From positions 820,465 through 884,464 of the forward strand of contig NC_000853.1 of NCBI RefSeq assembly GCF_000008545.1: a stretch of 64,000 nucleotides of DNA, given 5' to 3'. This DNA comes from Thermotoga maritima MSB8. GTDB taxonomy: Bacteria > Thermotogota > Thermotogae > Thermotogales > Thermotogaceae. Both the position numbers and the translations under genes were made by a program. Positions 1-64,000 of this stretch are shown piece after piece. Each line of letters begins with the position of its first letter. Position 1 is the first letter of the stretch. The notes under the pieces are model-generated. The model ran no database searches and was not told the DNA's origin. It saw only the letters and a list, made by a program, of their open reading frames with translations.

Positions 1-222
1 CTCCAGCTCGAGAAAAGCGATGTAACTCGTTATGTAGATCGAAGGCTGGGCGTTCTCTGTGAGTTTCAATGTTTCTTCGTCACCGTTCATGATCTCCGTG
101 ATATCAAAGCCCAGTACCTTTTTCGATCTTTCGAATATTTCTTTCGAAGACTCGTAAACGGAAAAATCCTTCGCCATTCCAGAGTACTGCGATCCCTGTC
201 CGGGAAAGACAAACGCTCTCAC
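1..222 (-). CDS. fabD: Malonyl-CoA:ACP transacylase, N-terminal part (cut by window edge)
   Basis: The 74 visible codons begin at a GTG (222-220) and read into the FabD N-terminus, with the oxyanion-loop motif FPGQGSQ at residues 6-12. The rest, including the GHSxGE nucleophile, lies outside the window, so this entry is partial by position and not a broken gene. FabD loads malonyl groups onto acyl carrier protein for fatty-acid elongation. It is the last visible gene of the minus-strand fabF-fabZ-fabK-bioY-fabD operon. Its GTG overlaps the bioY stop codon by 4 nt (GTGA), which suggests translational coupling. Confidence 0.9.
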   Translation of the reverse strand, partial: MRAFVFPGQGSQYSGMAKDFSVYESSKEIFERSKKVLGFDITEIMNGDEETLKLTENAQPSIYITSYIAFLELE

Positions 223-728
223 CGTTCCACCTCCAGTTTCTTGAGCCTCAGCGCTATCAGAGCAGCAACGACCAGTTTTATCAGATCGAACCAGACGAAG
301 GGAACGAATCCCACGGAAATTGCCTTCCTGATATCGTGAACGTAGAAGTTCAATACAAAGACACCGAGCGCATAGATGATGCCGAGTCCTGCTACCCCGG
401 AAGCGAGATACCAGGCGAAACTTTCCTTCTTTTCAGCCAGAAGGCCGATCACGAACGCTCCGAGGATGAATCCGAAGAGGTACCCACCAGTTGGTCCCAC
501 AAGGACCTGCGCACCACCCTTGAAATTCGCAAAGACGGGAAGTCCCATGGCTCCAAGCAGAACGTACGTTGCAACTGCAAGAGTTCCGTATTTCTTTCCC
601 AGAACGTACGCTGAAAGAAAGACAAAGAACACCTGAAGGGTAAAGGGAACAGGCCCCAGAGGGATCGAGATCCATGCCCCCACCACGATGAGAGCTGTGA
701 AAATCCCTGCCTTTATGAGCTGCCTCAC
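219..728 (-). CDS. bioY: BioY-family biotin transporter S component
   Basis: A 169-aa very hydrophobic protein with about six membrane segments. It carries the BioY hallmark near residues 70-85, GGAQVLVGPTGGYLFG, which lies in the substrate-binding region of the family. BioY is the substrate-capture subunit of an energy-coupling factor (ECF) biotin importer. No ECF A/T genes are beside it, so it probably uses the shared ECF module typical of Thermotogae and Firmicutes (inference). Its place inside a fatty-acid operon makes sense because acetyl-CoA carboxylase needs biotin. It overlaps fabK upstream and fabD downstream by 4 nt each. Confidence 0.9.
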   Translation of the reverse strand: MRQLIKAGIFTALIVVGAWISIPLGPVPFTLQVFFVFLSAYVLGKKYGTLAVATYVLLGAMGLPVFANFKGGAQVLVGPTGGYLFGFILGAFVIGLLAEKKESFAWYLASGVAGLGIIYALGVFVLNFYVHDIRKAISVGFVPFVWFDLIKLVVAALIALRLKKLEVER

Positions 729-1669
729 TCTTCGATGTACCCCCTCAGCTTCTCCACCGTTTCTTTGAACTCCTTCAGGATATCCTCTATGATCTGCTTC
801 ACCGGTTTTATCTCATCGATCAAGCCGGCGCTCTGTCCCACCATGAAGGATCCTCTCTCCAGATCGCCTTCAACGACCGCTCTTCTGAGACTTCCCACCA
901 GCATTTCTTCAGCCTGCATGGGGTTTTCAAACTCCATCTCCTGGATCTTCCTTGCAAAGGGAGTTCTGAGAACGCGCGCGGGGTGTCCAAGTTTGGCTCC
1001 CGTCACAACGGTGTCTCTTATGGAAGCCTTGACGATCTTTTCTTTGTAAACCGGGTGCACGTCGCTTTCCACACTCGCCACAAACCTGGTTCCCATCTGA
1101 ACGGCTTCCGCTCCGAGTGCGAAGGCGGCTGCCATACCTCTTCCGTCGGCGATGCCTCCCGCTGCGATCACGGGGATGTTCACACTCCTGGAGACTTTGT
1201 TGACGAGAACGAAGGTTGTGACTTCACCTATGTGTCCACCGGACTCCATCCCTTCCGCTATCACCGCATCCGCTCCCGCTCTTTCCACCATCCTTGCCAG
1301 AGAGTCGGAGGCGACAACGGGTATCACCTTTGTTCCGTTTTCCTTGAGTTCCCTTATGTACTTCGTTGGGTTTCCCGCACCGAACGTGACGACGGGTACT
1401 TTCTCTTCTATGCACACCTTGACGAGATCGTCCGCCCACGGAGAGACAAGGATTATGTTTACACCGAAGGGTTTGTCCGTCTTCTGTCTGAGTTCGGAGA
1501 TCGCTTTTCTCAGGTCGTCCGGCTTCATGGCTCCGGATCCGATGATTCCAAGTCCTCCCGCCTCCGATACCGCTGCTGCGAGGGTGGGAGTTCCCGCCCA
1601 GGCCATTCCACCCATGAGGATTGGATGCTCTATTTCCAGAAGATCTGTCACTCTTGTTCTCACGGTCAT
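725..1669 (-). CDS. fabK: Enoyl-ACP reductase II (FabK), FMN-dependent
   Basis: 314-aa TIM-barrel flavoprotein of the nitronate monooxygenase/FabK family. The N-terminus has PILMGGMAWAGTP, followed by GGLGIIGSGAM (residues about 37-47), the typical FMN-phosphate and nicotinamide-side loops. A second glycine-rich block, IAAGGIADGRG, lies near residue 170. FabK reduces trans-2-enoyl-ACP in the last step of each elongation cycle and replaces FabI here. Placement between fabZ and bioY in a fab operon favours FabK over a nitronate monooxygenase. ATGA overlaps join it to both neighbours. Confidence 0.92.
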   Translation of the reverse strand: MTVRTRVTDLLEIEHPILMGGMAWAGTPTLAAAVSEAGGLGIIGSGAMKPDDLRKAISELRQKTDKPFGVNIILVSPWADDLVKVCIEEKVPVVTFGAGNPTKYIRELKENGTKVIPVVASDSLARMVERAGADAVIAEGMESGGHIGEVTTFVLVNKVSRSVNIPVIAAGGIADGRGMAAAFALGAEAVQMGTRFVASVESDVHPVYKEKIVKASIRDTVVTGAKLGHPARVLRTPFARKIQEMEFENPMQAEEMLVGSLRRAVVEGDLERGSFMVGQSAGLIDEIKPVKQIIEDILKEFKETVEKLRGYIEE

Positions 1670-2079
1670 TTCTTTTTCACCCCCAGCAAAAGCCTGGCTT
1701 TCGCCACGATTTTGTCATCGACCTTTGCAACTCCTTCCACCTGAACCGTGCCGAGTTTTTCACCGAGCTTTCTCACTTCGTAGATCAGCCTGTCACCCGG
1801 ACGTACCTCCTTCTTGAAACGCGCTTCGTCTATTCCGAGAAACAGAGGAATTCCTTCCACACTCTTCAAAAGGAGAATTCCAGCGGTCTGAGCAAGGCCC
1901 TCTACGATGAGAACACCCGGGTATATCGGATACTCCGGGAAATGTCCCTGGAAGACGGGATCAGAAATGCTGATGTTTTTGAAGGCGACGATCCTGTCTT
2001 CTGATTCTTCTATCACACCGTCAACTAGGAGAAATGGATACCTGTGCGGAAGGATCGACTTCACGTAATCTATGTTCAT
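1666..2079 (-). CDS. fabZ: 3-hydroxyacyl-ACP dehydratase FabZ
   Basis: 137-aa hot-dog-fold protein of normal FabZ length. The N-terminus shows ILPHRYPFLLVD. The catalytic histidine is in GHFPEYPIYPG (residues about 45-55), and the catalytic acid is the Glu of LIVEGLAQ a few residues on. FabZ dehydrates 3-hydroxyacyl-ACP to trans-2-enoyl-ACP, the substrate of the FabK encoded just downstream. Its start overlaps the fabF stop codon and its stop overlaps the fabK start, each by 4 nt. Confidence 0.95.
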   Translation of the reverse strand: MNIDYVKSILPHRYPFLLVDGVIEESEDRIVAFKNISISDPVFQGHFPEYPIYPGVLIVEGLAQTAGILLLKSVEGIPLFLGIDEARFKKEVRPGDRLIYEVRKLGEKLGTVQVEGVAKVDDKIVAKARLLLGVKKK

Positions 2080-3314
2080 GATTCATACCTCCCCACCACG
2101 ATGGACACGTTGTGCCCGCCGAAACCAAAGGAGTTCTTTATGAAGTTTTTGATCTCCATCTGAACGGGTTCTTTACCGACAAGGCCGGTTCCTTTCGCTT
2201 CGTCGATCGGATTGTCAAGGTTCGGCATGCCGTGGACGAAAGAGTTCTGCATCTGAAGGATGGCAAGAACGAGTTCGGAAGCACCGGCGGCACCAAGGAG
2301 ATGTCCTATAAGGGCTTTCGAAGAGTTTATGGCGACGTTCTTTACGTGTTCTCCAAGGACTTTCTTTATCGCTTTGAGTTCCGCTTCATCACCTGCTGGT
2401 GTGCTTGTGGCGTGACAGCTCACGTAGTCGATGTCTTCGACAGCCAGACTGGATTCTTTCAGGGCGAGTTTCATGGCTTCTGCTGCCCCTCTGCCCTCTG
2501 GATCTGGAGCACTGAAGTGGTACGCGTCGTCCGTCATACCCACTCCCTTGATCTCCGCGAGAATTTTCGCTCCTCTCGATTTTGCCACTTCCTCGGCTTC
2601 GAGTATGAGAACCGCACCGCCTTCACCCATCACAAAGCCGTCTCTGTCTTTATCGAACGGACGAGAAGCACGCTTTGGATCGTCGTTCCTCCTTGAGAGT
2701 GCTCTCATGTTGGCAAACCCGGTGATGGGAAGTGGAGCAATCGTTGCCTCGGTTCCCCCGACGACTGCCACATCCGCGTATCCGTGTCTTATGAGGAGAG
2801 CACCGAGAGCTACCGCGTGGAGGGATGAAGCACAGGCGCTTACAGAAGAGAAGTTCGGTCCTTTCAGTCCGTATTCCATTGCAACGACACCGGAAGCCAT
2901 ATCGATGAGGATCATCGGAATCAGGAACGGACTGACTCTGCTTGGACCCTGACTCAGGAATTTGTTGTTCTCGCTGTCGAGCGTCAGAAATCCTCCCATG
3001 CCGGATCCTATGATGGTGGCTGTCCTGTCGGCGTACGGTTCGAAGTTTATACCGGCGTCTTCCACAGCTTCTTTCGCGCTGACCAGAGCGAAGTGAACGA
3101 AACGGTCTGTTCTCCTGACCAGTTTCGGATTTATGTACTCCTCCGGTTTGAAATCTCTCACCTCTGCGGCGATCTGGACGGGAAGGTTAGAAGCATCAAA
3201 AGAAGATATTCGATCTATCGTTACTTTAGTTTCTCTAAGTCCTTCTAAATTTCTCTCTTTTCCAACACCAAAGGGACTCACGATACCCATACCCGTGATA
3301 ACTACCCGCTTCAA
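2076..3314 (-). CDS. fabF: 3-oxoacyl-ACP synthase II (FabF)
   Basis: 412-aa condensing enzyme. The Cys-His-His triad is visible: Cys in VSACASSLHA, His in CHATSTPAGD and His in IGHLLGAAG. It extends acyl chains by condensing acyl-enzyme with malonyl-ACP. I start it at TTG 3314-3312, giving LKRVVITGMG. A strong Shine-Dalgarno AGGAGGTGG (complement of 3319-3327) sits five bases upstream. A longer reading from 3332 would translate that Shine-Dalgarno as SGGG, so I reject it. First gene of the fab operon. Confidence 0.95.
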   Translation of the reverse strand: MKRVVITGMGIVSPFGVGKERNLEGLRETKVTIDRISSFDASNLPVQIAAEVRDFKPEEYINPKLVRRTDRFVHFALVSAKEAVEDAGINFEPYADRTATIIGSGMGGFLTLDSENNKFLSQGPSRVSPFLIPMILIDMASGVVAMEYGLKGPNFSSVSACASSLHAVALGALLIRHGYADVAVVGGTEATIAPLPITGFANMRALSRRNDDPKRASRPFDKDRDGFVMGEGGAVLILEAEEVAKSRGAKILAEIKGVGMTDDAYHFSAPDPEGRGAAEAMKLALKESSLAVEDIDYVSCHATSTPAGDEAELKAIKKVLGEHVKNVAINSSKALIGHLLGAAGASELVLAILQMQNSFVHGMPNLDNPIDEAKGTGLVGKEPVQMEIKNFIKNSFGFGGHNVSIVVGRYES

Positions 3315-3325
3315 AATACCACCTC

Positions 3326-3354
3326 CTGACAAAAAAATCTGGCATGATTATACC
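3326..3354 (+). promoter_or_regulatory. Weak candidate promoter for pyrG
   Basis: On the plus strand CTGACA (3326-3331) and TATACC (3349-3354) are 17 nt apart. They overlap the fab promoter on the other strand and would leave a leader of about 95 nt before pyrG. The match is modest. An alternative start closer to the gene cannot be excluded. Confidence 0.25.
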
Positions 3355-3376
3355 ATAATCTCACATTGGGTTACAA
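3347..3376 (-). promoter_or_regulatory. Promoter of the fab operon
   Basis: On the minus strand a -35 TTGTAA (3376-3371) and a perfect -10 TATAAT (3352-3347) are separated by 18 nt. The -10 is preceded by TGG, an extended -10 element. Transcription would start near 3340 and give a short leader before the fabF Shine-Dalgarno. I did not find a convincing FapR/FabT-type operator. Confidence 0.75.
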
Positions 3377-3455
3377 TCCCGATGTTCTCTCATGTTAAGG
3401 AAATGAGAAATTTACTCTCCAGGTGATAACATATTGAGGAGAAGGAGGGAATAGG

Positions 3456-5030
3456 ATGAAGAAATACGTGATCGTGACGGGAGGAGTCCTCAGCGGTATT
3501 GGGAAGGGAATATTCTCGGCTTCCTTAGCGAGGTTGATGAAAGAACACGGTGTCGATGTGAACGTGTTGAAAATCGATCCTTATCTCAACGTGGACGCTG
3601 GTACCATGAATCCCAACCAGCACGGAGAAGTCTTCGTCACCGAGGATGGCTACGAGGCGGATCTGGACCTCGGTCACTACGAGAGATTCCTTGGAAGAGA
3701 CATGACGAGGCAGAACAACATGACAGCGGGGCAGGTGTACCTTCGTGTCATAGAGAAGGAAAGACAGGGAAAATACCTTGGGAACACCGTCCAGATCGTA
3801 CCGCATCTCACTGAGGAGATAAAAGACAGAATAAGGGCGCTCGAGGCGGAACTCCTCGTGGTCGAGATAGGAGGTACCGTTGGAGACATCGAAGGGGAAG
3901 TCTTTCTGGAGGCTGTGAGAGAACTCCAGATGGAAGAAGGAAAGGAAAACTTCCTTTTCGCTCACGTCACGTACGTTCCTTACCTTCGGACGACCAACGA
4001 GTTCAAGACGAAACCCACTCAACAATCCGTTCAGCTTTTGAGAAGGATAGGAATCACACCGGATATGGTCATCGTGAGGAGCGAGTTTCCCCTCGATGTC
4101 CCCAGTATGAACAAGGTGGCTCTTTTCTCCGGTGTTCCACGCGATTTTGTGATAAACCTGCCCGATACGAAGAACGTGTATGAAGTTCCAGAAATACTGA
4201 GAGATATGGGTTTGCACGAGAAGATTGCTTCCAAGTTGAACGTTGAGCTGAAAAAATCCACGTTCAACTGGTCCTATCCCAAAGCTTTCAAACCCTACAG
4301 GATAGCGCTCGTTGGAAAATATCTTGGAACGGACGACGCGTACAAAAGCATCATAGAGTCGGTCTTTTTGACAGGAATAGAAAAGCCCACCGTGGTGGAC
4401 AGTCAGATGCTCGAAGACATGAACGACGAAGAAGTAAAGAAAGTGCTCGACGAATACGATGCCCTCATCATACCCGGTGGATTCGGAAGAAGAGGTGTAG
4501 AAGGCAAGATAAAAGCCATAAAGTACGCACGTGAGAACAAGAAGCCCATACTTGGAATATGTCTCGGTATGCAGCTCATGGTCATAGAGTTCGCACGCAA
4601 CGTGTTCGGCTACAAAGAGGCCAATTCCACCGAGTTCGATCCGAACACACCTTATCCTGTTGTGGATCTCATGGAGGAGCAGAAGAGAATATTGAAGCTC
4701 GGTGGTACGATGAGGCTTGGAGCTCAAAAGGTGAAAATTTTTCCAAAAACGAAACTCTACGAAGTTTACGGTGGAGTTGAGGAAGTCTACGAAAGGCACA
4801 GGCACAGATACGAAGCCAACGAAGAAGCGTTTCCGGAGCTGTTCAAAAAACCTGGAGAAGAAGGGTACAAGCTCGTCGTGTCCGCGAAATCCGACTTCAT
4901 AGAGGCCGTTGAGCTTGAAGATCATCCTTTCTTTGTTGGTGTTCAGTTTCATCCCGAGTACAAGAGCAAAGTGGGAGCACCGCACCCGATTTTTGTCTAT
5001 TTGAGAAAAGTCCTGGAGGGATCACAATGA
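3456..5030 (+). CDS. pyrG: CTP synthase
   Basis: 524-aa two-domain enzyme that makes CTP from UTP, ATP and glutamine. The N-terminal synthetase P-loop reads GGVLSGIGKGI (residues 9-19), a mild variant of the usual GGVVSSLGKGI. The C-terminal class I glutamine amidotransferase has the nucleophile Cys in GICLGMQLMV and the His-Glu pair in FHPEYKS. The ATG is preceded by AAGGAGGGA. The last four bases overlap the start of the next gene (ATGA). It reads divergently from the fab operon. Confidence 0.97.
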   Translation: MKKYVIVTGGVLSGIGKGIFSASLARLMKEHGVDVNVLKIDPYLNVDAGTMNPNQHGEVFVTEDGYEADLDLGHYERFLGRDMTRQNNMTAGQVYLRVIEKERQGKYLGNTVQIVPHLTEEIKDRIRALEAELLVVEIGGTVGDIEGEVFLEAVRELQMEEGKENFLFAHVTYVPYLRTTNEFKTKPTQQSVQLLRRIGITPDMVIVRSEFPLDVPSMNKVALFSGVPRDFVINLPDTKNVYEVPEILRDMGLHEKIASKLNVELKKSTFNWSYPKAFKPYRIALVGKYLGTDDAYKSIIESVFLTGIEKPTVVDSQMLEDMNDEEVKKVLDEYDALIIPGGFGRRGVEGKIKAIKYARENKKPILGICLGMQLMVIEFARNVFGYKEANSTEFDPNTPYPVVDLMEEQKRILKLGGTMRLGAQKVKIFPKTKLYEVYGGVEEVYERHRHRYEANEEAFPELFKKPGEEGYKLVVSAKSDFIEAVELEDHPFFVGVQFHPEYKSKVGAPHPIFVYLRKVLEGSQ

Positions 5031-5728
5031 TAGACATGCACCTTCACTCCACGTTCTCCTACGATGGAAAGGCGGAAATAGACGACATAATCTCTCAGGT
5101 GCAGAAGCTCGGTATCGAACATTTCTGTATCACGGATCACTACGAATACGAAAACGGGGAACTCGTTCACGATTTCAACGTTGAAGAGTACTTTCTCACC
5201 ATGGAGAAATACGATCTTCCGAAGGGAGCGGAGATCAGCTGGGATGGTGTGGGAGAGGCGGTTTTTCCCGATGGTTTCGACTACCTTCTTCTTGGGATAC
5301 ATCGGTACGATGAGAACCTTCCACCGGATGAGCTCGCAAGAGACTATCTGGAGCGAACGCTCTTTGTGATGGAAAGGGTGAAATTCCACACACTTGCACA
5401 CCTGGACTATCCGGCAAGATACGCGAAGGCAGATTTCAAAGCGAACAGAGATTTGATAGAAAAGATTCTGGTGTTCCTCGTGAAAAACGAAAAGGCCCTT
5501 GAAATCAACACTGCTGGTCTCTTCAAGCACGGGAAACCCAATCCGGACTACTGGATAGTGGAGATGTATTACGATCTCGGTGGGAGAGTCGTGACGATTG
5601 GTTCGGACGCACACGAATCGCAACATATAGGTCGAGGAATAGAAGAAGTCATGAGAGAACTCAAAAAGTTTAATTTCGAGTACCTCGCTGTCGATGGGAA
5701 GAAACTCGTTACCGTGAAACTGAGGTGA
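5027..5728 (+). CDS. PHP-domain phosphoesterase (histidinol-phosphatase-like)
   Basis: 233-aa PHP-domain protein. Metal ligands are visible at the start (MHLHSTFSYDG), in CITDH near residue 38, and in GSDAHESQHIG near residue 190. The family hydrolyses phosphate esters with a tri-metal centre; HisJ-type histidinol-phosphate phosphatase is the closest named relative. The neighbours (CTP synthase, polyprenyl-phosphate sugar transferase) are not histidine genes, so the substrate is unproven. It is coupled to pyrG by an ATGA overlap. Confidence 0.8.
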   Translation: MIDMHLHSTFSYDGKAEIDDIISQVQKLGIEHFCITDHYEYENGELVHDFNVEEYFLTMEKYDLPKGAEISWDGVGEAVFPDGFDYLLLGIHRYDENLPPDELARDYLERTLFVMERVKFHTLAHLDYPARYAKADFKANRDLIEKILVFLVKNEKALEINTAGLFKHGKPNPDYWIVEMYYDLGGRVVTIGSDAHESQHIGRGIEEVMRELKKFNFEYLAVDGKKLVTVKLR

Positions 5729-5732
5729 AGGA

Positions 5733-6656
5733 ATGGCTTTTCTTTTGAGTTTTCTTTTGAGTCTGTTCGGTGTCTGGTTCTTCGGAAGAGTTGCGAAAAG
5801 ACTGAACATCGTGGACAGGCCGGATGGTGTTCTGAAGCCCCACGGGAGAGAAACACCTTACCTGGGTGGGCTGGGAATATTTGTGGGGGTCCTTCCGTTC
5901 TTGTGGAACGACACGGTGGTTCTCCTTTCGGCATCGATCGCTCTTGCTCTGGGATTGATGGATGATCTGTTCTCTCTTTCTCCTTTTTTAAGGTTGATCG
6001 CAGAATTTGGCATTTCGCTTCTGCTCGTGTGGAGATTCATCGGCCTCGACAATTTACTGGTTTCCACTTTCTGGTTGTTCTTTGTTGTCGTTCTCATAAA
6101 TTCCGTGAACATGATGGACGGTATGGATGGGCTCTGTGGAAGTCTTGTGGCTCTGTCGGCGCTCTCCTATTTCTTTCTGGTTAGAGGCGTGTTCTTCGAA
6201 AACCTCTCTCTCTCCCTTCTCGGTGCATCTCTTGGCTATCTTGTTTTCAATTTTCCACCCGCGAGGATCTTCATGGGCGATGCGGGAAGTTATCTGATGG
6301 CTGTTTTGCTATCCGCGATCGTTCTTTCCCAGAATCGATTTGCCTCTTTCGATACATTCCTCACGATGATTTTTCCTCTCTGGATCTTCTTTTTGGATTT
6401 TCTGGCGAGTGTTCTGAGGAGGTACAGGAACAAAAAATCGATCTTCAGAGGAGACAGGAATCACATGTACGACAAGCTCTCTCGAAGATTCGGGGTGAAA
6501 AGAGCTCTCTTCATCATGATAGCAACGCACGCTGTGTTCTGTGGGTTCAGCTTTGGAGCTCTGGGAAATATCGTGATGAGTGTGGTGACGTTTGTTTTAG
6601 CCGTTGTGTTTTCTTTTGTTCTCATCAAAGGCCTCGGGCTTCTTCATTACGATTGA
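5733..6656 (+). CDS. GT4 polyprenyl-phosphate sugar-1-phosphate transferase (WecA/MraY type)
   Basis: 307-aa multi-pass membrane protein of glycosyltransferase family 4. Signature blocks are ALGLMDDLF (the Mg-binding DD), NSVNMMDGMDGLCG, RIFMGDAGSYL and the C-terminal loop RGDRNHMYDKL. The histidine loop and length are closer to WecA/TagO than to MraY. Enzymes of this family start lipid-linked glycans by moving a sugar-1-phosphate from a UDP-sugar to undecaprenyl phosphate. The next gene is an O-antigen ligase/polymerase-like protein, so the pair fits an envelope polysaccharide pathway. Start ATG follows AGGTGAAGGA. Confidence 0.87.
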   Translation: MAFLLSFLLSLFGVWFFGRVAKRLNIVDRPDGVLKPHGRETPYLGGLGIFVGVLPFLWNDTVVLLSASIALALGLMDDLFSLSPFLRLIAEFGISLLLVWRFIGLDNLLVSTFWLFFVVVLINSVNMMDGMDGLCGSLVALSALSYFFLVRGVFFENLSLSLLGASLGYLVFNFPPARIFMGDAGSYLMAVLLSAIVLSQNRFASFDTFLTMIFPLWIFFLDFLASVLRRYRNKKSIFRGDRNHMYDKLSRRFGVKRALFIMIATHAVFCGFSFGALGNIVMSVVTFVLAVVFSFVLIKGLGLLHYD

Positions 6657-6672
6657 GCGGGAGGGAAAACTT

Positions 6673-9600
6673 ATGGAGATTCTGTTTTACGTCATGTACG
6701 TCGTAGTTGCCCTTTTCTCGTCCAGGAAACTCACGTACGAGTTCAGCGTTCCAAAGTACGCTCTGATCACGGTGTTTCTGAGTGTCATGTTCTCCATGGT
6801 CCTGATGAAGATTCTCAGGAAGGAAAAACTGGAAATCAGATTCAACATGGCCCACGTGGCTTTTTTTGCCTTCGCTATCTCGGCTCTTTTATCCACGATA
6901 AATGTCTATCGCGATAATCCTGTCTATTTCAGATATTCTTTTGACATAGCGATCTACGTTCTTCTCATGTTCTTCACATCGATCTTCATCTCGAACTTCT
7001 TCGTCACAAAAGAAAGAATAAAAAGATTTCTCACGGTCAGTGTGGCTCTTGCGGGATTCATAGCTTTCGACGCGCTTTTGAACTTCTACGGCGGTGTCGA
7101 TGTTTTTCTTGGAAGTGTGGGGAGTCCCTTTTCGAGGGCAACCGTGAAGGCGACCATAGGAAACGTGAACTTCGTCTCGAACTTTCTCTCCCTGAACCTT
7201 CCGCTCGCTATCTATCTCATAGCGTCAGCCGATTTCAAAAGAAAAGAAGCGTCTGTGATCAAAGTGATAGCCTCAGTTTCTGCGCTTCTCATGGTTTCGG
7301 GAATACTGGTGTCTCAGACGAGATCGCTGTACGTTGCGAACATCATCTCCCTCTGTATTTTCGTAGCGTTCTACATGATCTTCAGAAAAAAGAAGGTTTC
7401 GGAAGAGACAGACAGAGAAGTTCTGAACATGAGTAAAACTCTCATGACTTTCGTTCTGATCGCTTCGATCGTCCTCGTTGTTCTCTACAATCTTCCCACT
7501 CCTCTGAACGGTTACGGAATGGTATCTCCCGCAGGAAGAATTCAGGCGGTTGCCGAGGTGAGTTCCTGGCACGAGAGGCTTCTGTCCTGGTTCTCATCGA
7601 TATACCAGTGGAGAACACACAAGATTCTCGGTACCGGAATCGGAACGTATCAGATTCTCACGATAAACTACATGGGAGATGTTATAGAAGACCACCCGAT
7701 TCTGATGTACGGCTGGAACAACTTCAAGAGAACGCACAACGATTACCTTCAGGTTCTTGGAGAAATGGGAATTGTCGGATTTGCTTCTGTTGTTTTTCTC
7801 GCTCTGTCACTTGGGATACTGTTCTTCAAAATAATTCGAAGAATCGCAGTGCGGGACGATCTTTTGCTCTTTCTGGCGCTTGCCAGTTCTTTCATCACGT
7901 TCATGATGCACAGCGCGTTCAGCTTTCCGGCGCATCTACTTCCAAACGGTTTTCTTGTGATGACCGTCGCTTCCATAGCGGTTGGTGGGTACTTCTACGG
8001 CGGAAAGAAAGCGGAGATTCAACGAAAGAAGGCCGTTGTGTTTGGAACGATCGTTCTTCTAGTTGGTGTCGTTTCCGCTTACTTGAAATGGAACTACTTC
8101 ATTTCTGAAGTTTATTTCAAATGGGGAAATTCTGCCTATCTTTCTATAAGGAAAGTGGAAGAAGACATGGCCAAACTGGACAACTACGAACAGCAGGTAA
8201 AGACGGCCATGGAAGAGCTGAGCTCTCTGAGTGGACGGTACAGTTACCTGAAACCCGACGAATTCAAGAAGTTTGTCGAAAGTCAGAACCTTCCTGTGAA
8301 GCCTTCTAACCTGGAGATAGAAAGACTGAGGCTCGAGACCATTCAAAAAGAAAGCCAGAAATTGCAAAACGCTCTTCAGCAGATAGCATCTTATAGGAAT
8401 CAACTCACGAATCAAAAGATAGAACTCTACAGGAAAGCGAAAGAGTACTTCTTGAAATCCGTTCAAGTGAACAAAGCATATGGAAGATCTTATTTCTACC
8501 TTGCATCGCTTGCAACAAGCGAGTACCGAATCGACGAATTGAAAGCGAAGCTGAAGACAAAAGAGGATTACAATGCGTTTTTTGAACAGAACTTTGATGA
8601 GTATCAAAAGGTGATCTTTCCGGATGTGAAGAAGACTGATCTGACGTTTCTTGAGAACGCGAGTCTTTCCACGATCAACGATCTGGGAGAGGACAATCTC
8701 ATCACCGCTCAGGTCCTCCTCGATTCCGTTTCTCTGTACCTTTCCTCTCTGAAGTCCTTCAACGAGAGAAACACATACAGAGGCCTTGCAACAAGGTATG
8801 TAGGGCTTCATCAGATCATGAAGATTTTGTTCTCGAAAGCCCAGGACGATCTGACACAGAAAGCCTTCGCTGAGTTGGCATCAAAGTATTTCGATAGTTT
8901 CACGAATTACGCGAAGCTCACGGTGAAGATTCTTCCGGGTGCGTGGAACAGATTTCCCGACTGGAAACACTACGATCTCAGGAAAGCGGTTGCGGGGCAG
9001 GATATCTACAGATATTTCGCTACGAAAGCTGCGGAAGCTCAACCACTCACCGTTCAGAAGAACAGAGAGTTTCTATTCCACCTTGCTAAAAGAGAAATCT
9101 GGGCAGTTGAAAGCATGAACAAAGCGGGTGTCTGGGGAGTTCCAGATGGTGTTCTCGATTTTCTGCATGCGATGCCTTTCGAATACGTCTCTTCAAACAA
9201 TCGTCAGGAGGCCTTGTTCGCATCCGAAGACGTCCTGAAGATTTACAATGAGAGCTACAGAAACGCAAAAGAATCCATATCGATGTACGAAAGTAGAGCA
9301 GAAAAGACATTTGAAAGCGTTCTGGAGGAACTGAAGGAATACCTCGAAAGTAATCTGGGAAAAGAGTACGCGAATCAATTCGAAAAACTCTTCAAGGATC
9401 TTTTTGAAAGCTTCAAGAATCTGAACTGGCTGTCCATCAACGTTCAGGAAATGAACAAATTCATATCAGAGAAGAACTACACGTACAAGTTGAATCCGTG
9501 GGCAGAACTTCTCGTAGAAAGGATGAAAAACTTCGAAAACTATATGAAGCAAAGAAATGTTGAAGCTTCCAGAATCAGCGAAGTGCTTTCCAGGATCTAC

Positions 9601-9870
9601 AACGACCTGTACGAACTCAGAGATGTTCTTGTTTTCGAAAGATACATAAGATTCCTCGAACACTACAGACTCATTCTGAACGATGCAAGGAACTTCTTGA
9701 GAACTCTGGAAAAAGTCTACAGCGTGGCTTCTGATGAGGAGTGGAAGATGATACTGGAAGACTGGAGTGTGAACCTCTGGAACGATGAAAAGTTCGAAAC
9801 GAAAGAGCAGGTGTTGGAACGATTGAAGAAATCAGAAGAATTTCTGAAAACGATAGAAGAGGGCTTGTAG
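6673..9870 (+). CDS. O-antigen ligase/polymerase-like membrane protein with long C-terminal region
   Basis: 1065 aa from ATG 6673, which is preceded by GGGAGGG. The first ~480 residues are highly hydrophobic and contain THNDYLQVLGEMGIVGF, the Wzy_C/WaaL-type periplasmic-loop motif. This family joins or polymerises undecaprenyl-linked glycans at the outer face of the inner membrane. The last ~580 residues are hydrophilic, rich in Lys/Glu and helix-forming, with predicted coiled-coil stretches (for example around residues 505-610); I recognise no named domain there. At about 1065 aa it is more than twice the usual family length. It sits directly after the GT4 transferase and ends at a strong terminator. 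Confidence 0.78.
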   Translation: MEILFYVMYVVVALFSSRKLTYEFSVPKYALITVFLSVMFSMVLMKILRKEKLEIRFNMAHVAFFAFAISALLSTINVYRDNPVYFRYSFDIAIYVLLMFFTSIFISNFFVTKERIKRFLTVSVALAGFIAFDALLNFYGGVDVFLGSVGSPFSRATVKATIGNVNFVSNFLSLNLPLAIYLIASADFKRKEASVIKVIASVSALLMVSGILVSQTRSLYVANIISLCIFVAFYMIFRKKKVSEETDREVLNMSKTLMTFVLIASIVLVVLYNLPTPLNGYGMVSPAGRIQAVAEVSSWHERLLSWFSSIYQWRTHKILGTGIGTYQILTINYMGDVIEDHPILMYGWNNFKRTHNDYLQVLGEMGIVGFASVVFLALSLGILFFKIIRRIAVRDDLLLFLALASSFITFMMHSAFSFPAHLLPNGFLVMTVASIAVGGYFYGGKKAEIQRKKAVVFGTIVLLVGVVSAYLKWNYFISEVYFKWGNSAYLSIRKVEEDMAKLDNYEQQVKTAMEELSSLSGRYSYLKPDEFKKFVESQNLPVKPSNLEIERLRLETIQKESQKLQNALQQIASYRNQLTNQKIELYRKAKEYFLKSVQVNKAYGRSYFYLASLATSEYRIDELKAKLKTKEDYNAFFEQNFDEYQKVIFPDVKKTDLTFLENASLSTINDLGEDNLITAQVLLDSVSLYLSSLKSFNERNTYRGLATRYVGLHQIMKILFSKAQDDLTQKAFAELASKYFDSFTNYAKLTVKILPGAWNRFPDWKHYDLRKAVAGQDIYRYFATKAAEAQPLTVQKNREFLFHLAKREIWAVESMNKAGVWGVPDGVLDFLHAMPFEYVSSNNRQEALFASEDVLKIYNESYRNAKESISMYESRAEKTFESVLEELKEYLESNLGKEYANQFEKLFKDLFESFKNLNWLSINVQEMNKFISEKNYTYKLNPWAELLVERMKNFENYMKQRNVEASRISEVLSRIYNDLYELRDVLVFERYIRFLEHYRLILNDARNFLRTLEKVYSVASDEEWKMILEDWSVNLWNDEKFETKEQVLERLKKSEEFLKTIEEGL

Positions 9871-9872
9871 AG

Positions 9873-9898
9873 ACGGGGAGAGATTCTCCCCGTTTTTT
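9873..9898 (+). terminator. Rho-independent terminator after the glycan polymerase gene
   Basis: A perfect 9-bp stem, ACGGGGAGA (9873-9881) with TCTCCCCGT (9885-9893), closes a GAT loop. A T-run follows (9893-9898). It starts two bases after the stop codon. Confidence 0.93.
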
Positions 9899-9993
9899 GT
9901 TCTCTATGTGTAATTTTTTAGTGATTCAAATTTGATACAGAACAGAAAAATTCACGAAACACAATACGTGTATTATTGAGAATGGATATCAAA

Positions 9994-10008
9994 TTAGAAT
10001 CATTTTAA
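9994..10008. promoter_or_regulatory. PerR/Fur-type box upstream of peroxiredoxin
   Basis: TTAGAATCATTTTAA is a 7-1-7 inverted repeat with one mismatched pair. It agrees closely with the known PerR box TTATAATnATTATAA. It lies 24-38 bases before the peroxiredoxin ATG, where a Fur-family repressor could block transcription. The exact promoter is unclear; a TATTAT at 9971-9976 is the best -10 candidate, without a good -35. Confidence 0.7.
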
Positions 10009-10031
10009 AAATTTACGAGGAGGTGTTTTGT

Positions 10032-10679
10032 ATGGAAGGAAGAATTCCTCTCATAGGTGAAGAGTTCCCAAGAGTGGAAGTAAAGACCACTCATGGAAAA
10101 AAGGTTCTTCCGGACGACTTCAGGGGAAAGTGGTTCGTTCTCTTCAGCCATCCGGCTGATTTCACTCCGGTGTGTACCACCGAGTTCGTTGCGTTTCAGA
10201 AGAGGTACGATGAGTTCAGAAAACTCAACACGGAACTCATAGGTCTCAGCATCGACCAGGTGTTTTCACACATCAAGTGGATCGAGTGGATCAAAGAAAA
10301 ACTAGGAGTCGAAATCGAATTTCCTGTCATAGCAGATGACTTAGGAGAAGTTTCCAGAAGGCTCGGATTGATTCATCCCAACAAGGGAACAAACACGGTG
10401 AGAGCCGTTTTCATAGTCGATCCGAACGGAATCATAAGGGCCATCGTCTACTACCCGCAGGAAGTTGGAAGAAACATCGATGAAATTCTCAGAGCGGTGA
10501 AAGCCCTTCAAACGTCCGATGAAAAAGGAGTTGCCATTCCTGCCAACTGGCCAAGCAACGAGCTCATAAACGATTCTGTGATCGTTCCTCCGGCAAGCAG
10601 TGTGGAAGAAGCAAGAAAAAGACTGGAATCGAAAGATTTCGAGTGCTACGACTGGTGGTTCTGTTACAAAAAGGTATAA
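10032..10679 (+). CDS. Peroxiredoxin (Prx6/AhpC2 subfamily, three-cysteine type)
   Basis: 215-aa thiol peroxidase. The peroxidatic cysteine is Cys48 in the motif [10 protein letters not shown]. Two more cysteines lie near the C-terminus (Cys205 and Cys211), the pattern of archaeal and thermophilic peroxiredoxins where a C-terminal Cys resolves the sulfenic acid. It reduces hydrogen peroxide and organic peroxides in this anaerobe. I choose ATG 10032 because GAGGAGGTG lies just before it; a GTG at 10023 is inside that Shine-Dalgarno. It is a single-gene transcript bounded by terminators, with a PerR-like box upstream. Confidence 0.93.
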
Positions 10680-10702
10680 CAGAAAATAAAAACAAGAAAG
10701 CG

Positions 10703-10735
10703 GGTGGCTCCTTCTGGAGCCACCTTTTCGTTTTT
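10703..10735 (+). terminator. Rho-independent terminator after peroxiredoxin
   Basis: Perfect 9-bp stem GGTGGCTCC (10703-10711) with GGAGCCACC (10716-10724), loop TTCT, followed by TTTTCGTTTTT. Confidence 0.93.
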
Positions 10736-10751
10736 CCCTCCTTAAATTCTT

Positions 10752-10848
10752 CCATCAGTTAACGAAATGAAACTGTAACTTGACAAAGTGTGACCTATTG
10801 GTTGACAATAATTTATGAAGTTGTTTGCGGCATGCAACTAACTGATGG
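10752..10848. promoter_or_regulatory. Control region of the nag operon with 10-bp inverted repeats
   Basis: Two perfect inverted copies, CCATCAGTTA (10752-10761) and TAACTGATGG (10839-10848), flank two TTGACA hexamers (10780-10785 and 10802-10807). The right copy touches the Shine-Dalgarno of the ROK gene. The arrangement looks like a pair of operator half-sites for the adjacent ROK regulator, or a leader hairpin. I could not assign a clean -10. Confidence 0.45.
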
Positions 10849-10859
10849 GAGGGACCCTT

Positions 10860-11912
10860 TTGAACATTTCACCCACTCAACACAAGATTCTCAAACTTCT
10901 CATAGAAAACGAAAAGATATCGATGAGAGAAATCAGTGAAAAGCTTTCTGTGAACATGTCCACCGTGTCCAGGAATTTTCGCTCGTTGTTGGAATCGGGT
11001 TTTGCTCTGAAGGTCGAAGAAGCATCTCCTGGTTCCTCGGGAGGTAGAAAAACCGCTCTTTATACGGCAAACCCGAATAAGTTCTTCATCCTGGGGATTG
11101 GTGTTGAGCAGAACAGGTTGATCGGTGTGGTGATCGATGCGAAGGGAAACGAGGTTGAAAAAAGTGAGATACACAGAAGTTTTCGTGGAGATGAGATCGT
11201 AAACGCTCTTGTTGATTGTGTTGAACCTTTTAAAGAAAAGTATCCAAACACAGTGGGAATTTCCATCGGTATGCCTGGAATCATAAAAGAAAACAAGGTG
11301 ATCTTTTCTTCGGCCCTCGGTATTGAAGATCTCGATCTTGGAAGAATTCTCTCCAAGGAATTTGGAACAGAGATTTTCGTTCTTAACGACGCAAACGCGG
11401 CAGTTGTGGGATACGGTTTTCAGAAGAAAAATGTGGTTTATTTTCTGATCTCTGTTCCTTACTATCTGAACCAGCCGGTGGGTGTTGGAGCGGGACTCTG
11501 GCTGGAAGGGAGCCTGTACCAGGGTTCCAACGGTGCTGCGGGTGAATTCGAAATCGACATCCTGCCGTCCATTCTGTCTGGACCAGCCACACTCGATGAA
11601 GTAGATTTGAAAAACCTGTCTTCCGATTCGTTCTTGAAACTTCTTTCGAAGCTTTCGGAGGTTGCCTCTTTCGTTAGCTATCTTCTAGATCCCGAAACCG
11701 TGATTTTTGGTGGGGACATAACGTTGTTTTCCCCGGAATTTCACAGCGGTCTGGCAAAGAACGTTCGGGATCACCTCGAAAAAAGACACATCTCTGACGT
11801 TGAGGTTCTCTTCGATGAAAGAGGGCTCTGGACGGTCGCCTTCGGTGCAGCAAAAGCCTTCTGGAAAAGGATTCTAGAAGACTACGAGTTCGCCGGCAAG
11901 ATTCTGAAATGA
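10860..11912 (+). CDS. ROK-family transcriptional regulator of the GlcNAc operon (NagC/XylR type)
   Basis: 350 aa from TTG 10860, preceded by GGGAGGGA; the in-frame ATG at 10845 would translate that Shine-Dalgarno. Residues about 5-60 form a winged helix-turn-helix (ISMREISEKLSVNMSTVSRNF). The rest is a ROK sugar-binding domain with GIGVEQNRLIGVVID, FVLNDANAAVVGYG and NGAAGEFE. The normal ROK zinc site (GH after GAAGE, then CxCGxxGCxE) is absent. As first gene of the operon it probably senses an amino-sugar intermediate and controls the operon and itself (inference). Confidence 0.85.
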   Translation: MNISPTQHKILKLLIENEKISMREISEKLSVNMSTVSRNFRSLLESGFALKVEEASPGSSGGRKTALYTANPNKFFILGIGVEQNRLIGVVIDAKGNEVEKSEIHRSFRGDEIVNALVDCVEPFKEKYPNTVGISIGMPGIIKENKVIFSSALGIEDLDLGRILSKEFGTEIFVLNDANAAVVGYGFQKKNVVYFLISVPYYLNQPVGVGAGLWLEGSLYQGSNGAAGEFEIDILPSILSGPATLDEVDLKNLSSDSFLKLLSKLSEVASFVSYLLDPETVIFGGDITLFSPEFHSGLAKNVRDHLEKRHISDVEVLFDERGLWTVAFGAAKAFWKRILEDYEFAGKILK

Positions 11913-11925
11913 AGGAGTGATGGAC

Positions 11926-13323
11926 GTGGATCTTGGAAAGCTGTTCTTCTGCGGTTTCAATGACTTCAACGAGGAAGTCAAGGAAATAATCAGAAAATAC
12001 AGACCAACCGGTATTTTGATCTATCCAGGAGTTCTTTCGAAAGAGTACCTTCTGATGGATTTCATGAGTTTTCTATCGAAGGAAGGAGATTTTCTCATCA
12101 GTTCCGATCACGAGGGTGGCCAGCTTGAGGTGTTGAAATACGTTCCCTCGTCTCCGGGAAATCTTGCCTTTGGGAAAAACTCACCGGATGTGACTTACAG
12201 ATATTCCAGGGTTGCGGGAAAGATCATGGAGATTGTGGGGCTCAACATGGTTTTTGCTCCTGTTCTTGATCTTCTTTCTGAAGAGAGTTCTTCGGTGATC
12301 GACATAAGAAGCTACGGCTCAGATCCCAAAATCGTAGCCGAGCACGGAGCAAGAGCCTGTGAAGGTTATCTGGAAGGTGGAGTTATTCCCTGCATCAAGC
12401 ACTTTCCAGGTCACGGAAAAGCGAGAGAAGACTCTCACCTCACCCTTCCTGTAGTCGATGCACCCTTTGAAAAACTCTGGGAAGAGGATCTTCTGCCGTT
12501 CAGAAAGGTGCTGGAAAGGGAGAAAAAGGTCACGGTCATGACGGCCCACGTCAGATACTCTTCGATAGACAGTCTCCCGGCTACTCTTTCGGAGAAGATC
12601 ATAACGGACGTTCTCAGAGAAAAGATCGGTTTCGACGGTCTTGTGATCAGTGACGCTATGGAGATGAGCGCTGTGTCGAACAATTTCTCTGTTGAAGAGA
12701 TTGTGAGTCTCTTTCTGAACGCGGGAGGAAACATGATCCTTCTCGGTGATTACAGAAATCTTCCGGTTTACTATGAAACGCTGGTGAAACTCCTCGAGGA
12801 TGGAAAGGTCCAGAAGGACAAAGTGGAGCGCTCCATAAGAACGGTGGAAAAATATCTTGCTTTTGCGAAGAAAAACAGCGGTGTTGGTTTCCTTGCCGAT
12901 GTTTCGATGAAGGCTGTGGAATTCCTCGGTTTTGAAAAGATAGATCATACCAGTGAAGTGACTCTTCTCGTTCCTTCCAGTGAGAATCTGAGTCAGGCAG
13001 ACACCACGGGGGGCGATTACGATCAGATTCCGGAGATCGTTTCCAGATTTTTCGAAGTCGAGAATGTTGTTCGATACACCGTAGAAGACGGTCCCGAGTT
13101 CGTTGAAGGTGATTTGATCTTCGATTTTGTAGCCGACATACCGAACGAAAAGGCTTTGAAAGCCCATCTGAGCCTTCCGGCAGAAAAGACCGTTTACTTC
13201 GTTCTGAGAAATCCGTTCGATGTCAGGTATTTCGAAGGAAGAAAGATAGTCGTCACAAGATCGACGAAACCCATTTCTATCTATAAATCCTTAGAACATT
13301 TTTTAGGGAGGTGTGATTCATGA
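11926..13323 (+). CDS. Glycoside hydrolase family 3 beta-N-acetylhexosaminidase (NagZ-like)
   Basis: 465 aa from GTG 11926, eight bases after AAGGAG; ATG 11920 is an alternative only two bases from it. The NagZ-type signature KHFPGHGKAREDSH (general acid His and Asp) is present, as is the nucleophile Asp in VISDAMEM. There is no signal peptide, so the enzyme is cytoplasmic. It should remove beta-linked GlcNAc from imported chitobiose-type or muropeptide-type sugars. NagZ enzymes are about 340 aa; this one has a further ~120-residue C-terminal domain. Its stop overlaps the binding-protein start (ATGA). Confidence 0.9.
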   Translation: MDLGKLFFCGFNDFNEEVKEIIRKYRPTGILIYPGVLSKEYLLMDFMSFLSKEGDFLISSDHEGGQLEVLKYVPSSPGNLAFGKNSPDVTYRYSRVAGKIMEIVGLNMVFAPVLDLLSEESSSVIDIRSYGSDPKIVAEHGARACEGYLEGGVIPCIKHFPGHGKAREDSHLTLPVVDAPFEKLWEEDLLPFRKVLEREKKVTVMTAHVRYSSIDSLPATLSEKIITDVLREKIGFDGLVISDAMEMSAVSNNFSVEEIVSLFLNAGGNMILLGDYRNLPVYYETLVKLLEDGKVQKDKVERSIRTVEKYLAFAKKNSGVGFLADVSMKAVEFLGFEKIDHTSEVTLLVPSSENLSQADTTGGDYDQIPEIVSRFFEVENVVRYTVEDGPEFVEGDLIFDFVADIPNEKALKAHLSLPAEKTVYFVLRNPFDVRYFEGRKIVVTRSTKPISIYKSLEHFLGRCDS

Positions 13324-14582
13324 GGAAGTTTTTGGTCATTCTCATGGTAGTTCTTCTCGCAGTTCTGGCACTGTCCAAAACCAAGATAGTCTTCTGGACC
13401 ATGTCGTTGAAACCGACCTTCACAGATTTTATTCAGGGAATCATCGACAGGTACGAAGAGTTGAACCCGGATGTTGAAATCGTCTGGGAAGATGTTCCAT
13501 GGGACGTTCTCCAGCAGAAGCTTCTTGCGGCCTTTTCTTCTGGAAATCCACCCGATGTTGTGAACCTGAACGCTCAGTGGACCATCGAATTCGCTCAGAA
13601 GAAAGTTCTGTTCCCCTTGAACGATTTGCTACCCGAAGAAGTTATCAACCAGTACTTCGACAACATGATCAAAGGACTCACCTGGAAAGACGGAATTTAT
13701 GGAATTCCCTGGTACACAGCTGTGGACGTGATATTCTACAACAAAGAGATCTTCGAAAAAGCTGGACTGGATCCGAAGTATCCACCTCGAACCTGGGATG
13801 AAATACTCCTCTACTCAGTTTTGATCAAGGAAAAAACGGGAAAATACGGTGCGCTTCCTACGATCTTCCAAGATCCCTCTGCGATCTTCAACTGGGACGG
13901 ATTGAATCTCTACACGGTGGATGAAAACAACAGAATAAAAGAAGTACTCTTCGACAGGCCGGAATACGCTCACACTCTCAACAAATGGGCCACTCTCTAC
14001 AAACAGAAGTACATCCCGAGTGAAATCGTCCAGGGTGGAGAATGGACGAGAGCCACAGAGCTCTATCAGGCTGGAGAACTCGCCATGTTGATCACTGGCG
14101 TTCAGTTTGCGGACAGAGTGAAATGGAACGCCCCAGAAATATACGAAAAATCCGATGTTGCTCCTATTCCGGCTCCAAAACCTGGTGTGAGAATGAGTGG
14201 ATGGTATTCAACACTGAACGTGGTCAGAGGATCCAAGAATCCTAAGGAAGCCGCTAAATTCGCAGCGTTCGTTGCAAACCTCGAGAACCAGATCGCATTC
14301 TGTAAGCTCGTGACCATATTCCCGACTCTCAAAGCAGCGGTGAACGATCCGTGGTTCTCAAAAGACGATGGAACGCTCGCTGCCAAAGCCAGAATCATGG
14401 GAGCCAAGTATCTTGAGAACATCACGTTCTACAACGATGACATACCATTCAGAAAAGAAGCGTTCGACAGACTGAAGGATGCCATTATTCAGGTGTTCCT
14501 TGGACAGAAAGATCCCGAAACAGCGCTCAAAGAGACCGCGAAGTACTGGAGATACCTCATTCAGACTCAGCAATCGAAATAA
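13320..14582 (+). CDS. ABC transporter sugar-binding protein (family 1 solute-binding)
   Basis: 420 aa with a hydrophobic N-terminal signal sequence (about residues 1-19) and no lipobox cysteine. The mature part follows the MalE/family 1 pattern, for example KIVFWTM, QQKLLAAFSSGNPPDVV near residue 70 and GIYGIPWYTAVDVIFYNKEIFEKAG near residue 125. It captures the oligosaccharide outside the membrane for the two permeases encoded next. The start overlaps the glycosidase stop by 4 nt. A GC-rich hairpin follows it. Substrate (GlcNAc oligomers) is inferred from context. Confidence 0.92.
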   Translation: MRKFLVILMVVLLAVLALSKTKIVFWTMSLKPTFTDFIQGIIDRYEELNPDVEIVWEDVPWDVLQQKLLAAFSSGNPPDVVNLNAQWTIEFAQKKVLFPLNDLLPEEVINQYFDNMIKGLTWKDGIYGIPWYTAVDVIFYNKEIFEKAGLDPKYPPRTWDEILLYSVLIKEKTGKYGALPTIFQDPSAIFNWDGLNLYTVDENNRIKEVLFDRPEYAHTLNKWATLYKQKYIPSEIVQGGEWTRATELYQAGELAMLITGVQFADRVKWNAPEIYEKSDVAPIPAPKPGVRMSGWYSTLNVVRGSKNPKEAAKFAAFVANLENQIAFCKLVTIFPTLKAAVNDPWFSKDDGTLAAKARIMGAKYLENITFYNDDIPFRKEAFDRLKDAIIQVFLGQKDPETALKETAKYWRYLIQTQQSK

Positions 14583-14590
14583 AAAAGATG

Positions 14591-14612
14591 GGGAGGGGTG
14601 TGTCCCCCTCCC
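14591..14612 (+). terminator. Intra-operon GC hairpin between binding-protein and permease genes
   Basis: GGGAGGGG (14591-14598) pairs with CCCCTCCC (14605-14612) around a short loop, followed by only TTT. The weak tail suggests partial termination or 3' protection of the binding-protein mRNA and not a full stop. Such hairpins commonly let the binding protein outnumber the permeases. Confidence 0.6.
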
Positions 14613-14631
14613 TTTCGAAAGGAGAGAGAGA

Positions 14632-15534
14632 ATGCCAGGAAGGTACTACAAAAGTTTGAGAAAAAAACAGCTTCTTCTTGCATTCTTCTTCATAACGATT
14701 CCAACTCTCCTCATGGTGCTTTTCATATATTATCCTCTCGTGTTCGGTATCAAAATATCCTTTTACCAGTATGACATAGTGGGAGAATCTCTTTACATTG
14801 GACTGAAAAACTACGTCGATCTGCTTCGCGATCCTTTATTCTGGAACGCCTTCAAAAACAGTCTTTTGTACCTGCTTGTTGTACCTCCGCTCCAGCTCAT
14901 TTCTATACTGCTTGCGGTCCTGCTCGACAGGGCCATAAGGGGTAGGAATCTTTTCAGAACTCTCATTTTTCTTCCAGTGGTTACTCCCATCACCATCGCT
15001 GCGATCACATGGCAGTGGATGTACAGAGAAAAAGGATTCATCAACTTTCTTCTCCAATCACTTCATATTATAGACGAGCCGATTGCTTTCCTCTCGGATC
15101 CCAAGATAGCTCTCTTTGCTATCATGTTTGTCACCATGTGGAAGGGCTTCGGTTACTACATGGTCATATATCTGGCAGGACTACAGAGCATCCCCAGGGA
15201 ATTGATAGAGGCTGCCAGGGTTGACGGTGCGAAGCCTTCTCAGGTCTTCTTCAAAGTGACGATCCCCCTTCTGAAACCGTACATCCTGTTTTGCTCAACC
15301 ATGTCATCTATAGCGGCTTTGAACGTCTTCGGAGAGATTTACGCCATGACAAAAGGTGGCCCGGTTCACGCAACGGAAACAATGGGAATTTTCATATACA
15401 ATCGAGCTTTTGAATATCTCCAATTCGGATATTCGAACGCCGCCGCTGTTCTGTTCAGCTTCGTTGTGATTGCGTTTTCGCTTCTGAACTTCTACCTGTT
15501 CAGGGAAGGAGGTTTGAAGAGCTATTATGCCTAA
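14632..15534 (+). CDS. ABC sugar transporter permease (MalF/UgpA type)
   Basis: 300-aa protein with six membrane segments. The cytoplasmic EAA loop reads EAARVDGAKPSQVFFKVTI near residue 200 and contacts the ATPase. ATG 14632 follows GGAGAGAGAG; the same frame is open further upstream, but only through the hairpin. With the next gene it forms the membrane channel for the sugar bound by the upstream binding protein. The operon has no ATPase gene, so a shared MalK/MsiK-like ATPase elsewhere must drive it (inference). Confidence 0.92.
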   Translation: MPGRYYKSLRKKQLLLAFFFITIPTLLMVLFIYYPLVFGIKISFYQYDIVGESLYIGLKNYVDLLRDPLFWNAFKNSLLYLLVVPPLQLISILLAVLLDRAIRGRNLFRTLIFLPVVTPITIAAITWQWMYREKGFINFLLQSLHIIDEPIAFLSDPKIALFAIMFVTMWKGFGYYMVIYLAGLQSIPRELIEAARVDGAKPSQVFFKVTIPLLKPYILFCSTMSSIAALNVFGEIYAMTKGGPVHATETMGIFIYNRAFEYLQFGYSNAAAVLFSFVVIAFSLLNFYLFREGGLKSYYA

Positions 15535-16342
15535 AATCAGAAAGGTTTTGACTTATGTGGTTCTCGTTCTTTTTTCGCTTCTCTCAGTGTGGCCGTTTTA
15601 CTGGATCGCAAAGACCTCTTTCGAGGCAGGGGGCAACGTGTACAAGTATCCACCGAGTCTCATCCCGTACCCGGCAACCTTTTCAAACTACGTTGGGGCA
15701 TGGAAAACTGTGAAACTTGGAAATTACTATCTGAACACGATTATAATAGCGGGTTTTGGCACACTTTTGAACGTACTCTTCTCACTGATGGTGGCCTATC
15801 CTCTCGCTAGGATAGATTTCAAAGGAAAACAGCTGGTGCTCTTTCTGATTCTTCTTCCGATGATGATTCCAGTTCAGAACACCTTGATAGTCAACTACCT
15901 CACCCTCAGAAAACTCGGTCTTTTGAACACCTACACTGGAGTGATTCTCCCTCAGGCCGTTACGATCTTCGGTATCTTCATGATGAGACAGGCTTACTTG
16001 AGTATTCCAAAGAGCTTTGAAGACGCTGCAAGGATAGACGGTGCCGGAGAACTTTACATATGGTGGAAGATAATCACACCTCTGATAAAGCCGGATATTG
16101 CCACTCTCGTTGTGTTCCAGGTGATCACCTGGTGGGACAATTTCCTGTGGCCTCTCATAGTTCTGTCCGATTCCAACAAGTATCCACTTTCTGTGGCACT
16201 CGTTTATCTGAACAGCACTTTCCAGGTGAATTTCAGATACACCGCAGCTGGAATCGTTCTGGCAATACTTCCTGTTGTGCTGCTGTTCATCTTCGCTCAG
16301 AGGTACATAATAAACGCTATTGCTGGTGGTGTGAAATACTGA
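15527..16342 (+). CDS. ABC sugar transporter permease (MalG/UgpE type)
   Basis: 271-aa protein with six membrane segments and an EAA loop EDAARIDGAGELYIWWKII near residue 165. Its start lies inside the end of the previous permease gene (8-nt overlap), as expected for a heterodimeric channel made in equal amounts. Confidence 0.92.
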   Translation: MPKIRKVLTYVVLVLFSLLSVWPFYWIAKTSFEAGGNVYKYPPSLIPYPATFSNYVGAWKTVKLGNYYLNTIIIAGFGTLLNVLFSLMVAYPLARIDFKGKQLVLFLILLPMMIPVQNTLIVNYLTLRKLGLLNTYTGVILPQAVTIFGIFMMRQAYLSIPKSFEDAARIDGAGELYIWWKIITPLIKPDIATLVVFQVITWWDNFLWPLIVLSDSNKYPLSVALVYLNSTFQVNFRYTAAGIVLAILPVVLLFIFAQRYIINAIAGGVKY

Positions 16343-16355
16343 AGGAGGGAGGATT

Positions 16356-17348
16356 ATGAGCAAAACACTGAAAGAGATCACAGACCAGAAAAACGAGTTG
16401 AAGAAGTTCTTTGAGAATTTTGTTCTGAATCTGGAAAAAACGGAAATCTTCAGTGAAATACAGAAGAATCTGACCGATGAAGTGCTCTTTGTGGGATGTG
16501 GGAGTTCGTACAACCTCGCTCTCACAATCTCCTATTATTTCGAGAGAGTTTTGAAGATAAGAACGAAGGCGATTCCAGCAGGTGAGGTGGCTTTCCAAAA
16601 GATTCCAGATCTCGAGGAGAGGGGACTGGCCTTTCTCTTCTCGCGAACCGGAAACACAACGGAGGTACTTCTCGCAAACGATGTTCTGAAGAAACGAAAC
16701 CACAGAACGATAGGAATCACCATAGAAGAAGAATCGAGACTCGCAAAGGAAAGCGATCTTCCACTTGTGTTTCCCGTACGAGAAGAAGCGATCGTGATGA
16801 CGAAGTCTTTCAGTATGATCCTGCTCTCTTTGATGTTTCTTGCGGACAAGATAGCCGGAAATTCAACGGAGAGGTTCTCAGAACTCGTTGGGTATTCGCC
16901 CGAGTTCTTCGATATCTCCTGGAAAGTGATTGAAAAGATCGATCTGAAAGAACACGATCACTTCGTGTTTCTTGGCATGTCAGAGTTTTTTGGAGTTAGC
17001 CTTGAATCGGCTTTAAAATGTATCGAGATGTCGCTCACTTTCTCGGAGGCGTATTCAACGCTTGAATACAGACACGGTCCAAAGGCTCTGGTGAAAAAAG
17101 GCACCCTCGTTTTCATGCAAAAAGTGTCGGGAATGGATGAACAGGAGAAGCGCTTGAGAAAAGAACTCGAGTCACTCGGTGCCACCGTTCTGGAAGTAGG
17201 GGAAGGTGGAGATATCCCGGTGAGCAACGATTGGAAATCCGCCTTTTTGAGAACTGTTCCCGCTCAGATTCTCGGGTACCAGAAGGCGATTTCCCGGGGT
17301 ATCTCACCAGACAAGCCACCTCATTTGGAAAAGACCGTTGTTCTGTGA
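16356..17348 (+). CDS. SIS-domain glucosamine-6-phosphate deaminase (NagB-II type)
   Basis: 330 aa with two SIS (sugar isomerase) domains, like the isomerase half of GlmS. Visible motifs are VGCGSSYNLA near residue 47 and FSRTGNTTEVL near residue 94 in the first domain, and YRHGPKALV in the second. There is no N-terminal glutaminase domain or Cys2, so it cannot be GlmS. NagB-II enzymes convert glucosamine-6-phosphate to fructose-6-phosphate and ammonia. The gene lies immediately before nagA, which makes that substrate. AAGGAGGGAGG precedes its ATG. Confidence 0.85.
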   Translation: MSKTLKEITDQKNELKKFFENFVLNLEKTEIFSEIQKNLTDEVLFVGCGSSYNLALTISYYFERVLKIRTKAIPAGEVAFQKIPDLEERGLAFLFSRTGNTTEVLLANDVLKKRNHRTIGITIEEESRLAKESDLPLVFPVREEAIVMTKSFSMILLSLMFLADKIAGNSTERFSELVGYSPEFFDISWKVIEKIDLKEHDHFVFLGMSEFFGVSLESALKCIEMSLTFSEAYSTLEYRHGPKALVKKGTLVFMQKVSGMDEQEKRLRKELESLGATVLEVGEGGDIPVSNDWKSAFLRTVPAQILGYQKAISRGISPDKPPHLEKTVVL

Positions 17349-17358
17349 GGTGCATTCT

Positions 17359-18453
17359 ATGATTGTTGAGAAAGTTCTGATCGTTGATCCCATCGATGGA
17401 GAGTTCACCGGGGACGTGGAGATAGAAGAGGGAAAGATCGTGAAAGTTGAGAAGAGAGAATGCATTCCACGGGGTGTTCTCATGCCCGGGTTTGTTGATC
17501 CGCACATCCACGGTGTGGTGGGTGCAGACACCATGAACTGCGACTTCTCTGAAATGGAAGAATTTCTCTACTCTCAGGGAGTCACCACGTTCCTTGCCAC
17601 AACTGTTTCCACTTCGCTCGAAAAAATGAAAGAAATTCTGAGAAAAGCAAGAGATTACATCCTTGAAAACCCGTCAACATCGCTGCTGGGCGTTCATCTG
17701 GAGGGACCTTACATCTCGAAAGAAAAAAAGGGAGCACACTCAGAGAAACACATAAGACCACCTTCGGAGAGAGAACTGAGTGAAATCGACTCTCCGGCGA
17801 AGATGCTCACCTTCGCACCTGAGATAGAAAGCTCCGAACTTCTTTTGAGACTCGTGAAAAGAGACATCGTTCTCTCTGCGGGACACTCCATCGCAACTTT
17901 TGAGGAGTTCATGAAATTCTACAAAGAGGGTGTCAAGAGAATCACACATTTTCCGAACGGGTTGAAACCTCTTCATCACAGGGAGATAGGAATCACTGGA
18001 GCGGGGCTTTTGCTGGACGATGTGAAGCTGGAGCTCATCTGCGACGGGGTGCATCTCTCCAGAGAGATGGTGAAGCTCGTCTACAAAGTGAAAAAAGCGA
18101 ACGGAATCGTTCTGGTCACAGATTCTATATCTGCGGCGGGTCTCAAAGACGGAACAACCACCCTGGGAGATCTTGTGGTTAAGGTGAAAGACGGTGTTCC
18201 AAGGCTGGAAGACGGTACGCTCGCGGGAAGCACGCTCTTTTTCTCGCAGGCCGTGAAGAACTTCAGAAAGTTCACAGGGTGTTCCATTACAGAACTTGCA
18301 AAAGTGTCCTCGTACAACAGCTGTGTTGAACTGGGACTGGATGACAGAGGAAGAATAGCCGAAGGAACGAGGGCGGATCTTGTTCTTCTCGATGAAGATT
18401 TGAACGTTGTGATGACGATCAAAGAGGGTGAGGTAGTTTTTCGATCCAGATGA
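17359..18453 (+). CDS. nagA: N-acetylglucosamine-6-phosphate deacetylase
   Basis: 364-aa amidohydrolase from ATG 17359, with GTGAGGTG upstream; an earlier in-frame start at 17338 lies inside the previous gene. Metal and substrate motifs are GFVDPHIHG (HxH), GVHLEGPYIS, SAGHS, THFPNGLKPLHHR and VTDSISAAG with the catalytic Asp. It removes acetate from GlcNAc-6-phosphate, feeding the deaminase encoded just upstream. It is the last gene of the nag operon and faces the MATE gene with five bases between the two stop codons. Confidence 0.96.
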   Translation: MIVEKVLIVDPIDGEFTGDVEIEEGKIVKVEKRECIPRGVLMPGFVDPHIHGVVGADTMNCDFSEMEEFLYSQGVTTFLATTVSTSLEKMKEILRKARDYILENPSTSLLGVHLEGPYISKEKKGAHSEKHIRPPSERELSEIDSPAKMLTFAPEIESSELLLRLVKRDIVLSAGHSIATFEEFMKFYKEGVKRITHFPNGLKPLHHREIGITGAGLLLDDVKLELICDGVHLSREMVKLVYKVKKANGIVLVTDSISAAGLKDGTTTLGDLVVKVKDGVPRLEDGTLAGSTLFFSQAVKNFRKFTGCSITELAKVSSYNSCVELGLDDRGRIAEGTRADLVLLDEDLNVVMTIKEGEVVFRSR

Positions 18454-18458
18454 ATGAA

Positions 18459-19862
18459 TTATCCCAACTCTTTCACTCTCTCCCGTGTGAGGACGGCTCT
18501 CTTTTCCCACTTGCCGGAGAGGAAGAAGAGGAGCTTCAGTGTACTTCGAAAGATGATGTCTGCGATCATTCCGATCCAGGCACCGAGAAGCCCAAGCTGG
18601 AAGTACTTCACCATCACGAAGGCGACGGGAAGCCTCGCAGTCCAGATGGAGATGAAGGTGATGATCATCGGTGGAAGGGTGTTTCCCGTCCCCCTGAGGG
18701 CACCGTTCATGGTTGAATCTATTGCGAGGAAAAACTGGAACAGCCCGATTATCTTGACGGGGAGTTTTGAGATCTCTATTATCTGTGGATCACTGGTGAA
18801 GATGCGTATCAGTGGCTCTGGAAAAAGAAAGATTATAATACCAACCGTCACCTGAAACAGAAGACTCAGGATCCATCCCTGTCGAATGACTCCAAGAACG
18901 TGTTCCTTGTTTCCCATTCCGTTGTACCTTCCAACCAGTGTGGTGATAGCGACCGAGATTCCAAACGCGGGCATGAAAGATAGAGACTCGACGTTTATAC
19001 CTATTCTGTGTCCAGCGTACGCTTCAGCTCCTGCGATGAGCAGGATGTTCGCAAACATCAAAACACCTGTGGAAAAAACGAAGTTCTCTATGGCAGTTGG
19101 AAATCCAACACGGAGAATTTCTTTTTGACTGGACCACTTAGGAGGAACGAGTCCTTTTCTGAGCTGGAACTCCTCTCTTTTGAATATCACGTACGTGAGG
19201 ATCCCTGCTCCCACAAATCTTGAGAGGATCGTCGCAACTGCTGCTCCTCTGACCCCCATCTCCGGGAATCCGAACTTTCCAAAGATCATGGCGTAATCGA
19301 GGAAAATGTTCAGAAAGTTCGTGAGACCAGTGACGATCATCGGGGTTCTTGTGTCACCGGCACCTCTGAGCATCGCAGAGAACACGGCCATGATGGAAAA
19401 GCCCATGGAACCGGAAAGGATGACTTTCAGATACTCCTTCGCGGATGATTCTATTTCTCCCTCCAGATTCGGAAAGATGTTTATCAGCACATCGGAGAGC
19501 GGTGTGAGGGCGGTGAGAATAACACCCGTGAATATGGCGAGAAAGACACTGTTCCAGGCAAGGGACCTCACAGCTTTTCTGTTGCCCGCTCCGATGGCGT
19601 TCGCTATCGTGACGGTGGCTCCCATACTGGCGGCGATCAGAACAACCTGAACCACCCAGAATACCTGGTTGGAGAGTCCCACACCGCTCATCGCTTTCCA
19701 GGAGTAGTGTCCCAAAAAGGCAGTGTCTGCCATTCCAAAGAGCATCTGAAGCACGTTTTCTCCCATGGCAGGAAGTGCCAATTTTATGAGTTCTTTTCTG
19801 ATTTCTGGTACCTCTTCTTTCGGCAGGTAATTCTTGAAGAGTGAATATCTCATCCTCATCAC
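18459..19862 (-). CDS. MATE-family multidrug/sodium antiporter
   Basis: 467 aa with about 12 membrane segments and the two-fold MatE repeat. Examples are LALPAMGENVLQMLFGMADT near residue 28 and VGFPTAIENFVFSTGVLMFAN near residue 250. MATE proteins expel cationic drugs or metabolites in exchange for Na+ or H+. The start could be GTG 19862, ATG 19859 or ATG 19853. A -10 TAGAAT (complement of 19871-19876) lies so close that the mRNA would be nearly leaderless. It diverges from a marR gene across a palindromic operator candidate. Confidence 0.9.
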   Translation of the reverse strand: MMRMRYSLFKNYLPKEEVPEIRKELIKLALPAMGENVLQMLFGMADTAFLGHYSWKAMSGVGLSNQVFWVVQVVLIAASMGATVTIANAIGAGNRKAVRSLAWNSVFLAIFTGVILTALTPLSDVLINIFPNLEGEIESSAKEYLKVILSGSMGFSIMAVFSAMLRGAGDTRTPMIVTGLTNFLNIFLDYAMIFGKFGFPEMGVRGAAVATILSRFVGAGILTYVIFKREEFQLRKGLVPPKWSSQKEILRVGFPTAIENFVFSTGVLMFANILLIAGAEAYAGHRIGINVESLSFMPAFGISVAITTLVGRYNGMGNKEHVLGVIRQGWILSLLFQVTVGIIIFLFPEPLIRIFTSDPQIIEISKLPVKIIGLFQFFLAIDSTMNGALRGTGNTLPPMIITFISIWTARLPVAFVMVKYFQLGLLGAWIGMIADIIFRSTLKLLFFLSGKWEKRAVLTRERVKELG

Positions 19863-19879
19863 CGGTTCTTATTCTACAA

Positions 19880-19906
19880 CAAATAGTTCGTATGGTGAAC
19901 CATTTG
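19880..19906. promoter_or_regulatory. Palindromic operator candidate between MATE and marR genes
   Basis: CAAATAGTTC (19880-19889) and GAACCATTTG (19897-19906) form a 10-7-10 inverted repeat with one mismatch. The size suits a MarR dimer. On the minus strand it lies in the spacer of a possible MATE promoter (TTCACC, 17 nt, TAGAAT), so binding would shut the exporter gene. Confidence 0.6.
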
Positions 19907-19940
19907 GTAAAATAATTGAACTGTTCTATAATTGAACTGT
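19904..19940 (+). promoter_or_regulatory. marR promoter with direct repeats
   Basis: A perfect -10 TATAAT (19926-19931) lies 31 bases before the marR ATG; the -35 is poor (TTGGTA 19904-19909, 16-nt spacer). The 11-mer AATTGAACTGT occurs twice, at 19914-19924 and 19930-19940, a 16-bp period that brackets the -10. These repeats could be a second regulator site. Confidence 0.5.
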
Positions 19941-19961
19941 CAAAAAATGGGAGGTGAAGAC

Positions 19962-20390
19962 ATGGATGCTCTGGAGATATTCAAAACACTCTTTTCGCTG
20001 GTGATGAGGTTTTCCAGTTATCTTCCATCGAACGAAGAGATCTCTGACATGAAAACAACGGAGCTCTACGCGTTCCTCTACGTGGCTCTCTTCGGCCCAA
20101 AAAAGATGAAAGAGATAGCGGAGTTTCTTTCCACAACGAAGAGCAACGTAACGAACGTGGTGGATTCTTTGGAGAAAAGAGGCCTGGTCGTCAGAGAGAT
20201 GGACCCCGTTGATAGAAGGACGTACCGGGTGGTCTTGACCGAAAAGGGAAAGGAAATCTTCGGAGAGATTCTTTCGAACTTCGAAAGTCTTTTGAAAAGT
20301 GTTCTTGAGAAATTTTCCGAGGAAGACTTCAAAGTGGTGAGCGAAGGATTCAATCGAATGGTGGAAGCTCTGTCGAGGGAGGGAAGGTAG
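19962..20390 (+). CDS. MarR-family transcriptional regulator
   Basis: 142 aa from ATG 19962, preceded by GGGAGGTGA. The winged helix lies at about residues 40-100, with recognition-helix sequence TKSNVTNVVDSLEKRGLV and the wing DPVDRRTYRVVLTEKG typical of MarR. Members bind small aromatic or lipophilic ligands and release DNA. The divergent MATE gene and the co-directional MMPL exporter gene, one base after its stop, are the likely targets. An operator candidate lies upstream. Confidence 0.92.
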   Translation: MDALEIFKTLFSLVMRFSSYLPSNEEISDMKTTELYAFLYVALFGPKKMKEIAEFLSTTKSNVTNVVDSLEKRGLVVREMDPVDRRTYRVVLTEKGKEIFGEILSNFESLLKSVLEKFSEEDFKVVSEGFNRMVEALSREGR

Positions 20391-20391
20391 C

Positions 20392-22416
20392 ATGAGAAGG
20401 TACCTTTTCACCACAACATACGTGGTGCTGGTTTTTCTTTCGTTTTTTGTTGTTTTCTCCCTTGGAAAGATAGAGACCGGCCCTGAGGTGTTCCTTCCAG
20501 GTTACAATGGAGATCCCGAAAAGACTACGAACGAAAACGTGAAAAACCTCTTTCGTGTGAACAAGGAGTTCGGCGGTAGTTCTTCGATTGTGATCGTTGT
20601 CGAAAGCGATAAGAACTTCTTCGAAGACGCAAGGACTCTGTACGAACTCCACAGAGCTCTGGAGGAAAGAGAAGACATCTCGAGTGTTATGAGTCCCGTG
20701 AACCTTCCAAAGCTTTCTGGTTTCAGAATGGACTATTACTTCAAAGATGAGAAGATTTCAAAAGACGTATTGAACGACCCGAATGCGAAGAGTTTCATCA
20801 CAGAAGATGGGAAGTACGCGCTTCTGAACGTGATATTCAAAGAAGGTGTCAATGCAAGGGACAAAATACCCGAGATAAAAAGGCTCGTGTCCAGCTACTT
20901 CGAGAAAAATTACCTCTTTGGTGAACCGGTGATAGACAGCACTCTTTTCAAAGAACTGGTGAAGCAGACTTTTGTTTATCCCGTTTTCATGTTTCTTGTG
21001 ATCTTTCTTCTCTTCTATTATCAGTTGAGATCCTTCAGAGCGGCGATCTTTTCTTTGATAGTTCCTGTGCTGGCTACGTTTTTTGTGTTCGCTGTGTTTT
21101 TCGCTATGGGGAAGAGCCTCAACACCATGACCGTGATGACCATCACCTTCCTCCTCATCATCGGCTCTGCGTACGGGCTTCACTTCTACAACGCGCTGTT
21201 CAGGTTCAGTGATAAAAGAGAGGCGGTAAAGCACATCTTCAAACCCATACTCTTTTCGATGCTCACCACTGCAGCGGGATTCATGTCTTTCGTCTTCATC
21301 GATATAAGGGCGTTCAGAGAACTCGGAATTCTGGTTTCTTCCGGACTCGCTGTTGTGGTGCTTGTGATATTCACATCAGGTGTGGAGATCTTCAGAAACT
21401 ACACTCCAAAGAGAACTCCAAGGAGCTTTGGAATGAAGTACGTGGGAAGAAAGATCGCTTTGATCGTTCTCGTTGTTTTCCTGGTGATGGCGGCTCTTTC
21501 ACCGTTTCTGCTCAAAAGAGTACAGGTGGGTTCAGATATGGTGTCCTATTTTGAGAGGGATTCCGAACTCAGAAAGGCTTACGACCTCATCGTGAAAAAG
21601 TTCAACACGAGAGAGCCGATCTATCTGGTGCTGGAAAAAAATGTTCCGTTCGTTGGAACAGATTCCAAAATTTTGAAAGAGCTGATCGAAAAGATAGAAA
21701 AGAGCGAGTACGTCTCCAGTGTGGTGTTTCCTGTGGACATTCCCGTTCCGATAATGTACACGCTCTCCAGAACGAACCCGTTTCTCAAAACTTTCGTTGG
21801 AGACAGAAACAGGATAAGGTTGATCGTCAACCTCACTCCGGAAGGATACGAGCATGTGAAGAAAGTGGTAGATCTGATCAACGAAGTAGTCAGCGAAACG
21901 GGATGGTCACACTACGTGGCGGGATCCGTTCTGATCTGGAACGATATCAACGAAAGCATCATGAGATCACAGATACAGAGTATCGTTCTCGCGTCCATTC
22001 TGATCTTTGCCATGGTCTTCATCATATTCCGAAGACCGCTCACTACACTGAGTGTGATGATACCAATCGCTTTCACAACGGTGTTCAACTTCCTGTTCAT
22101 GGCCCTCTTTGGCATCAGTCTGGATGTTTCCACGTCGATCACTTCCGGTATCCTCATGGGTCTTGTGATAGACTATTCCATTCACATTGCTTCAGAAGAG
22201 AGGAGACTGAGAGATCCGTACCTTGTGGTCAAGAACGTGGGACCATCTGTTCTCACAAACGCGCTGGGTTTGATCTCGGGATTCGCTGTTCTTCTCTTCT
22301 CTGAACTCGCACTCTTTAAAAACATATCTCTGCTTATGATGCTCGGAATAGGTGTTGGGGCCATTTTCACGCTGATCGTTCAGCCGATGATACTGGAAAA
22401 GAGGGAAAACTCTTGA
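20392..22416 (+). CDS. RND superfamily exporter (MMPL type)
   Basis: 674 aa with about 12 membrane segments in two repeats. Each half has a large extracytoplasmic loop followed by five clustered segments. The sterol-sensing-like segments include FLLIIGSAYGLHFYNALF in the first half and GILMGLVIDYSIHIASEE in the second, each with the conserved acidic/small residue pattern of MMPL proteins. Such proteins export lipids or lipophilic compounds using the proton gradient. The start ATG is two bases after the marR stop, so it is probably co-transcribed with and controlled by MarR. Confidence 0.85.
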   Translation: MRRYLFTTTYVVLVFLSFFVVFSLGKIETGPEVFLPGYNGDPEKTTNENVKNLFRVNKEFGGSSSIVIVVESDKNFFEDARTLYELHRALEEREDISSVMSPVNLPKLSGFRMDYYFKDEKISKDVLNDPNAKSFITEDGKYALLNVIFKEGVNARDKIPEIKRLVSSYFEKNYLFGEPVIDSTLFKELVKQTFVYPVFMFLVIFLLFYYQLRSFRAAIFSLIVPVLATFFVFAVFFAMGKSLNTMTVMTITFLLIIGSAYGLHFYNALFRFSDKREAVKHIFKPILFSMLTTAAGFMSFVFIDIRAFRELGILVSSGLAVVVLVIFTSGVEIFRNYTPKRTPRSFGMKYVGRKIALIVLVVFLVMAALSPFLLKRVQVGSDMVSYFERDSELRKAYDLIVKKFNTREPIYLVLEKNVPFVGTDSKILKELIEKIEKSEYVSSVVFPVDIPVPIMYTLSRTNPFLKTFVGDRNRIRLIVNLTPEGYEHVKKVVDLINEVVSETGWSHYVAGSVLIWNDINESIMRSQIQSIVLASILIFAMVFIIFRRPLTTLSVMIPIAFTTVFNFLFMALFGISLDVSTSITSGILMGLVIDYSIHIASEERRLRDPYLVVKNVGPSVLTNALGLISGFAVLLFSELALFKNISLLMMLGIGVGAIFTLIVQPMILEKRENS

Positions 22417-22441
22417 CGCTTGCGGAAGAAGATGTTAAACT
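22413..22441 (+). promoter_or_regulatory. Promoter of tRNA-Leu(CAG)
   Basis: TTGACG (22413-22418), a 17-nt spacer and TAAACT (22436-22441). The -35 overlaps the stop codon of the MMPL gene. The predicted start is about 12 bases before the tRNA. Confidence 0.75.
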
Positions 22442-22459
22442 ATCTGGACGGAGAGGAGT

Positions 22460-22546
22460 GCCGAGGTGGCGGAACTGGCAGACGCGCATGACTCAGGATC
22501 ATGTGGGGGTTTCCCCGTGCGGGTTCAAGTCCCGCCCTCGGCACCA
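22460..22546 (+). tRNA. tRNA-Leu (anticodon CAG)
   Basis: 87 nt with encoded CCA. Acceptor stem GCCGAGG/CCTCGGC, anticodon arm CATGA-CTCAGGA-TCATG (anticodon CAG, reads CUG), long variable arm (class II), and T-loop GTTCAAG. A terminator follows six bases later. Confidence 0.97.
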
Positions 22547-22551
22547 GCAGA

Positions 22552-22580
22552 AAGCGGAGGTCTTTCCTCCGCTTTTTTTT
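22552..22580 (+). terminator. Terminator after tRNA-Leu(CAG)
   Basis: AAGCGGAGG (22552-22560) pairs perfectly with CCTCCGCTT (22566-22574), loop TCTTT, and an eight-T run. The wecG-like gene's Shine-Dalgarno starts on the next base, so that gene depends on read-through or an unseen promoter. Confidence 0.9.
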
Positions 22581-22593
22581 GGAGGAAAACGGG

Positions 22594-23325
22594 GTGAAAG
22601 AGATCGAGCTTTTCGGAACGAAAGTTCTATCGGGGACAAGGCGGGAATTCCTGAACGCGATCGAAGAGAGAATAGAGAAAAACATCAAAACCTTCGTTGT
22701 CACCATGAACGCTTCGATTCTTTTGAAAGCCATAGAAGATGCAGGATACAGAGCAATCGTGAACTCCGCAGACCTTGTAGTACCTGATGGTTTCGGCGTT
22801 GTCTGGGCTATGAAAACCCTCACAGGGGAGACGACTGAAAGGCTGCCTGGAGTAGAGATCATGAAACACCTCTGTGAAAGATCGAAAGAAAAAGGCTGGA
22901 AGGTGTATCTTCTCGGAACGAAAAGGGAAATTGTTGAGAAGGCAAAACAAGTACTGGAGAGATCGGGTGTGAGAGTTGTGGGCTGTCACGACGGTTTCTT
23001 CTCCGAAAAAGAATCACCGAAAATCGTTGAAGACGTAAACAGAAGTTCAACCGATCTTCTCTTTGTCGGGATGGGTGTTCCACGTCAGGAGGAGTGGATA
23101 TATAGGAACTTTCCACAGCTGAACGTGAAGCTCGCCATGGGTGTTGGAGGATCCATAGACGTCGTATCGGGCAAAAAGAAACGCGCACCGGAATGGGTTC
23201 AGAGGATGAACCTGGAGTGGCTTTACAGGTTTTTCCAGTCTCCTTTGAGTAAAAGAAAGGTACCGGTGCAGGTTTCAAAGTTCGTCTTTTTCGTTTTGAG
23301 AGAAAAATTGAAAAACAGAAACTGA
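22594..23325 (+). CDS. WecG/TagA/CpsF family glycosyltransferase (GT26)
   Basis: 243 aa from GTG 22594 with GGAGG eight bases upstream. The open frame continues upstream only because it runs through the tRNA gene. Family motifs are TFVVTMNASILLKA, SADLVVPDGFGVVWA near residue 65, LLGTKREIVEKA and VGMGVPRQEEWI near residue 165. GT26 enzymes add N-acetylmannosamine or its uronic acid to the lipid-linked first sugar, the second step after a WecA/TagO-type transferase. A candidate partner, the GT4 enzyme at 5733-6656, is in this window but 16 kb away. Confidence 0.9.
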   Translation: MKEIELFGTKVLSGTRREFLNAIEERIEKNIKTFVVTMNASILLKAIEDAGYRAIVNSADLVVPDGFGVVWAMKTLTGETTERLPGVEIMKHLCERSKEKGWKVYLLGTKREIVEKAKQVLERSGVRVVGCHDGFFSEKESPKIVEDVNRSSTDLLFVGMGVPRQEEWIYRNFPQLNVKLAMGVGGSIDVVSGKKKRAPEWVQRMNLEWLYRFFQSPLSKRKVPVQVSKFVFFVLREKLKNRN

Positions 23326-23356
23326 AGGCTCTTTGATTCAAAGAGCCTTTATTTTT
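23325..23356 (+). terminator. Terminator after the WecG-like gene
   Basis: AAGGCTCTTTG (23325-23335) pairs with CAAAGAGCCTT (23339-23349), an 11-bp perfect stem with loop ATT and tail TTATTTTT. It ends about 20 bases before the uracil permease ATG. I see no promoter in between. Confidence 0.9.
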
Positions 23357-23376
23357 AAATGTCAGGAGGTGTTCCC

Positions 23377-24576
23377 ATGGAGTTCGAAGGAGCGGTTACC
23401 AAGGTCAGTGGATGGAGATGGTTCCTGCTGGCACTTCAGCACTTCGTTGCCATGTTCGGTGCCACCGTTCTGGTCCCTCTCATCACGGGGCTCGATCCTC
23501 TTGTAGCGCTTCTCACCGCGGGAATCGGCACGCTCATCTTCCATTTTGTAACAGGCGGGATTGTACCAGTCTTTCTTGGGTCGAGCTTTGCCTTCATCGC
23601 TCCGATTCTGGCAGTGAAAGAGATCTATGGAGATCTCGCCTACGCGACGGGCGGAATATTCGTGGCGGGTCTGTTCTATGTTTTGTACGCTTTGATAGTG
23701 AAGGCAGTTGGTCCGGAAAAGGTGAAAAAGATTCTCCCTCCCGTTGTCACCGGAAGTATGATCATGGTGATAGGGCTCACGCTCAGCCCCGTTGCCATCC
23801 AGATGGCATCGAGTGATTGGCCGCTTGCCCTCATCGTCATAGCCACTGTCGTTTTCGTTTCAACCATGACGAGAGGCTTCTTCAGCATGGTTCCAGTGAT
23901 CACAGGAGTCGTTGTTGGATACGTAGCAGGACTCTTCATGGGAAAGATCGATACCAGTGTGATAGTGAGCACACCTCTCTTCAGTGTACCAAAAGTAATG
24001 CTTCCGAAGTTCGACTACGGAGCGATATTCATGATCGTCCCGGTGACCCTCGCTACCTTCATGGAACATCTTGGAGATATCACCACCAACGGGGCGGTTG
24101 TCGGTAAGAATTTCTTCGACAAGCCCGGTCTTCACAGAACACTCCTCGGTGATGGACTCGCAACAGCTGTGGCCGGTCTTCTTGGAGGTCCTGCGAACAC
24201 CACTTACAGTGAAAACACGGGAGTGCTGGCCCTCACGAGGGTGTACGATCCTTCCGTTCTCAGAGGAGCAGCCCTTGTGGCCATATTCGCCGCCTTCGTG
24301 TCGAAGTTCGGGGCTATCCTCCAGACGATTCCTCAGGCGGTGATGGGAGGAGTGAGTCTCATCCTCTTCGGTATGATCACCTCCGTCGGTGTAAGGACCA
24401 TGGTGAATGCAGAGGTGGATTTCTCCAAACCAAGAAACCTCATGATCACCGCTTTGATGCTCACTGTTGGTATCGGTGGAGCGGTTTTGAAGGTAGGAAG
24501 AGTGGAGCTGAAAGGAATAGGGCTTGCCGCCCTCGTCGGTATCTTCCTGAATCTGATCCTTCCAGATAGAGATTGA
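23377..24576 (+). CDS. NCS2 family uracil/xanthine permease
   Basis: 399 aa from ATG 23377; the earlier ATG 23359 would translate the Shine-Dalgarno AGGAGGTG. There are 12-14 membrane segments. The NCS2 signature [20 protein letters not shown] near residue 275 and the substrate-site Glu region [10 protein letters not shown] near residue 228 point to uracil (UraA/PyrP-like). It imports the nucleobase with protons. A terminator directly upstream could make it conditionally expressed, but I see no PyrR binding loop. Confidence 0.88.
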
Positions 24577-24592
24577 GCCATCATGATACAAT
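24576..24592 (+). promoter_or_regulatory. Extended -10 promoter candidate for alcohol dehydrogenase
   Basis: TGATACAAT (24584-24592) is an extended -10 element. I find no good -35 at the right distance. The predicted start is about 15 bases before the strong Shine-Dalgarno GAGGAGGTGG. Confidence 0.4.
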
Positions 24593-24614
24593 CGAAATGA
24601 GGAGGTGGTAATCG

Positions 24615-25802
24615 ATGGAGAACTTCGTCTTCCACAATCCCACGAAGATCGTCTTTGGAAGAGGAACGATTCCAAAAATAGGAGAAGAGATAAAGAACGC
24701 GGGAATCAGAAAGGTGCTGTTCCTATACGGTGGTGGATCGATAAAGAAAAATGGCGTTTATGATCAGGTTGTCGATTCACTGAAAAAGCACGGAATAGAG
24801 TGGGTAGAAGTATCTGGTGTCAAGCCGAATCCAGTCCTTTCCAAGGTCCACGAAGCCGTCGAGGTGGCGAAAAAAGAAAAGGTGGAGGCTGTTCTTGGTG
24901 TTGGTGGAGGAAGCGTTGTGGATTCTGCAAAAGCAGTAGCGGCTGGTGCTCTCTACGAGGGCGACATATGGGATGCTTTTATCGGTAAATACCAGATCGA
25001 GAAAGCCCTTCCTATTTTCGACGTGCTCACAATCTCGGCGACAGGAACGGAGATGAACGGTAACGCTGTGATAACGAACGAGAAAACGAAGGAAAAATAT
25101 GGAGTGAGTTCGAAGGCTCTCTATCCAAAAGTATCCATAATCGATCCTTCTGTTCAATTCACTCTTCCAAAAGAACAAACAGTTTATGGAGCGGTGGATG
25201 CGATCTCACACATCCTCGAGTACTATTTCGATGGGAGCAGTCCTGAGATCTCCAACGAAATAGCGGAAGGTACTATCAGAACGATCATGAAAATGACAGA
25301 AAGGTTGATAGAAAAACCGGATGACTACGAAGCAAGGGCAAATCTCGCGTGGTCTGCAACGATCGCTCTCAATGGAACGATGGCAGTCGGAAGAAGGGGC
25401 GGAGAGTGGGCTTGTCACAGGATCGAGCACTCCCTCAGCGCTCTTTACGATATTGCACACGGAGCGGGTCTCGCCATTGTGTTTCCGGCGTGGATGAAGT
25501 ATGTGTACAGAAAGAATCCTGCGCAGTTCGAAAGGTTTGCGAAAAAAATCTTCGGATTTGAGGGTGAGGGAGAGGAACTGATTCTGAAAGGGATAGAAGC
25601 TTTCAAAAACTGGCTGAAGAAGGTAGGAGCTCCTGTGTCCCTCAAAGATGCGGGAATCCCAGAAGAAGACATAGACAAGATCGTGGACAACGTCATGCTT
25701 CTTGTGGAAAAGAATCTGAAACCTAAAGGAGCGAGTTTGGGAAGAATAATGGTGCTCGAAAGAGAAGACGTTCGTGAAATATTGAAATTAGCGGCGAAAT
25801 GA
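24615..25802 (+). CDS. Iron-containing (group III) alcohol dehydrogenase, butanol dehydrogenase type
   Basis: 395 aa. The N-terminal Rossmann-like part has GVGGGSVVDSAKAVAAG near residue 95. The C-terminal metal site is visible as DAISHILEYYF near residue 195 and ACHRIEHSLSALYDIAHGAGLAIVFP near residues 265-290, supplying Asp and His ligands. It should reduce aldehydes to alcohols with NAD(P)H. I believe this corresponds to T. maritima TM0820. Start ATG follows GAGGAGGTGG. No operon partner is obvious. Confidence 0.92.
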   Translation: MENFVFHNPTKIVFGRGTIPKIGEEIKNAGIRKVLFLYGGGSIKKNGVYDQVVDSLKKHGIEWVEVSGVKPNPVLSKVHEAVEVAKKEKVEAVLGVGGGSVVDSAKAVAAGALYEGDIWDAFIGKYQIEKALPIFDVLTISATGTEMNGNAVITNEKTKEKYGVSSKALYPKVSIIDPSVQFTLPKEQTVYGAVDAISHILEYYFDGSSPEISNEIAEGTIRTIMKMTERLIEKPDDYEARANLAWSATIALNGTMAVGRRGGEWACHRIEHSLSALYDIAHGAGLAIVFPAWMKYVYRKNPAQFERFAKKIFGFEGEGEELILKGIEAFKNWLKKVGAPVSLKDAGIPEEDIDKIVDNVMLLVEKNLKPKGASLGRIMVLEREDVREILKLAAK

Positions 25803-25810
25803 AATAAAAT
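25782..25810 (+). promoter_or_regulatory. Promoter of tRNA-Ser(CGA), probably also of pheST
   Basis: TTGAAA (25782-25787), 17-nt spacer, TAAAAT (25805-25810). The start would be near 25817, a dozen bases before the tRNA. The -35 lies inside the end of the dehydrogenase gene. No separate promoter is visible between the tRNA and pheS. Confidence 0.75.
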
Positions 25811-25828
25811 ATGAAGATGGAAGGACGC

Positions 25829-25917
25829 GGAGGCGTGTCCGAACTGGCTAAGGAGCCGGTCTCGAAAACCGGTGGGCCGTGAGGCCCTTGTGGGTTCGAG
25901 TCCCACCGCCTCCGCCA
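25829..25917 (+). tRNA. tRNA-Ser (anticodon CGA)
   Basis: 89 nt with encoded CCA. Acceptor stem GGAGGCG/CGCCTCC, discriminator G, anticodon arm CCGGT-CTCGAAA-ACCGG (anticodon CGA, reads UCG), long class II variable arm and T-loop GTTCGAG. Seven T residues follow the CCA directly. Confidence 0.97.
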
Positions 25918-25950
25918 TTTTTTTGTATAACAGAACAGGGGGTACGAGAG

Positions 25951-26928
25951 ATGGAGATAGAAGCCGTCGAAAAGGAAGCCATCGAGAAATTATCGAAGAT
26001 ATCGAACGTTCAGGAGCTGGAAAGTTTCAGGATAGAGTTTCTCGGAAAGAAAGGAAAAATCACTGGCTTGATGAAAAACCTCAAGAATCTCCCACCTGAA
26101 GAAAGGCCTGCCTACGGTAAAAGAGTGAACGAACTCAGAGAGAAGATAGAAAAACTCTTCGAAGAAAAGAGACAGCAAATCCAAAGGATACTCGAACAGG
26201 AAAAGATGGAAAAAATGAGAATAGACGTCACAGTACCGGGGGCAAGGAGGAAACTTGGACATTCTCACCCTGTTCTGAAGGTTATGGAAGAGATAGAGAG
26301 AATCTTTGTATCGATGGGATTCGATGTGGTGGAAGGGCCGGAGATCGAAACAACCTGGCACAACTTCGACGCACTGAACACACCGGAATGGCATCCAGCC
26401 AGGGACGAACACGATTCTTTCTACATAACGGATGATCTCCTTCTCAGAACTCACACTTCTCCCGTTCAGATCAGAACAATGCTCGAGAGAAAACCTCCCA
26501 TCGCTATCATATCACCCGGAAAAGTTTACAGAAGAGACTACGATGCGACGCACCTTCCCATGTTTCACCAGGTGGAAGGGTTGCACGTAGATAGAGATCT
26601 CAGCGTGGCTCATTTGAAATTCACCCTCGAAGAGTTCGCTCGAAGAATGTTCGGCGAGGGTGCGAAGGTGCGTTTGAGGCCGAGCTTTTTCCCGTTCACG
26701 GAACCGAGTTTTGAGGTGGATGTCTATCTTTCCGGGTACGGATGGTTGGAGATTCTGGGAGCAGGCATGGTCGATCCGAACGTCTTCTTGAATGTAGGAT
26801 ACGATCCGGAAGAATGGACGGGTTACGCTTTTGGAATGGGAGTGGAAAGAATCGCCATGCTGAAGTACGGCATAGCAGACATAAGAGAGTTCGTCAGAAA
26901 CGACGTGAGATTTCTCAGTAGCTACTGA
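25951..26928 (+). CDS. pheS: Phenylalanyl-tRNA synthetase alpha subunit
   Basis: 325 aa from ATG 25951 with GGGGGT upstream; the frame remains open into the tRNA-Ser gene but that part is not coding. An N-terminal coiled coil (residues 1-85, tRNA-binding) precedes the class II catalytic core. Motif 2 lies around [19 protein letters not shown] near residue 190, and motif 3 is [13 protein letters not shown] near residue 300. It charges tRNA-Phe together with PheT, encoded next. Confidence 0.96.
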
Positions 26929-26943
26929 TGGGGGTGTGATGAG

Positions 26944-29310
26944 GTGAGAGTTCCCGAGTCTTGGCTCAGAGAATTCGTAGATCTCGACTGGGATATCGAG
27001 CAAATAGCGGAAAGACTCACTTTTTCTGGCACGAGTGTGGAGGATATTCTGAGACCTTTCAACGTTTCCGGAGAGATAATCACAGCGAGGGTGATAGAAA
27101 GGTTCGATCATCCGGCTTCAGAAAAGCTCATCGTGTGCAAGGTGGACACCGGAAAGAGAATCTACACGGTCATCACAGCCGATAAAACCGTGAACGAAGG
27201 AGACTACGTCATACTGGCTCTCGAAGGAGCTACCTTGAACAACGGTCTCAAGATAGAGCCTCGTGAGTTCAAAGGGGTTATCTCGGAGGGTATGCTTTGC
27301 TCACTTGAAGAATTGGGACTTGAGGAAAAATCCGACAGAGTTTATCGTTTCCCTGATCCCGTGGAGCTCGGTGTGAACGTGGTAGAGGAATATGGACTCA
27401 ACGAAAGAGTCCTGGACATAGAGATAACTCCAAACAGGCCTGATTGTCTTTCGATTATTGGTGTTGCGAGAGAGCTTTCTGCCCTCAGCGGAAGGCCTTT
27501 GAATAAGCCTCAACCCGATGTTTCTTTTGTGGATGAAGATGTTCAGTTCGATGTGGAGATAGAAGACGTGGAGGGTTGTCCCAGATACTCTGCTCGAATA
27601 ATGAAAGGTGTTACCGTGAAAGATTCACCGCTCTGGATGAAGGCGAGGCTCGTAGCGGCAGGGGTTCGTTCTCTGAACAACGTGGTCGACGCCACGAACT
27701 ACGTGATGATCGAGCTGGGACATCCCGTTCATGCGTTCGACCTGAACAGGCTCAAAAATAAAAGAATCGTTGTGAAATCTGCAAAGGGTGGAGAAAGAGT
27801 CCTGCTACTCGATGAAAAGGAGTACGAACTGAAGGGTGGAGAGGTCTTGATAACAGACGGTGAGAACGTCCTCGCACTTGGCGGAATCATGGGAGGAATG
27901 GAATCTGGTGTGTACGATGACACCAGAGATCTGGTGCTGGAAGTGGCTTACTTCGATCCTGTGAGGATAAGAAAGGCAGCCAAAGCGCTTGGAATCAGCT
28001 CTGAGTCTTCTTACAGGTTCGAACGTGGTGTGGATCCAAACGATGTGGAGCTCGTATCTTTGAGGCTCGCAGAATTGATTCAAAAGCTGGCCGGCGGTTA
28101 TGTTCTCAGGAAATTCTGGGATGTTTATCCTCGAAAGATAGAGCCCAAAAAGGTGATGCTCAGAAAAGCCAGGATCGAAAAGATACTGGGAACGAAAGTT
28201 GAAGAGCCGGGTGATATTCTCAGACGACTTGAATTCCAGGTGGAAGACAGAGGAGACAGTTACGAAGTCCTTGTTCCCACTTTCAGGCCGGACGTTGAAA
28301 GGGAGATAGACCTCATAGAAGAGATAGGAAGGATTTACGGGTACGAGAAAGTCGAGTCGAAAGTGATAAGCGTTCCCGCAGTAAACCGCGGCTGGGGCGA
28401 GAAACAGCTCTTCAGAAGGGAAATTTCTCAATTCATGAAAGGAATGGGATTCGATGAAGTGGTGACCTTCTCCTTTGTGGACTCCCAGAAGGTTAAAAAG
28501 TGGCCTCTGGTGGACAGAGAACCCATAGCTCTCTCCAACCCAATCGCTTCAGATATGGACGTGATGAGGACGTCACAGTTTTACAGCCTGATACAAGTGC
28601 TCGCTGAAAATTTCAAGAGGCAGAACAGAGATCTGAAGCTCTTCGAGATTGGAAAGATTTACTTCAAGGAGAATGGAAACTTCAGGGAGATAGAGACACT
28701 CTCTGCCATGAGCTGTGGACTGGAAAATCCGGGAGACTACACCGATAAAAGAAGCGTGTCCTTCTACACGATCAAGGGAGTTCTCGATGAGCTCTTCTTC
28801 AGGCTCGGAGTGAACGTCGTATACAGAGCCGCGGAGATACCTGGATTGTTCCCAACCAGATCCGCTCGTATCTACGTGGAAAACAGGGAGATCGGTTTCA
28901 TTGGAATGGTCGATCCAAAGCTCCTCGATGAGTACGATGTGAAGGAGGATACTTACTTCTTCGAGATAGATATGGAACTTCTGAGAAAATACGCATCGAA
29001 GAGACCCGCTTACAGGCCCACACCGAGATTTCCCGCTGTGAGAAGAGATATCTCCTTCCTGCTCCCGAAAGGATTTGAGTCTGTGAAGATCATCGAACTT
29101 TTCAAAAAGAGCGGAGGAGATCTGGTGGAGGAAGTGGGAGTGTTCGATATCTATGAAGGTAAAGGGATCCCGGAAAATATGGTGAGCGTTACCTTATATG
29201 TGGTGTTCAGACATCCAGAAAGAACCCTGACCGATGAAGAGGTGAATAAAATCTTCGAAGAGATGGTGCAGAAAGCAGAACGAGAATTTGGAATAAGAAG
29301 GAGATTCTGA
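26944..29310 (+). CDS. pheT: Phenylalanyl-tRNA synthetase beta subunit
   Basis: 788 aa of normal bacterial length. Order: short N-terminal domain, OB-fold tRNA-binding domain (about residues 40-150, ITARVIERFDHP and SEGMLCSLEELGL), B3/4 editing domain, B5 domains, degenerate class II core, and a C-terminal ferredoxin-like anticodon-binding domain (FPAVRRDISFLLP to the end). It starts at GTG 26944, 15 bases after pheS, and ends at a two-way terminator. Confidence 0.96.
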   Translation: MRVPESWLREFVDLDWDIEQIAERLTFSGTSVEDILRPFNVSGEIITARVIERFDHPASEKLIVCKVDTGKRIYTVITADKTVNEGDYVILALEGATLNNGLKIEPREFKGVISEGMLCSLEELGLEEKSDRVYRFPDPVELGVNVVEEYGLNERVLDIEITPNRPDCLSIIGVARELSALSGRPLNKPQPDVSFVDEDVQFDVEIEDVEGCPRYSARIMKGVTVKDSPLWMKARLVAAGVRSLNNVVDATNYVMIELGHPVHAFDLNRLKNKRIVVKSAKGGERVLLLDEKEYELKGGEVLITDGENVLALGGIMGGMESGVYDDTRDLVLEVAYFDPVRIRKAAKALGISSESSYRFERGVDPNDVELVSLRLAELIQKLAGGYVLRKFWDVYPRKIEPKKVMLRKARIEKILGTKVEEPGDILRRLEFQVEDRGDSYEVLVPTFRPDVEREIDLIEEIGRIYGYEKVESKVISVPAVNRGWGEKQLFRREISQFMKGMGFDEVVTFSFVDSQKVKKWPLVDREPIALSNPIASDMDVMRTSQFYSLIQVLAENFKRQNRDLKLFEIGKIYFKENGNFREIETLSAMSCGLENPGDYTDKRSVSFYTIKGVLDELFFRLGVNVVYRAAEIPGLFPTRSARIYVENREIGFIGMVDPKLLDEYDVKEDTYFFEIDMELLRKYASKRPAYRPTPRFPAVRRDISFLLPKGFESVKIIELFKKSGGDLVEEVGVFDIYEGKGIPENMVSVTLYVVFRHPERTLTDEEVNKIFEEMVQKAEREFGIRRRF

Positions 29311-29320
29311 AATTAAAATG

Positions 29321-29349
29321 AAGAGGGGCTAACGCCCCTCTTCTGTTTT
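29321..29349. terminator. Bidirectional terminator between pheT and tetR
   Basis: AAGAGGGGC (29321-29329) pairs with GCCCCTCTT (29334-29342), loop TAAC, with T-rich flanks on both strands. The tetR stop codon lies in the loop, so the last tetR codons form one arm. Confidence 0.85.
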
Positions 29350-29901
29350 CACATTGAGCAGTCCTCTGAGTATCATTTCCTGGATGTTTTGAAGCAGTCT
29401 CTTATCCTTTGGAACGTCTCCGAACGAATTGACTATCAGTTCCGCAGCGGCCCGGGAATCGAGATCTTTGTAAACGTAGTTTTGTTTCTTCCCTTCTTCT
29501 ATGAGTTCTTCGACTCGCTTTATGAAGCTTTCATAACGTTCTCTGAGTTTCGACCATTTTTCTTCTTCGAATCTGACGGTCGATTTTTCTTTCTCGATGA
29601 TTTCGTTCAAAACGGTTTTATTCAGGACAAAATCAACGTAGGACTTCAGAAACTTCTTTATCTTCGCAAAGTAAGAATTCGTCTCTTCGGTGACGGCGAA
29701 AAGATGGCTCTCCAGCTCCTCGAGTGCTTCTCTCCAGACTTCTTCGAAGAGTTTGTCTTTGCTCGGAAAATAGTAGTAGATGAGGGCCTTCTTCACACCG
29801 GCCTCACGTGCGATTTCTTCCATACTTACTCCATCGTAGCCGTATTTTGAGAATGCCTTCCTCGCCGCTTCGAGGATTTTCCTCCTTGTTTCGGAGCTCA
29901 A
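29329..29901 (-). CDS. TetR-family transcriptional regulator
   Basis: 190 aa from TTG 29901, preceded by GGAGGGA. The N-terminal helix-turn-helix (residues about 5-50) reads AFSKYGYDGVSMEEIAREAG and ALIYYYFPSKDKLFEEVW, which is classic TetR. The C-terminal ligand domain is not assignable. It follows the radical-SAM gene by 15 bases on the same strand. An 18-bp TetR-type palindrome lies upstream of that gene, which points to autoregulation of the pair (inference). Confidence 0.92.
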   Translation of the reverse strand: MSSETRRKILEAARKAFSKYGYDGVSMEEIAREAGVKKALIYYYFPSKDKLFEEVWREALEELESHLFAVTEETNSYFAKIKKFLKSYVDFVLNKTVLNEIIEKEKSTVRFEEEKWSKLRERYESFIKRVEELIEEGKKQNYVYKDLDSRAAAELIVNSFGDVPKDKRLLQNIQEMILRGLLNVKTEEGR

Positions 29902-29916
29902 TTCAATCCCTCCACA

Positions 29917-31365
29917 TCAGTCCCTGTAGCGTTTATCCACTGCGAGGAGTTTTTCTTTGTCTGCGTACCTCCTCATTCTCACTTCGTAGCTGTAAACTCC
30001 TCTGTTGGCAGGATAGATCTCGGAGTAACCTTCTTCGTACCAGAGTTTGTCTGCGTATTTCTTCCATTCGGCTGCGAGTTTGTCCAGTTCGGGCGCGAGA
30101 TCTGTGATGACCCTTTCGGATCCCTCGTGCTGTGGTTTTGCGTTGAAGGCTCTCACCATGGCTCTGAAGACTTTCGGGTTGTCAATTATCGGACACGGTC
30201 TGAAGAGATTGTCGCTGTAAGGGATCATCCTCTTGTAGGCTTCGAAGAACGGTGATCTCAAGATGTCGATGAGTTTTTTCTCACGAATGCTGTCCACCGC
30301 GAACTGCTGGAAGACACAGGGTTCTACATAGCCTTTCGCGTTTATGTGGAGGTACTTGGCACCTGCTGCGAGACAGCCATTGGTGAGGAACCCGTGGTTC
30401 CAGAAGTCGGCAACGAAAGCGAATCTTCCGCTGAGTCTGAGCTGTTCGAGTTTGTGGAATCTTTCGTATCTCTGCTGTGGTGTGGGAACGAGGTCCATCG
30501 TTGGATTCATTCCCACGGGCATGAACTGGTAAACCCACACGTAAGAAACTCCCTGTTCTTCGAGAAAGTCCCAGAATTCATCTTTCATTATGGTATCGTG
30601 GTTCATTCGTGTTGCCGTCACAGAAGCTCCGAAGATCACACCATGTCTTCTGAGCCTTTCCCAGGCTTCGAGGACTCTCTTGAATATTCCCCTTCCTCTT
30701 CTCCAGTCTGTGTCGGTTTCAAATCCTTCCACAGATATGGAGACCGTCACATTTCCAAGTTCTGCGAGTTTCTTAGCGGTTTCTTCTTTTATCAGAGTTC
30801 CGTTGCTGTAAACGAGGAAGTAGCTGTCTTTGAACTCTTCGAATATGTCCATCAGGTGAGGCCAGAAGAAGGGCTCACCACCGGTGATGATGAAGAAGTA
30901 TATTCCCAGGTCGTTGGCCTGTTTCAAGATGTCTCTGACTTCATCGTGGGAGAGCTCGTATTTTCTACCGTAAAGTCCCGCATAGCACCCAACACAGTTC
31001 AGATTACAAGCGTATGTGGGGCTCAGAACGAGGAGTTTTGGGAGCACCGTTTTGTACTCGTGCATCTTTTCCTGCCTGATAGGTTCTCCGAGAGCGAACT
31101 CGTTGATGATCAGGTTGTTTATAACCCCTTCAACACACCTTGGACTTGCTTTTTTGAAAACGTTCACCCATGACATCACCATGGGATGTCTTTCTTTTGC
31201 GAGGTCAGCCAGTTTTCGAAGGCCGCTCTTCGCGGGCTCCTTCGTGAACATACTCAGGGTACCGAAGATTTTTCCAAGAGTTTCCACTTCAGCGTTTCTG
31301 ACAAATGAGCCAACGAGTTTTCCCGCCTGACGATAGATCATTCCTTTGATTCCACCTACTGCCAT
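29917..31365 (-). CDS. Radical SAM protein with long N-terminal region, TetR-linked
   Basis: 482 aa. The 4Fe-4S cysteines are Cys120, Cys124 and Cys127 (YACNLNCVGCYAG). The SAM-binding block FIITGGEPFFWP follows. The ~110 residues before the core and ~100 after it are not part of the usual radical-SAM barrel. A C-terminal auxiliary-cluster region is suggested by CLAAGAK, EPCVFQQ and RPCPIID, a reduced SPASM-like set. The reaction is unknown. It heads an operon with tetR and has the TetR-type operator in its promoter region. GGAGGTGG precedes the ATG. Confidence 0.85.
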   Translation of the reverse strand: MAVGGIKGMIYRQAGKLVGSFVRNAEVETLGKIFGTLSMFTKEPAKSGLRKLADLAKERHPMVMSWVNVFKKASPRCVEGVINNLIINEFALGEPIRQEKMHEYKTVLPKLLVLSPTYACNLNCVGCYAGLYGRKYELSHDEVRDILKQANDLGIYFFIITGGEPFFWPHLMDIFEEFKDSYFLVYSNGTLIKEETAKKLAELGNVTVSISVEGFETDTDWRRGRGIFKRVLEAWERLRRHGVIFGASVTATRMNHDTIMKDEFWDFLEEQGVSYVWVYQFMPVGMNPTMDLVPTPQQRYERFHKLEQLRLSGRFAFVADFWNHGFLTNGCLAAGAKYLHINAKGYVEPCVFQQFAVDSIREKKLIDILRSPFFEAYKRMIPYSDNLFRPCPIIDNPKVFRAMVRAFNAKPQHEGSERVITDLAPELDKLAAEWKKYADKLWYEEGYSEIYPANRGVYSYEVRMRRYADKEKLLAVDKRYRD

Positions 31366-31385
31366 CCAACCACCTCCATATTTTT

Positions 31386-31403
31386 TTACTTACCGGTCGG
31401 TAA
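31386..31403. promoter_or_regulatory. TetR-type operator upstream of the radical-SAM/tetR operon
   Basis: TTACTTACCGGTCGGTAA is an 18-bp palindrome built on ACCGGT with TTAC/GTAA ends; 14 of 18 positions are symmetric. This is the common TetR-family operator shape. On the minus strand it lies just after a possible -10 TAGAAT (complement of 31408-31413) and before the Shine-Dalgarno. Confidence 0.8.
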
Positions 31404-31446
31404 AAATATTCTATGCACACATAATAACAATCGAGTTTCATTTAAG

Positions 31447-32418
31447 TTACTTTATGTTGTACCGTTCTTTGTTCAGGAAACAAATAGCTTCGTCTTTTTC
31501 GTGCTCTCTCAGCAAGTAGTAAGCCTTGCAACCTCCACCGCATTCGTTCAGGATGGGACACTGCTGGCAGGAAGCCGGGGAAGGAATGGGAGTGTATTCG
31601 TGCCAGATTTCCGAGAATTTCTTTTCTCTAACGTTCCCCATGTAGAATTCCTTTCTGTATCTGAAGTGCCCACAGGGGACGACTGTGCCATCGGCCAGAA
31701 CCGATGCATGTGTGATTCCTGCGGAACACGGCTTTCCTGATATAGATTCTTCCACGTAAAATGTCAAATGGTTTTTGTAATTTTCTATCACTCCAAGGAC
31801 GTGTTTTATAGCCACTCTCCACTCCTCGGGATTCATATCCAGTTCTCTTGCATGGATCATGCCCCTTCCAACCGGTATGAACCTATCCACATACAAAGCA
31901 TTAACTCCCAATTCCAGTGCGAGTTTTACCATATCTTCGAACTTTCTCCAGTTTCTCTTGTTTATCACGTTCAAAATGGTGACCTGAAACCCTTCATCCA
32001 CGAAGTTTTTGATGCCTTGAACTGCTCTTTTGAAGTTTCCGGTTCCTCTCACAAAGTCGTTGGTCTCAGGATCTGGTCCTTCAAGGGAAACTCCAATAAG
32101 CACGTCGGGATTGGCCTTCTTTATTTTCTGTACCATTTCCTTGGTGGCGAGCGAACCGTTGGTGTTGATCATGAGACGCTGTCCGACCTCTTTTCCGAAG
32201 GCAAGAATATCCAGTATTTGAGGGTGAAGAAGAGGTTCGCCACCCACAATATCGAGAGCCCAGGTGCCCAATTCTTTCATATCGAGTATCAGTTCCTTTA
32301 TTTCTTCGAAACTCAGCTCTTCAAGATGGGGTTTTCCGGCCTCGCAGTAGCAGTGTTTACATCTGAAGTTGCATCGCAGTGTCAGTTCGTATTCCACAAT
32401 AAAAGGTGGGTTTCGCAT
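31447..32418 (-). CDS. Radical SAM/SPASM-domain protein
   Basis: 323 aa. The SAM cluster cysteines are Cys16, Cys20 and Cys23 (LRCNFRCKHCYCEAG), followed by DIVGGEPLLHP. The C-terminal SPASM region has GKPCSAG, VVPCGHF, CQQCPILNECGGGCKAYY and a final Cys, enough for auxiliary Fe-S clusters. Relatives include peptide maturases and heme- or PQQ-related enzymes, so the substrate is unassigned. I found no Cys-rich precursor peptide next to it. GGAGGTG upstream of the ATG is partly inside a hairpin. It lies 81 bases upstream of the other radical-SAM gene on the same strand. Confidence 0.88.
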   Translation of the reverse strand: MRNPPFIVEYELTLRCNFRCKHCYCEAGKPHLEELSFEEIKELILDMKELGTWALDIVGGEPLLHPQILDILAFGKEVGQRLMINTNGSLATKEMVQKIKKANPDVLIGVSLEGPDPETNDFVRGTGNFKRAVQGIKNFVDEGFQVTILNVINKRNWRKFEDMVKLALELGVNALYVDRFIPVGRGMIHARELDMNPEEWRVAIKHVLGVIENYKNHLTFYVEESISGKPCSAGITHASVLADGTVVPCGHFRYRKEFYMGNVREKKFSEIWHEYTPIPSPASCQQCPILNECGGGCKAYYLLREHEKDEAICFLNKERYNIK

Positions 32419-32425
32419 CCAATCA

Positions 32426-32476
32426 CCTCCAGGATAGATTTTAACCCTGGAGACGTTTTATTACATTCTCCGGGTT
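32426..32476 (-). promoter_or_regulatory. Leader of the SPASM gene with alternative hairpins over the Shine-Dalgarno
   Basis: On the minus strand CTCCAGG (complement of 32446-32452) can pair with CCTGGAG (32427-32433), masking part of the Shine-Dalgarno GGAGGTG. The same segment, as TCTCCAGGGTT (32443-32453), can instead pair with AACCCGGAGA (32467-32476) with one bulge. Whether the outer segment is transcribed depends on the start site. A TTACAA(32486-32481)-17-TAATAA(32463-32458) promoter would start inside the region. Confidence 0.45.
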
Positions 32477-32545
32477 TTAATTGTAATGATCCATACAAGT
32501 CCAATTAAAGGTTTGGGGTTAGAATCAAAAACGAGGTGATGCCTC

Positions 32546-32716
32546 TTGGAGAAGAAAGTATCCAGAAATCCCCGTGTTTTATCGCAGATAGATTTGCTCA
32601 AATTGATGACCGATGGAGATGAAAGTGCTCTCAGGGAAATAAAGAGACGTTTGGGCCTTGACGAGAAGAAAGAAAGAGATAACGATGAAAAGCAGAAAGT
32701 TTCCGATAAGATTTGA
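32546..32716 (+). CDS. Small charged protein of unknown function (56 aa)
   Basis: An open frame from TTG 32546 (Shine-Dalgarno GAGGTGA six bases before) to TGA 32714-32716. The product is very rich in Lys, Arg, Glu and Asp, with a central amphipathic stretch LLKLMTDGDESALREIKRRL. It has no Cys and no signal peptide. It overlaps the start of the ABC-ATPase-like gene by 32 nt, which suggests coupled translation. I do not recognise the family. An overlapping 27-codon frame from ATG 32539 is less likely. Confidence 0.55.
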   Translation: MEKKVSRNPRVLSQIDLLKLMTDGDESALREIKRRLGLDEKKERDNDEKQKVSDKI

Positions 32717-33389
32717 AAACTTTTCCTTATCCGTGGATGGTAAAAGTGTGCTTGAGAATATTACTCTTTCCTTTGTTGAAGGAATGAACGTCCTTTACGG
32801 TCCAAGAGGATCTGGGAAATCTTCCCTCCTCAGATCAATTGTCAAGTTGAACACCGAAATATTCAATGAGATTTCCAGAAGCGGTTCCGTCTATTTGTTC
32901 GATCAAAACGTTGAGGATCTTGATGACATTTACGTTAGAAAAAACGCTCTGTATCTCGATACGAGCTTCATCGATGCGATGAACCAATACACATTCGATG
33001 AATTTCTTAAACTCGCTCTGAAAAGAAAGATTTCTCTGGAGAATTTTTCCGAGAAACTCGATGATCTTGGAATACTGAGAATGCTTATTCGCGGTCAAAA
33101 GACCCCCCTTTCTGTGTTTTCGCCTGCCGAAAAGATCTCCCTCCTTCTTTTCATTCTCGAGCAGAAAAAGCCTCGCGTTATTTTAATGGACTGTCTGCTG
33201 GATCACCTGGACGATGAAAATCTGGAGAAGATAATGGACATGTTCCTCAAGATGAAGGAAGAACGAACTTTTGTCATATCCACCCGCATTCTTCAGAGGT
33301 TTCTCTACATCGCCGATTTGTTGGTGATACTGAATAATGGTAGAATCAATTATACGGGGAGTCCAAAGGATTTTGTTTTGAGAATGTGA
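32685..33389 (+). CDS. Degenerate ABC-type ATPase (PstB-like fold)
   Basis: 234 aa from ATG 32685. The Walker A GPRGSGKS (residues 39-46) is intact and the following stretch resembles PstB. The rest is eroded: the LSGGQ signature is LSVFSPAE (142-149), Walker B ends VILMDC with Cys170 in place of the catalytic Glu, and the H-loop has STR (Arg201) in place of His. It may bind ATP without normal hydrolysis. No permease or binding-protein gene is adjacent. Its start overlaps the small upstream ORF. Confidence 0.7.
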   Translation: MKSRKFPIRFENFSLSVDGKSVLENITLSFVEGMNVLYGPRGSGKSSLLRSIVKLNTEIFNEISRSGSVYLFDQNVEDLDDIYVRKNALYLDTSFIDAMNQYTFDEFLKLALKRKISLENFSEKLDDLGILRMLIRGQKTPLSVFSPAEKISLLLFILEQKKPRVILMDCLLDHLDDENLEKIMDMFLKMKEERTFVISTRILQRFLYIADLLVILNNGRINYTGSPKDFVLRM

Positions 33390-33418
33390 CTCCTCACTTT
33401 TGACTTCGAGGTGATCGT

Positions 33419-34378
33419 ATGGTCCTGACGGTGACCCTCAATCCCGCTTTAGACAGGGAAATTTTCATAGAAGATTTCCAGGTGAACAGGCTGTACAGGA
33501 TAAATGATCTTTCTAAAACTCAAATGTCCCCAGGTGGAAAGGGTATAAACGTTTCTATAGCTCTTTCCAAATTGGGAGTGCCGTCAGTCGCCACCGGATT
33601 CGTGGGTGGGTACATGGGAAAGATTCTTGTGGAAGAATTGAGAAAAATTTCAAAGCTGATCACAACGAATTTTGTTTACGTGGAGGGAGAAACGAGGGAA
33701 AACATCGAAATAATCGATGAAAAGAATAAAACAATAACCGCTATCAATTTTCCCGGTCCGGATGTTACGGATATGGATGTGAATCACTTTCTGAGAAGAT
33801 ACAAGATGACGCTTTCGAAAGTCGATTGCGTTGTTATATCGGGGAGTATTCCACCGGGAGTAAACGAGGGAATATGCAACGAACTGGTGAGACTCGCGCG
33901 TGAAAGAGGAGTCTTTGTCTTTGTCGAACAGACTCCCAGATTGCTTGAAAGAATTTATGAGGGGCCAGAATTTCCCAACGTCGTGAAACCAGATTTGAGA
34001 GGTAATCATGCTTCTTTTCTTGGTGTTGATTTGAAAACCTTTGACGATTACGTGAAACTCGCCGAAAAGCTCGCCGAAAAATCGCAGGTTTCCGTGGTGT
34101 CATACGAAGTGAAGAACGATATTGTTGCAACAAGAGAAGGGGTCTGGCTTATAAGATCCAAAGAAGAAATAGACACATCACATCTTCTGGGTGCGGGAGA
34201 CGCGTATGTAGCTGGTATGGTCTATTACTTCATTAAACACGGAGCCAACTTCCTCGAAATGGCAAAATTTGGTTTTGCCTCCGCACTGGCTGCCACTAGA
34301 AGAAAGGAAAAATACATGCCCGACCTTGAGGCGATAAAGAAGGAATACGATCACTTCACCGTAGAGAGGGTGAAGTAA
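33419..34378 (+). CDS. PfkB-family sugar kinase (1-phosphofructokinase-like)
   Basis: 319 aa of the ribokinase/PfkB superfamily. The N-terminal signature SPGGKGINVSIAL (residues about 38-50) and the C-terminal LLGAGDAYVAGMVYYF with the catalytic Asp are intact. The start VLTVTLNPALDREIF is typical of FruK/LacC phospho-sugar kinases. The preferred sugar phosphate is not decided by the sequence, and no PTS or sugar-transport gene is adjacent. GAGGTGA precedes the ATG. It is followed without a gap by a CBS-domain gene. Confidence 0.85.
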   Translation: MVLTVTLNPALDREIFIEDFQVNRLYRINDLSKTQMSPGGKGINVSIALSKLGVPSVATGFVGGYMGKILVEELRKISKLITTNFVYVEGETRENIEIIDEKNKTITAINFPGPDVTDMDVNHFLRRYKMTLSKVDCVVISGSIPPGVNEGICNELVRLARERGVFVFVEQTPRLLERIYEGPEFPNVVKPDLRGNHASFLGVDLKTFDDYVKLAEKLAEKSQVSVVSYEVKNDIVATREGVWLIRSKEEIDTSHLLGAGDAYVAGMVYYFIKHGANFLEMAKFGFASALAATRRKEKYMPDLEAIKKEYDHFTVERVK

Positions 34379-34831
34379 ATGAGGGTAAAGGATGCCGTCA
34401 TCTATGATATTTCCGCTGTTTTTGAAGATGAAACGGTTGAAACGGTGATAAAGCTCCTCTCCAGGCAGAATCTTTCTGGAGTTCCCGTTGTTGACCATGA
34501 TATGAGGGTGGTTGGCTTTGTCAGTGAAAGCGACCTCATAAAGGCTCTTGTACCCAGTTATTTCTCGCTTTTGAGATCTGCTTCGTTCATTCCAGACACC
34601 AACCAGCTGATAAGAAACGTAGTCAAAATAAAGGACAGACCCGTATCTGAATTTATGAACAAGCCTCCCGTTGTTGTGAAAGAAGACGATCCGCTCATTG
34701 TAGCAGCTGATTATCTCATAAGACACGGCTTTAAATCGCTTCCTGTTGTTGACGAAGCTATGCAGCTCGTTGGTATAGTGAGAAGAATAGATATTCTGAG
34801 GGTAGTTTCGGAGGGGAAGCTGGAAATATGA
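34379..34831 (+). CDS. CBS-domain pair protein
   Basis: 150 aa made almost entirely of two CBS motifs (about residues 5-60 and 90-148), for example LSRQNLSGVPVVDHDMRVVG and RHGFKSLPVVDEAMQLVG. CBS pairs bind adenine nucleotides and sense energy state. No catalytic domain is attached. Its ATG directly follows the stop codon of the PfkB gene, and its stop overlaps mtaB by 4 nt, so it may regulate a neighbour (inference). Confidence 0.9.
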   Translation: MRVKDAVIYDISAVFEDETVETVIKLLSRQNLSGVPVVDHDMRVVGFVSESDLIKALVPSYFSLLRSASFIPDTNQLIRNVVKIKDRPVSEFMNKPPVVVKEDDPLIVAADYLIRHGFKSLPVVDEAMQLVGIVRRIDILRVVSEGKLEI

Positions 34832-36132
34832 AAACTGTCAGGATAGAGACCTTCGGCTGTAAGGTGAATCAGTACGAAAGTGAATACATGGCTGAACAGT
34901 TAGAAAAAGCCGGGTACGTGGTTTTACCCGACGGGAATGCTGCTTACTATATAGTGAACTCGTGTGCCGTTACCAAGGAAGTCGAGAAGAAAGTGAAGAG
35001 ATTGATAAAGAGTATCAGAAACAGGAACAAGAACGCAAAAATCATCCTCACCGGTTGTTTTGCCCAGCTTTCTCCGGATGAGGCAAAGAATCTTCCGGTG
35101 GACATGGTTCTGGGAATCGATGAGAAGAAACACATAGTGGATCATATTAACTCCTTGAATGGCAAACAACAGGTTGTTGTATCTGAACCCGGCCGGCCCG
35201 TTTACGAGAAAGTGAAAGGAAGTTTCGAAGACAGAACCCGTTCTTACATAAAGGTTGAAGACGGGTGTGACAACACCTGCACCTACTGTGCTATCAGGTT
35301 GGCCCGTGGCACAAGAATCAGAAGTAAGCCGCTCGAAATATTCAAAGAGGAATTCGCGGAAATGGTAATGAAAGGTTACAAAGAGATCGTGATAACCGGG
35401 GTCAATCTTGGAAAATATGGAAAGGACATGGGTTCTTCACTTGCTGAACTTCTAAAGGTCATCGAGAAAGTTCCTGGGGATTATCGAGTGCGTCTCAGCT
35501 CCATAAATGTGGAAGACGTGAACGACGAAATTGTGAAGGCTTTCAAGAGAAACCCCAGACTGTGTCCGCATCTTCATATTTCGGTTCAGAGCGGATCCGA
35601 TGATGTGTTGAAAAGGATGGGAAGAAAATACAAAATCTCTGATTTCATGCGTGTTGTTGACAAATTGAGAAGTATCGATCCAGATTTTTCAATAACAACG
35701 GACATAATCGTTGGTTTCCCTGGAGAAACGGATGCCGACTTCCAGAGAACTCTTGAACTGGTGGAGAAAGTGGAGTTCAGCAGAGTACACATTTTCCGAT
35801 TCTCACCACGCCCCGGAACTCCAGCGAGCAGAATGGAAGGCGGTGTTCCCGAATCGAAGAAGAAAGAGCGTCTGGATGTTTTAAAAGAGAAAGCGAAAGA
35901 TGTTTCTATCAGGTACAGGAAGAGAATCATTGGGAAAGAAAGAAAAGTACTCGCTGAGTGGTACGTTATGAAAGGTGTTCTTTCTGGCTATGACGAGTAC
36001 TACGTGAAGCACGAGTTTGTAGGAAATAGAGTGGGAGAATTTCATAGTGTGAGGGTGAAATCCCTTTCAGAAGAGGGAGTGATTTCCTGTCGTGCTGATA
36101 TGGTGGAGGGGAAAGTTCCGGCGCGCGGATGA
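34828..36132 (+). CDS. mtaB: tRNA t6A37 methylthiotransferase (MtaB type)
   Basis: 434 aa methylthiotransferase. The N-terminal UPF0004 domain has its first cluster Cys in TFGCKVNQYES, diagnostic for MtaB over MiaB and RimO, then NSCAVT and TGCFAQ. The radical-SAM cluster is CDNTCTYCAI near residue 150. A TRAM-like tail closes the protein. It converts t6A to ms2t6A at position 37 of ANN-decoding tRNAs. ATGA overlap with the CBS gene. Confidence 0.9.
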   Translation: MKTVRIETFGCKVNQYESEYMAEQLEKAGYVVLPDGNAAYYIVNSCAVTKEVEKKVKRLIKSIRNRNKNAKIILTGCFAQLSPDEAKNLPVDMVLGIDEKKHIVDHINSLNGKQQVVVSEPGRPVYEKVKGSFEDRTRSYIKVEDGCDNTCTYCAIRLARGTRIRSKPLEIFKEEFAEMVMKGYKEIVITGVNLGKYGKDMGSSLAELLKVIEKVPGDYRVRLSSINVEDVNDEIVKAFKRNPRLCPHLHISVQSGSDDVLKRMGRKYKISDFMRVVDKLRSIDPDFSITTDIIVGFPGETDADFQRTLELVEKVEFSRVHIFRFSPRPGTPASRMEGGVPESKKKERLDVLKEKAKDVSIRYRKRIIGKERKVLAEWYVMKGVLSGYDEYYVKHEFVGNRVGEFHSVRVKSLSEEGVISCRADMVEGKVPARG

Positions 36133-36913
36133 AATTTCACTGGATTTCTCTCTGTTTGAAAAGTCGCTCCAGGGAGCGGTGTATGAAACTCTGAGAACTT
36201 ACAGTAGGGCCCCGTTTGCGGCTTACAAACATTACACTAGGCTGAAAAGATCTGCCGATTTCTTTAATCTTCCTCTTTCTCTGAGCTTCGATGAATTCAC
36301 AAAGGTGCTGAAGGCGGGAGCTGATGAGTTCAAACAAGAAGTGAGAATCAAAGTCTATCTTTTCCCTGATTCCGGGGAGGTTCTCTTTGTGTTCTCACCG
36401 CTCAATATACCAGACCTGGAGACAGGAGTCGAGGTGAAAATATCGAACGTTCGAAGGATACCGGATCTTTCTACTCCACCAGCTCTAAAAATAACTGGAC
36501 GCACCGACATAGTGCTTGCAAGAAGGGAAATAGTGGACTGCTACGATGTGATTTTGCTCGGTTTGAACGGGCAGGTCTGTGAGGGAAGTTTCAGCAATGT
36601 GTTTCTGGTGAAAGAAGGCAAATTGATTACACCATCGCTTGACAGCGGTATTCTGGATGGCATCACACGGGAAAACGTTATAAAGCTCGCAAAAAGTCTC
36701 GAGATACCTGTTGAAGAAAGAGTAGTGTGGGTGTGGGAACTGTTCGAAGCGGATGAAATGTTTCTCACACACACAAGTGCGGGAGTGGTTCCTGTCAGAA
36801 GGTTGAACGAGCACTCGTTTTTCGAGGAAGAGCCAGGACCTGTGACAGCGACTTTGATGGAAAACTTTGAGCCTTTTGTCTTAAATCTGGAGGAAAACTG
36901 GGTGGGAATATGA
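36092..36913 (+). CDS. Class IV aminotransferase/aminodeoxychorismate lyase-like PLP enzyme
   Basis: 273 aa of PLP fold type IV. Its start overlaps the last 41 bases of mtaB. GTG 36092 gives LIWWRGKF, which matches the usual family N-terminus. Visible motifs are YETLRTY near residue 35, the probable PLP lysine in ALKITGRTD, and EGSFSNVFLV with SGILDGITREN. The spacing around the lysine resembles PabC (4-amino-4-deoxychorismate lyase), but branched-chain or D-amino-acid aminotransferase is also possible. No folate genes adjoin. Confidence 0.8.
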   Translation: MLIWWRGKFRRADEISLDFSLFEKSLQGAVYETLRTYSRAPFAAYKHYTRLKRSADFFNLPLSLSFDEFTKVLKAGADEFKQEVRIKVYLFPDSGEVLFVFSPLNIPDLETGVEVKISNVRRIPDLSTPPALKITGRTDIVLARREIVDCYDVILLGLNGQVCEGSFSNVFLVKEGKLITPSLDSGILDGITRENVIKLAKSLEIPVEERVVWVWELFEADEMFLTHTSAGVVPVRRLNEHSFFEEEPGPVTATLMENFEPFVLNLEENWVGI

Positions 36914-37215
36914 TTCTTCTCAGACAGCTGCTTGATGAGCTTTCCACCAAACAACCTCTTTTTTTTGAACTGAAGATAAAGATGCTCCTTTCTGAATGGG
37001 ACAAGATAGTTGGACCTGTGATAGCGAGGCACACGAAGGTGGAAAAAGTGGAGAACGGGACAGTTTACATTGTTTGCGATGATTCGCTGTGGATGACGGA
37101 ACTCACCATGCAGAAAGATCGCTTGCTCAAAATTCTGAATGAAAGATCGGGCAAAGAACTGTTCAGAGATATAAAGTTCAGGAGGGGAAAAGTAGATGGA
37201 AAAGTACTCCGCTGA
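36910..37215 (+). CDS. DUF721/DciA-like protein
   Basis: 101-aa protein with the DUF721 pattern: SEWDKIVGPVIARHTKVEKVENGTV, then LWMTELTMQKDRLLKILNE. DciA proteins help load the replicative helicase DnaB, and DUF721 genes often precede gyrB, as here. It overlaps the aminotransferase by 4 nt and gyrB by 20 nt. The assignment rests on fold pattern and position. Confidence 0.75.
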   Translation: MILLRQLLDELSTKQPLFFELKIKMLLSEWDKIVGPVIARHTKVEKVENGTVYIVCDDSLWMTELTMQKDRLLKILNERSGKELFRDIKFRRGKVDGKVLR

Positions 37216-39106
37216 AAGTATAAAGGTTTTAAAAGGACTGGAACCTGTCCGAATGCGACCCGGAATGTACATAGGATCCACGGGCAAACGTGGATTGCAT
37301 CACCTCGTGTACGAAGTGGTTGACAACAGTGTTGATGAGGCACTCGCTGGATACTGCGACTGGATACGTGTGACTCTCCATGAAGATGGAAGTGTGGAAG
37401 TCGAGGACAACGGAAGGGGAATCCCCGTTGACATACATCCAGAAGAGGGAAGAAGCGCTCTGGAAGTGGTTTTCACAGTTCTTCATGCGGGCGGAAAATT
37501 CTCCAAGGATTCCTACAAGATAAGCGGTGGCCTGCACGGTGTTGGTGTATCGGTGGTGAACGCTCTTTCGGAGTGGCTGGAAGTGCGGGTACATCGTGAC
37601 GGGAAGATCTACAGACAAAGATACGAAAGGGGTAAACCGGTCACACCTGTGGAAGTGATAGGAGAAACCGATAAGCACGGCACGATCGTTCGATTCAAAC
37701 CCGATCCTCTCATATTTTCGGAGACAGAGTTCGATCCCGACATACTCGAACACAGATTGAGAGAGATAGCTTTCCTAGTACCAGGACTCAAAATAGAATT
37801 CGAAGACAGAATAAACGGAGAGAAGAAAACCTTCAAATTCGACGGAGGCATAGTGGAGTATGTGAAGTATTTGAACCGTGGGAAAAAAGCTCTACACGAT
37901 GTGATACACATAAAGAGAACGGAAAAAGTGAAAACAAAAAATGGTGAAGACGAAGTGATAGTGGAGATCGCCTTTCAATACACTGATTCGTATTCTGAAG
38001 ATATCGTGTCTTTTGCAAACACCATAAAAACTGTCGATGGTGGAACTCATGTTACAGCCTTTAAGAGCACCCTCACAAGACTCATGAACGAGTATGGGAA
38101 AAAACATAATTTTCTCAAGAAAGACGATTCCTTCCAGGGTGAGGATGTTAGAGAAGGCCTCACGGCGGTTATCAGTGTTTACGTGAAGAACCCCGAATTC
38201 GAAGGGCAAACAAAGTCAAAACTCGGCAACGAAGAAGTCAAGGAAGCGGTAACCAAGGCTATGAGAGAAGAGCTGAAAAAAATATTCGACGCGAATCCCG
38301 AGCTCGTGAAAACAATTCTTTCAAAGATCATGAGCACCAAACAGGCAAGAGAAGCGGCAAAGAGAGCTCGAGAAATGGTGAGAAGGAAAAACGTTCTTCA
38401 AAACACAACACTTCCCGGAAAACTGGCAGACTGTAGTTCCACACATAGAGAGAAAACGGAGCTTTTCATCGTGGAAGGTGACTCTGCCGGGGGATCGGCA
38501 AAACAGGCCAGAGACAGAGAATTTCAGGCTGTTCTTCCCATAAGAGGAAAGATTTTGAACGTGGAAAAATCATCTCTCGATAGATTACTGAAAAACGAGC
38601 AGATCAGTGACATAATTGTTGCAGTGGGAACGGGCATAGGAGATGATTTCGACGAAAGCAAGCTCAGATACGGTAGGATTATCATCATGACCGACGCCGA
38701 TATAGACGGTGCACACATAAGAACTCTCCTTCTGACACTCTTCTATAGATACATGAGACCCCTCATCGAACAGGGCAGGGTATACATAGCACTCCCACCT
38801 CTCTACAGGATCAAAGCTGGAAGAGAAGAGTTCTACGTTTACAGTGACCAGGAGCTGGCGGAATACAAAGAGAAACTCCAGGGAAAAAGGATCGAAATTC
38901 AACGGTACAAAGGACTTGGCGAGATGAATCCTGAGCAGCTCTGGGAAACAACGATGAATCCAGAAACGAGAAAAATCATAAGGGTAACTATAGAAGATGC
39001 CGAAGAAGCGGATAGACTCTTTGAAATTCTCATGGGTAACGATCCATCCAGTAGAAGGGAGTTCATAGAAAGGCACGCTCTGAAAGTGAAAGAACTGGAT
39101 ATCTAG
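37196..39106 (+). CDS. gyrB: DNA gyrase subunit B
   Basis: 636 aa, the usual short bacterial GyrB. The GHKL ATPase has VDNSVDEALAG, VEDNGRGIPVD and GGLHGVGVSVVNALS in the first 120 residues. The Toprim domain has EGDSAGGSAKQARDR near residue 425 and the metal-binding DADIDGAHIRTLLL near residue 500. With GyrA it introduces negative supercoils; Thermotoga also has reverse gyrase. The start lies inside the DciA-like gene. Confidence 0.97.
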   Translation: MEKYSAESIKVLKGLEPVRMRPGMYIGSTGKRGLHHLVYEVVDNSVDEALAGYCDWIRVTLHEDGSVEVEDNGRGIPVDIHPEEGRSALEVVFTVLHAGGKFSKDSYKISGGLHGVGVSVVNALSEWLEVRVHRDGKIYRQRYERGKPVTPVEVIGETDKHGTIVRFKPDPLIFSETEFDPDILEHRLREIAFLVPGLKIEFEDRINGEKKTFKFDGGIVEYVKYLNRGKKALHDVIHIKRTEKVKTKNGEDEVIVEIAFQYTDSYSEDIVSFANTIKTVDGGTHVTAFKSTLTRLMNEYGKKHNFLKKDDSFQGEDVREGLTAVISVYVKNPEFEGQTKSKLGNEEVKEAVTKAMREELKKIFDANPELVKTILSKIMSTKQAREAAKRAREMVRRKNVLQNTTLPGKLADCSSTHREKTELFIVEGDSAGGSAKQARDREFQAVLPIRGKILNVEKSSLDRLLKNEQISDIIVAVGTGIGDDFDESKLRYGRIIIMTDADIDGAHIRTLLLTLFYRYMRPLIEQGRVYIALPPLYRIKAGREEFYVYSDQELAEYKEKLQGKRIEIQRYKGLGEMNPEQLWETTMNPETRKIIRVTIEDAEEADRLFEILMGNDPSSRREFIERHALKVKELDI

Positions 39107-39108
39107 TC

Positions 39109-39663
39109 ATGAGATCCCTGAGAGTTCTTCTCATCACAATGATTGTTCTTTACATTCTGTTCTTTGTGAATTCTTTTTTTCAAAGTCGTAGAGAACACGT
39201 GAGGGTTCCAGAAAAAGTGTATTCATATTTGATAGAAAATTTTAACATTTCTCCAAAAAGTATTATAATAGATTCGAAAAAGGCTATAGGGATAGTTTTC
39301 TATGAAGGGAATTATTATTTATGCGCTGAAGATGGGAGTTTGGTAGCTTCGTTATCGAAAAAGGACCTATTCAAATTCTACCCAGTGTTTCTGGAAGTTA
39401 ATCTTGAAGGGCTTCGACTTTCAAAGAGCGACAGGGAAATTCTGGAGATGTTGATTCCGATTCTGAAAAGTTCTGTAGTGTCCGCTGTTTTTTTTGAGTC
39501 AAAAGAAGTTGTTCTGCTGAAGGGATCCAGAATCATGTTTGAAGAATGGAAAGATCTTGTCGAGAACTTTCAGGTAATAATGGAGCAATCTGAGAAAATG
39601 AAAGCGAAGGAAAGGTATTTCCTGACGGATGATGGAAGATTGATGTGGATAAGGGGTGATTGA
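39109..39663 (+). CDS. Single-pass membrane protein, candidate FtsQ/DivIB
   Basis: 184 aa: a short cytoplasmic start, one membrane helix (residues about 5-24), then an extracytoplasmic domain. That part has alternating strands and a Tyr-Leu-Cys-Ala-Glu-Asp-Gly turn resembling the FtsQ beta domain (FYEGNYYLCAEDGSLVA), then GLRLSKSDREILEMLIPIL. It sits directly before ftsA-ftsZ, the place of ftsQ in many bacteria. Similarity is weak and the protein is shorter than FtsQ (~250 aa), so the name is an inference. It overlaps ftsA by 8 nt. Confidence 0.5.
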   Translation: MRSLRVLLITMIVLYILFFVNSFFQSRREHVRVPEKVYSYLIENFNISPKSIIIDSKKAIGIVFYEGNYYLCAEDGSLVASLSKKDLFKFYPVFLEVNLEGLRLSKSDREILEMLIPILKSSVVSAVFFESKEVVLLKGSRIMFEEWKDLVENFQVIMEQSEKMKAKERYFLTDDGRLMWIRGD

Positions 39664-40915
39664 CTTGTCAAAAACTGTCTTTTATACCTCGATTGATATA
39701 GGTTCACGATATATAAAAGGACTCGTTCTCGGAAAACGTGATCAAGAATGGGAAGCACTGGCCTTTTCAAGTGTGAAATCGAGAGGATTGGATGAAGGTG
39801 AAATAAAAGACGCCATCGCTTTCAAAGAATCTGTGAACACACTGCTTAAAGAACTCGAAGAACAGCTGCAAAAGTCTCTGAGAAGTGATTTTGTCATTTC
39901 TTTCAGCAGCGTGAGTTTTGAAAGAGAAGACACCGTGATCGAAAGGGACTTCGGTGAAGAGAAACGATCTATCACCCTGGACATCTTGAGTGAGATGCAA
40001 TCGGAAGCTCTTGAGAAATTGAAAGAGAACGGGAAAACTCCTCTTCACATATTTTCGAAAAGATATCTCCTGGACGACGAAAGGATCGTTTTCAATCCTC
40101 TCGATATGAAGGCTTCGAAGATAGCCATCGAGTACACATCCATTGTCGTACCTTTGAAAGTTTATGAGATGTTCTACAATTTCTTGCAGGATACCGTTAA
40201 AAGTCCGTTTCAGTTGAAGTCTTCTCTTGTTTCAACTGCCGAGGGAGTTCTCACCACGCCTGAGAAAGACCGAGGTGTGGTGGTTGTGAACCTGGGATAC
40301 AATTTCACCGGGTTGATAGCGTACAAAAACGGTGTTCCCATAAAGATATCCTACGTTCCTGTGGGGATGAAGCATGTTATAAAAGATGTTTCTGCAGTTC
40401 TCGACACCTCCTTTGAAGAATCGGAAAGACTCATTATAACTCATGGAAACGCAGTTTATAACGATTTGAAAGAGGAGGAAATACAGTACAGAGGGCTCGA
40501 TGGAAACACCATAAAAACGACTACTGCGAAGAAACTTTCCGTCATTATACACGCACGTCTCAGAGAGATAATGAGCAAATCCAAGAAATTCTTCAGGGAA
40601 GTTGAAGCGAAGATAGTAGAAGAAGGGGAAATAGGGATACCTGGTGGTGTGGTTCTCACCGGGGGAGGGGCCAAGATTCCAAGAATAAACGAACTGGCCA
40701 CGGAGGTGTTTAAATCTCCGGTGAGAACGGGTTGTTACGCGAATTCCGACAGACCATCCATCATCAATGCGGATGAAGTTGCCAATGACCCTTCCTTCGC
40801 TGCTGCGTTTGGAAATGTTTTCGCCGTTTCGGAAAATCCTTATGAGGAAACTCCGGTGAAAAGTGAAAATCCGCTGAAGAAAATTTTCAGACTCTTCAAA
40901 GAATTGATGGAGTGA
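39656..40915 (+). CDS. ftsA: Cell division protein FtsA
   Basis: 419 aa from GTG 39656. TTG 39665 is better placed relative to the Shine-Dalgarno AAGGGGTGA and would give 416 aa. It is an actin-like ATPase that tethers FtsZ to the membrane. Phosphate loops read SIDIGSRYIKG near residue 12 and VVNLGYNFTG near residue 205; GGVVLTGGGAKIP is the adenosine motif near residue 330. The C-terminal helix NPLKKIFRLFKELM is the amphipathic membrane anchor. It shares an operon with ftsZ, 16 bases downstream. Confidence 0.97.
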   Translation: MIDLSKTVFYTSIDIGSRYIKGLVLGKRDQEWEALAFSSVKSRGLDEGEIKDAIAFKESVNTLLKELEEQLQKSLRSDFVISFSSVSFEREDTVIERDFGEEKRSITLDILSEMQSEALEKLKENGKTPLHIFSKRYLLDDERIVFNPLDMKASKIAIEYTSIVVPLKVYEMFYNFLQDTVKSPFQLKSSLVSTAEGVLTTPEKDRGVVVVNLGYNFTGLIAYKNGVPIKISYVPVGMKHVIKDVSAVLDTSFEESERLIITHGNAVYNDLKEEEIQYRGLDGNTIKTTTAKKLSVIIHARLREIMSKSKKFFREVEAKIVEEGEIGIPGGVVLTGGGAKIPRINELATEVFKSPVRTGCYANSDRPSIINADEVANDPSFAAAFGNVFAVSENPYEETPVKSENPLKKIFRLFKELME

Positions 40916-40931
40916 GTAGGAGGTTAAGAGT

Positions 40932-41987
40932 ATGGGATTTGACCTTGATGTTGAGAAGAAAAAGGAAAATAGAAACATCCCTCAGGCGAACAATTTGAAG
41001 ATAAAAGTCATAGGTGTAGGCGGTGCCGGAAACAATGCCATAAACAGAATGATAGAAATAGGAATACACGGTGTTGAATTTGTCGCGGTGAACACCGATC
41101 TTCAGGTACTGGAGGCTTCTAACGCTGACGTGAAGATTCAGATCGGTGAGAACATCACACGAGGCCTTGGTGCAGGGGGACGTCCCGAGATAGGAGAACA
41201 AGCTGCTCTTGAGAGCGAGGAAAAAATCAGAGAAGTGCTCCAGGATACCCACATGGTCTTCATAACTGCAGGGTTCGGAGGAGGGACGGGAACAGGTGCT
41301 TCCCCTGTCATAGCAAAGATAGCCAAAGAAATGGGAATCCTGACTGTAGCCATAGTGACGACTCCCTTCTATTTCGAAGGCCCGGAGAGACTCAAAAAAG
41401 CGATAGAGGGGCTCAAAAAACTTCGAAAACATGTGGATACCCTCATAAAGATATCCAACAACAAACTCATGGAAGAACTCCCGAGGGATGTCAAGATAAA
41501 GGATGCTTTTCTGAAGGCTGACGAGACTCTTCACCAGGGAGTGAAAGGAATTTCGGAACTGATAACGAAGAGGGGTTACATAAATCTCGACTTTGCAGAC
41601 ATAGAGTCGGTAATGAAGGACGCCGGTGCTGCGATCCTTGGCATAGGTGTTGGAAAGGGAGAACACAGAGCGAGAGAAGCTGCTAAGAAGGCTATGGAAA
41701 GCAAGTTGATAGAGCATCCTGTAGAAAATGCGAGTTCGATTGTGTTCAATATAACTGCTCCCAGCAATATAAGAATGGAGGAAGTGCACGAAGCAGCTAT
41801 GATCATAAGGCAGAACAGCAGTGAGGACGCGGACGTCAAATTCGGTCTCATCTTCGATGATGAAGTACCCGATGACGAAATACGTGTGATCTTCATAGCT
41901 ACAAGATTCCCAGATGAAGACAAGATTCTATTCCCGGAAGGTGACATACCGGCCATTTACAGATACGGTCTGGAGGGGCTTCTTTAA
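40932..41987 (+). CDS. ftsZ: Cell division protein FtsZ
   Basis: 351-aa tubulin-like GTPase that forms the division ring. GTP-binding motifs are [15 protein letters not shown] near residue 30 and the tubulin signature [15 protein letters not shown] near residue 116. The T7-loop region has [12 protein letters not shown] with its catalytic acids. The C-terminal peptide [11 protein letters not shown] binds FtsA. TAGGAGG precedes the ATG. Its stop overlaps the next start by one base (TAATG). Confidence 0.98.
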
Positions 41988-43687
41988 TGCTGAGAAGATA
42001 CAGAAAATTGGGTGAAATTCTTCTGGAAAAAGGATTCATAACCAGAGAAGAGTTGGATAAGGCTCTTGAAATTCAAAAAGAGGAAAGGAAACCGCTCGGA
42101 GAAGTTCTAATTGAGACAGGGTATATCACGGAGGATCAGCTGCTGGAGGCTTTGAGTGAACAATACGGAGTCCCAATCCTGAAGGAACTACCAAAAAACA
42201 TACCACTCAACGTGGTGGGTTCTATTCCAAAGAACATCATCGAATCTCTGCACGTCATTCCTGTAGAAAAGAAGGAAGACGGAACTCTCGTGGTGGTGAC
42301 GGATAACGGAACGAACATTCCAAGGATCAAACAGGAGATACGTTTTCTCACGGGGAAGAATCCGGAGATTTATCTGGTGACGAGCAGAGATTTTTCTGTT
42401 TTGTATCAAACGTATGTTCTTGGTGTTCCTCTCGAACTTTTCGAGGAGCCTTACGTTGCTATAGAAGAAACACCAGAACAGGTTGAGGAAGAAGAGGAAG
42501 AAGAAAGGGAAGTAGAAGAAGCTCCCATCGTCCGGCTCGTAAACAATATCGTAAACCGTGCCATAGAAATGGGAGCGAGTGATATCCATATAGAACCGAT
42601 GAAAAGAACCGTGAGGGTGAGATTCAGAATAGATGGTATTTTGAGAAAAGTTCTTGAGTATCAAAAGCCACAGCACAACTCAGTTGTGGCACGAATTAAA
42701 ATTATGAGTGGTCTCGATGTGTCGGAAAGAAGACTTCCACAGGACGGGAAGTTTTACACGATAAAAGGCGGGGAACAGTACGATTTTCGCGTGTCAACCA
42801 TGCCTTCCACTTTCGGAGAAAAAGTCGTGATGAGAATACTGAAGGTGTCCGATGCAAACAAACGCCTCGAGGAACTTGGATACAGTGAATACAATCTGAA
42901 ACGAATTCTATCACTGTTAGAAAAACCCTACGGTATCATCCTGGTCACCGGACCAACGGGAAGCGGAAAATCCACCACACTTGTCGCTATGATAAATTAT
43001 TTGAAGAGTGAAAGTGTAAACATAGTAACAGCGGAAGACCCTGTGGAATACACCATCGAAGGGGTTACCCAATGTCAGGTTTTCCCAGAAATAGGTCTCA
43101 CGTTTGCACGGTACTTGAGAGCTTTCCTCAGGCAGGACCCTGACATCATCATGGTGGGTGAGATCAGAGACAGAGAAACCGCACAGCTTGCGGTGGAAGC
43201 TTCCCTCACGGGACACTTAGTTCTGAGTACACTTCACACCAACACCGCTGCTGGTGCTGTTTCAAGGCTCATAGAAATGGGAATAGATCCTCACCTTCTC
43301 GGAGCCTCCCTTATCGGAATCATAGGTCAGAGGCTGGTGAGAAAGCTCTGTGATGAGTGTAAAATGCCTGGAGAGGTTCGAGATGAACAGGTAAAATCTT
43401 ATTTCGAACAATTCTTTGGAAAGGTACCAGATCAGATTTACTATCCTTCAGAAGAAGGATGTCCTGCCTGCAAGGGGATGAGATACAGAGGGAGAATGGC
43501 TATAGGGGAAGTTTTGATTGTGGATGAAGAGTTGAGAGAATTGATCTCTTCCAAAGCGAGTGAAACAGAGATTGCAAAGCTCGCAGTGAAAAAAGGTATG
43601 CGCACCATGTTCCAGGATGCCCTCGAAAAGGTTCTTCTTGGGCAGACGAGTATCGAAGAGGTTTTCAGGGTGACCACACCGCTATGA
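41987..43687 (+). CDS. Type IV pilus assembly ATPase PilB/GspE-like
   Basis: 566 aa. The N-terminal MshEN domain (residues about 1-150; GEILLEKGFITREELDKAL and EQYGVPIL) is a nucleotide- or c-di-GMP-binding module. It is followed by a secretion ATPase with Walker A VTGPTGSGKSTT near residue 325, Walker B and histidine boxes (TLHTNTAAGAVSRLIEMG), and a four-cysteine zinc motif built from CDEC and CPAC near residues 460-490. It powers pilus extension or type II secretion. The close link to ftsZ and the absence of other pilus genes nearby are unusual. Confidence 0.9.
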   Translation: MLRRYRKLGEILLEKGFITREELDKALEIQKEERKPLGEVLIETGYITEDQLLEALSEQYGVPILKELPKNIPLNVVGSIPKNIIESLHVIPVEKKEDGTLVVVTDNGTNIPRIKQEIRFLTGKNPEIYLVTSRDFSVLYQTYVLGVPLELFEEPYVAIEETPEQVEEEEEEEREVEEAPIVRLVNNIVNRAIEMGASDIHIEPMKRTVRVRFRIDGILRKVLEYQKPQHNSVVARIKIMSGLDVSERRLPQDGKFYTIKGGEQYDFRVSTMPSTFGEKVVMRILKVSDANKRLEELGYSEYNLKRILSLLEKPYGIILVTGPTGSGKSTTLVAMINYLKSESVNIVTAEDPVEYTIEGVTQCQVFPEIGLTFARYLRAFLRQDPDIIMVGEIRDRETAQLAVEASLTGHLVLSTLHTNTAAGAVSRLIEMGIDPHLLGASLIGIIGQRLVRKLCDECKMPGEVRDEQVKSYFEQFFGKVPDQIYYPSEEGCPACKGMRYRGRMAIGEVLIVDEELRELISSKASETEIAKLAVKKGMRTMFQDALEKVLLGQTSIEEVFRVTTPL

Positions 43688-44889
43688 AGTACTTTTCTAA
43701 AAGCCCTGAAGAATGGCAGAAGAGAGACGAAGAAAAGGAAAAAGAGTTCAGAAACAGAAAAAATAGAATTCGCCGCAGGGCGAATTTTATTCTTGTCGTG
43801 AATCTTGTAATAGTGGTTTTCCTGGTGTTTTTCACGAAAGCGTTTTTTTCCAACAAACCGGAAGGTGTGATTGGACCCTTCCAGCTGGTGATAGAAACAA
43901 AAGAGTCCTACCTTCCAAACGATCCCCTCGATGTGCGTGTAAAAGTGTTCAACAGAGAGAAGAAAAAAGAAAATCTTGTGCTGGAAGATTTCGTATTTTC
44001 CATCAAAAGGGAGAATGACACGGTGTACGAGTTTCACTTTCCACAGCGTGTGGAAAAAGAGATGGAAGCTTTCGAAAGTGTCCTGGTTTTTGATCTTTTG
44101 AGGGAGGAAGAGCTGTCAAATCTACCTGGAGGGAATTACACGATCACAGTCTCTGTCAAGTTGAACGGCCAGAGGGTGGTTATCAGTAAGGTCGTTTCGG
44201 TGATTGAAAAGTGGCAAATCGAGGTTGAAGACCTGAAAGATTTTTATTTCCCTTACGAAAACGTGCATTTCTTTGTCTATCTGGAAAACATAAGCTCAAA
44301 GAGTCGGAAAATTCGTGTGGAGTCGATCGGCCTTATTATCCTTAAAGGGAATGAGGCTGTCTTTGAAAGAGATATTCCTATAGAAAAAGACTTCGTGATA
44401 AATCCGATGATGGTCGAACAGATCCACGAAGTGAGTTTTTCCGCCCCAAAAGAATCGGGAGATTACATCATCAAATTGAAATTGAAGACAGAAAGCAGTC
44501 TGATAGAAAAATCAATTCCCCTTTTCGTCACGCGAGAGTATCAAAAAGATTTGAAGGGACTCTCCCTTGTCATCGAAGGGAAGAAGTTTGTAGCATCCGG
44601 TGAAAGATACGATTTCTCTGTGAAGCTTTTGAACGAAGAAAAGAAACGAAAGTACATAGTTTTGAAAAACATCATGATTGTTTTGACGCACAAAGAACCG
44701 GTGTTTTCGTATGCTTATTCTGAAGAGTACAGAATGACGATCGAAGGATACTCCTCAAGGGAAATTTTTAAGACGACCAGTTACGATATCATAAAGCTCG
44801 AGGATCCCGGGACTTACAAACTCATCGTTGTGATAGAAAGTGAAGAAGACAGGCTGATGAAGGAGATGGAGATAGTCGTTTCAGAGTGA
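43684..44889 (+). CDS. Single-pass membrane protein with three beta-sandwich repeats, function unknown
   Basis: 401 aa. The first ~35 residues are a strongly charged cytoplasmic helix (Lys/Arg/Glu), then one membrane helix (about 36-55). The outer part has three similar ~110-residue beta-rich units, each with a pattern like LVIETKESYLPNDPLDVRV or LVIEGKKFVASGERYDFSV. They resemble the BsuPI/CARDB-like sandwich class, but I cannot name a family. It overlaps pilB by 4 nt. Its stop codon is in frame with the SEDS gene that follows. Confidence 0.7.
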   Translation: MKYFSKSPEEWQKRDEEKEKEFRNRKNRIRRRANFILVVNLVIVVFLVFFTKAFFSNKPEGVIGPFQLVIETKESYLPNDPLDVRVKVFNREKKKENLVLEDFVFSIKRENDTVYEFHFPQRVEKEMEAFESVLVFDLLREEELSNLPGGNYTITVSVKLNGQRVVISKVVSVIEKWQIEVEDLKDFYFPYENVHFFVYLENISSKSRKIRVESIGLIILKGNEAVFERDIPIEKDFVINPMMVEQIHEVSFSAPKESGDYIIKLKLKTESSLIEKSIPLFVTREYQKDLKGLSLVIEGKKFVASGERYDFSVKLLNEEKKRKYIVLKNIMIVLTHKEPVFSYAYSEEYRMTIEGYSSREIFKTTSYDIIKLEDPGTYKLIVVIESEEDRLMKEMEIVVSE

Positions 44890-44898
44890 GGTGGGACC

Positions 44899-45966
44899 AT
44901 ACCACACGAGAACAAACGAATAGACTGGATCATAGTTGTTCTTGTGTCCATCTTGATGTTGTTTGGACTTGCAACTTTGAGAAGCGCAACTTACGGAGAA
45001 AATGAGCAACTTTTCACGAGGCAGATTGTGTGGGATATAGCCGGTTTTTCGTTGATGTTTCTGGTTCTGTTCATCAAGGACAGAACGATAAGGAACTTTT
45101 CGATCATTCTCTACGTCTTCTCCGTTGTTTTACTGGCGGCCCTTCTTGTGAAAGGAACCCCCATCGGTGGTTCAAAGAGATGGTTCAGAGTGATGGGATT
45201 CAGTTTCCAGCCCTCAGACTTTGCAAAGCTTTCGCTCATCGTTCTGCTTCCTTATCTTCTGGAGAAAAGGTGGTTCTGGAGAAGTTTTTTTCTCACGGTT
45301 GTCCCCGCTGTTCTCATATTTCTGGAACCCGATCTTGGCACCACGCTTTCTGTGGGATTGATCTGGCTGTTTGCGGTTTTGGCCTCGAATGTGAATAAGA
45401 AGCCCCTTGTGATTCTATTGATACTTGTCCTTGTGTTTCTTCCTGTCTTCTTTTTCTTTGGGCTGAAGGATTATCAAAGAGCGAGGATACTTTCTTTTCT
45501 CAACCCGGAAGAGTACGGCGAGAGTTACTCCTACAACGTTCTGCAGTCGATTCACGCAATCGGAGCCGGTGGACTCTTTGGAGCAGGATACATGAAAGGA
45601 AAAGCGAACCTCATGGGTTACGTTCCTGTTTCATACACTGATTTCATCGTATCGGTGATCGGTGAGGAATTCGGATTCATCGGAATAGTCTTTCTGCTTT
45701 CGCTTTTCGGTCTTCTGTTCTTCGAGGTTTCCAGATGGATTCTGAACGTGAAAGACGAGTACTGGGAAATACTGATGGTTTCTGCGTGTGGACTGATATG
45801 GTTCCACGTCTTCGAAAACGTCTCGATGAACCTGGGACTCCTTCCAGTCACGGGTGTTCCTCTTCCCTTCATCAGCTACGGTGGAACCTCCACACTTGTG
45901 TTTTCCATTCTCGTCGGACTCATTCTCAAAGGGATTGCGCTGGCAAGAGTGGAAAAGAAACTTTGA
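44899..45966 (+). CDS. SEDS glycosyltransferase, FtsW/RodA family, apparent AUA start
   Basis: About 355 aa with ten membrane segments. SEDS motifs are GSKRWFRVMGFSFQPSDFAKL near residue 90, PDLGTT in the middle and PFISYGGTSTLV near the C-terminus. These enzymes polymerise peptidoglycan with a class B PBP. No ATG, GTG or TTG exists in frame between the upstream stop (44887) and GTG 44944, which would cut the first membrane helix. Family similarity (RIDWIIVVLVSIL) begins upstream of that GTG. ATA 44899, four bases after GAGGTGGG, is the best start. FtsW or RodA cannot be decided. Confidence 0.87.
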   Translation: MPHENKRIDWIIVVLVSILMLFGLATLRSATYGENEQLFTRQIVWDIAGFSLMFLVLFIKDRTIRNFSIILYVFSVVLLAALLVKGTPIGGSKRWFRVMGFSFQPSDFAKLSLIVLLPYLLEKRWFWRSFFLTVVPAVLIFLEPDLGTTLSVGLIWLFAVLASNVNKKPLVILLILVLVFLPVFFFFGLKDYQRARILSFLNPEEYGESYSYNVLQSIHAIGAGGLFGAGYMKGKANLMGYVPVSYTDFIVSVIGEEFGFIGIVFLLSLFGLLFFEVSRWILNVKDEYWEILMVSACGLIWFHVFENVSMNLGLLPVTGVPLPFISYGGTSTLVFSILVGLILKGIALARVEKKL

Positions 45967-46014
45967 GAACTCTCTTCTTTACTTGAAAGTCTTAGATTTG
46001 AGGGGGTGAAGAAA

Positions 46015-46650
46015 ATGAAGAGATTTTTTCCCTTTCTGGGGTTGATTCTTCTGATTTTGACAGCCTGTCTACCTCCAATTGAGGAAAGGCACGAGTTCAT
46101 CATCGAAGTGGTTGGGAATGCTTATCTTGACGATGTGATGGATTGGTATCAACCATCCTATGGTGATTATCTTGTTCAGGCACACCCTGTGATTGTACTC
46201 TACTATCCAGATGAAAGTTATGCTTACTATGAAAGAGCGACATTCTACGAACAATACAACGACTTCGTTGCCGCAGCCGGGGTGATCGTTGATACGGCGG
46301 ATCTTAAAAATGATTTAGGCAGGATCTGGAACAGTTACTATCCAATTTACGACGTGGATGTGTGGTGGCAGGCAGATCGGGAAGAATGGCAGGCGAGAGT
46401 CAAGGGTTTGACGAGGGATGTTAATATCACGACGTTTTTTGTGGTAACCTTCAACGGACGTGATAATTACTGTGAAGTAGTAGATATAAAAGATGAAGGC
46501 GAAATATATCTTGACAACAACGGAGTTTATCACCTTGGTCCTTTAAGCGGTGTTGATGGTTTTGCCGCTTTCGTTCAGGAAAATCCTAGCAGATTAACCT
46601 TAGAGTCGAACACAAAAATCCTCGGTGCGGAAGTCAGATGGATAAAATAA
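46015..46650 (+). CDS. Putative lipoprotein of unknown function
   Basis: 211 aa from ATG 46015 (Shine-Dalgarno AGGGGGTGA); a GTG at 46006 lies inside the Shine-Dalgarno. The signal peptide ends in the lipobox LTAC, giving lipidated Cys18. The mature domain is acidic and rich in Tyr, Trp and Asp, with no family I recognise. It sits between a SEDS protein and a PEGA-repeat exported protein, so an envelope role is likely (inference). Confidence 0.75.
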   Translation: MKRFFPFLGLILLILTACLPPIEERHEFIIEVVGNAYLDDVMDWYQPSYGDYLVQAHPVIVLYYPDESYAYYERATFYEQYNDFVAAAGVIVDTADLKNDLGRIWNSYYPIYDVDVWWQADREEWQARVKGLTRDVNITTFFVVTFNGRDNYCEVVDIKDEGEIYLDNNGVYHLGPLSGVDGFAAFVQENPSRLTLESNTKILGAEVRWIK

Positions 46651-46666
46651 CGAGGAGGTGTGATTC

Positions 46667-48037
46667 ATGAGGAGATATGTGTTTCTTCTTCTGATTCTTG
46701 TCTCGATGGTGGCTTTCTCTTTCGAAGCAAAGAGCATCATCATAGTACCCGAGAAACCTTACTTCACGGTGGATGTGTGGCTCAACAAACCGGAAGGATC
46801 CGTCTATGAAGTGGGAGAGAGGATAGAGATCTTCGTCAAATCTTCCAGAGACGCGTACATACTCATCTACGACATCAACGCACAGGGTAAGGTAACTCTC
46901 ATTTTCCCGAACAAATACGAAAGCGACAATTTTGTCAGGGCAAATGAGATAAAAAAGATTCCTTCAAAATCCACCTATTCCCTCAGAGTTTCACCGCCGT
47001 ATGGAAAAGAGTACATTCAGGTGATTGCAAGCACCAGACCGATACCGATTTTCAACCAGCTGAAAGAACTCGGGACAACTCGAGCCTTTCCGACGCTATC
47101 CGACAACGTCGAAGAATACGTTCAAAAGAAATTGAAACCCTATCTCACGGGAGAATGGGTCTCCGATCTCACTTATTTTTATGTGGGAAGAGCCCCAGCG
47201 TTTGGAACGCTGATCGTTGACTCGACACCTCCAGGAATGACCGTCTATATTGATGGTTCTTACAAAGGGAAGACACCGGTCACGGTATCGGTCGACGAAG
47301 GTACACACTACGTGACGGTGTATTTTGAAAACTACACGTTCTACAAGGAAGTCTATGTGGGAAGAAACCAGACGGTGAAGGTGATAGCCACTTTGCCTCT
47401 CGCTCAGCTCTCTCTCAGTTCAAGTCCGAGCGGTGCGAGTGTCTATCTGAACGGTGTCTATCAGGGAAAGACTCCTCTGACGCTGAACCTCTCTCCTGGA
47501 AATTACACTGTCACGTTCAGAAAAGAAGGGTACCGCGAGGAGACCCGAAACATAACACTCAGCGCGGGAGAAACCAGATCCGTGTACGTCACGCTAAAAC
47601 CAGCACAGTCTTCTTTGAAACTGAGAACAGATCCTTCTGGTGTCGACGTCTATATCGATGGAAGATACGTGGGAACGACCGACCAGAACGGTTTGAATCT
47701 CATCCTTGATCCTGGGATGTACGAGGTAAAACTGGAAAAAGAAGGATACGAAACAGATCGCTTCACGGTGAATCTCGCACCGGGAGAAGAAAAGGAGATT
47801 TTCAGAAGACTGGAAAAAAGAGTAGTCTTCTCAGAGGTTAGAATAGAAACAGAACCATCGGGAGCCACAATATACCTGAATGGATACTACCACGGTGAAA
47901 CACCCATCACTCTATACGTCCAGGCGGGAACCTACGAGATAACGATCGTGAAACCCGGATACAGAACGATTGTAAAAACCATCACCTTTGACGATGAAGA
48001 GGAATACTTCAAGTTCATCATGAACAGGATAGAATGA
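46667..48037 (+). CDS. Exported DUF4384 protein with four PEGA repeats
   Basis: 456 aa with a signal peptide (residues 1-20). Residues about 30-150 match the DUF4384 pattern (GERIEIFVKSSRDAYILIYD). Four PEGA units follow, at about 180-245, 246-312, 314-380 and 388-452, recognised by repeats such as SPSGASVYLNGVYQGKTP and EPSGATIYLNGYYHGETP. PEGA domains are surface or cell-wall-associated sandwiches. Pairing with a lipoprotein gene, 16 bases upstream, suggests an outer-envelope structure. Confidence 0.88.
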   Translation: MRRYVFLLLILVSMVAFSFEAKSIIIVPEKPYFTVDVWLNKPEGSVYEVGERIEIFVKSSRDAYILIYDINAQGKVTLIFPNKYESDNFVRANEIKKIPSKSTYSLRVSPPYGKEYIQVIASTRPIPIFNQLKELGTTRAFPTLSDNVEEYVQKKLKPYLTGEWVSDLTYFYVGRAPAFGTLIVDSTPPGMTVYIDGSYKGKTPVTVSVDEGTHYVTVYFENYTFYKEVYVGRNQTVKVIATLPLAQLSLSSSPSGASVYLNGVYQGKTPLTLNLSPGNYTVTFRKEGYREETRNITLSAGETRSVYVTLKPAQSSLKLRTDPSGVDVYIDGRYVGTTDQNGLNLILDPGMYEVKLEKEGYETDRFTVNLAPGEEKEIFRRLEKRVVFSEVRIETEPSGATIYLNGYYHGETPITLYVQAGTYEITIVKPGYRTIVKTITFDDEEEYFKFIMNRIE

Positions 48038-48074
48038 TCGATGTTAAAATTAGTGATAAAGGGAGGAGTTCGCA

Positions 48075-48836
48075 GTGACTCCAACGGTTATGGTAGTGGA
48101 TGAATCCAGAATCACCTTTCTTGCCGTCAAAAATGCCCTTGAAAAAGACGGTTTCAATGTGATTTGGGCAAAAAACGAGCAGGAAGCATTCACATTTCTC
48201 CGTCGCGAAAAGATCGATCTCGTGTTCGTAGATGTGTTCGAAGGTGAAGAGAGCTTGAACCTGATAAGAAGAATACGTGAGGAATTTCCCGACACGAAGG
48301 TTGCGGTTCTGAGCGCTTACGTTGACAAAGATCTCATTATTAATTCGGTGAAAGCGGGTGCGGTTGACTACATTCTCAAACCGTTCAGGCTCGATTATCT
48401 CTTGGAAAGAGTCAAAAAAATCATTTCTTCCACACCCAGAGTCACCGTTTCTCTCAGGAAAAACATTGAGGATCTTGAGATCACCCTCAAGTTCGAAGAT
48501 ATCGTGAGAAAAGAAATAAAGCGTTCCAACAGGACGGGTTCTCGTTTCTGCGTCATGTACGTTAAGTTCGAAGATATCATGAGAGACTACGAGACTATCA
48601 AGAAGTTCTTCAGGGAAACAGATTACGTTCTACCCATCTCCGCCAGCGAATACCTGTTTGTACTGACACTTACGGGGAAACACGGAATAGAGGCCGTTAC
48701 AAGGAGGATGAAAGAGAAACTTTCCGAACGTTTCAGCTACACGTATGTGTGTTACCCGGACGATGGTAAAACCTACGAAGAAATCATTTTGACTCTGAAG
48801 GACAGAATGGCGAAACCGAGGGGGAATGAGAGTTGA
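48075..48836 (+). CDS. Response regulator with degenerate GGDEF-like output domain
   Basis: 253 aa from GTG 48075 after GGGAGGAG. Residues 1-118 are a receiver domain: acidic pocket Asp9/Glu10, phospho-acceptor Asp53 (LVFVDVFEGEE), the Ser of LSAY and the Lys of ILKPF. The C-terminal ~125 residues follow the layout of a GGDEF domain (EIKRSNRTGSRFCVMYVKFED, then YVLPISASEYLFVLTLTG), but the GGDEF signature is replaced by SASEY. It should have no cyclase activity. There is no kinase gene beside it. Confidence 0.82.
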   Translation: MTPTVMVVDESRITFLAVKNALEKDGFNVIWAKNEQEAFTFLRREKIDLVFVDVFEGEESLNLIRRIREEFPDTKVAVLSAYVDKDLIINSVKAGAVDYILKPFRLDYLLERVKKIISSTPRVTVSLRKNIEDLEITLKFEDIVRKEIKRSNRTGSRFCVMYVKFEDIMRDYETIKKFFRETDYVLPISASEYLFVLTLTGKHGIEAVTRRMKEKLSERFSYTYVCYPDDGKTYEEIILTLKDRMAKPRGNES

Positions 48837-49747
48837 AACTGATAGAATCGGTACCAAACTTCAGCGAAGGAAGAAGAAAGGAAGTAGTTGAAAAGATCGT
48901 CGCGGAAGCGAAAAAATACGACAGGGTATGGGTGCTCGACTGGTCAATGGATGCAGACCACAACAGATCGGTGATAACACTCGTGGGAGAACCGGAGAAC
49001 CTCATAAATGCTCTCTTCGATATGACGAAAAAGGCAGCCGAACTCATCGATTTGAGAAATCACACGGGCCAGCATCCCAGAATGGGTGCAGCGGACGTCA
49101 TACCACTTGTACCTCTCTACAACACGACTATGGAAGAGTGTGTGGAGTATTCGAAAATACTCGGACGCAGGATAGGAGAGGAACTGGGTATTCCCGTGTA
49201 TCTTTATGAAAAATCTGCCACACGTCCAGAAAGACAAAATCTGGCGGATATCAGAAAGGGAGAGTTCGAGGGTTTCTTCGAGAAGATAAAAGATCCTCTG
49301 TGGAAGCCCGACTTTGGTCCCGACCGCGTACATCCCACAGCGGGTGTGACGGCGGTTGGTGCGCGCGAATTTCTCATAGCCTTCAACGTGAACCTTGGAA
49401 CGCGGGATGTGAAAATAGCCGAAAAAATAGCCAGGGCAATCAGATTTTCCAGTGGAGGACTCAGGTACGTCAAAGCGATAGGTGTTGATTTGAAAGGAAG
49501 GGGAGTTGTACAGGTCTCTATCAACATAACAAATCACAAAAAAACACCTCTCTATAGGGTTTTCGAACTCATAAAGATGGAAGCCGAACGATACGGGGTA
49601 CCGGTTTTGGGATCGGAGATAGTGGGACTTTTCCCGCTCGAATCTCTGTTGAAGACGGTTTCTTACTATCTGAGAACCGACCTCAACGCTAAAAAGGTCA
49701 TAGAATCCAATCTCCTGGAGATACTCGTTAGAGAGAGTGAAAAATGA
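48833..49747 (+). CDS. Glutamate formimidoyltransferase (FtcD N-terminal type)
   Basis: 304 aa, equal to the transferase half of FTCD without the cyclodeaminase. Motifs are VPNFSEGRR at the start, [13 protein letters not shown] near residue 40 and [20 protein letters not shown] near residue 77, which holds the catalytic His. It moves a formimino group between glutamate and tetrahydrofolate, usually in histidine breakdown. No hut genes are near. The TTG start overlaps the response-regulator stop, and its stop overlaps rlmH. Confidence 0.9.
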
Positions 49748-50199
49748 GAGTAAGAATAGCAGTAATTGGAAAACTGGACGGTTTTATCAAAGAGGGAATA
49801 AAGCACTACGAAAAGTTCTTGAGGCGATTTTGTAAGCCGGAAGTTCTCGAAATAAAGCGAGTCCACAGAGGAAGCATCGAAGAAATCGTCAGGAAGGAAA
49901 CGGAGGACCTGACGAACAGGATTCTCCCCGGAAGTTTTGTTATGGTTATGGATAAGAGAGGGGAAGAAGTTTCTTCAGAGGAGTTCGCCGACTTTCTCAA
50001 AGATCTGGAAATGAAGGGAAAGGATATAACGATCCTGATAGGTGGGCCCTATGGGTTGAATGAGGAGATCTTCGCGAAGGCCCACCGTGTTTTTTCATTA
50101 TCGAAGATGACCTTTACACATGGTATGACCGTTTTGATAGTTCTGGAACAGATATTCAGAGCGTTTAAAATAATCCATGGGGAAAACTATCACTATTGA
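49744..50199 (+). CDS. rlmH: 23S rRNA (pseudouridine1915-N3)-methyltransferase
   Basis: 151-aa SPOUT methyltransferase of normal RlmH length. The SAM-binding trefoil knot is shown by [12 protein letters not shown] near residue 97 and the C-terminal [19 protein letters not shown] with the final HGENYHY. It methylates pseudouridine 1915 in helix 69 of 23S rRNA. ATGA overlap with the preceding gene. Confidence 0.95.
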
Positions 50200-50215
50200 T
50201 GGAGGTGGAACAAAA

Positions 50216-51583
50216 GTGGAAGATCCTGTCAGTAGTGTTTTAACTCTCGGGCTGGAGTCACTGCTGCTGGTCATCTTGATTTACCTGTCGAACTTTTTCT
50301 CTTCTTCGGAGACTGCGCTCACCCTCATGAGCAAGGTCAAGATCAAAGAGTTTCTGGAGGAAAAAGAGGAAAAATCCGCGAAGGAAAGCTACATTCATCT
50401 GTTCAACAAGTATCTCACCACGATTCTCATAAGTAACAACCTCGTCAATCTCCTCGCATCCTCTATCTCCACTCTTATCTTCTTGAATCTGCTCAGAAAC
50501 ATGAGCGAAGAGTTCGTGGCGGTTGTGTCTACTCTCTTCATCACCACCATCCTTCTCATCTTCGGTGAGATCACCCCAAAGGTCCTGGCACGATCAGATC
50601 CAGAGCGTGTGTTCCGCAGATCGATAGGTGTTATCAGATTTCTCACCCGTGTTCTGGATCCCATAGGAAGGTTACTCGTGAAAATAGCGGACGGCATCAT
50701 TTCCCTGAGACATGGAAAAAAGGTCTCCGAAGATCTGTTCATAACCGAGGAGGATATCGTTTCCATTGTTCAGGTCGGAGGGGAAATGGGTGTCATAGAG
50801 GAAGAAGAAGAAAGGATCATCAAGCGCGCTTTCGAGATGAAACAGATAGCCGTGAAAGAAATCATGACACCGCGGGTCGACATAGTGGCGATAGAGGAGA
50901 ACCAGACAGTGAAAGACCTTATCGAACTGGTTGAAGACGAAGGGTACTCCAGAATACCCGTTTATAAAGAAACCATAGACAACATCGTGGGTATCTGCTA
51001 CGCTAAGGATGTGCTTTCCATGCTTGCTGAAAAGGATTGCGAAGAAGTGAAAAGTATGAAGGTGAAGGATATTATGAGAGAAGCCCTGTACGTTCCCGAG
51101 ACGATGAACATAGATGAACTCCTTAAGATCCTCAAAGCCAGGAAGATTCATATAGCGATCGTTGTGGATGAGTACGGAGGAACGGCCGGTATCGTAACAC
51201 TTGAAGACATCATCGAAGAACTCTTTGGAAACATAATGGACGAGTACGACTACGATGAGATCTCTGGTATAAGAAAGATCGATGAGAGGACTTACATAGT
51301 GGATGGTGCCACACCGATAAACGACATCGAAATGGAGTTGCGTGTTCAATTTCCAGAAACAGAGTACGAAACGATAGCGGGATATCTGCTCGAGCACTTC
51401 AAAAGGATACCGAACGTTGGAGAAGAAGCGGTGATCGGAAATCTGTACTTCAAAGTACTCGCTGTTGGGAAAAACAGAATAGAGAAAGTCATGATAAAGA
51501 TACTTGAGGGGGAAGAAATCGATGGTGAACCCGGAGAAGCTGGTGAAAATGGCTCTGGAAGCCAGGAAAAAGGCGTACGCTAA
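50216..51583 (+). CDS. CNNM/CorC-family membrane protein (hemolysin C-like, CBS domains)
   Basis: 455 aa from GTG 50216 with GGAGGTGG seven bases upstream; an earlier in-frame ATG (50177) lies inside rlmH. Order: DUF21/CNNM membrane domain (residues about 5-180), two CBS motifs (about 200-330, EIMTPRVDIVAIEENQTV and DIMREALYVPET), and a CorC_HlyC domain (about 345-430). The family is linked to Mg2+/cobalt efflux. The name hemolysin is historical. The end overlaps cdd by 62 nt. Confidence 0.88.
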   Translation: MEDPVSSVLTLGLESLLLVILIYLSNFFSSSETALTLMSKVKIKEFLEEKEEKSAKESYIHLFNKYLTTILISNNLVNLLASSISTLIFLNLLRNMSEEFVAVVSTLFITTILLIFGEITPKVLARSDPERVFRRSIGVIRFLTRVLDPIGRLLVKIADGIISLRHGKKVSEDLFITEEDIVSIVQVGGEMGVIEEEEERIIKRAFEMKQIAVKEIMTPRVDIVAIEENQTVKDLIELVEDEGYSRIPVYKETIDNIVGICYAKDVLSMLAEKDCEEVKSMKVKDIMREALYVPETMNIDELLKILKARKIHIAIVVDEYGGTAGIVTLEDIIEELFGNIMDEYDYDEISGIRKIDERTYIVDGATPINDIEMELRVQFPETEYETIAGYLLEHFKRIPNVGEEAVIGNLYFKVLAVGKNRIEKVMIKILEGEEIDGEPGEAGENGSGSQEKGVR

Positions 51584-51920
51584 GTACTCGGGTTTCAGAG
51601 TCGGTGCCGCTTTGCTCACAAAGAGCGGAAAGATATACACAGGGGTGAATGTGGAGAATTCTTCTTACGGCTTGACAGTCTGCGCTGAAAGAGTAGCTGT
51701 TTTCAAGGCCGTTTCTGAAGGAGAAAGAGAATTCGTGGCAATAGCGATAGCGTCGGATTCTCCGGATAAGACTGCCCCCTGTGGTGCTTGTAGACAGGTT
51801 CTCTACGAATTTTCCGATGATCTGGATGTGATAATGGCGGATAGAGATGGGAACTTCGAGATTGTGAAATTGAAAGATCTTCTACCAAGAGGGTTCAGGC
51901 TGGGAGGTGGTGAGTATTAA
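51522..51920 (+). CDS. cdd: Cytidine deaminase
   Basis: 132 aa, the small tetrameric type. Zinc ligands and catalytic Glu are in [10 protein letters not shown] near residue 53 and [13 protein letters not shown] near residue 86. It converts cytidine and deoxycytidine to uridine forms. ATG 51522 follows GAGGGGGAAG and lies inside the end of the upstream gene; that long overlap and the Shine-Dalgarno support it. Its end overlaps the beginning of era. Confidence 0.95.
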
Positions 51921-52812
51921 ATCGGGTTTTGTCGCTCTGGCAGGGAAGCCGAATGTGGGGAAATCGACATTCATAAATGCTGTTATGGGAAGAAAAGTAG
52001 TGATCGTCTCAGACAAACCTCAAACTACTAGGAACAGGATAAACTGCATCTACACGGACAAAGACAGTCAGATCATATTTGTAGACACTCCCGGTATCCA
52101 CAAGCCTCTTCACAGGCTTGGAGAGTACATGGTGAAGGCTGCTGTTCAGGCTCTCAAAGGGGTGGATCTTGTACTCTTTATGCTGGACGCGGCGGATGGA
52201 TTTACGAAGACAGACGAACACGTTGCGAAGATCGTGAACGACTCTGGAACCAAAACTATCATCGCTGTGAACAAGATCGATGTGGCGGGTGAAGAGAAGG
52301 CAAAAGCGGTGGGAGAACTCGCAAAAAGTATGGTGGAGAACGTCGTGTCTGTCCATTACATATCCGCTCTGAAGGGTGAAGGTGTCTTCGAAGTTCTAGA
52401 GAAGATAAAGGAAGAACTACCGGAAGGGCCACAGTATTACCCCGAAGACATGGTAACGGATCGCCCTCTCTCTTTCATGGCCGCTGAAATCATAAGGGAG
52501 AAGATCTTTCATCTCACAAGGCAGGAGGTACCTCATTCCACGGCCGTGGTGATCGAGGAAATAAAAGATAGACCAAATGGTGTCCTCTACATACGGGCAA
52601 ACATATACGTGGAACGTGATTCTCAGAAGGGAATTCTCATAGGAAAGAACGGCAGCATGATAAAGAAAATTGGAACGCTCGCCCGTGAAGAATTGGAGTT
52701 TCTCGTGGGAAGAAAAGTGTATCTCGATCTGAACGTTAAAGTGAAAGAAAAGTGGAGAGAAAAGGACTTCATCATACTTCAAGAAATAGGCTTGAAAGAC
52801 GACATAAAATGA
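51907..52812 (+). CDS. era: GTPase Era
   Basis: About 300 aa. G1 is GKPNVGKS, G3 is DTPG and G4 is NKID. The C-terminal KH domain has [15 protein letters not shown] near residue 240. Era binds the 3' end of 16S rRNA during 30S assembly. The coordinates use GTG 51907, but both GTGs here are inside the Shine-Dalgarno GGGAGGTGG. ATT 51916 lies five bases after it and gives an N-terminus ([16 protein letters not shown]) like other Era proteins, so an AUU start is plausible. Confidence 0.96.
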
Positions 52813-52823
52813 GGTGAGACTCG

Positions 52824-53915
52824 ATGAGATGTCCCGGATGCGGAGCAGCCATTCAGTTCGATGACCCGAAAAAACCGGGGTACATCCCGCGCGAAGTCTT
52901 TGAAAAAAGGCTCGAAGAAGGAAAGGAGATACTCTGTCAGAGATGCTTTCGAATGAAACATTACGGCAAACTGGAACCAGTTGAATTCGACTGGGATTTT
53001 AAAAACCAGTTGAAATCGTACCTTGGAGGATTCGATGTAGTGGTCTGGGTAATAGATATTTTCGATTTCGAAGGGACCTACAGAGAAGATATAGCAGAAA
53101 TTCTGAAGGGGAAGAGGGTTATCTACGTCATAAACAAGATCGATCTCCTGCCCAGAGCGGTTACAGTGAAGGAGATCAAAGAATGGGTGAAGAAAAGAAT
53201 AAAGACGAAGAACACAGATGATATAAGGATCGTCAGTGCTGAAAAGAATTTCGGCCTGACATCGCTTGTAAAGTATCTTTCACGGTTGACCGACAAAGCA
53301 CTGGTGGTGGGAGTAACGAACGTAGGAAAATCTTCTCTACTAAACAAGATCTGCACTCATGAAAACACCATAAGTCCCTTTCCAGGGACAACTCTAGGTA
53401 TTCTCAAAAGAAAGGTAAAAGAAGCGAATCTGTATCTCTACGATACCCCAGGTATCATGACAAGCGATAGGATTCTCGATCTTTTGGATCCTGAGTGTCA
53501 AAAGAGAGTTCTGCCAAGAGAAGAACTTTCCAGGAAAACCTTCAAGCCGGATAATGGAAGAACCATCTTCATGGGGGGACTGTGCCGATTCGATATTCAT
53601 TTTGAAACAGAAAAGAATCCGATCTTTCTGCTTTTCTCCTCTAAAGAAGTAACCTTCCATGAAACGAGGAGGGAAAGAGCAGATGAGCTCATGAGAAACA
53701 GACTGGGAGATCTGCTAATTCCTCCATGCTCTAAAACAAAATTTGAAAATTTTAAGTGGAAGAGAGAAACCTTTACGTTGAAAGAAGGAGAAGAACTGGC
53801 GGTGGCGGGACTGGGATGGATGAGTGTCCGAAGAGGGCCTTTCACCGTCGAAGTCACGGTCCCGGATAGCGTGAAGCTCGTTGTTAGAGAAGCACTCGTC
53901 AATCCCAAACGCTAA
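52824..53915 (+). CDS. yqeH: Circularly permuted GTPase YqeH
   Basis: 363 aa. A zinc finger (CPGCG near residue 3 and CQRC near residue 38) precedes a permuted G domain: the NKID motif (G4) comes first, near residue 95, followed by the P-loop TNVGKSSLLNK near residue 160 and DTPG near residue 205. YqeH takes part in 30S ribosome assembly. Starts at an ATG after GAGGTGAGA. Its TAA overlaps the dnaJ stop on the opposite strand by four bases. Confidence 0.92.
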   Translation: MRCPGCGAAIQFDDPKKPGYIPREVFEKRLEEGKEILCQRCFRMKHYGKLEPVEFDWDFKNQLKSYLGGFDVVVWVIDIFDFEGTYREDIAEILKGKRVIYVINKIDLLPRAVTVKEIKEWVKKRIKTKNTDDIRIVSAEKNFGLTSLVKYLSRLTDKALVVGVTNVGKSSLLNKICTHENTISPFPGTTLGILKRKVKEANLYLYDTPGIMTSDRILDLLDPECQKRVLPREELSRKTFKPDNGRTIFMGGLCRFDIHFETEKNPIFLLFSSKEVTFHETRRERADELMRNRLGDLLIPPCSKTKFENFKWKRETFTLKEGEELAVAGLGWMSVRRGPFTVEVTVPDSVKLVVREALVNPKR

Positions 53916-55021
53916 CCGATCGTGACTCCGCGTTTTTTCGCCAGTTCTTCGAGGACTTTTCTTTCCTCTCTGGAGAGACTCTTTGGTATCTCAACGTGCA
54001 CGTTCACGATGAGATCTCCGCGCCTTCCATACCTGTTTGGAAGGCCTTTTCCCTTCAACCTGAAGACGGTTTCCGGCTGAGTTCCCGGAGGAATCTTCAA
54101 CATCGTCGTACCGCCTTCTGGAAGAGGAACTTCAACGGTTGTTCCCAAGATAGCCTGAAGGTAGTCTATTGTGACATCATACACGAGATCTGAACCGGAT
54201 TTCTTGAATCTGGGATCTGGTTTCACACGGACGATAATTATCAGATCACCGTAAGGTCCACCGTAATATCCCGCATTTCCACCGCCAGTGATTCTAAGAT
54301 GAGTACCATCTTCCACATTTGGTGGGATTTTCACCGTTCTTCTGACCTTTCTGAGAACTCTGCCGCTTCCACCACACTCGTGGCAGTATTCCCGTGGAAT
54401 CTTCCCTGTGCCGCCACACCTCTCACAGGTTCTCTCGCTGACGAAGTAACCAAAGAACGATCTTCGTTCTTCTCTGATCCTTCCCGTTCCACCACAACTT
54501 GGACAATCCATGTATCCAGCGTTGGGTTCTACGCCAGTTCCGCCACACCTCGGACAGGTTTCGTACCTTTCGTATTCCACGGGTATCTCCGCTCCGTTGA
54601 TCAAATCGGAGAGAGTTACTTCTATTTCGTACCTTATATCTTCGCCTCTTCGGGCGTATTCTCTTCTTTCTTCCTGGTGTGGTCTTTCGCCAAAGAAAAC
54701 GTCGAATATATCTCTGTTGAAGATGTTTTCAAAGTCTCTGAATATATCGTCGAAGAAGCCACCAGATTCTGTTTCCTGATACGTGGGTTGTTCTCCCACG
54801 TATCCGAAACGATCGTACATAGCCCTCTTCTGTGGGTCGCTGAGGACTTCGTAGGCCTCCTGAATTTCCTTAAAACGCTGTTCGGCTTCCTTCCTGTTTT
54901 CCGGATGACGATCCGGATGCCACTCTTTTACGAGTCTCTTGTAAGCCCTTTTTATTTCTTCCTGTGTGGCGTCTCTGGGAACACCGAGAATTTCGTAGTA
55001 ATCCTTCTTTTCTTTTTTCAT
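53912..55021 (-). CDS. dnaJ: Chaperone DnaJ
   Basis: 369 aa type I DnaJ. The J domain (residues 5-72) has the HPD motif in EWHPDRHPENR. A Gly/Phe-rich region follows, then four CxxCxGxG zinc repeats (CPRCGGTG, CPSCGGTG, CERCGGTG, CHECGGSG), then the substrate-binding C-terminal domains. It stimulates DnaK ATPase and holds unfolded proteins. Last gene of the hrcA-grpE-dnaJ operon; dnaK is not in this window. Confidence 0.97.
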   Translation of the reverse strand: MKKEKKDYYEILGVPRDATQEEIKRAYKRLVKEWHPDRHPENRKEAEQRFKEIQEAYEVLSDPQKRAMYDRFGYVGEQPTYQETESGGFFDDIFRDFENIFNRDIFDVFFGERPHQEERREYARRGEDIRYEIEVTLSDLINGAEIPVEYERYETCPRCGGTGVEPNAGYMDCPSCGGTGRIREERRSFFGYFVSERTCERCGGTGKIPREYCHECGGSGRVLRKVRRTVKIPPNVEDGTHLRITGGGNAGYYGGPYGDLIIIVRVKPDPRFKKSGSDLVYDVTIDYLQAILGTTVEVPLPEGGTTMLKIPPGTQPETVFRLKGKGLPNRYGRRGDLIVNVHVEIPKSLSREERKVLEELAKKRGVTIG

Positions 55022-55027
55022 GATCCA

Positions 55028-55546
55028 TCACTCCTTCTTATCAGAAGGTTCTTCAACCTTCCTTTCTTCCTTCTTTCGTGGTTTCACTGCAACCTTCACT
55101 TTTGCGGGTTTCAAGACTTTCCCGTGGAATTTGTAACCACTCTCTACTACCTCAAGGATAGTGTATTCTTCCACGTCTTCTGTTTCTACTCTTTCAACTG
55201 CTTCGTGTTCAAAAGGATCGAATTTCTCTCCCACGTGGATCTTTGTAAGCCCCTCTTTTTCCAAGACGTTCAGGAGTTTTTTGTATATCATTTTCACACC
55301 TTCGTAGAAGGCGTCTCCCTTTTCTCCCTGATTCAATGCCCTTTCGAAATCATCGAGAACGGGAATGAGTTTCGATATGAGGTATTCATTCGCGTTCTTT
55401 ATCAATTCTCTTTTTTCACGGGCGACTTCCTCACGATAGTTTTCGTATTCAGCTTTCAGCCTTTTTGCGTACTCTTCCAGTTCTTTGTATTTTTCTTTCA
55501 GTTCTTCACATTCCTGTGTGAGTTCCTTCTTCTCCTTTTCACTCAT
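55028..55546 (-). CDS. grpE: Nucleotide exchange factor GrpE
   Basis: 172 aa. The first ~60 residues are a charged coiled coil (Lys/Glu), followed by the four-helix region LIPVLDDFERALNQ and the beta domain KVLKPAKVKVAV with the typical FDPFEHEAV. It releases ADP from DnaK. Its start lies four bases after the hrcA stop. It precedes dnaJ by six bases. Confidence 0.95.
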   Translation of the reverse strand: MSEKEKKELTQECEELKEKYKELEEYAKRLKAEYENYREEVAREKRELIKNANEYLISKLIPVLDDFERALNQGEKGDAFYEGVKMIYKKLLNVLEKEGLTKIHVGEKFDPFEHEAVERVETEDVEEYTILEVVESGYKFHGKVLKPAKVKVAVKPRKKEERKVEEPSDKKE

Positions 55547-55550
55547 CTTT

Positions 55551-56567
55551 TCACCTCCTGGAAGTTGAAGTGAAATACTCTGAAAGACGGTTCAGAATGT
55601 ATTCAAACACCCTGTGATTTCTATCGTACTTCGTAACCTTCGACGTGAAGAGGTACACACTCCCGATAGGAGATTCTCCTTTAAAGTATTTCCCTGAAAA
55701 AACGGCGAATTTTTCCAGCTTTTTTCTGCCGATTTCCCTTCCTATCCTGACGGTTATGCCTTCTCCAACTAAGCTCTCGAGAAATTTCTGATCCTTCACT
55801 TCTTCGAGAAGGTTTCTGATGTCCTCCAGAGTGAGCGTTTCGTCCTTTAGAAGGTTCTCAAGACCTGCATCCAGATATCTCTCGACAGTCTCACCTATCA
55901 GAGATTCAATCAACCTGAGGAATCCACTTCCTTTCAGGCTTTCTATTTTACCCATCAACACTTCTCCTACTGTTCTGCCTCTGAGGAGGAAGTTGAGCTG
56001 TCTTTCGATTTCTTCCCAGTTCAGTCGTTCCTGAGTTTTGATAGGAGTAACTTTGGAAACACCGAATTCCGTCAATATGGAAAAAATGAGGTAGTCTTCC
56101 GAAACAGGAATGAGCATCACTCTGAGTATTTTCAAATCTCTTGTGTTTGGTCTTTCTATGAGGACGTAACCTTCCGTCAATCGAGCTAGAAGATTTCCCG
56201 CAAGGAAGAGAACCTTTTCCGGATCAGCGAGAGGCATCGATTTGAAAGTCTCCACTGCGAGATCCGCTTCTGATGTTTCTTTTGAGATTTTCAGCATTTC
56301 TTCGTAGTAAAATCTCAACCCCTTGTCAGTTGGAATCCTCCCAGCCGATGTGTGGGGCTGGTATATGTATCCAAGGTACTCCAATTTTTTCATATCATTT
56401 CTTATAGTGGCACTGCTGAACTCTATATTGCTCACTTCCAGAACTCTCTGTGAGCTCACAGGTTTTTTATTTTCTATGTACTCTCTCACGATGCAGTAAA
56501 GCACTTTTCTCTGACGATCGTTCAGTTTCTTCAAGGCTTCGTTGTTCTTCCTGTTGAGCCTTCTCAT
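55551..56567 (-). CDS. hrcA: Heat-inducible repressor HrcA
   Basis: 338 aa. An N-terminal winged helix (residues about 15-90) has KPVSSQRVLEVSNIEFSSATIRNDMKKLEYLGY. The GAF-like and dimerisation domains follow. HrcA binds CIRCE and represses heat-shock genes, with GroEL controlling its folding. A perfect CIRCE lies three bases upstream of the ATG and overlaps the Shine-Dalgarno, so the operon is autoregulated. Confidence 0.96.
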   Translation of the reverse strand: MRRLNRKNNEALKKLNDRQRKVLYCIVREYIENKKPVSSQRVLEVSNIEFSSATIRNDMKKLEYLGYIYQPHTSAGRIPTDKGLRFYYEEMLKISKETSEADLAVETFKSMPLADPEKVLFLAGNLLARLTEGYVLIERPNTRDLKILRVMLIPVSEDYLIFSILTEFGVSKVTPIKTQERLNWEEIERQLNFLLRGRTVGEVLMGKIESLKGSGFLRLIESLIGETVERYLDAGLENLLKDETLTLEDIRNLLEEVKDQKFLESLVGEGITVRIGREIGRKKLEKFAVFSGKYFKGESPIGSVYLFTSKVTKYDRNHRVFEYILNRLSEYFTSTSRR

Positions 56568-56570
56568 GAT

Positions 56571-56597
56571 TTAGCACTCCCTTCTTTTGAGTGCTAA
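56571..56597. promoter_or_regulatory. CIRCE element (HrcA operator)
   Basis: TTAGCACTC-N9-GAGTGCTAA, a perfect match to the CIRCE consensus. It lies just downstream of the hrcA promoter -10 and includes the Shine-Dalgarno region of hrcA (GGGAG on the minus strand). Confidence 0.98.
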
Positions 56598-56601
56598 TAA
56601 T

Positions 56602-56630
56602 AGTTTAGCACACATTTTAAAAGAATTCAA
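56602..56630 (-). promoter_or_regulatory. Promoter of hrcA-grpE-dnaJ
   Basis: On the minus strand TTGAAT (56630-56625), a 17-nt spacer, and TAAACT (56607-56602). The start would fall inside CIRCE, so bound HrcA would block initiation. Confidence 0.75.
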
Positions 56631-56653
56631 GAAGGAAGAGGGATTCTCGGAAC

Positions 56654-56683
56654 TTGACTTTAGAAAGAGAAAGCTGGTACTAT
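56654..56683 (+). promoter_or_regulatory. Promoter of tRNA-Leu(CAA)
   Basis: TTGACT (56654-56659), an 18-nt spacer and TACTAT (56678-56683) preceded by TGG, an extended -10. A TATAAT at 56685-56690 is also present but 25 nt from the -35. Confidence 0.65.
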
Positions 56684-56695
56684 ATATAATGGAGG

Positions 56696-56782
56696 GCCGA
56701 GGTGGCGGAATGGCAGACGCGGCTGACTCAAAATCAGCTGGGGGATAACCCCGTGCGGGTTCAAGTCCCGCCCTCGGCACCA
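56696..56782 (+). tRNA. tRNA-Leu (anticodon CAA)
   Basis: 87 nt with encoded CCA. Acceptor stem GCCGAGG/CCTCGGC, anticodon arm GCTGA-CTCAAAA-TCAGC (anticodon CAA, reads UUG), long variable arm and T-loop GTTCAAG. The acceptor and T arms are identical to those of the tRNA-Leu at 22460. Confidence 0.97.
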
Positions 56783-56783
56783 C

Positions 56784-56810
56784 AGGGGCTCCGAAGAGCC
56801 CCTTTATTTT
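56784..56810 (+). terminator. Terminator after tRNA-Leu(CAA)
   Basis: AGGGGCTC (56784-56791) pairs with GAGCCCCT (56796-56803), loop CGAA, followed by TTTATTTT. It separates the tRNA from sua5, whose own promoter I could not find. Confidence 0.88.
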
Positions 56811-56835
56811 GTATCACATCAGGAGGGAAAAACCT

Positions 56836-57843
56836 GTGACCAGAGTGTTAAAGGTGGATCCCCTCTTTCCCGACGAGAAAGTTCTGAAAGAAGCGGCTGA
56901 ACTTCTCCGGAACGGAGAAGTGATCATTTTCCCCACCGAAACCGTTTACGGAATAGGAGCGGATGCGTACAACGAAGAGGCCTGCAAGAAAATCTTCAAG
57001 CTGAAAGAAAGACCCGCTGACAATCCTCTCATTGTTCATATACATTCCTTCAAACAGCTGGAAGAAATCGCGGAGGGTTACGAACCTCATCTGGATTTTT
57101 TGAAAAAGTTCTGGCCGGGGCCGTTGACGGTTATTTTTCGAAAAAAATCCGAAAAGATACCTCCCGTGGTGACTGCTGATCTTCCAACGGTGGCTGTGAG
57201 GATGCCAGCACATCCGGTGGCCCTGAAGTTGATAGAACTCTTCGGTCATCCTATAGCCGCTCCAAGTGCAAATATTTCGGGAAGACCCAGCGCTACGAAC
57301 GTGAAACACGTCATAGAAGACTTCATGGGCAAAGTTAAGCTGATAATCGATGCAGGGGATACTCCCTTCGGCCTGGAGTCCACCATTGTGGACCTCACAA
57401 AAGAAAAGCCTGTTCTTCTGAGGCCAGGGCCAGTGGAAGTTGAACGACTGAAAGAGCTCTTTCCGGAACTCGTTGTGCCCGATTTTGTACGAAAAGGGAA
57501 TTTTAAGGGCAGGCCACTTGCGCCGGGAATGAAATATCGACACTACGCTCCCTTAAAGCCTCTGATACTCGTAGAAGATTTGACGAAGATGGAGGAAGTA
57601 TTGAAAAAGTACCCGGATCATGTGGTCATCTGTGTTGAAGAGAGAAAGGAACTGTACGACGACAGAATCGTTGTAGGATCTTTGAAAAACCCTTACAGTA
57701 TCGCCCAAAACATCTTTTCTGCTCTGCGCGAGGCTGAAAAAATGGGGAAAGAGTATATAATTGTTGAGGGATTTGAAGAAAGGGGAATTCTATTTGCGGT
57801 GATGAATCGATTGAGAAAAGCGGCAACAGAAATTGTGAGGTGA
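56836..57843 (+). CDS. L-threonylcarbamoyladenylate synthase (Sua5 type)
   Basis: 335 aa from GTG 56836, eight bases after AGGAGGG; an upstream TTG in frame would translate that site. The YrdC domain (residues about 1-205) has IIFPTETVYGIGADAYN, KERPADNPLIVHI and SANISGRPSATN. The C-terminal Sua5 domain (about 235-335) makes it longer than TsaC. It makes threonylcarbamoyl-AMP for t6A37 tRNA modification, the substrate that MtaB later methylthiolates. Confidence 0.94.
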   Translation: MTRVLKVDPLFPDEKVLKEAAELLRNGEVIIFPTETVYGIGADAYNEEACKKIFKLKERPADNPLIVHIHSFKQLEEIAEGYEPHLDFLKKFWPGPLTVIFRKKSEKIPPVVTADLPTVAVRMPAHPVALKLIELFGHPIAAPSANISGRPSATNVKHVIEDFMGKVKLIIDAGDTPFGLESTIVDLTKEKPVLLRPGPVEVERLKELFPELVVPDFVRKGNFKGRPLAPGMKYRHYAPLKPLILVEDLTKMEEVLKKYPDHVVICVEERKELYDDRIVVGSLKNPYSIAQNIFSALREAEKMGKEYIIVEGFEERGILFAVMNRLRKAATEIVR

Positions 57844-57850
57844 CTTCTCT

Positions 57851-59320
57851 TTGGAGGAAATAAAAGAGCAGAACAACCGTCTGTTTTTACTCCTTTCAAT
57901 AATGATAATGGAGTTTTCCAATGCGAAAACGGAAAGCGATATTCTTCAGGGGCTTTTGAACCTGGTAAGAAAAGTTGTTGATATCAAAGAGGTGGTTCTC
58001 GTCGATGAAAACAAGAGAAAAATCTGGGGAAGAGACATCGATATAAAAAGATTCGAAGAGTTCATTGACTGGTCCATCAGACAATCCAACCCCGTCTTTG
58101 TGGAGGATGAACTCGGTTATGTTGGAATAGTCCCTGTTGTGAAACAGGACAGGATGTTTGGAAGCTTAATTGTGCTACTGAATCACCAGCCATCAATGGA
58201 AGAAACAGAGATTTTCAAAGTTCTTTCGTTTCTTTCAGCGGTCGTTCTGGAAAACATAAAGTTGTACAGGGAGCTAGAAGAAACATACAACTACGTGAAC
58301 GTCATCCTTAACGGTCTTCCAGAGGGGATCTTCGTTTATTCGAATGGGGAAATAAAATTTCAGAATGAGAAGTTCAAAGAGGAGAATTTTCCAGATGAAG
58401 TTTTGAGGAAGGCCATTTCTCTGTCAGAAGAGGCAATATCTTTGCGAACACAAAGAGTGGGTGAAGTGATATCTGGGGAAGAATTCTTTTCAATCACCTC
58501 GATACCTCTCATCCTTGGTAGCGAAGTCCAGGCGCTGACGATCGTTGAAAATGTGACAGAATCAAAAGAACTCGAAAGACTGAAGCGAATAGACAGGATG
58601 AAGACGGAGTTCATAGCGAACATCTCGCACGAGCTCAGAACGCCTTTAACGGCCATAAAAGCTTATGCGGAAACAATTTACAACAGTCTGGGAGAACTGG
58701 ATCTCAGCACCCTCAAGGAGTTCCTCGAGGTGATAATAGATCAAAGCAACCACCTCGAAAATCTCCTGAATGAGTTACTGGACTTTTCCAGGCTTGAAAG
58801 GAAATCCCTTCAAATAAACAGAGAAAAAGTTGATCTCTGTGATCTCGTAGAAAGTGCGGTGAACGCGATCAAAGAATTTGCTTCATCTCACAACGTGAAT
58901 GTTCTCTTTGAGAGTAATGTTCCCTGTCCTGTGGAAGCTTACATCGATCCAACAAGAATCAGACAGGTACTTTTGAATCTTCTCAACAACGGGGTGAAGT
59001 ACTCAAAGAAAGATGCTCCTGATAAGTACGTGAAGGTGATCTTGGATGAGAAAGATGGCGGTGTTCTCATAATTGTAGAGGACAACGGTATAGGAATACC
59101 GGATCACGCAAAGGATAGGATATTCGAACAGTTTTACAGGGTGGATTCTTCGTTGACCTACGAAGTGCCTGGAACGGGACTCGGCCTTGCCATAACAAAA
59201 GAGATCGTGGAGCTTCACGGCGGCAGGATATGGGTGGAAAGTGAGGTGGGTAAGGGATCCAGATTCTTTGTGTGGATCCCAAAAGACCGTGCCGGCGAAG
59301 ATAATAGACAAGATAATTGA
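57851..59320 (+). CDS. Sensor histidine kinase HK853
   Basis: 489 aa from TTG 57851. Residues about 15-135 look GAF-like and 145-235 PAS-like (VILNGLPEGIFVYSNGEIKF); I see no clear membrane helix. The DHp domain has the phospho-accepting His260 in ANISHELRTPLTAIKAY. The ATPase has N box NLLNNGVKYSKKD, DNGIGIP, and GTGLGLAI. Length and His number match T. maritima TM0853 (HK853), a model kinase whose known partner is RR468, encoded elsewhere. It overlaps the HDOD gene by 32 nt. Confidence 0.96.
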   Translation: MEEIKEQNNRLFLLLSIMIMEFSNAKTESDILQGLLNLVRKVVDIKEVVLVDENKRKIWGRDIDIKRFEEFIDWSIRQSNPVFVEDELGYVGIVPVVKQDRMFGSLIVLLNHQPSMEETEIFKVLSFLSAVVLENIKLYRELEETYNYVNVILNGLPEGIFVYSNGEIKFQNEKFKEENFPDEVLRKAISLSEEAISLRTQRVGEVISGEEFFSITSIPLILGSEVQALTIVENVTESKELERLKRIDRMKTEFIANISHELRTPLTAIKAYAETIYNSLGELDLSTLKEFLEVIIDQSNHLENLLNELLDFSRLERKSLQINREKVDLCDLVESAVNAIKEFASSHNVNVLFESNVPCPVEAYIDPTRIRQVLLNLLNNGVKYSKKDAPDKYVKVILDEKDGGVLIIVEDNGIGIPDHAKDRIFEQFYRVDSSLTYEVPGTGLGLAITKEIVELHGGRIWVESEVGKGSRFFVWIPKDRAGEDNRQDN

Positions 59321-60146
59321 AGAAATAGACAAGTTACCTTCACCAAATGTTGTTGTTCAAAGGATAATCGCCGTTTGTTCAAAGCCGGATGCGTCTTCTA
59401 CTGAAGTGGCGAACACTCTCATGATGGACGCAAGCTTGAGTGCCAGGGTGTTGAAACTGGCCAACTCAGCCTATTATGGCGTTCCAAGAAAGATAACCAC
59501 GTTGAGCGAAGCGGTGATGATCCTTGGTTTCAAAACGGTGAGAAATCTCGCCCTCAGTGTTTTCACTTACGATATGGTTTTCAAAAACAGTTCCTCTGGA
59601 ATCGATCGTGAAAAGCTCTGGGAGCATTTCATAGCGAGTGCTATCGCTTCAGAAACCGTTGCAGAAACAATGGGCTATCCCCTCAAGGAAGAGATCTTCA
59701 TAGCAGGACTCCTCCACGATCTGGGCAAGGTAGTTTATGATCTACTGTTCTCCGATATACTTGAAACGGAAGCCAAAATTGCTCAAAAGACGAAGAAAAA
59801 CCTCATAGACATAGAAGAGGAGCTTGGGATTCCACCGCACTCCGAAGTGGGCGCAAAATTGCTCAGAAAGTGGAATTTTCCAGATCTTCTTGTTTTGTCT
59901 GCGGAATTTCACCACAACGTCGAGGGTAACCCGAACGAACTCTTCGTCAACCAGGTTTCCATGGTCCACATAGGAGATGTGATAGCGAATCTCATGATGA
60001 AAGGGGCATCTCTTTCGTGGGGAGATCCGAAACTTTCTCCTTTTGCTTTGAATGTGCTGAAAGTGAAACCGAAAACTTTCTTGAGAATACTGGATAAATC
60101 TAAGGAGAAGTACAACAAGGCTCAGGAATTCTTGCAGATAGATTAG
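59289..60146 (+). CDS. HDOD-domain signalling protein
   Basis: 285 aa from GTG 59289, although no clear Shine-Dalgarno marks the start and a GTG at 59241 is possible. Most of the protein is an HDOD domain (residues about 5-205): LPSPNVVVQRIIAVCSKPDAS, MDASLSARVLKLANSAYYG, and AGLLHDLGKVVYDL. HDOD proteins are HD-related and often lack hydrolase activity; they act in signalling. The overlap with the HK853 gene suggests the two are made together. Confidence 0.88.
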   Translation: MPAKIIDKIIEEIDKLPSPNVVVQRIIAVCSKPDASSTEVANTLMMDASLSARVLKLANSAYYGVPRKITTLSEAVMILGFKTVRNLALSVFTYDMVFKNSSSGIDREKLWEHFIASAIASETVAETMGYPLKEEIFIAGLLHDLGKVVYDLLFSDILETEAKIAQKTKKNLIDIEEELGIPPHSEVGAKLLRKWNFPDLLVLSAEFHHNVEGNPNELFVNQVSMVHIGDVIANLMMKGASLSWGDPKLSPFALNVLKVKPKTFLRILDKSKEKYNKAQEFLQID

Positions 60147-60158
60147 GAGGTGAAAAGA

Positions 60159-60554
60159 ATGAACCCAGCCTATAGAAAAGCCATGCTCGAATCGGAGATT
60201 CAAAAACTTTTGATGGAAGCACTTCAACAGCTGAGAGATCCCCGCTTGAAGAAAGATTTCGTCACGTTTTCCAGAGTGGAACTCTCAAAGGACAAAAGGT
60301 ACGCAGACGTCTATGTCAGTTTCCTCGGCACACCGGAAGAACGAAAGGAAACGGTTGAAATATTGAACAGAGCGAAGGGTTTTTTCAGGACCTTTATCGC
60401 CAAAAATCTGAGACTCTACGTTGCTCCCGAAATTCGCTTTTACGAGGACAAAGGCATAGAGGCGAGTGTAAAAGTTCACCAGCTGCTGGTTCAACTTGGA
60501 TACGATCCTCTGAAGGACAAAGAAAAGAAAGAGGAGGATAAGGAAGAAGAATGA
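60159..60554 (+). CDS. rbfA: Ribosome-binding factor A
   Basis: 131 aa from ATG 60159, preceded by AGGAGGTGA. A single KH-like fold with LLMEALQQLRDPRL near residue 15 and VTFSRVELSKDKRYADVYVSFLG. A Lys/Glu-rich tail follows. It helps mature the 5' end of 16S rRNA and the 30S subunit. Overlaps truB by 4 nt. Confidence 0.94.
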   Translation: MNPAYRKAMLESEIQKLLMEALQQLRDPRLKKDFVTFSRVELSKDKRYADVYVSFLGTPEERKETVEILNRAKGFFRTFIAKNLRLYVAPEIRFYEDKGIEASVKVHQLLVQLGYDPLKDKEKKEEDKEEE

Positions 60555-61480
60555 AGCACGGAATCCTTGTAGCTTACAAGCCTAAAGGACCCACATCGCA
60601 CGATGTTGTGGACGAAGTTAGAAAAAAATTGAAGACGAGGAAAGTCGGACACGGAGGAACTCTCGATCCGTTCGCCTGTGGGGTTCTCATAATCGGTGTC
60701 AACCAGGGCACGAGAATTCTCGAGTTCTACAAGGATTTGAAAAAGGTGTACTGGGTGAAGATGAGGCTTGGTTTGATAACCGAGACTTTCGATATAACAG
60801 GCGAAGTTGTCGAAGAACGAGAGTGCAACGTCACCGAAGAAGAAATAAGAGAAGCAATCTTTTCCTTTGTGGGAGAATACGACCAAGTTCCACCAGCTTA
60901 TTCTGCTAAAAAATACAAAGGCGAACGTCTCTACAAACTGGCGAGAGAGGGAAAGATCATAAATCTTCCACCAAAGCGAGTGAAGATCTTCAAGATATGG
61001 GACGTGAATATTGAGGGAAGAGACGTCTCTTTCAGAGTGGAAGTGTCTCCTGGTACCTACATAAGATCTCTCTGTATGGATATAGGTTACAAGCTCGGTT
61101 GCGGTGCCACCGCTGTTGAGCTTGTAAGGGAGAGCGTGGGACCTCATACAATCGAGGAAAGTTTGAACGTATTCGAAGCCGCTCCTGAAGAGATCGAAAA
61201 CAGGATCATACCACTCGAAAAATGCCTTGAGTGGCTGCCGCGTGTTGTCGTTCATCAGGAATCAACGAAAATGATTCTCAACGGTTCTCAAATACACCTT
61301 GAGATGCTCAAAGAATGGGACGGTTTCAAAAAGGGTGAAGTTGTCAGAGTATTCAACGAAGAAGGACGGTTACTTGCTCTGGCTGAAGCGGAAAGAAATT
61401 CTTCGTTTCTGGAAACCTTGAGAAAGCACGAAAGAAACGAGCGAGTTTTGACCCTCAGAAAGGTCTTCAACACGAGGTGA
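60551..61480 (+). CDS. truB: tRNA pseudouridine-55 synthase
   Basis: 309 aa. The catalytic Asp is in GHGGTLDPFACGVL near residue 39. YKDLKKVYWVKMRLGLITETFDITG and the C-terminal PUA domain are typical. It makes pseudouridine 55 in the T loop of most tRNAs. It lies in the order rbfA-truB-ribF, common in bacteria. Confidence 0.96.
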   Translation: MKHGILVAYKPKGPTSHDVVDEVRKKLKTRKVGHGGTLDPFACGVLIIGVNQGTRILEFYKDLKKVYWVKMRLGLITETFDITGEVVEERECNVTEEEIREAIFSFVGEYDQVPPAYSAKKYKGERLYKLAREGKIINLPPKRVKIFKIWDVNIEGRDVSFRVEVSPGTYIRSLCMDIGYKLGCGATAVELVRESVGPHTIEESLNVFEAAPEEIENRIIPLEKCLEWLPRVVVHQESTKMILNGSQIHLEMLKEWDGFKKGEVVRVFNEEGRLLALAEAERNSSFLETLRKHERNERVLTLRKVFNTR

Positions 61481-61485
61481 AAGGA

Positions 61486-62367
61486 ATGGTTGTCAGCATC
61501 GGAGTTTTCGATGGAGTTCACATCGGGCATCAGAAGGTCTTGAGGACCATGAAGGAAATAGCATTTTTCAGGAAGGACGATAGCCTTATCTACACCATAT
61601 CTTATCCCCCCGAATATTTCTTACCGGATTTTCCCGGTCTTCTCATGACGGTAGAAAGCAGGGTGGAGATGCTTTCTCGTTACGCCAGAACCGTTGTTCT
61701 GGATTTTTTCAGAATAAAAGATCTCACCCCAGAAGGGTTCGTCGAGAGGTATCTATCTGGAGTATCGGCTGTTGTTGTTGGAAGGGATTTCAGATTTGGC
61801 AAGAACGCGAGCGGAAACGCGTCTTTTCTCAGAAAGAAAGGTGTGGAAGTCTATGAAATTGAAGATGTCGTTGTTCAGGGAAAAAGAGTGAGCAGTTCTC
61901 TGATCAGAAACCTCGTTCAGGAGGGAAGAGTGGAGGAAATTCCTGCATATCTCGGCAGATATTTCGAAATCGAAGGAATCGTCCACAAAGATAGGGAATT
62001 TGGAAGAAAACTGGGATTTCCAACTGCCAACATCGATAGAGGAAATGAAAAACTCGTAGATCTGAAAAGAGGAGTTTATCTGGTGAGAGTTCATCTGCCG
62101 GATGGAAAGAAAAAATTCGGTGTTATGAACGTGGGTTTCAGGCCCACCGTGGGTGATGCGAGAAACGTGAAGTACGAGGTGTACATCCTGGATTTCGAAG
62201 GGGATCTTTACGGGCAGAGACTGAAACTGGAAGTATTGAAATTCATGAGGGATGAGAAGAAATTTGATTCAATCGAGGAGCTGAAGGCTGCTATTGACCA
62301 GGATGTAAAGAGCGCCAGAAACATGATAGATGATATAATCAATTCGAAGTTCGAAAAAGAGGGGTGA
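61486..62367 (+). CDS. ribF: Bifunctional riboflavin kinase/FAD synthetase
   Basis: 293 aa from ATG 61486; a GTG at 61477 lies in the Shine-Dalgarno. The N-terminal nucleotidyltransferase has GVFDGVHIGHQKVL, and VSSSLIRNLVQEGRV. The C-terminal flavokinase has GRKLGFPTANID near residue 180 and GVMNVGFRPTVGD. It turns riboflavin into FMN and then FAD. An ECF S-component gene follows two bases after its stop. The length equals the T. maritima enzyme of known structure. Confidence 0.96.
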   Translation: MVVSIGVFDGVHIGHQKVLRTMKEIAFFRKDDSLIYTISYPPEYFLPDFPGLLMTVESRVEMLSRYARTVVLDFFRIKDLTPEGFVERYLSGVSAVVVGRDFRFGKNASGNASFLRKKGVEVYEIEDVVVQGKRVSSSLIRNLVQEGRVEEIPAYLGRYFEIEGIVHKDREFGRKLGFPTANIDRGNEKLVDLKRGVYLVRVHLPDGKKKFGVMNVGFRPTVGDARNVKYEVYILDFEGDLYGQRLKLEVLKFMRDEKKFDSIEELKAAIDQDVKSARNMIDDIINSKFEKEG

Positions 62368-62368
62368 T

Positions 62369-62875
62369 ATGCGGATGCGAAAGTTGACCTACACTGCGAT
62401 GTGGCTCGCTGTTGGTGTAGCTCTTGCCTATCTTTTTCATCTGCTGAACCTCGGAAGAATGTTCCTGCCTCTTCATTTGGTGGCCATGCTCGCTGGAGCG
62501 ACTTCTGGAGCCTTCGTGGGAGGAGTGACGGGTGCGGTACTTCCTATTCTTTCGTTTTTAACGATGGGGATGCCTCCATTTCCAATGTTTCTCTTCATGA
62601 TACCTGAGGTGTTCACATACGGTTTCGTCATGGGGGTTATGAAGAAAAACATATTCGTTAGAATCCTCATCGCCGTGGTTCTTGGAAGACTCGTTTACTC
62701 GGTTTCCTACTACGTTCTTGGGGCCCTCATTGGTATCAAGCTTCAGCCGTTAACCTCCATTTTATTGAGTTTTACCACGGGTATTCCCGGTATCGTTCTT
62801 CAATTCATTTTGGTTCCACTGGTTTACAGACGGCTTCAATTGATATTTGAGAAGGGAGGAAAGGAGAATGCCTGA
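62369..62875 (+). CDS. ECF transporter S component, substrate unknown
   Basis: 168-aa membrane protein with about six helices. The first helix has the small-residue pattern AMWLAVGVALAYLFHLL, which S components use to contact EcfT. PLHLVAMLAGATSGAFVGGVTGAVLPIL and the C-terminal FTTGIPGIVLQFILVPLVYRRL fit the ECF S-component (PF12822-type) layout. It binds a vitamin or cofactor precursor for a shared ECF module. The ribF neighbour hints at a flavin, but T. maritima already has a RibU elsewhere, and no FMN riboswitch is visible here. Confidence 0.78.
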   Translation: MRMRKLTYTAMWLAVGVALAYLFHLLNLGRMFLPLHLVAMLAGATSGAFVGGVTGAVLPILSFLTMGMPPFPMFLFMIPEVFTYGFVMGVMKKNIFVRILIAVVLGRLVYSVSYYVLGALIGIKLQPLTSILLSFTTGIPGIVLQFILVPLVYRRLQLIFEKGGKENA

Positions 62876-63218
62876 GATCATCTACGCAGCAGCTCCGGGT
62901 GCTTCGAACGGTACCACCACAACCGCAACAGGTGGTGGCTGGGGAAGTCTCCTCTTCATGCTGATATTCTTCATAGCCATTTTTTACTTCATGATCATCC
63001 TTCCCCAGAGGAGAAGAGAAAAACAGTTCCAGCAGATGATAAGTCAGATGAAACGAGGAGACACGGTCGTCACAATCGGAGGAATTGTCGGGAAAGTCAT
63101 CGATATCAAAAAGGACACCGTCAAGATCAAAACAGCAAATTCCACGGAACTCGAGATAACAAAAAGGGCTATTTCCACGGTTATAAAGGAGAGGTCACAG
63201 GAAAATCAGGAGGGATGA
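62868..63218 (+). CDS. yajC: Preprotein translocase accessory subunit YajC
   Basis: 116 aa from ATG 62868 with GGGAGG upstream, inside the end of the previous gene. A Gly/Thr-rich start precedes one membrane helix (residues about 27-45, LLFMLIFFIAIFYFMIILPQ), then RRREKQF and GDTVVTIGGIVGKVIDI. YajC associates with SecDF. The secD gene begins four bases after its stop. Confidence 0.94.
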   Translation: MPEIIYAAAPGASNGTTTTATGGGWGSLLFMLIFFIAIFYFMIILPQRRREKQFQQMISQMKRGDTVVTIGGIVGKVIDIKKDTVKIKTANSTELEITKRAISTVIKERSQENQEG

Positions 63219-63221
63219 TGA

Positions 63222-64000
63222 ATGAGGGGAGACAGAGTAAGACTCATAGTAGTTCTACTGGTACTGGCTGGTGCCCTGCTTGCCATTTTCTGGCCCAGTA
63301 AAGGAGGATGGATATCCAACATTCGTCTTGGTTTGGATATAAAAGGTGGTGCAAGGATCGAATACATGGTTGAAGTTCAGCAAGGAACAGAAAATCCTTC
63401 CGATGTTGTGGATGACGTGTGGACCGTGCTGAGAAACAGGCTCGATGCGGCTGGTTACACAGAAGCGGCCGTGAAGAAAGTACTCCGGGATAACAAATAC
63501 TACATAGTAGTGGAGATACCCGGGGCGACCGACACGGTCCAGGCGGAAAAGTTGATCGGATCGACGGGTGTCCTTTACTTTGCTCAGGTTCTCGATGAGT
63601 ACCTCGGTGAAGATCCCAGCAAAGTACCTGAACTTTCCCTTGAAGCCAGAAGAGAGAACGCGGTATGGCTCAAAGGAAGAGATGGAAAGTGGTACCTCGT
63701 GAAAAAAGAGATAATGGGAAGGAAAGACCTAGTTCTTGAAGCTCCAAGAATCGTGTATGCAAGACCGGAAGTGGAGACAAGAACTGGAAGATACGGCTAC
63801 AAGGTTTCCTTTGAACTCGCAAAAGAGTACGTTGATATATTCAAAAAGATCACACAAGCGCTGTACGTTCCCGAAGGAACTTATGATCCAAAGAAGAGAC
63901 TCGCTATAGTGCTCGACGATGTTGTTCAATTCGTTGGTCAAGTGGTTGCAATCATAACTGATGGGAAGGCAGAGATAACAGGTAATTTCTCACTGGAAGA
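63222..64000 (+). CDS. secD: Protein translocase subunit SecD, N-terminal part (cut by window edge)
   Basis: 259 codons are visible from ATG 63222 to the window end. A single N-terminal membrane helix (residues about 7-25) is followed by RLGLDIKGGARIEYMVEV, the SecD D1 motif, and the first periplasmic domain (VLRNRLDAAGYTEAAVKKV). The remaining five membrane helices lie outside. SecD with SecF uses the proton gradient to pull exported proteins through SecYEG. Confidence 0.95.
   Translation, partial: MRGDRVRLIVVLLVLAGALLAIFWPSKGGWISNIRLGLDIKGGARIEYMVEVQQGTENPSDVVDDVWTVLRNRLDAAGYTEAAVKKVLRDNKYYIVVEIPGATDTVQAEKLIGSTGVLYFAQVLDEYLGEDPSKVPELSLEARRENAVWLKGRDGKWYLVKKEIMGRKDLVLEAPRIVYARPEVETRTGRYGYKVSFELAKEYVDIFKKITQALYVPEGTYDPKKRLAIVLDDVVQFVGQVVAIITDGKAEITGNFSLE

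Follow-up and report, generated by a model that had tools for sequence, protein, structure and literature searches.

The locus raises the question of whether two radical-SAM genes and a gene for a TetR-family regulator, which follow one another on the minus strand of the Thermotoga maritima MSB8 genome (1.86 Mb, a single contig), form one functional unit, and what the encoded enzymes act on. A sequence-only reading of the window, by which we mean the whole 64-kb stretch of DNA that was analyzed, had proposed that the 3 genes constitute a joint, ligand-inducible modification locus. All 3 open reading frames were found in this arrangement, and the order in the direction of transcription was the gene for a first enzyme, which we refer to as P3, a gap of 81 nucleotides, the gene for a second enzyme, here called P2, a gap of 15 nucleotides, and tetR. 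A search of the literature with the locus tags TM0823-TM0825 and Tmari_0825-0830 retrieved no relevant paper. The features of the locus, in the coordinates of the window, are as follows:

32658-33389, divergent from the gene for P3: gene for an ABC-type (PstB-like) ATPase (Pfam)
31447-32418, minus strand: gene for P3, a radical-SAM/SPASM protein of 323 amino acids (open reading frame, Pfam)
31385-31404, minus strand: predicted TetR-type operator TTTACCGACCGGTAAGTAAA, a conserved palindrome located 19 nucleotides 5' of the P2 start codon
29917-31365, minus strand: gene for P2, a radical-SAM protein of 482 amino acids with the motif CNLNCVGC, a helical N-terminus and a twitch-like auxiliary region (open reading frame, Pfam, structure model)
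29329-29901, minus strand: gene for a TetR-family regulator of 190 amino acids with a TTG start, directly 3' of the P2 gene (open reading frame; PF00440, 75.8 bits)
29320-29343, no strand assigned: computed terminator-like hairpin of 10 pairs that works on both strands, in the gap between tetR and the convergent pheT

P3 matched the Radical_SAM profile with 107 bits and the SPASM profile with 40 bits (PF13186, 40.4 versus a cut-off of 21.5), and 7 cysteines, counted by eye in the translation, follow its core, which agrees with its earlier description as a SPASM-type radical-SAM protein. Orthologs (E ≤ 1e-80) were identified in 36 of 103 Thermotogota genomes, distributed over all 14 genomes in family f1, 17 of 20 in f3, 3 of 3 in f11, and one each in f4 and f5. 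The gene adjoined the P2 gene in 8 of the 36 genomes, 7 of which belong to the genus while the eighth is a sister genome (G090), some of the genomes without such adjacency being draft contigs. Elsewhere, the surroundings of the P3 gene vary from clade to clade. Genes for an NfeD-like protein and an unknown protein of 172 amino acids were located nearby in 4 loci, for an MFS-like transporter in 7 and for an FKBP-like protein in 6 (all named by eye), each of them sub-clade-specific, and relatives of the PstB-like ATPase (E ≤ 1e-3) were encoded in just 2 of 20 other P3 loci.

The location of the 2 enzyme genes on the same strand only 81 nucleotides apart, and the retention of this adjacency throughout the genus (7 of 7 genomes) and in G090, would accord with a two-enzyme locus in which P3 and P2 serve one pathway. 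However, the P3 gene is located elsewhere in 28 of the 36 genomes that contain it, a P3 ortholog at E ≤ 1e-80 is missing from 62 of the 97 P2-containing genomes, the neighbors of P3 differ among clades, and the only operator in the window separates the 2 genes rather than preceding the gene for P3. The partnership is thereby rejected by gene neighborhood as extremely improbable, and the proposal that the 3 genes are one conserved unit fails with it, the adjacency being confined to the genus and one sister genome. P3 is best explained as an orphan SPASM enzyme in its own right, since it has no constant partner, rarely adjoins P2 and changes neighbors between clades, and its upstream position in Thermotoga as happenstance.

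The relationship between P2 and the regulator is of a different kind. The TetR_N domain scored 76 bits (75.8 versus a cut-off of 24 in Pfam), which places the protein in the TetR family. The palindrome upstream of the P2 gene follows the pattern TTTAC-NN-ACCGGT-NN-GTAAA, and the 20-mer TTTACCGACCGGTAAGTAAA at 31385-31404 was the single match in the 64-kb window at up to 3 mismatches, with none in 100 shuffles, so that the TetR-type operator noted earlier is real. In the genome as a whole, the symmetric operator core was found at 2 sites, one upstream of the P2 gene and the other at position 748722, as read inside a coding region, while a genome scan at 3 mismatches gave about equal numbers of matches in the reversed control. 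No sigma-70 site was found 5' of the P2 gene in a promoter scan.

The comparison covered 50 fetched P2 loci, of which 48 are distinct, since L015 and L025 are duplicated as L073 and L074. By a script rule, tetR was located directly 3' of the P2 gene in 37 of the 50 loci. In addition to these, L083 contained a tetR gene with a larger overlap and L012 stopped at a contig edge, while in L085 the tetR gene was located 3.2 kb from P2 on the opposite strand. When up to 1 mismatch was allowed, the 14-base core TKACYGAMCGGTMA was present in the 130 bp preceding the P2 gene in 39 of 46 usable loci (2 were dropped because of short or N-filled upstream sequence), where 0.02 would be expected, and in none of 45 control regions. 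The motif was picked after viewing the same loci as those counted, and the independent test provided by the co-variation of TetR and operator therefore matters more.

An ortholog of TetR was identified in 77 of the 103 genomes, including 3 of 3 in family f7, 10 of 10 in f8 and 0 of 21 in f10. In f10, the one family without this TetR, the operator was absent from all 5 P2 loci examined, and in 4 of them P2 was instead immediately preceded by the gene for a weakly similar TetR protein. In f7 and f8, which represent deep branches, tetR is located away from P2. Of 11 loci (the 10 fetched tetR loci of these families plus L085), 7 had the operator close before or at the tetR start when up to 1 mismatch was allowed, and 9 when up to 2 were allowed, while L226 and L232 had no operator close to tetR. 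A further exception was L082, in which tetR adjoins P2 but a match to the operator was not found. The P2 genes of f7 and f8 formed a different lineage of the P2 family in the tree while tetR was kept, and the regulator has thus stayed with the function. P2 and TetR are very probably a real, autoregulated two-gene unit, in which TetR very likely represses both P2 and itself through the predicted operator at 31385-31404, since this is conserved, co-varies with TetR and is mostly kept by both genes in the deep branches. Of the sequence-only reading, the TetR control of P2, and hence a probable induction by a small molecule, was thus supported, whereas support was found neither for the joint two-enzyme locus nor for the modification of peptides by P2, to which we now turn.

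P2 matched the Radical_SAM profile in Pfam with 96 bits over residues 115 to 269 and, over a short stretch, the SPASM profile with 27 bits. Its core motif CNLNCVGC is of the CxxxCxxC type, and cysteines 120, 124, and 127 were conserved in every one of 59 aligned relatives. The same was true of His 340 and of 3 cysteines outside the core (331, 350, and 391). P2 does not contain the full set of SPASM cysteines for 2 auxiliary clusters, and with just 3 invariant cysteines outside the core the auxiliary region was classified as twitch-like. In the AlphaFold model (mean pLDDT 94, pTM 0.92), 5 N-terminal helices (residues 6 to 104) are followed by the radical-SAM barrel and a C-terminal region. The parts of P2 at either terminus that were pointed out previously as long and unassigned are consequently real and predicted to fold. 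The first helix is amphipathic with a net charge of +4, which fits a peripheral membrane protein with a possibly membrane-binding N-terminus.

The closest folds in the PDB were SkfB (Z 26.4), SuiB, and anSME, whereas the archaeal tetraether synthase Tes (GDGT-MAS, 7tol) was well below the top of the structure list (VIA-align) with a Z of 18.3 over 252 residues; families absent from this list carry no inference. SkfB was also the best PDB match by sequence. All curated NCBIfam equivalogs considered for P2 and P3 (heme, mycofactocin, PQQ, sactipeptide, MoaA, and others) were far below their cut-offs, and PHROGs returned generic radical-SAM families only. The heme enzymes AhbD and NirJ2 were rejected, with scores of 86 and 83 bits for P2 and 143 and 144 bits for P3 against a cut-off of 500 bits. 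The sequence-only reading was to be abandoned if either enzyme clearly belonged to a known family. This applies by half: none of the curated equivalogs is a match, but P2 is most likely a member of the published family of Mss lipid synthases, as argued below.

The SPASM peptide maturases SkfB and SuiB, being the best matches to P2 in the PDB by fold and sequence, speak for P2 as a modifier of peptides or proteins, similar to the maturases of sactipeptides or ranthipeptides and induced by a small molecule through TetR. On the other hand, the best maturase-type scores for P2 were 55 to 70 bits against cut-offs of 265 to 650 bits, the 3 invariant cysteines outside the core are few for such an enzyme, and a precursor was not found in the gaps around P2. 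The intergenic gaps contained 3 small open reading frames of 20 to 90 amino acids with 1 to 2 cysteines each, and the reported absence of a nearby gene for a Cys-rich precursor is thus confirmed for these gaps. Furthermore, P2 is near-universal in the phylum, and typical peptide-maturation systems are not. We consider a role in peptide modification unlikely, and the fold of P2 by itself does not decide the substrate.

P2 was identified at E ≤ 1e-80 in 97 of the 103 Thermotogota genomes, and the larger count of 101 at 1e-10 also takes in fragments and weak cross-matches to other radical-SAM genes. Relatives at E ≤ 1e-60 were present in 145 of 299 genomes of the phylum centered on a Clostridia genome (Bacillota-type), many of which contain 2 to 3 copies, and the family may therefore have several functions. 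The named relatives among the best 80 of 465 include members of the Latescibacterota, Omnitrophota, Spirochaetota, and Actinomycetota, and the sole archaeon among these 80 was a woesearchaeon (Woesearchaeota). The neighbors of P2 outside the Thermotogota are mostly not lipid genes; a gene for a PlsC-like acyltransferase adjoined P2 relatives at 3 loci (L152, L153, and L162), and a gene for an ABC1 (UbiB-like) kinase adjoined the relative at L131, the same gene cluster being present at L163.

It was also noted that relatives of P2 with about 50% identity are encoded on a Klebsiella pneumoniae plasmid and an Escherichia albertii plasmid, and in 2 further proteobacterial genomes labeled Sodalis and Martelella alba. 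These enterobacterial-type sequences formed one clade within the Thermotogota clade in a maximum-likelihood tree of 67 rows, all with 100/100 support, on a long branch of 0.8 in this midpoint-rooted tree. The placement points to the Thermotogota, or a close relative of these, as the donor in a transfer. The E. coli genome collection yielded no such DNA when searched with the Martelella alba sequence.

Members of the Thermotogales contain diabolic acids, which are C30-C34 dicarboxylic acids explained by the joining of 2 fatty-acyl tails at the omega-1 position (PMC8788747). In T. maritima, diacids replace fatty acids in the lipids as stationary phase approaches. The bacterial coupling enzyme is Mss (Sahonero-Canavesi et al. 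2022, Sci Adv, as described in PMC13274423, PMC11868695, PMC11604127, and PMC11767167), which was sought as a radical-SAM membrane protein with a CxxxCxxC motif (PMC11767167). The mss gene of T. maritima has been expressed in E. coli; co-expression of mss and ger is described as yielding ether lipids without membrane-spanning lipids, and earlier work with mss as a single gene as positive (PMC11604127). Mss together with Ger is listed for many Bacillota families (Table 2 in PMC13274423), and a Black Sea survey is described as confining archaeal Mss matches to the Woesearchaeia.

P2, like Mss, is a radical-SAM protein with CxxxCxxC in T. maritima. Compared at the level of taxa, and by description rather than sequence, the spread of the P2 family resembles that reported for Mss in the Thermotogota, Bacillota-type genomes, Latescibacterota, Omnitrophota, Spirochaetota, Actinomycetota, and Woesearchaeota, and does so better than expected, although not decisively. 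We infer from this distribution, the CxxxCxxC core, the possibly membrane-binding N-terminus, and the lipid genes beside some relatives that P2 is likely to be a membrane-spanning-lipid synthase of the Mss type. P2 also aligns with Tes over its radical-SAM core and a portion of its C-terminal region (Z 18.3 as above, and a profile match in the core with E 7e-8), but closer folds exist, the N-terminal segment of about 97 residues is not aligned, and the 3 invariant cysteines outside the P2 core contrast with the 3 clusters and mononuclear iron described for GDGT-MAS (PMC11767167).

The published mss could instead be another gene in T. maritima, in which case P2 would act on another lipid or isoprenoid, for example in some other modification of alkyl chains. 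The genome contains 33 radical-SAM matches over the Pfam cut-off, one of which, L056, is as widespread as P2 (94 of 103 genomes), and the P2 family has many paralogs in the Bacillota. However, L056, itself a candidate for Mss, resembles B12-dependent enzymes, another candidate, L054, was rejected as an alternative Mss since it is patchy (25 of 103 genomes), and the spread of the P2 family fits that of Mss, within the limits given above. This possibility too was judged improbable. The reading that we prefer as a whole, namely an Mss-type synthase and a TetR that form an autoregulated unit responding to a lipid-type effector, with P3 separate, appears reasonably probable.

Under the preferred reading, S-adenosylmethionine would be cleaved at the CNLNCVGC cluster of P2, the resulting radical would abstract hydrogen from the omega-1 position of a C16 tail, and coupling to a second tail would yield a membrane-spanning lipid. 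TetR bound to the palindrome would keep the expression of P2 and tetR low until it is released by a small molecule, for which an acyl or lipid metabolite is the likeliest class. Such a ligand is plausible by analogy with PfmR (TTHB023), a TetR protein in Thermus thermophilus that recognizes a very similar palindrome. Its reported sites TACCGACCGNTNGGTN, which precede genes for fatty-acid synthesis, and its in-vitro consensus of the CTGACCGATCGGTCAG type resemble the operator described here, whereas the TetR protein in the window is just distantly similar to solved TetR proteins, and sites of the PfmR type are common to several regulators (PMC7022988) and not specific enough to narrow the ligand further. 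The change in lipid composition described above for T. maritima fits a control by TetR.

The enzyme itself is probably one that is already known, and the TetR on/off switch, common to most of the phylum, looks new. The portions of the literature searched contained no description of a phylum-wide TetR/operator control of a P2-type enzyme, of TetR control in work on Mss, or of how bacteria turn on the synthesis of membrane-spanning lipids. We tentatively suggest, as a possibility that falls somewhat short of probable, that the TetR protein is a dedicated sensor for the transition from bilayer to monolayer and the first regulator of bacterial membrane-spanning lipids, conserved together with its operator from Thermotoga to the deep branches, including those in which the synthase is of another lineage within the family, with the same type of synthase having moved onto enterobacterial plasmids. 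The finding would gain in interest should the regulator turn out to be a lipid sensor, and a TetR protein with a defined operator of 20 bp upstream of a likely synthase makes the question of switching testable. Since the brGDGT climate proxies are connected with diabolic and iso-diabolic lipids, the regulation of the synthesis of these lipids bears on how the proxies are read.

Homologues of P2, the 482-aa radical-SAM enzyme, were also identified on enterobacterial plasmids and in two other genomes, at the following positions:

L222:8037-9338, P2 homologue, K. pneumoniae plasmid pFF1023_1
L223:2254-3633, P2 homologue, E. albertii plasmid pEA5_1
L121:7893-9347 and L122:120-1742, P2 homologues, genomes labelled Sodalis and Martelella alba

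Sequence comparison showed that these four proteins were about 50% identical to P2, and in the P2 tree they were enclosed by the Thermotogota clade with support of 100/100. Two P2 copies were located on separate contigs of a single genome in Marinitoga lauensis (L112, L113), and the same was observed for another pair (L078, L079).

In the deep-branching Thermotogota families f7 and f8 (L085-L090), P2 belonged to a different lineage, with 36% to 43% identity; an operator of the window type was also present upstream of P2, and the tetR gene was located away from it. Both the window-type TetR and its operator were absent from family f10. Another, weakly similar TetR gene was located directly upstream of P2 in L078, L080, L081 and L084 of family f10, and in L112 and L114.

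In L135, L146 and L151, which come from bacteria unrelated to one another, P2 was directly followed by a gene for a B12-binding radical-SAM protein; the domain was confirmed for L135, and L146 and L151 were assigned by sequence cluster. Three genomes of deltaproteobacterial type (L152, L153 and L162) had a gene for a PlsC-like acyltransferase a short distance upstream of P2, at no more than about 0.9 kb; here the domain was checked in L162.

In the window, an unlisted open frame was noted ahead of the gene for the PstB-like ATPase:

32546-32716, + strand, 56 aa, TTG start

By eye, it resembled a 60-aa ORF preceding a related ATPase gene in L187.

A group of further radical-SAM genes was identified elsewhere in the T. 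maritima genome:

G000:C1 ~1325-1346 kb, four more radical-SAM genes spanning about 20 kb (L052, L058, L061, L063)

Three of the four were similar to peptide maturases of the Clo7bot/CefB type, though with scores below the cut-offs; this region is a likelier site of peptide modification than the locus in the window.
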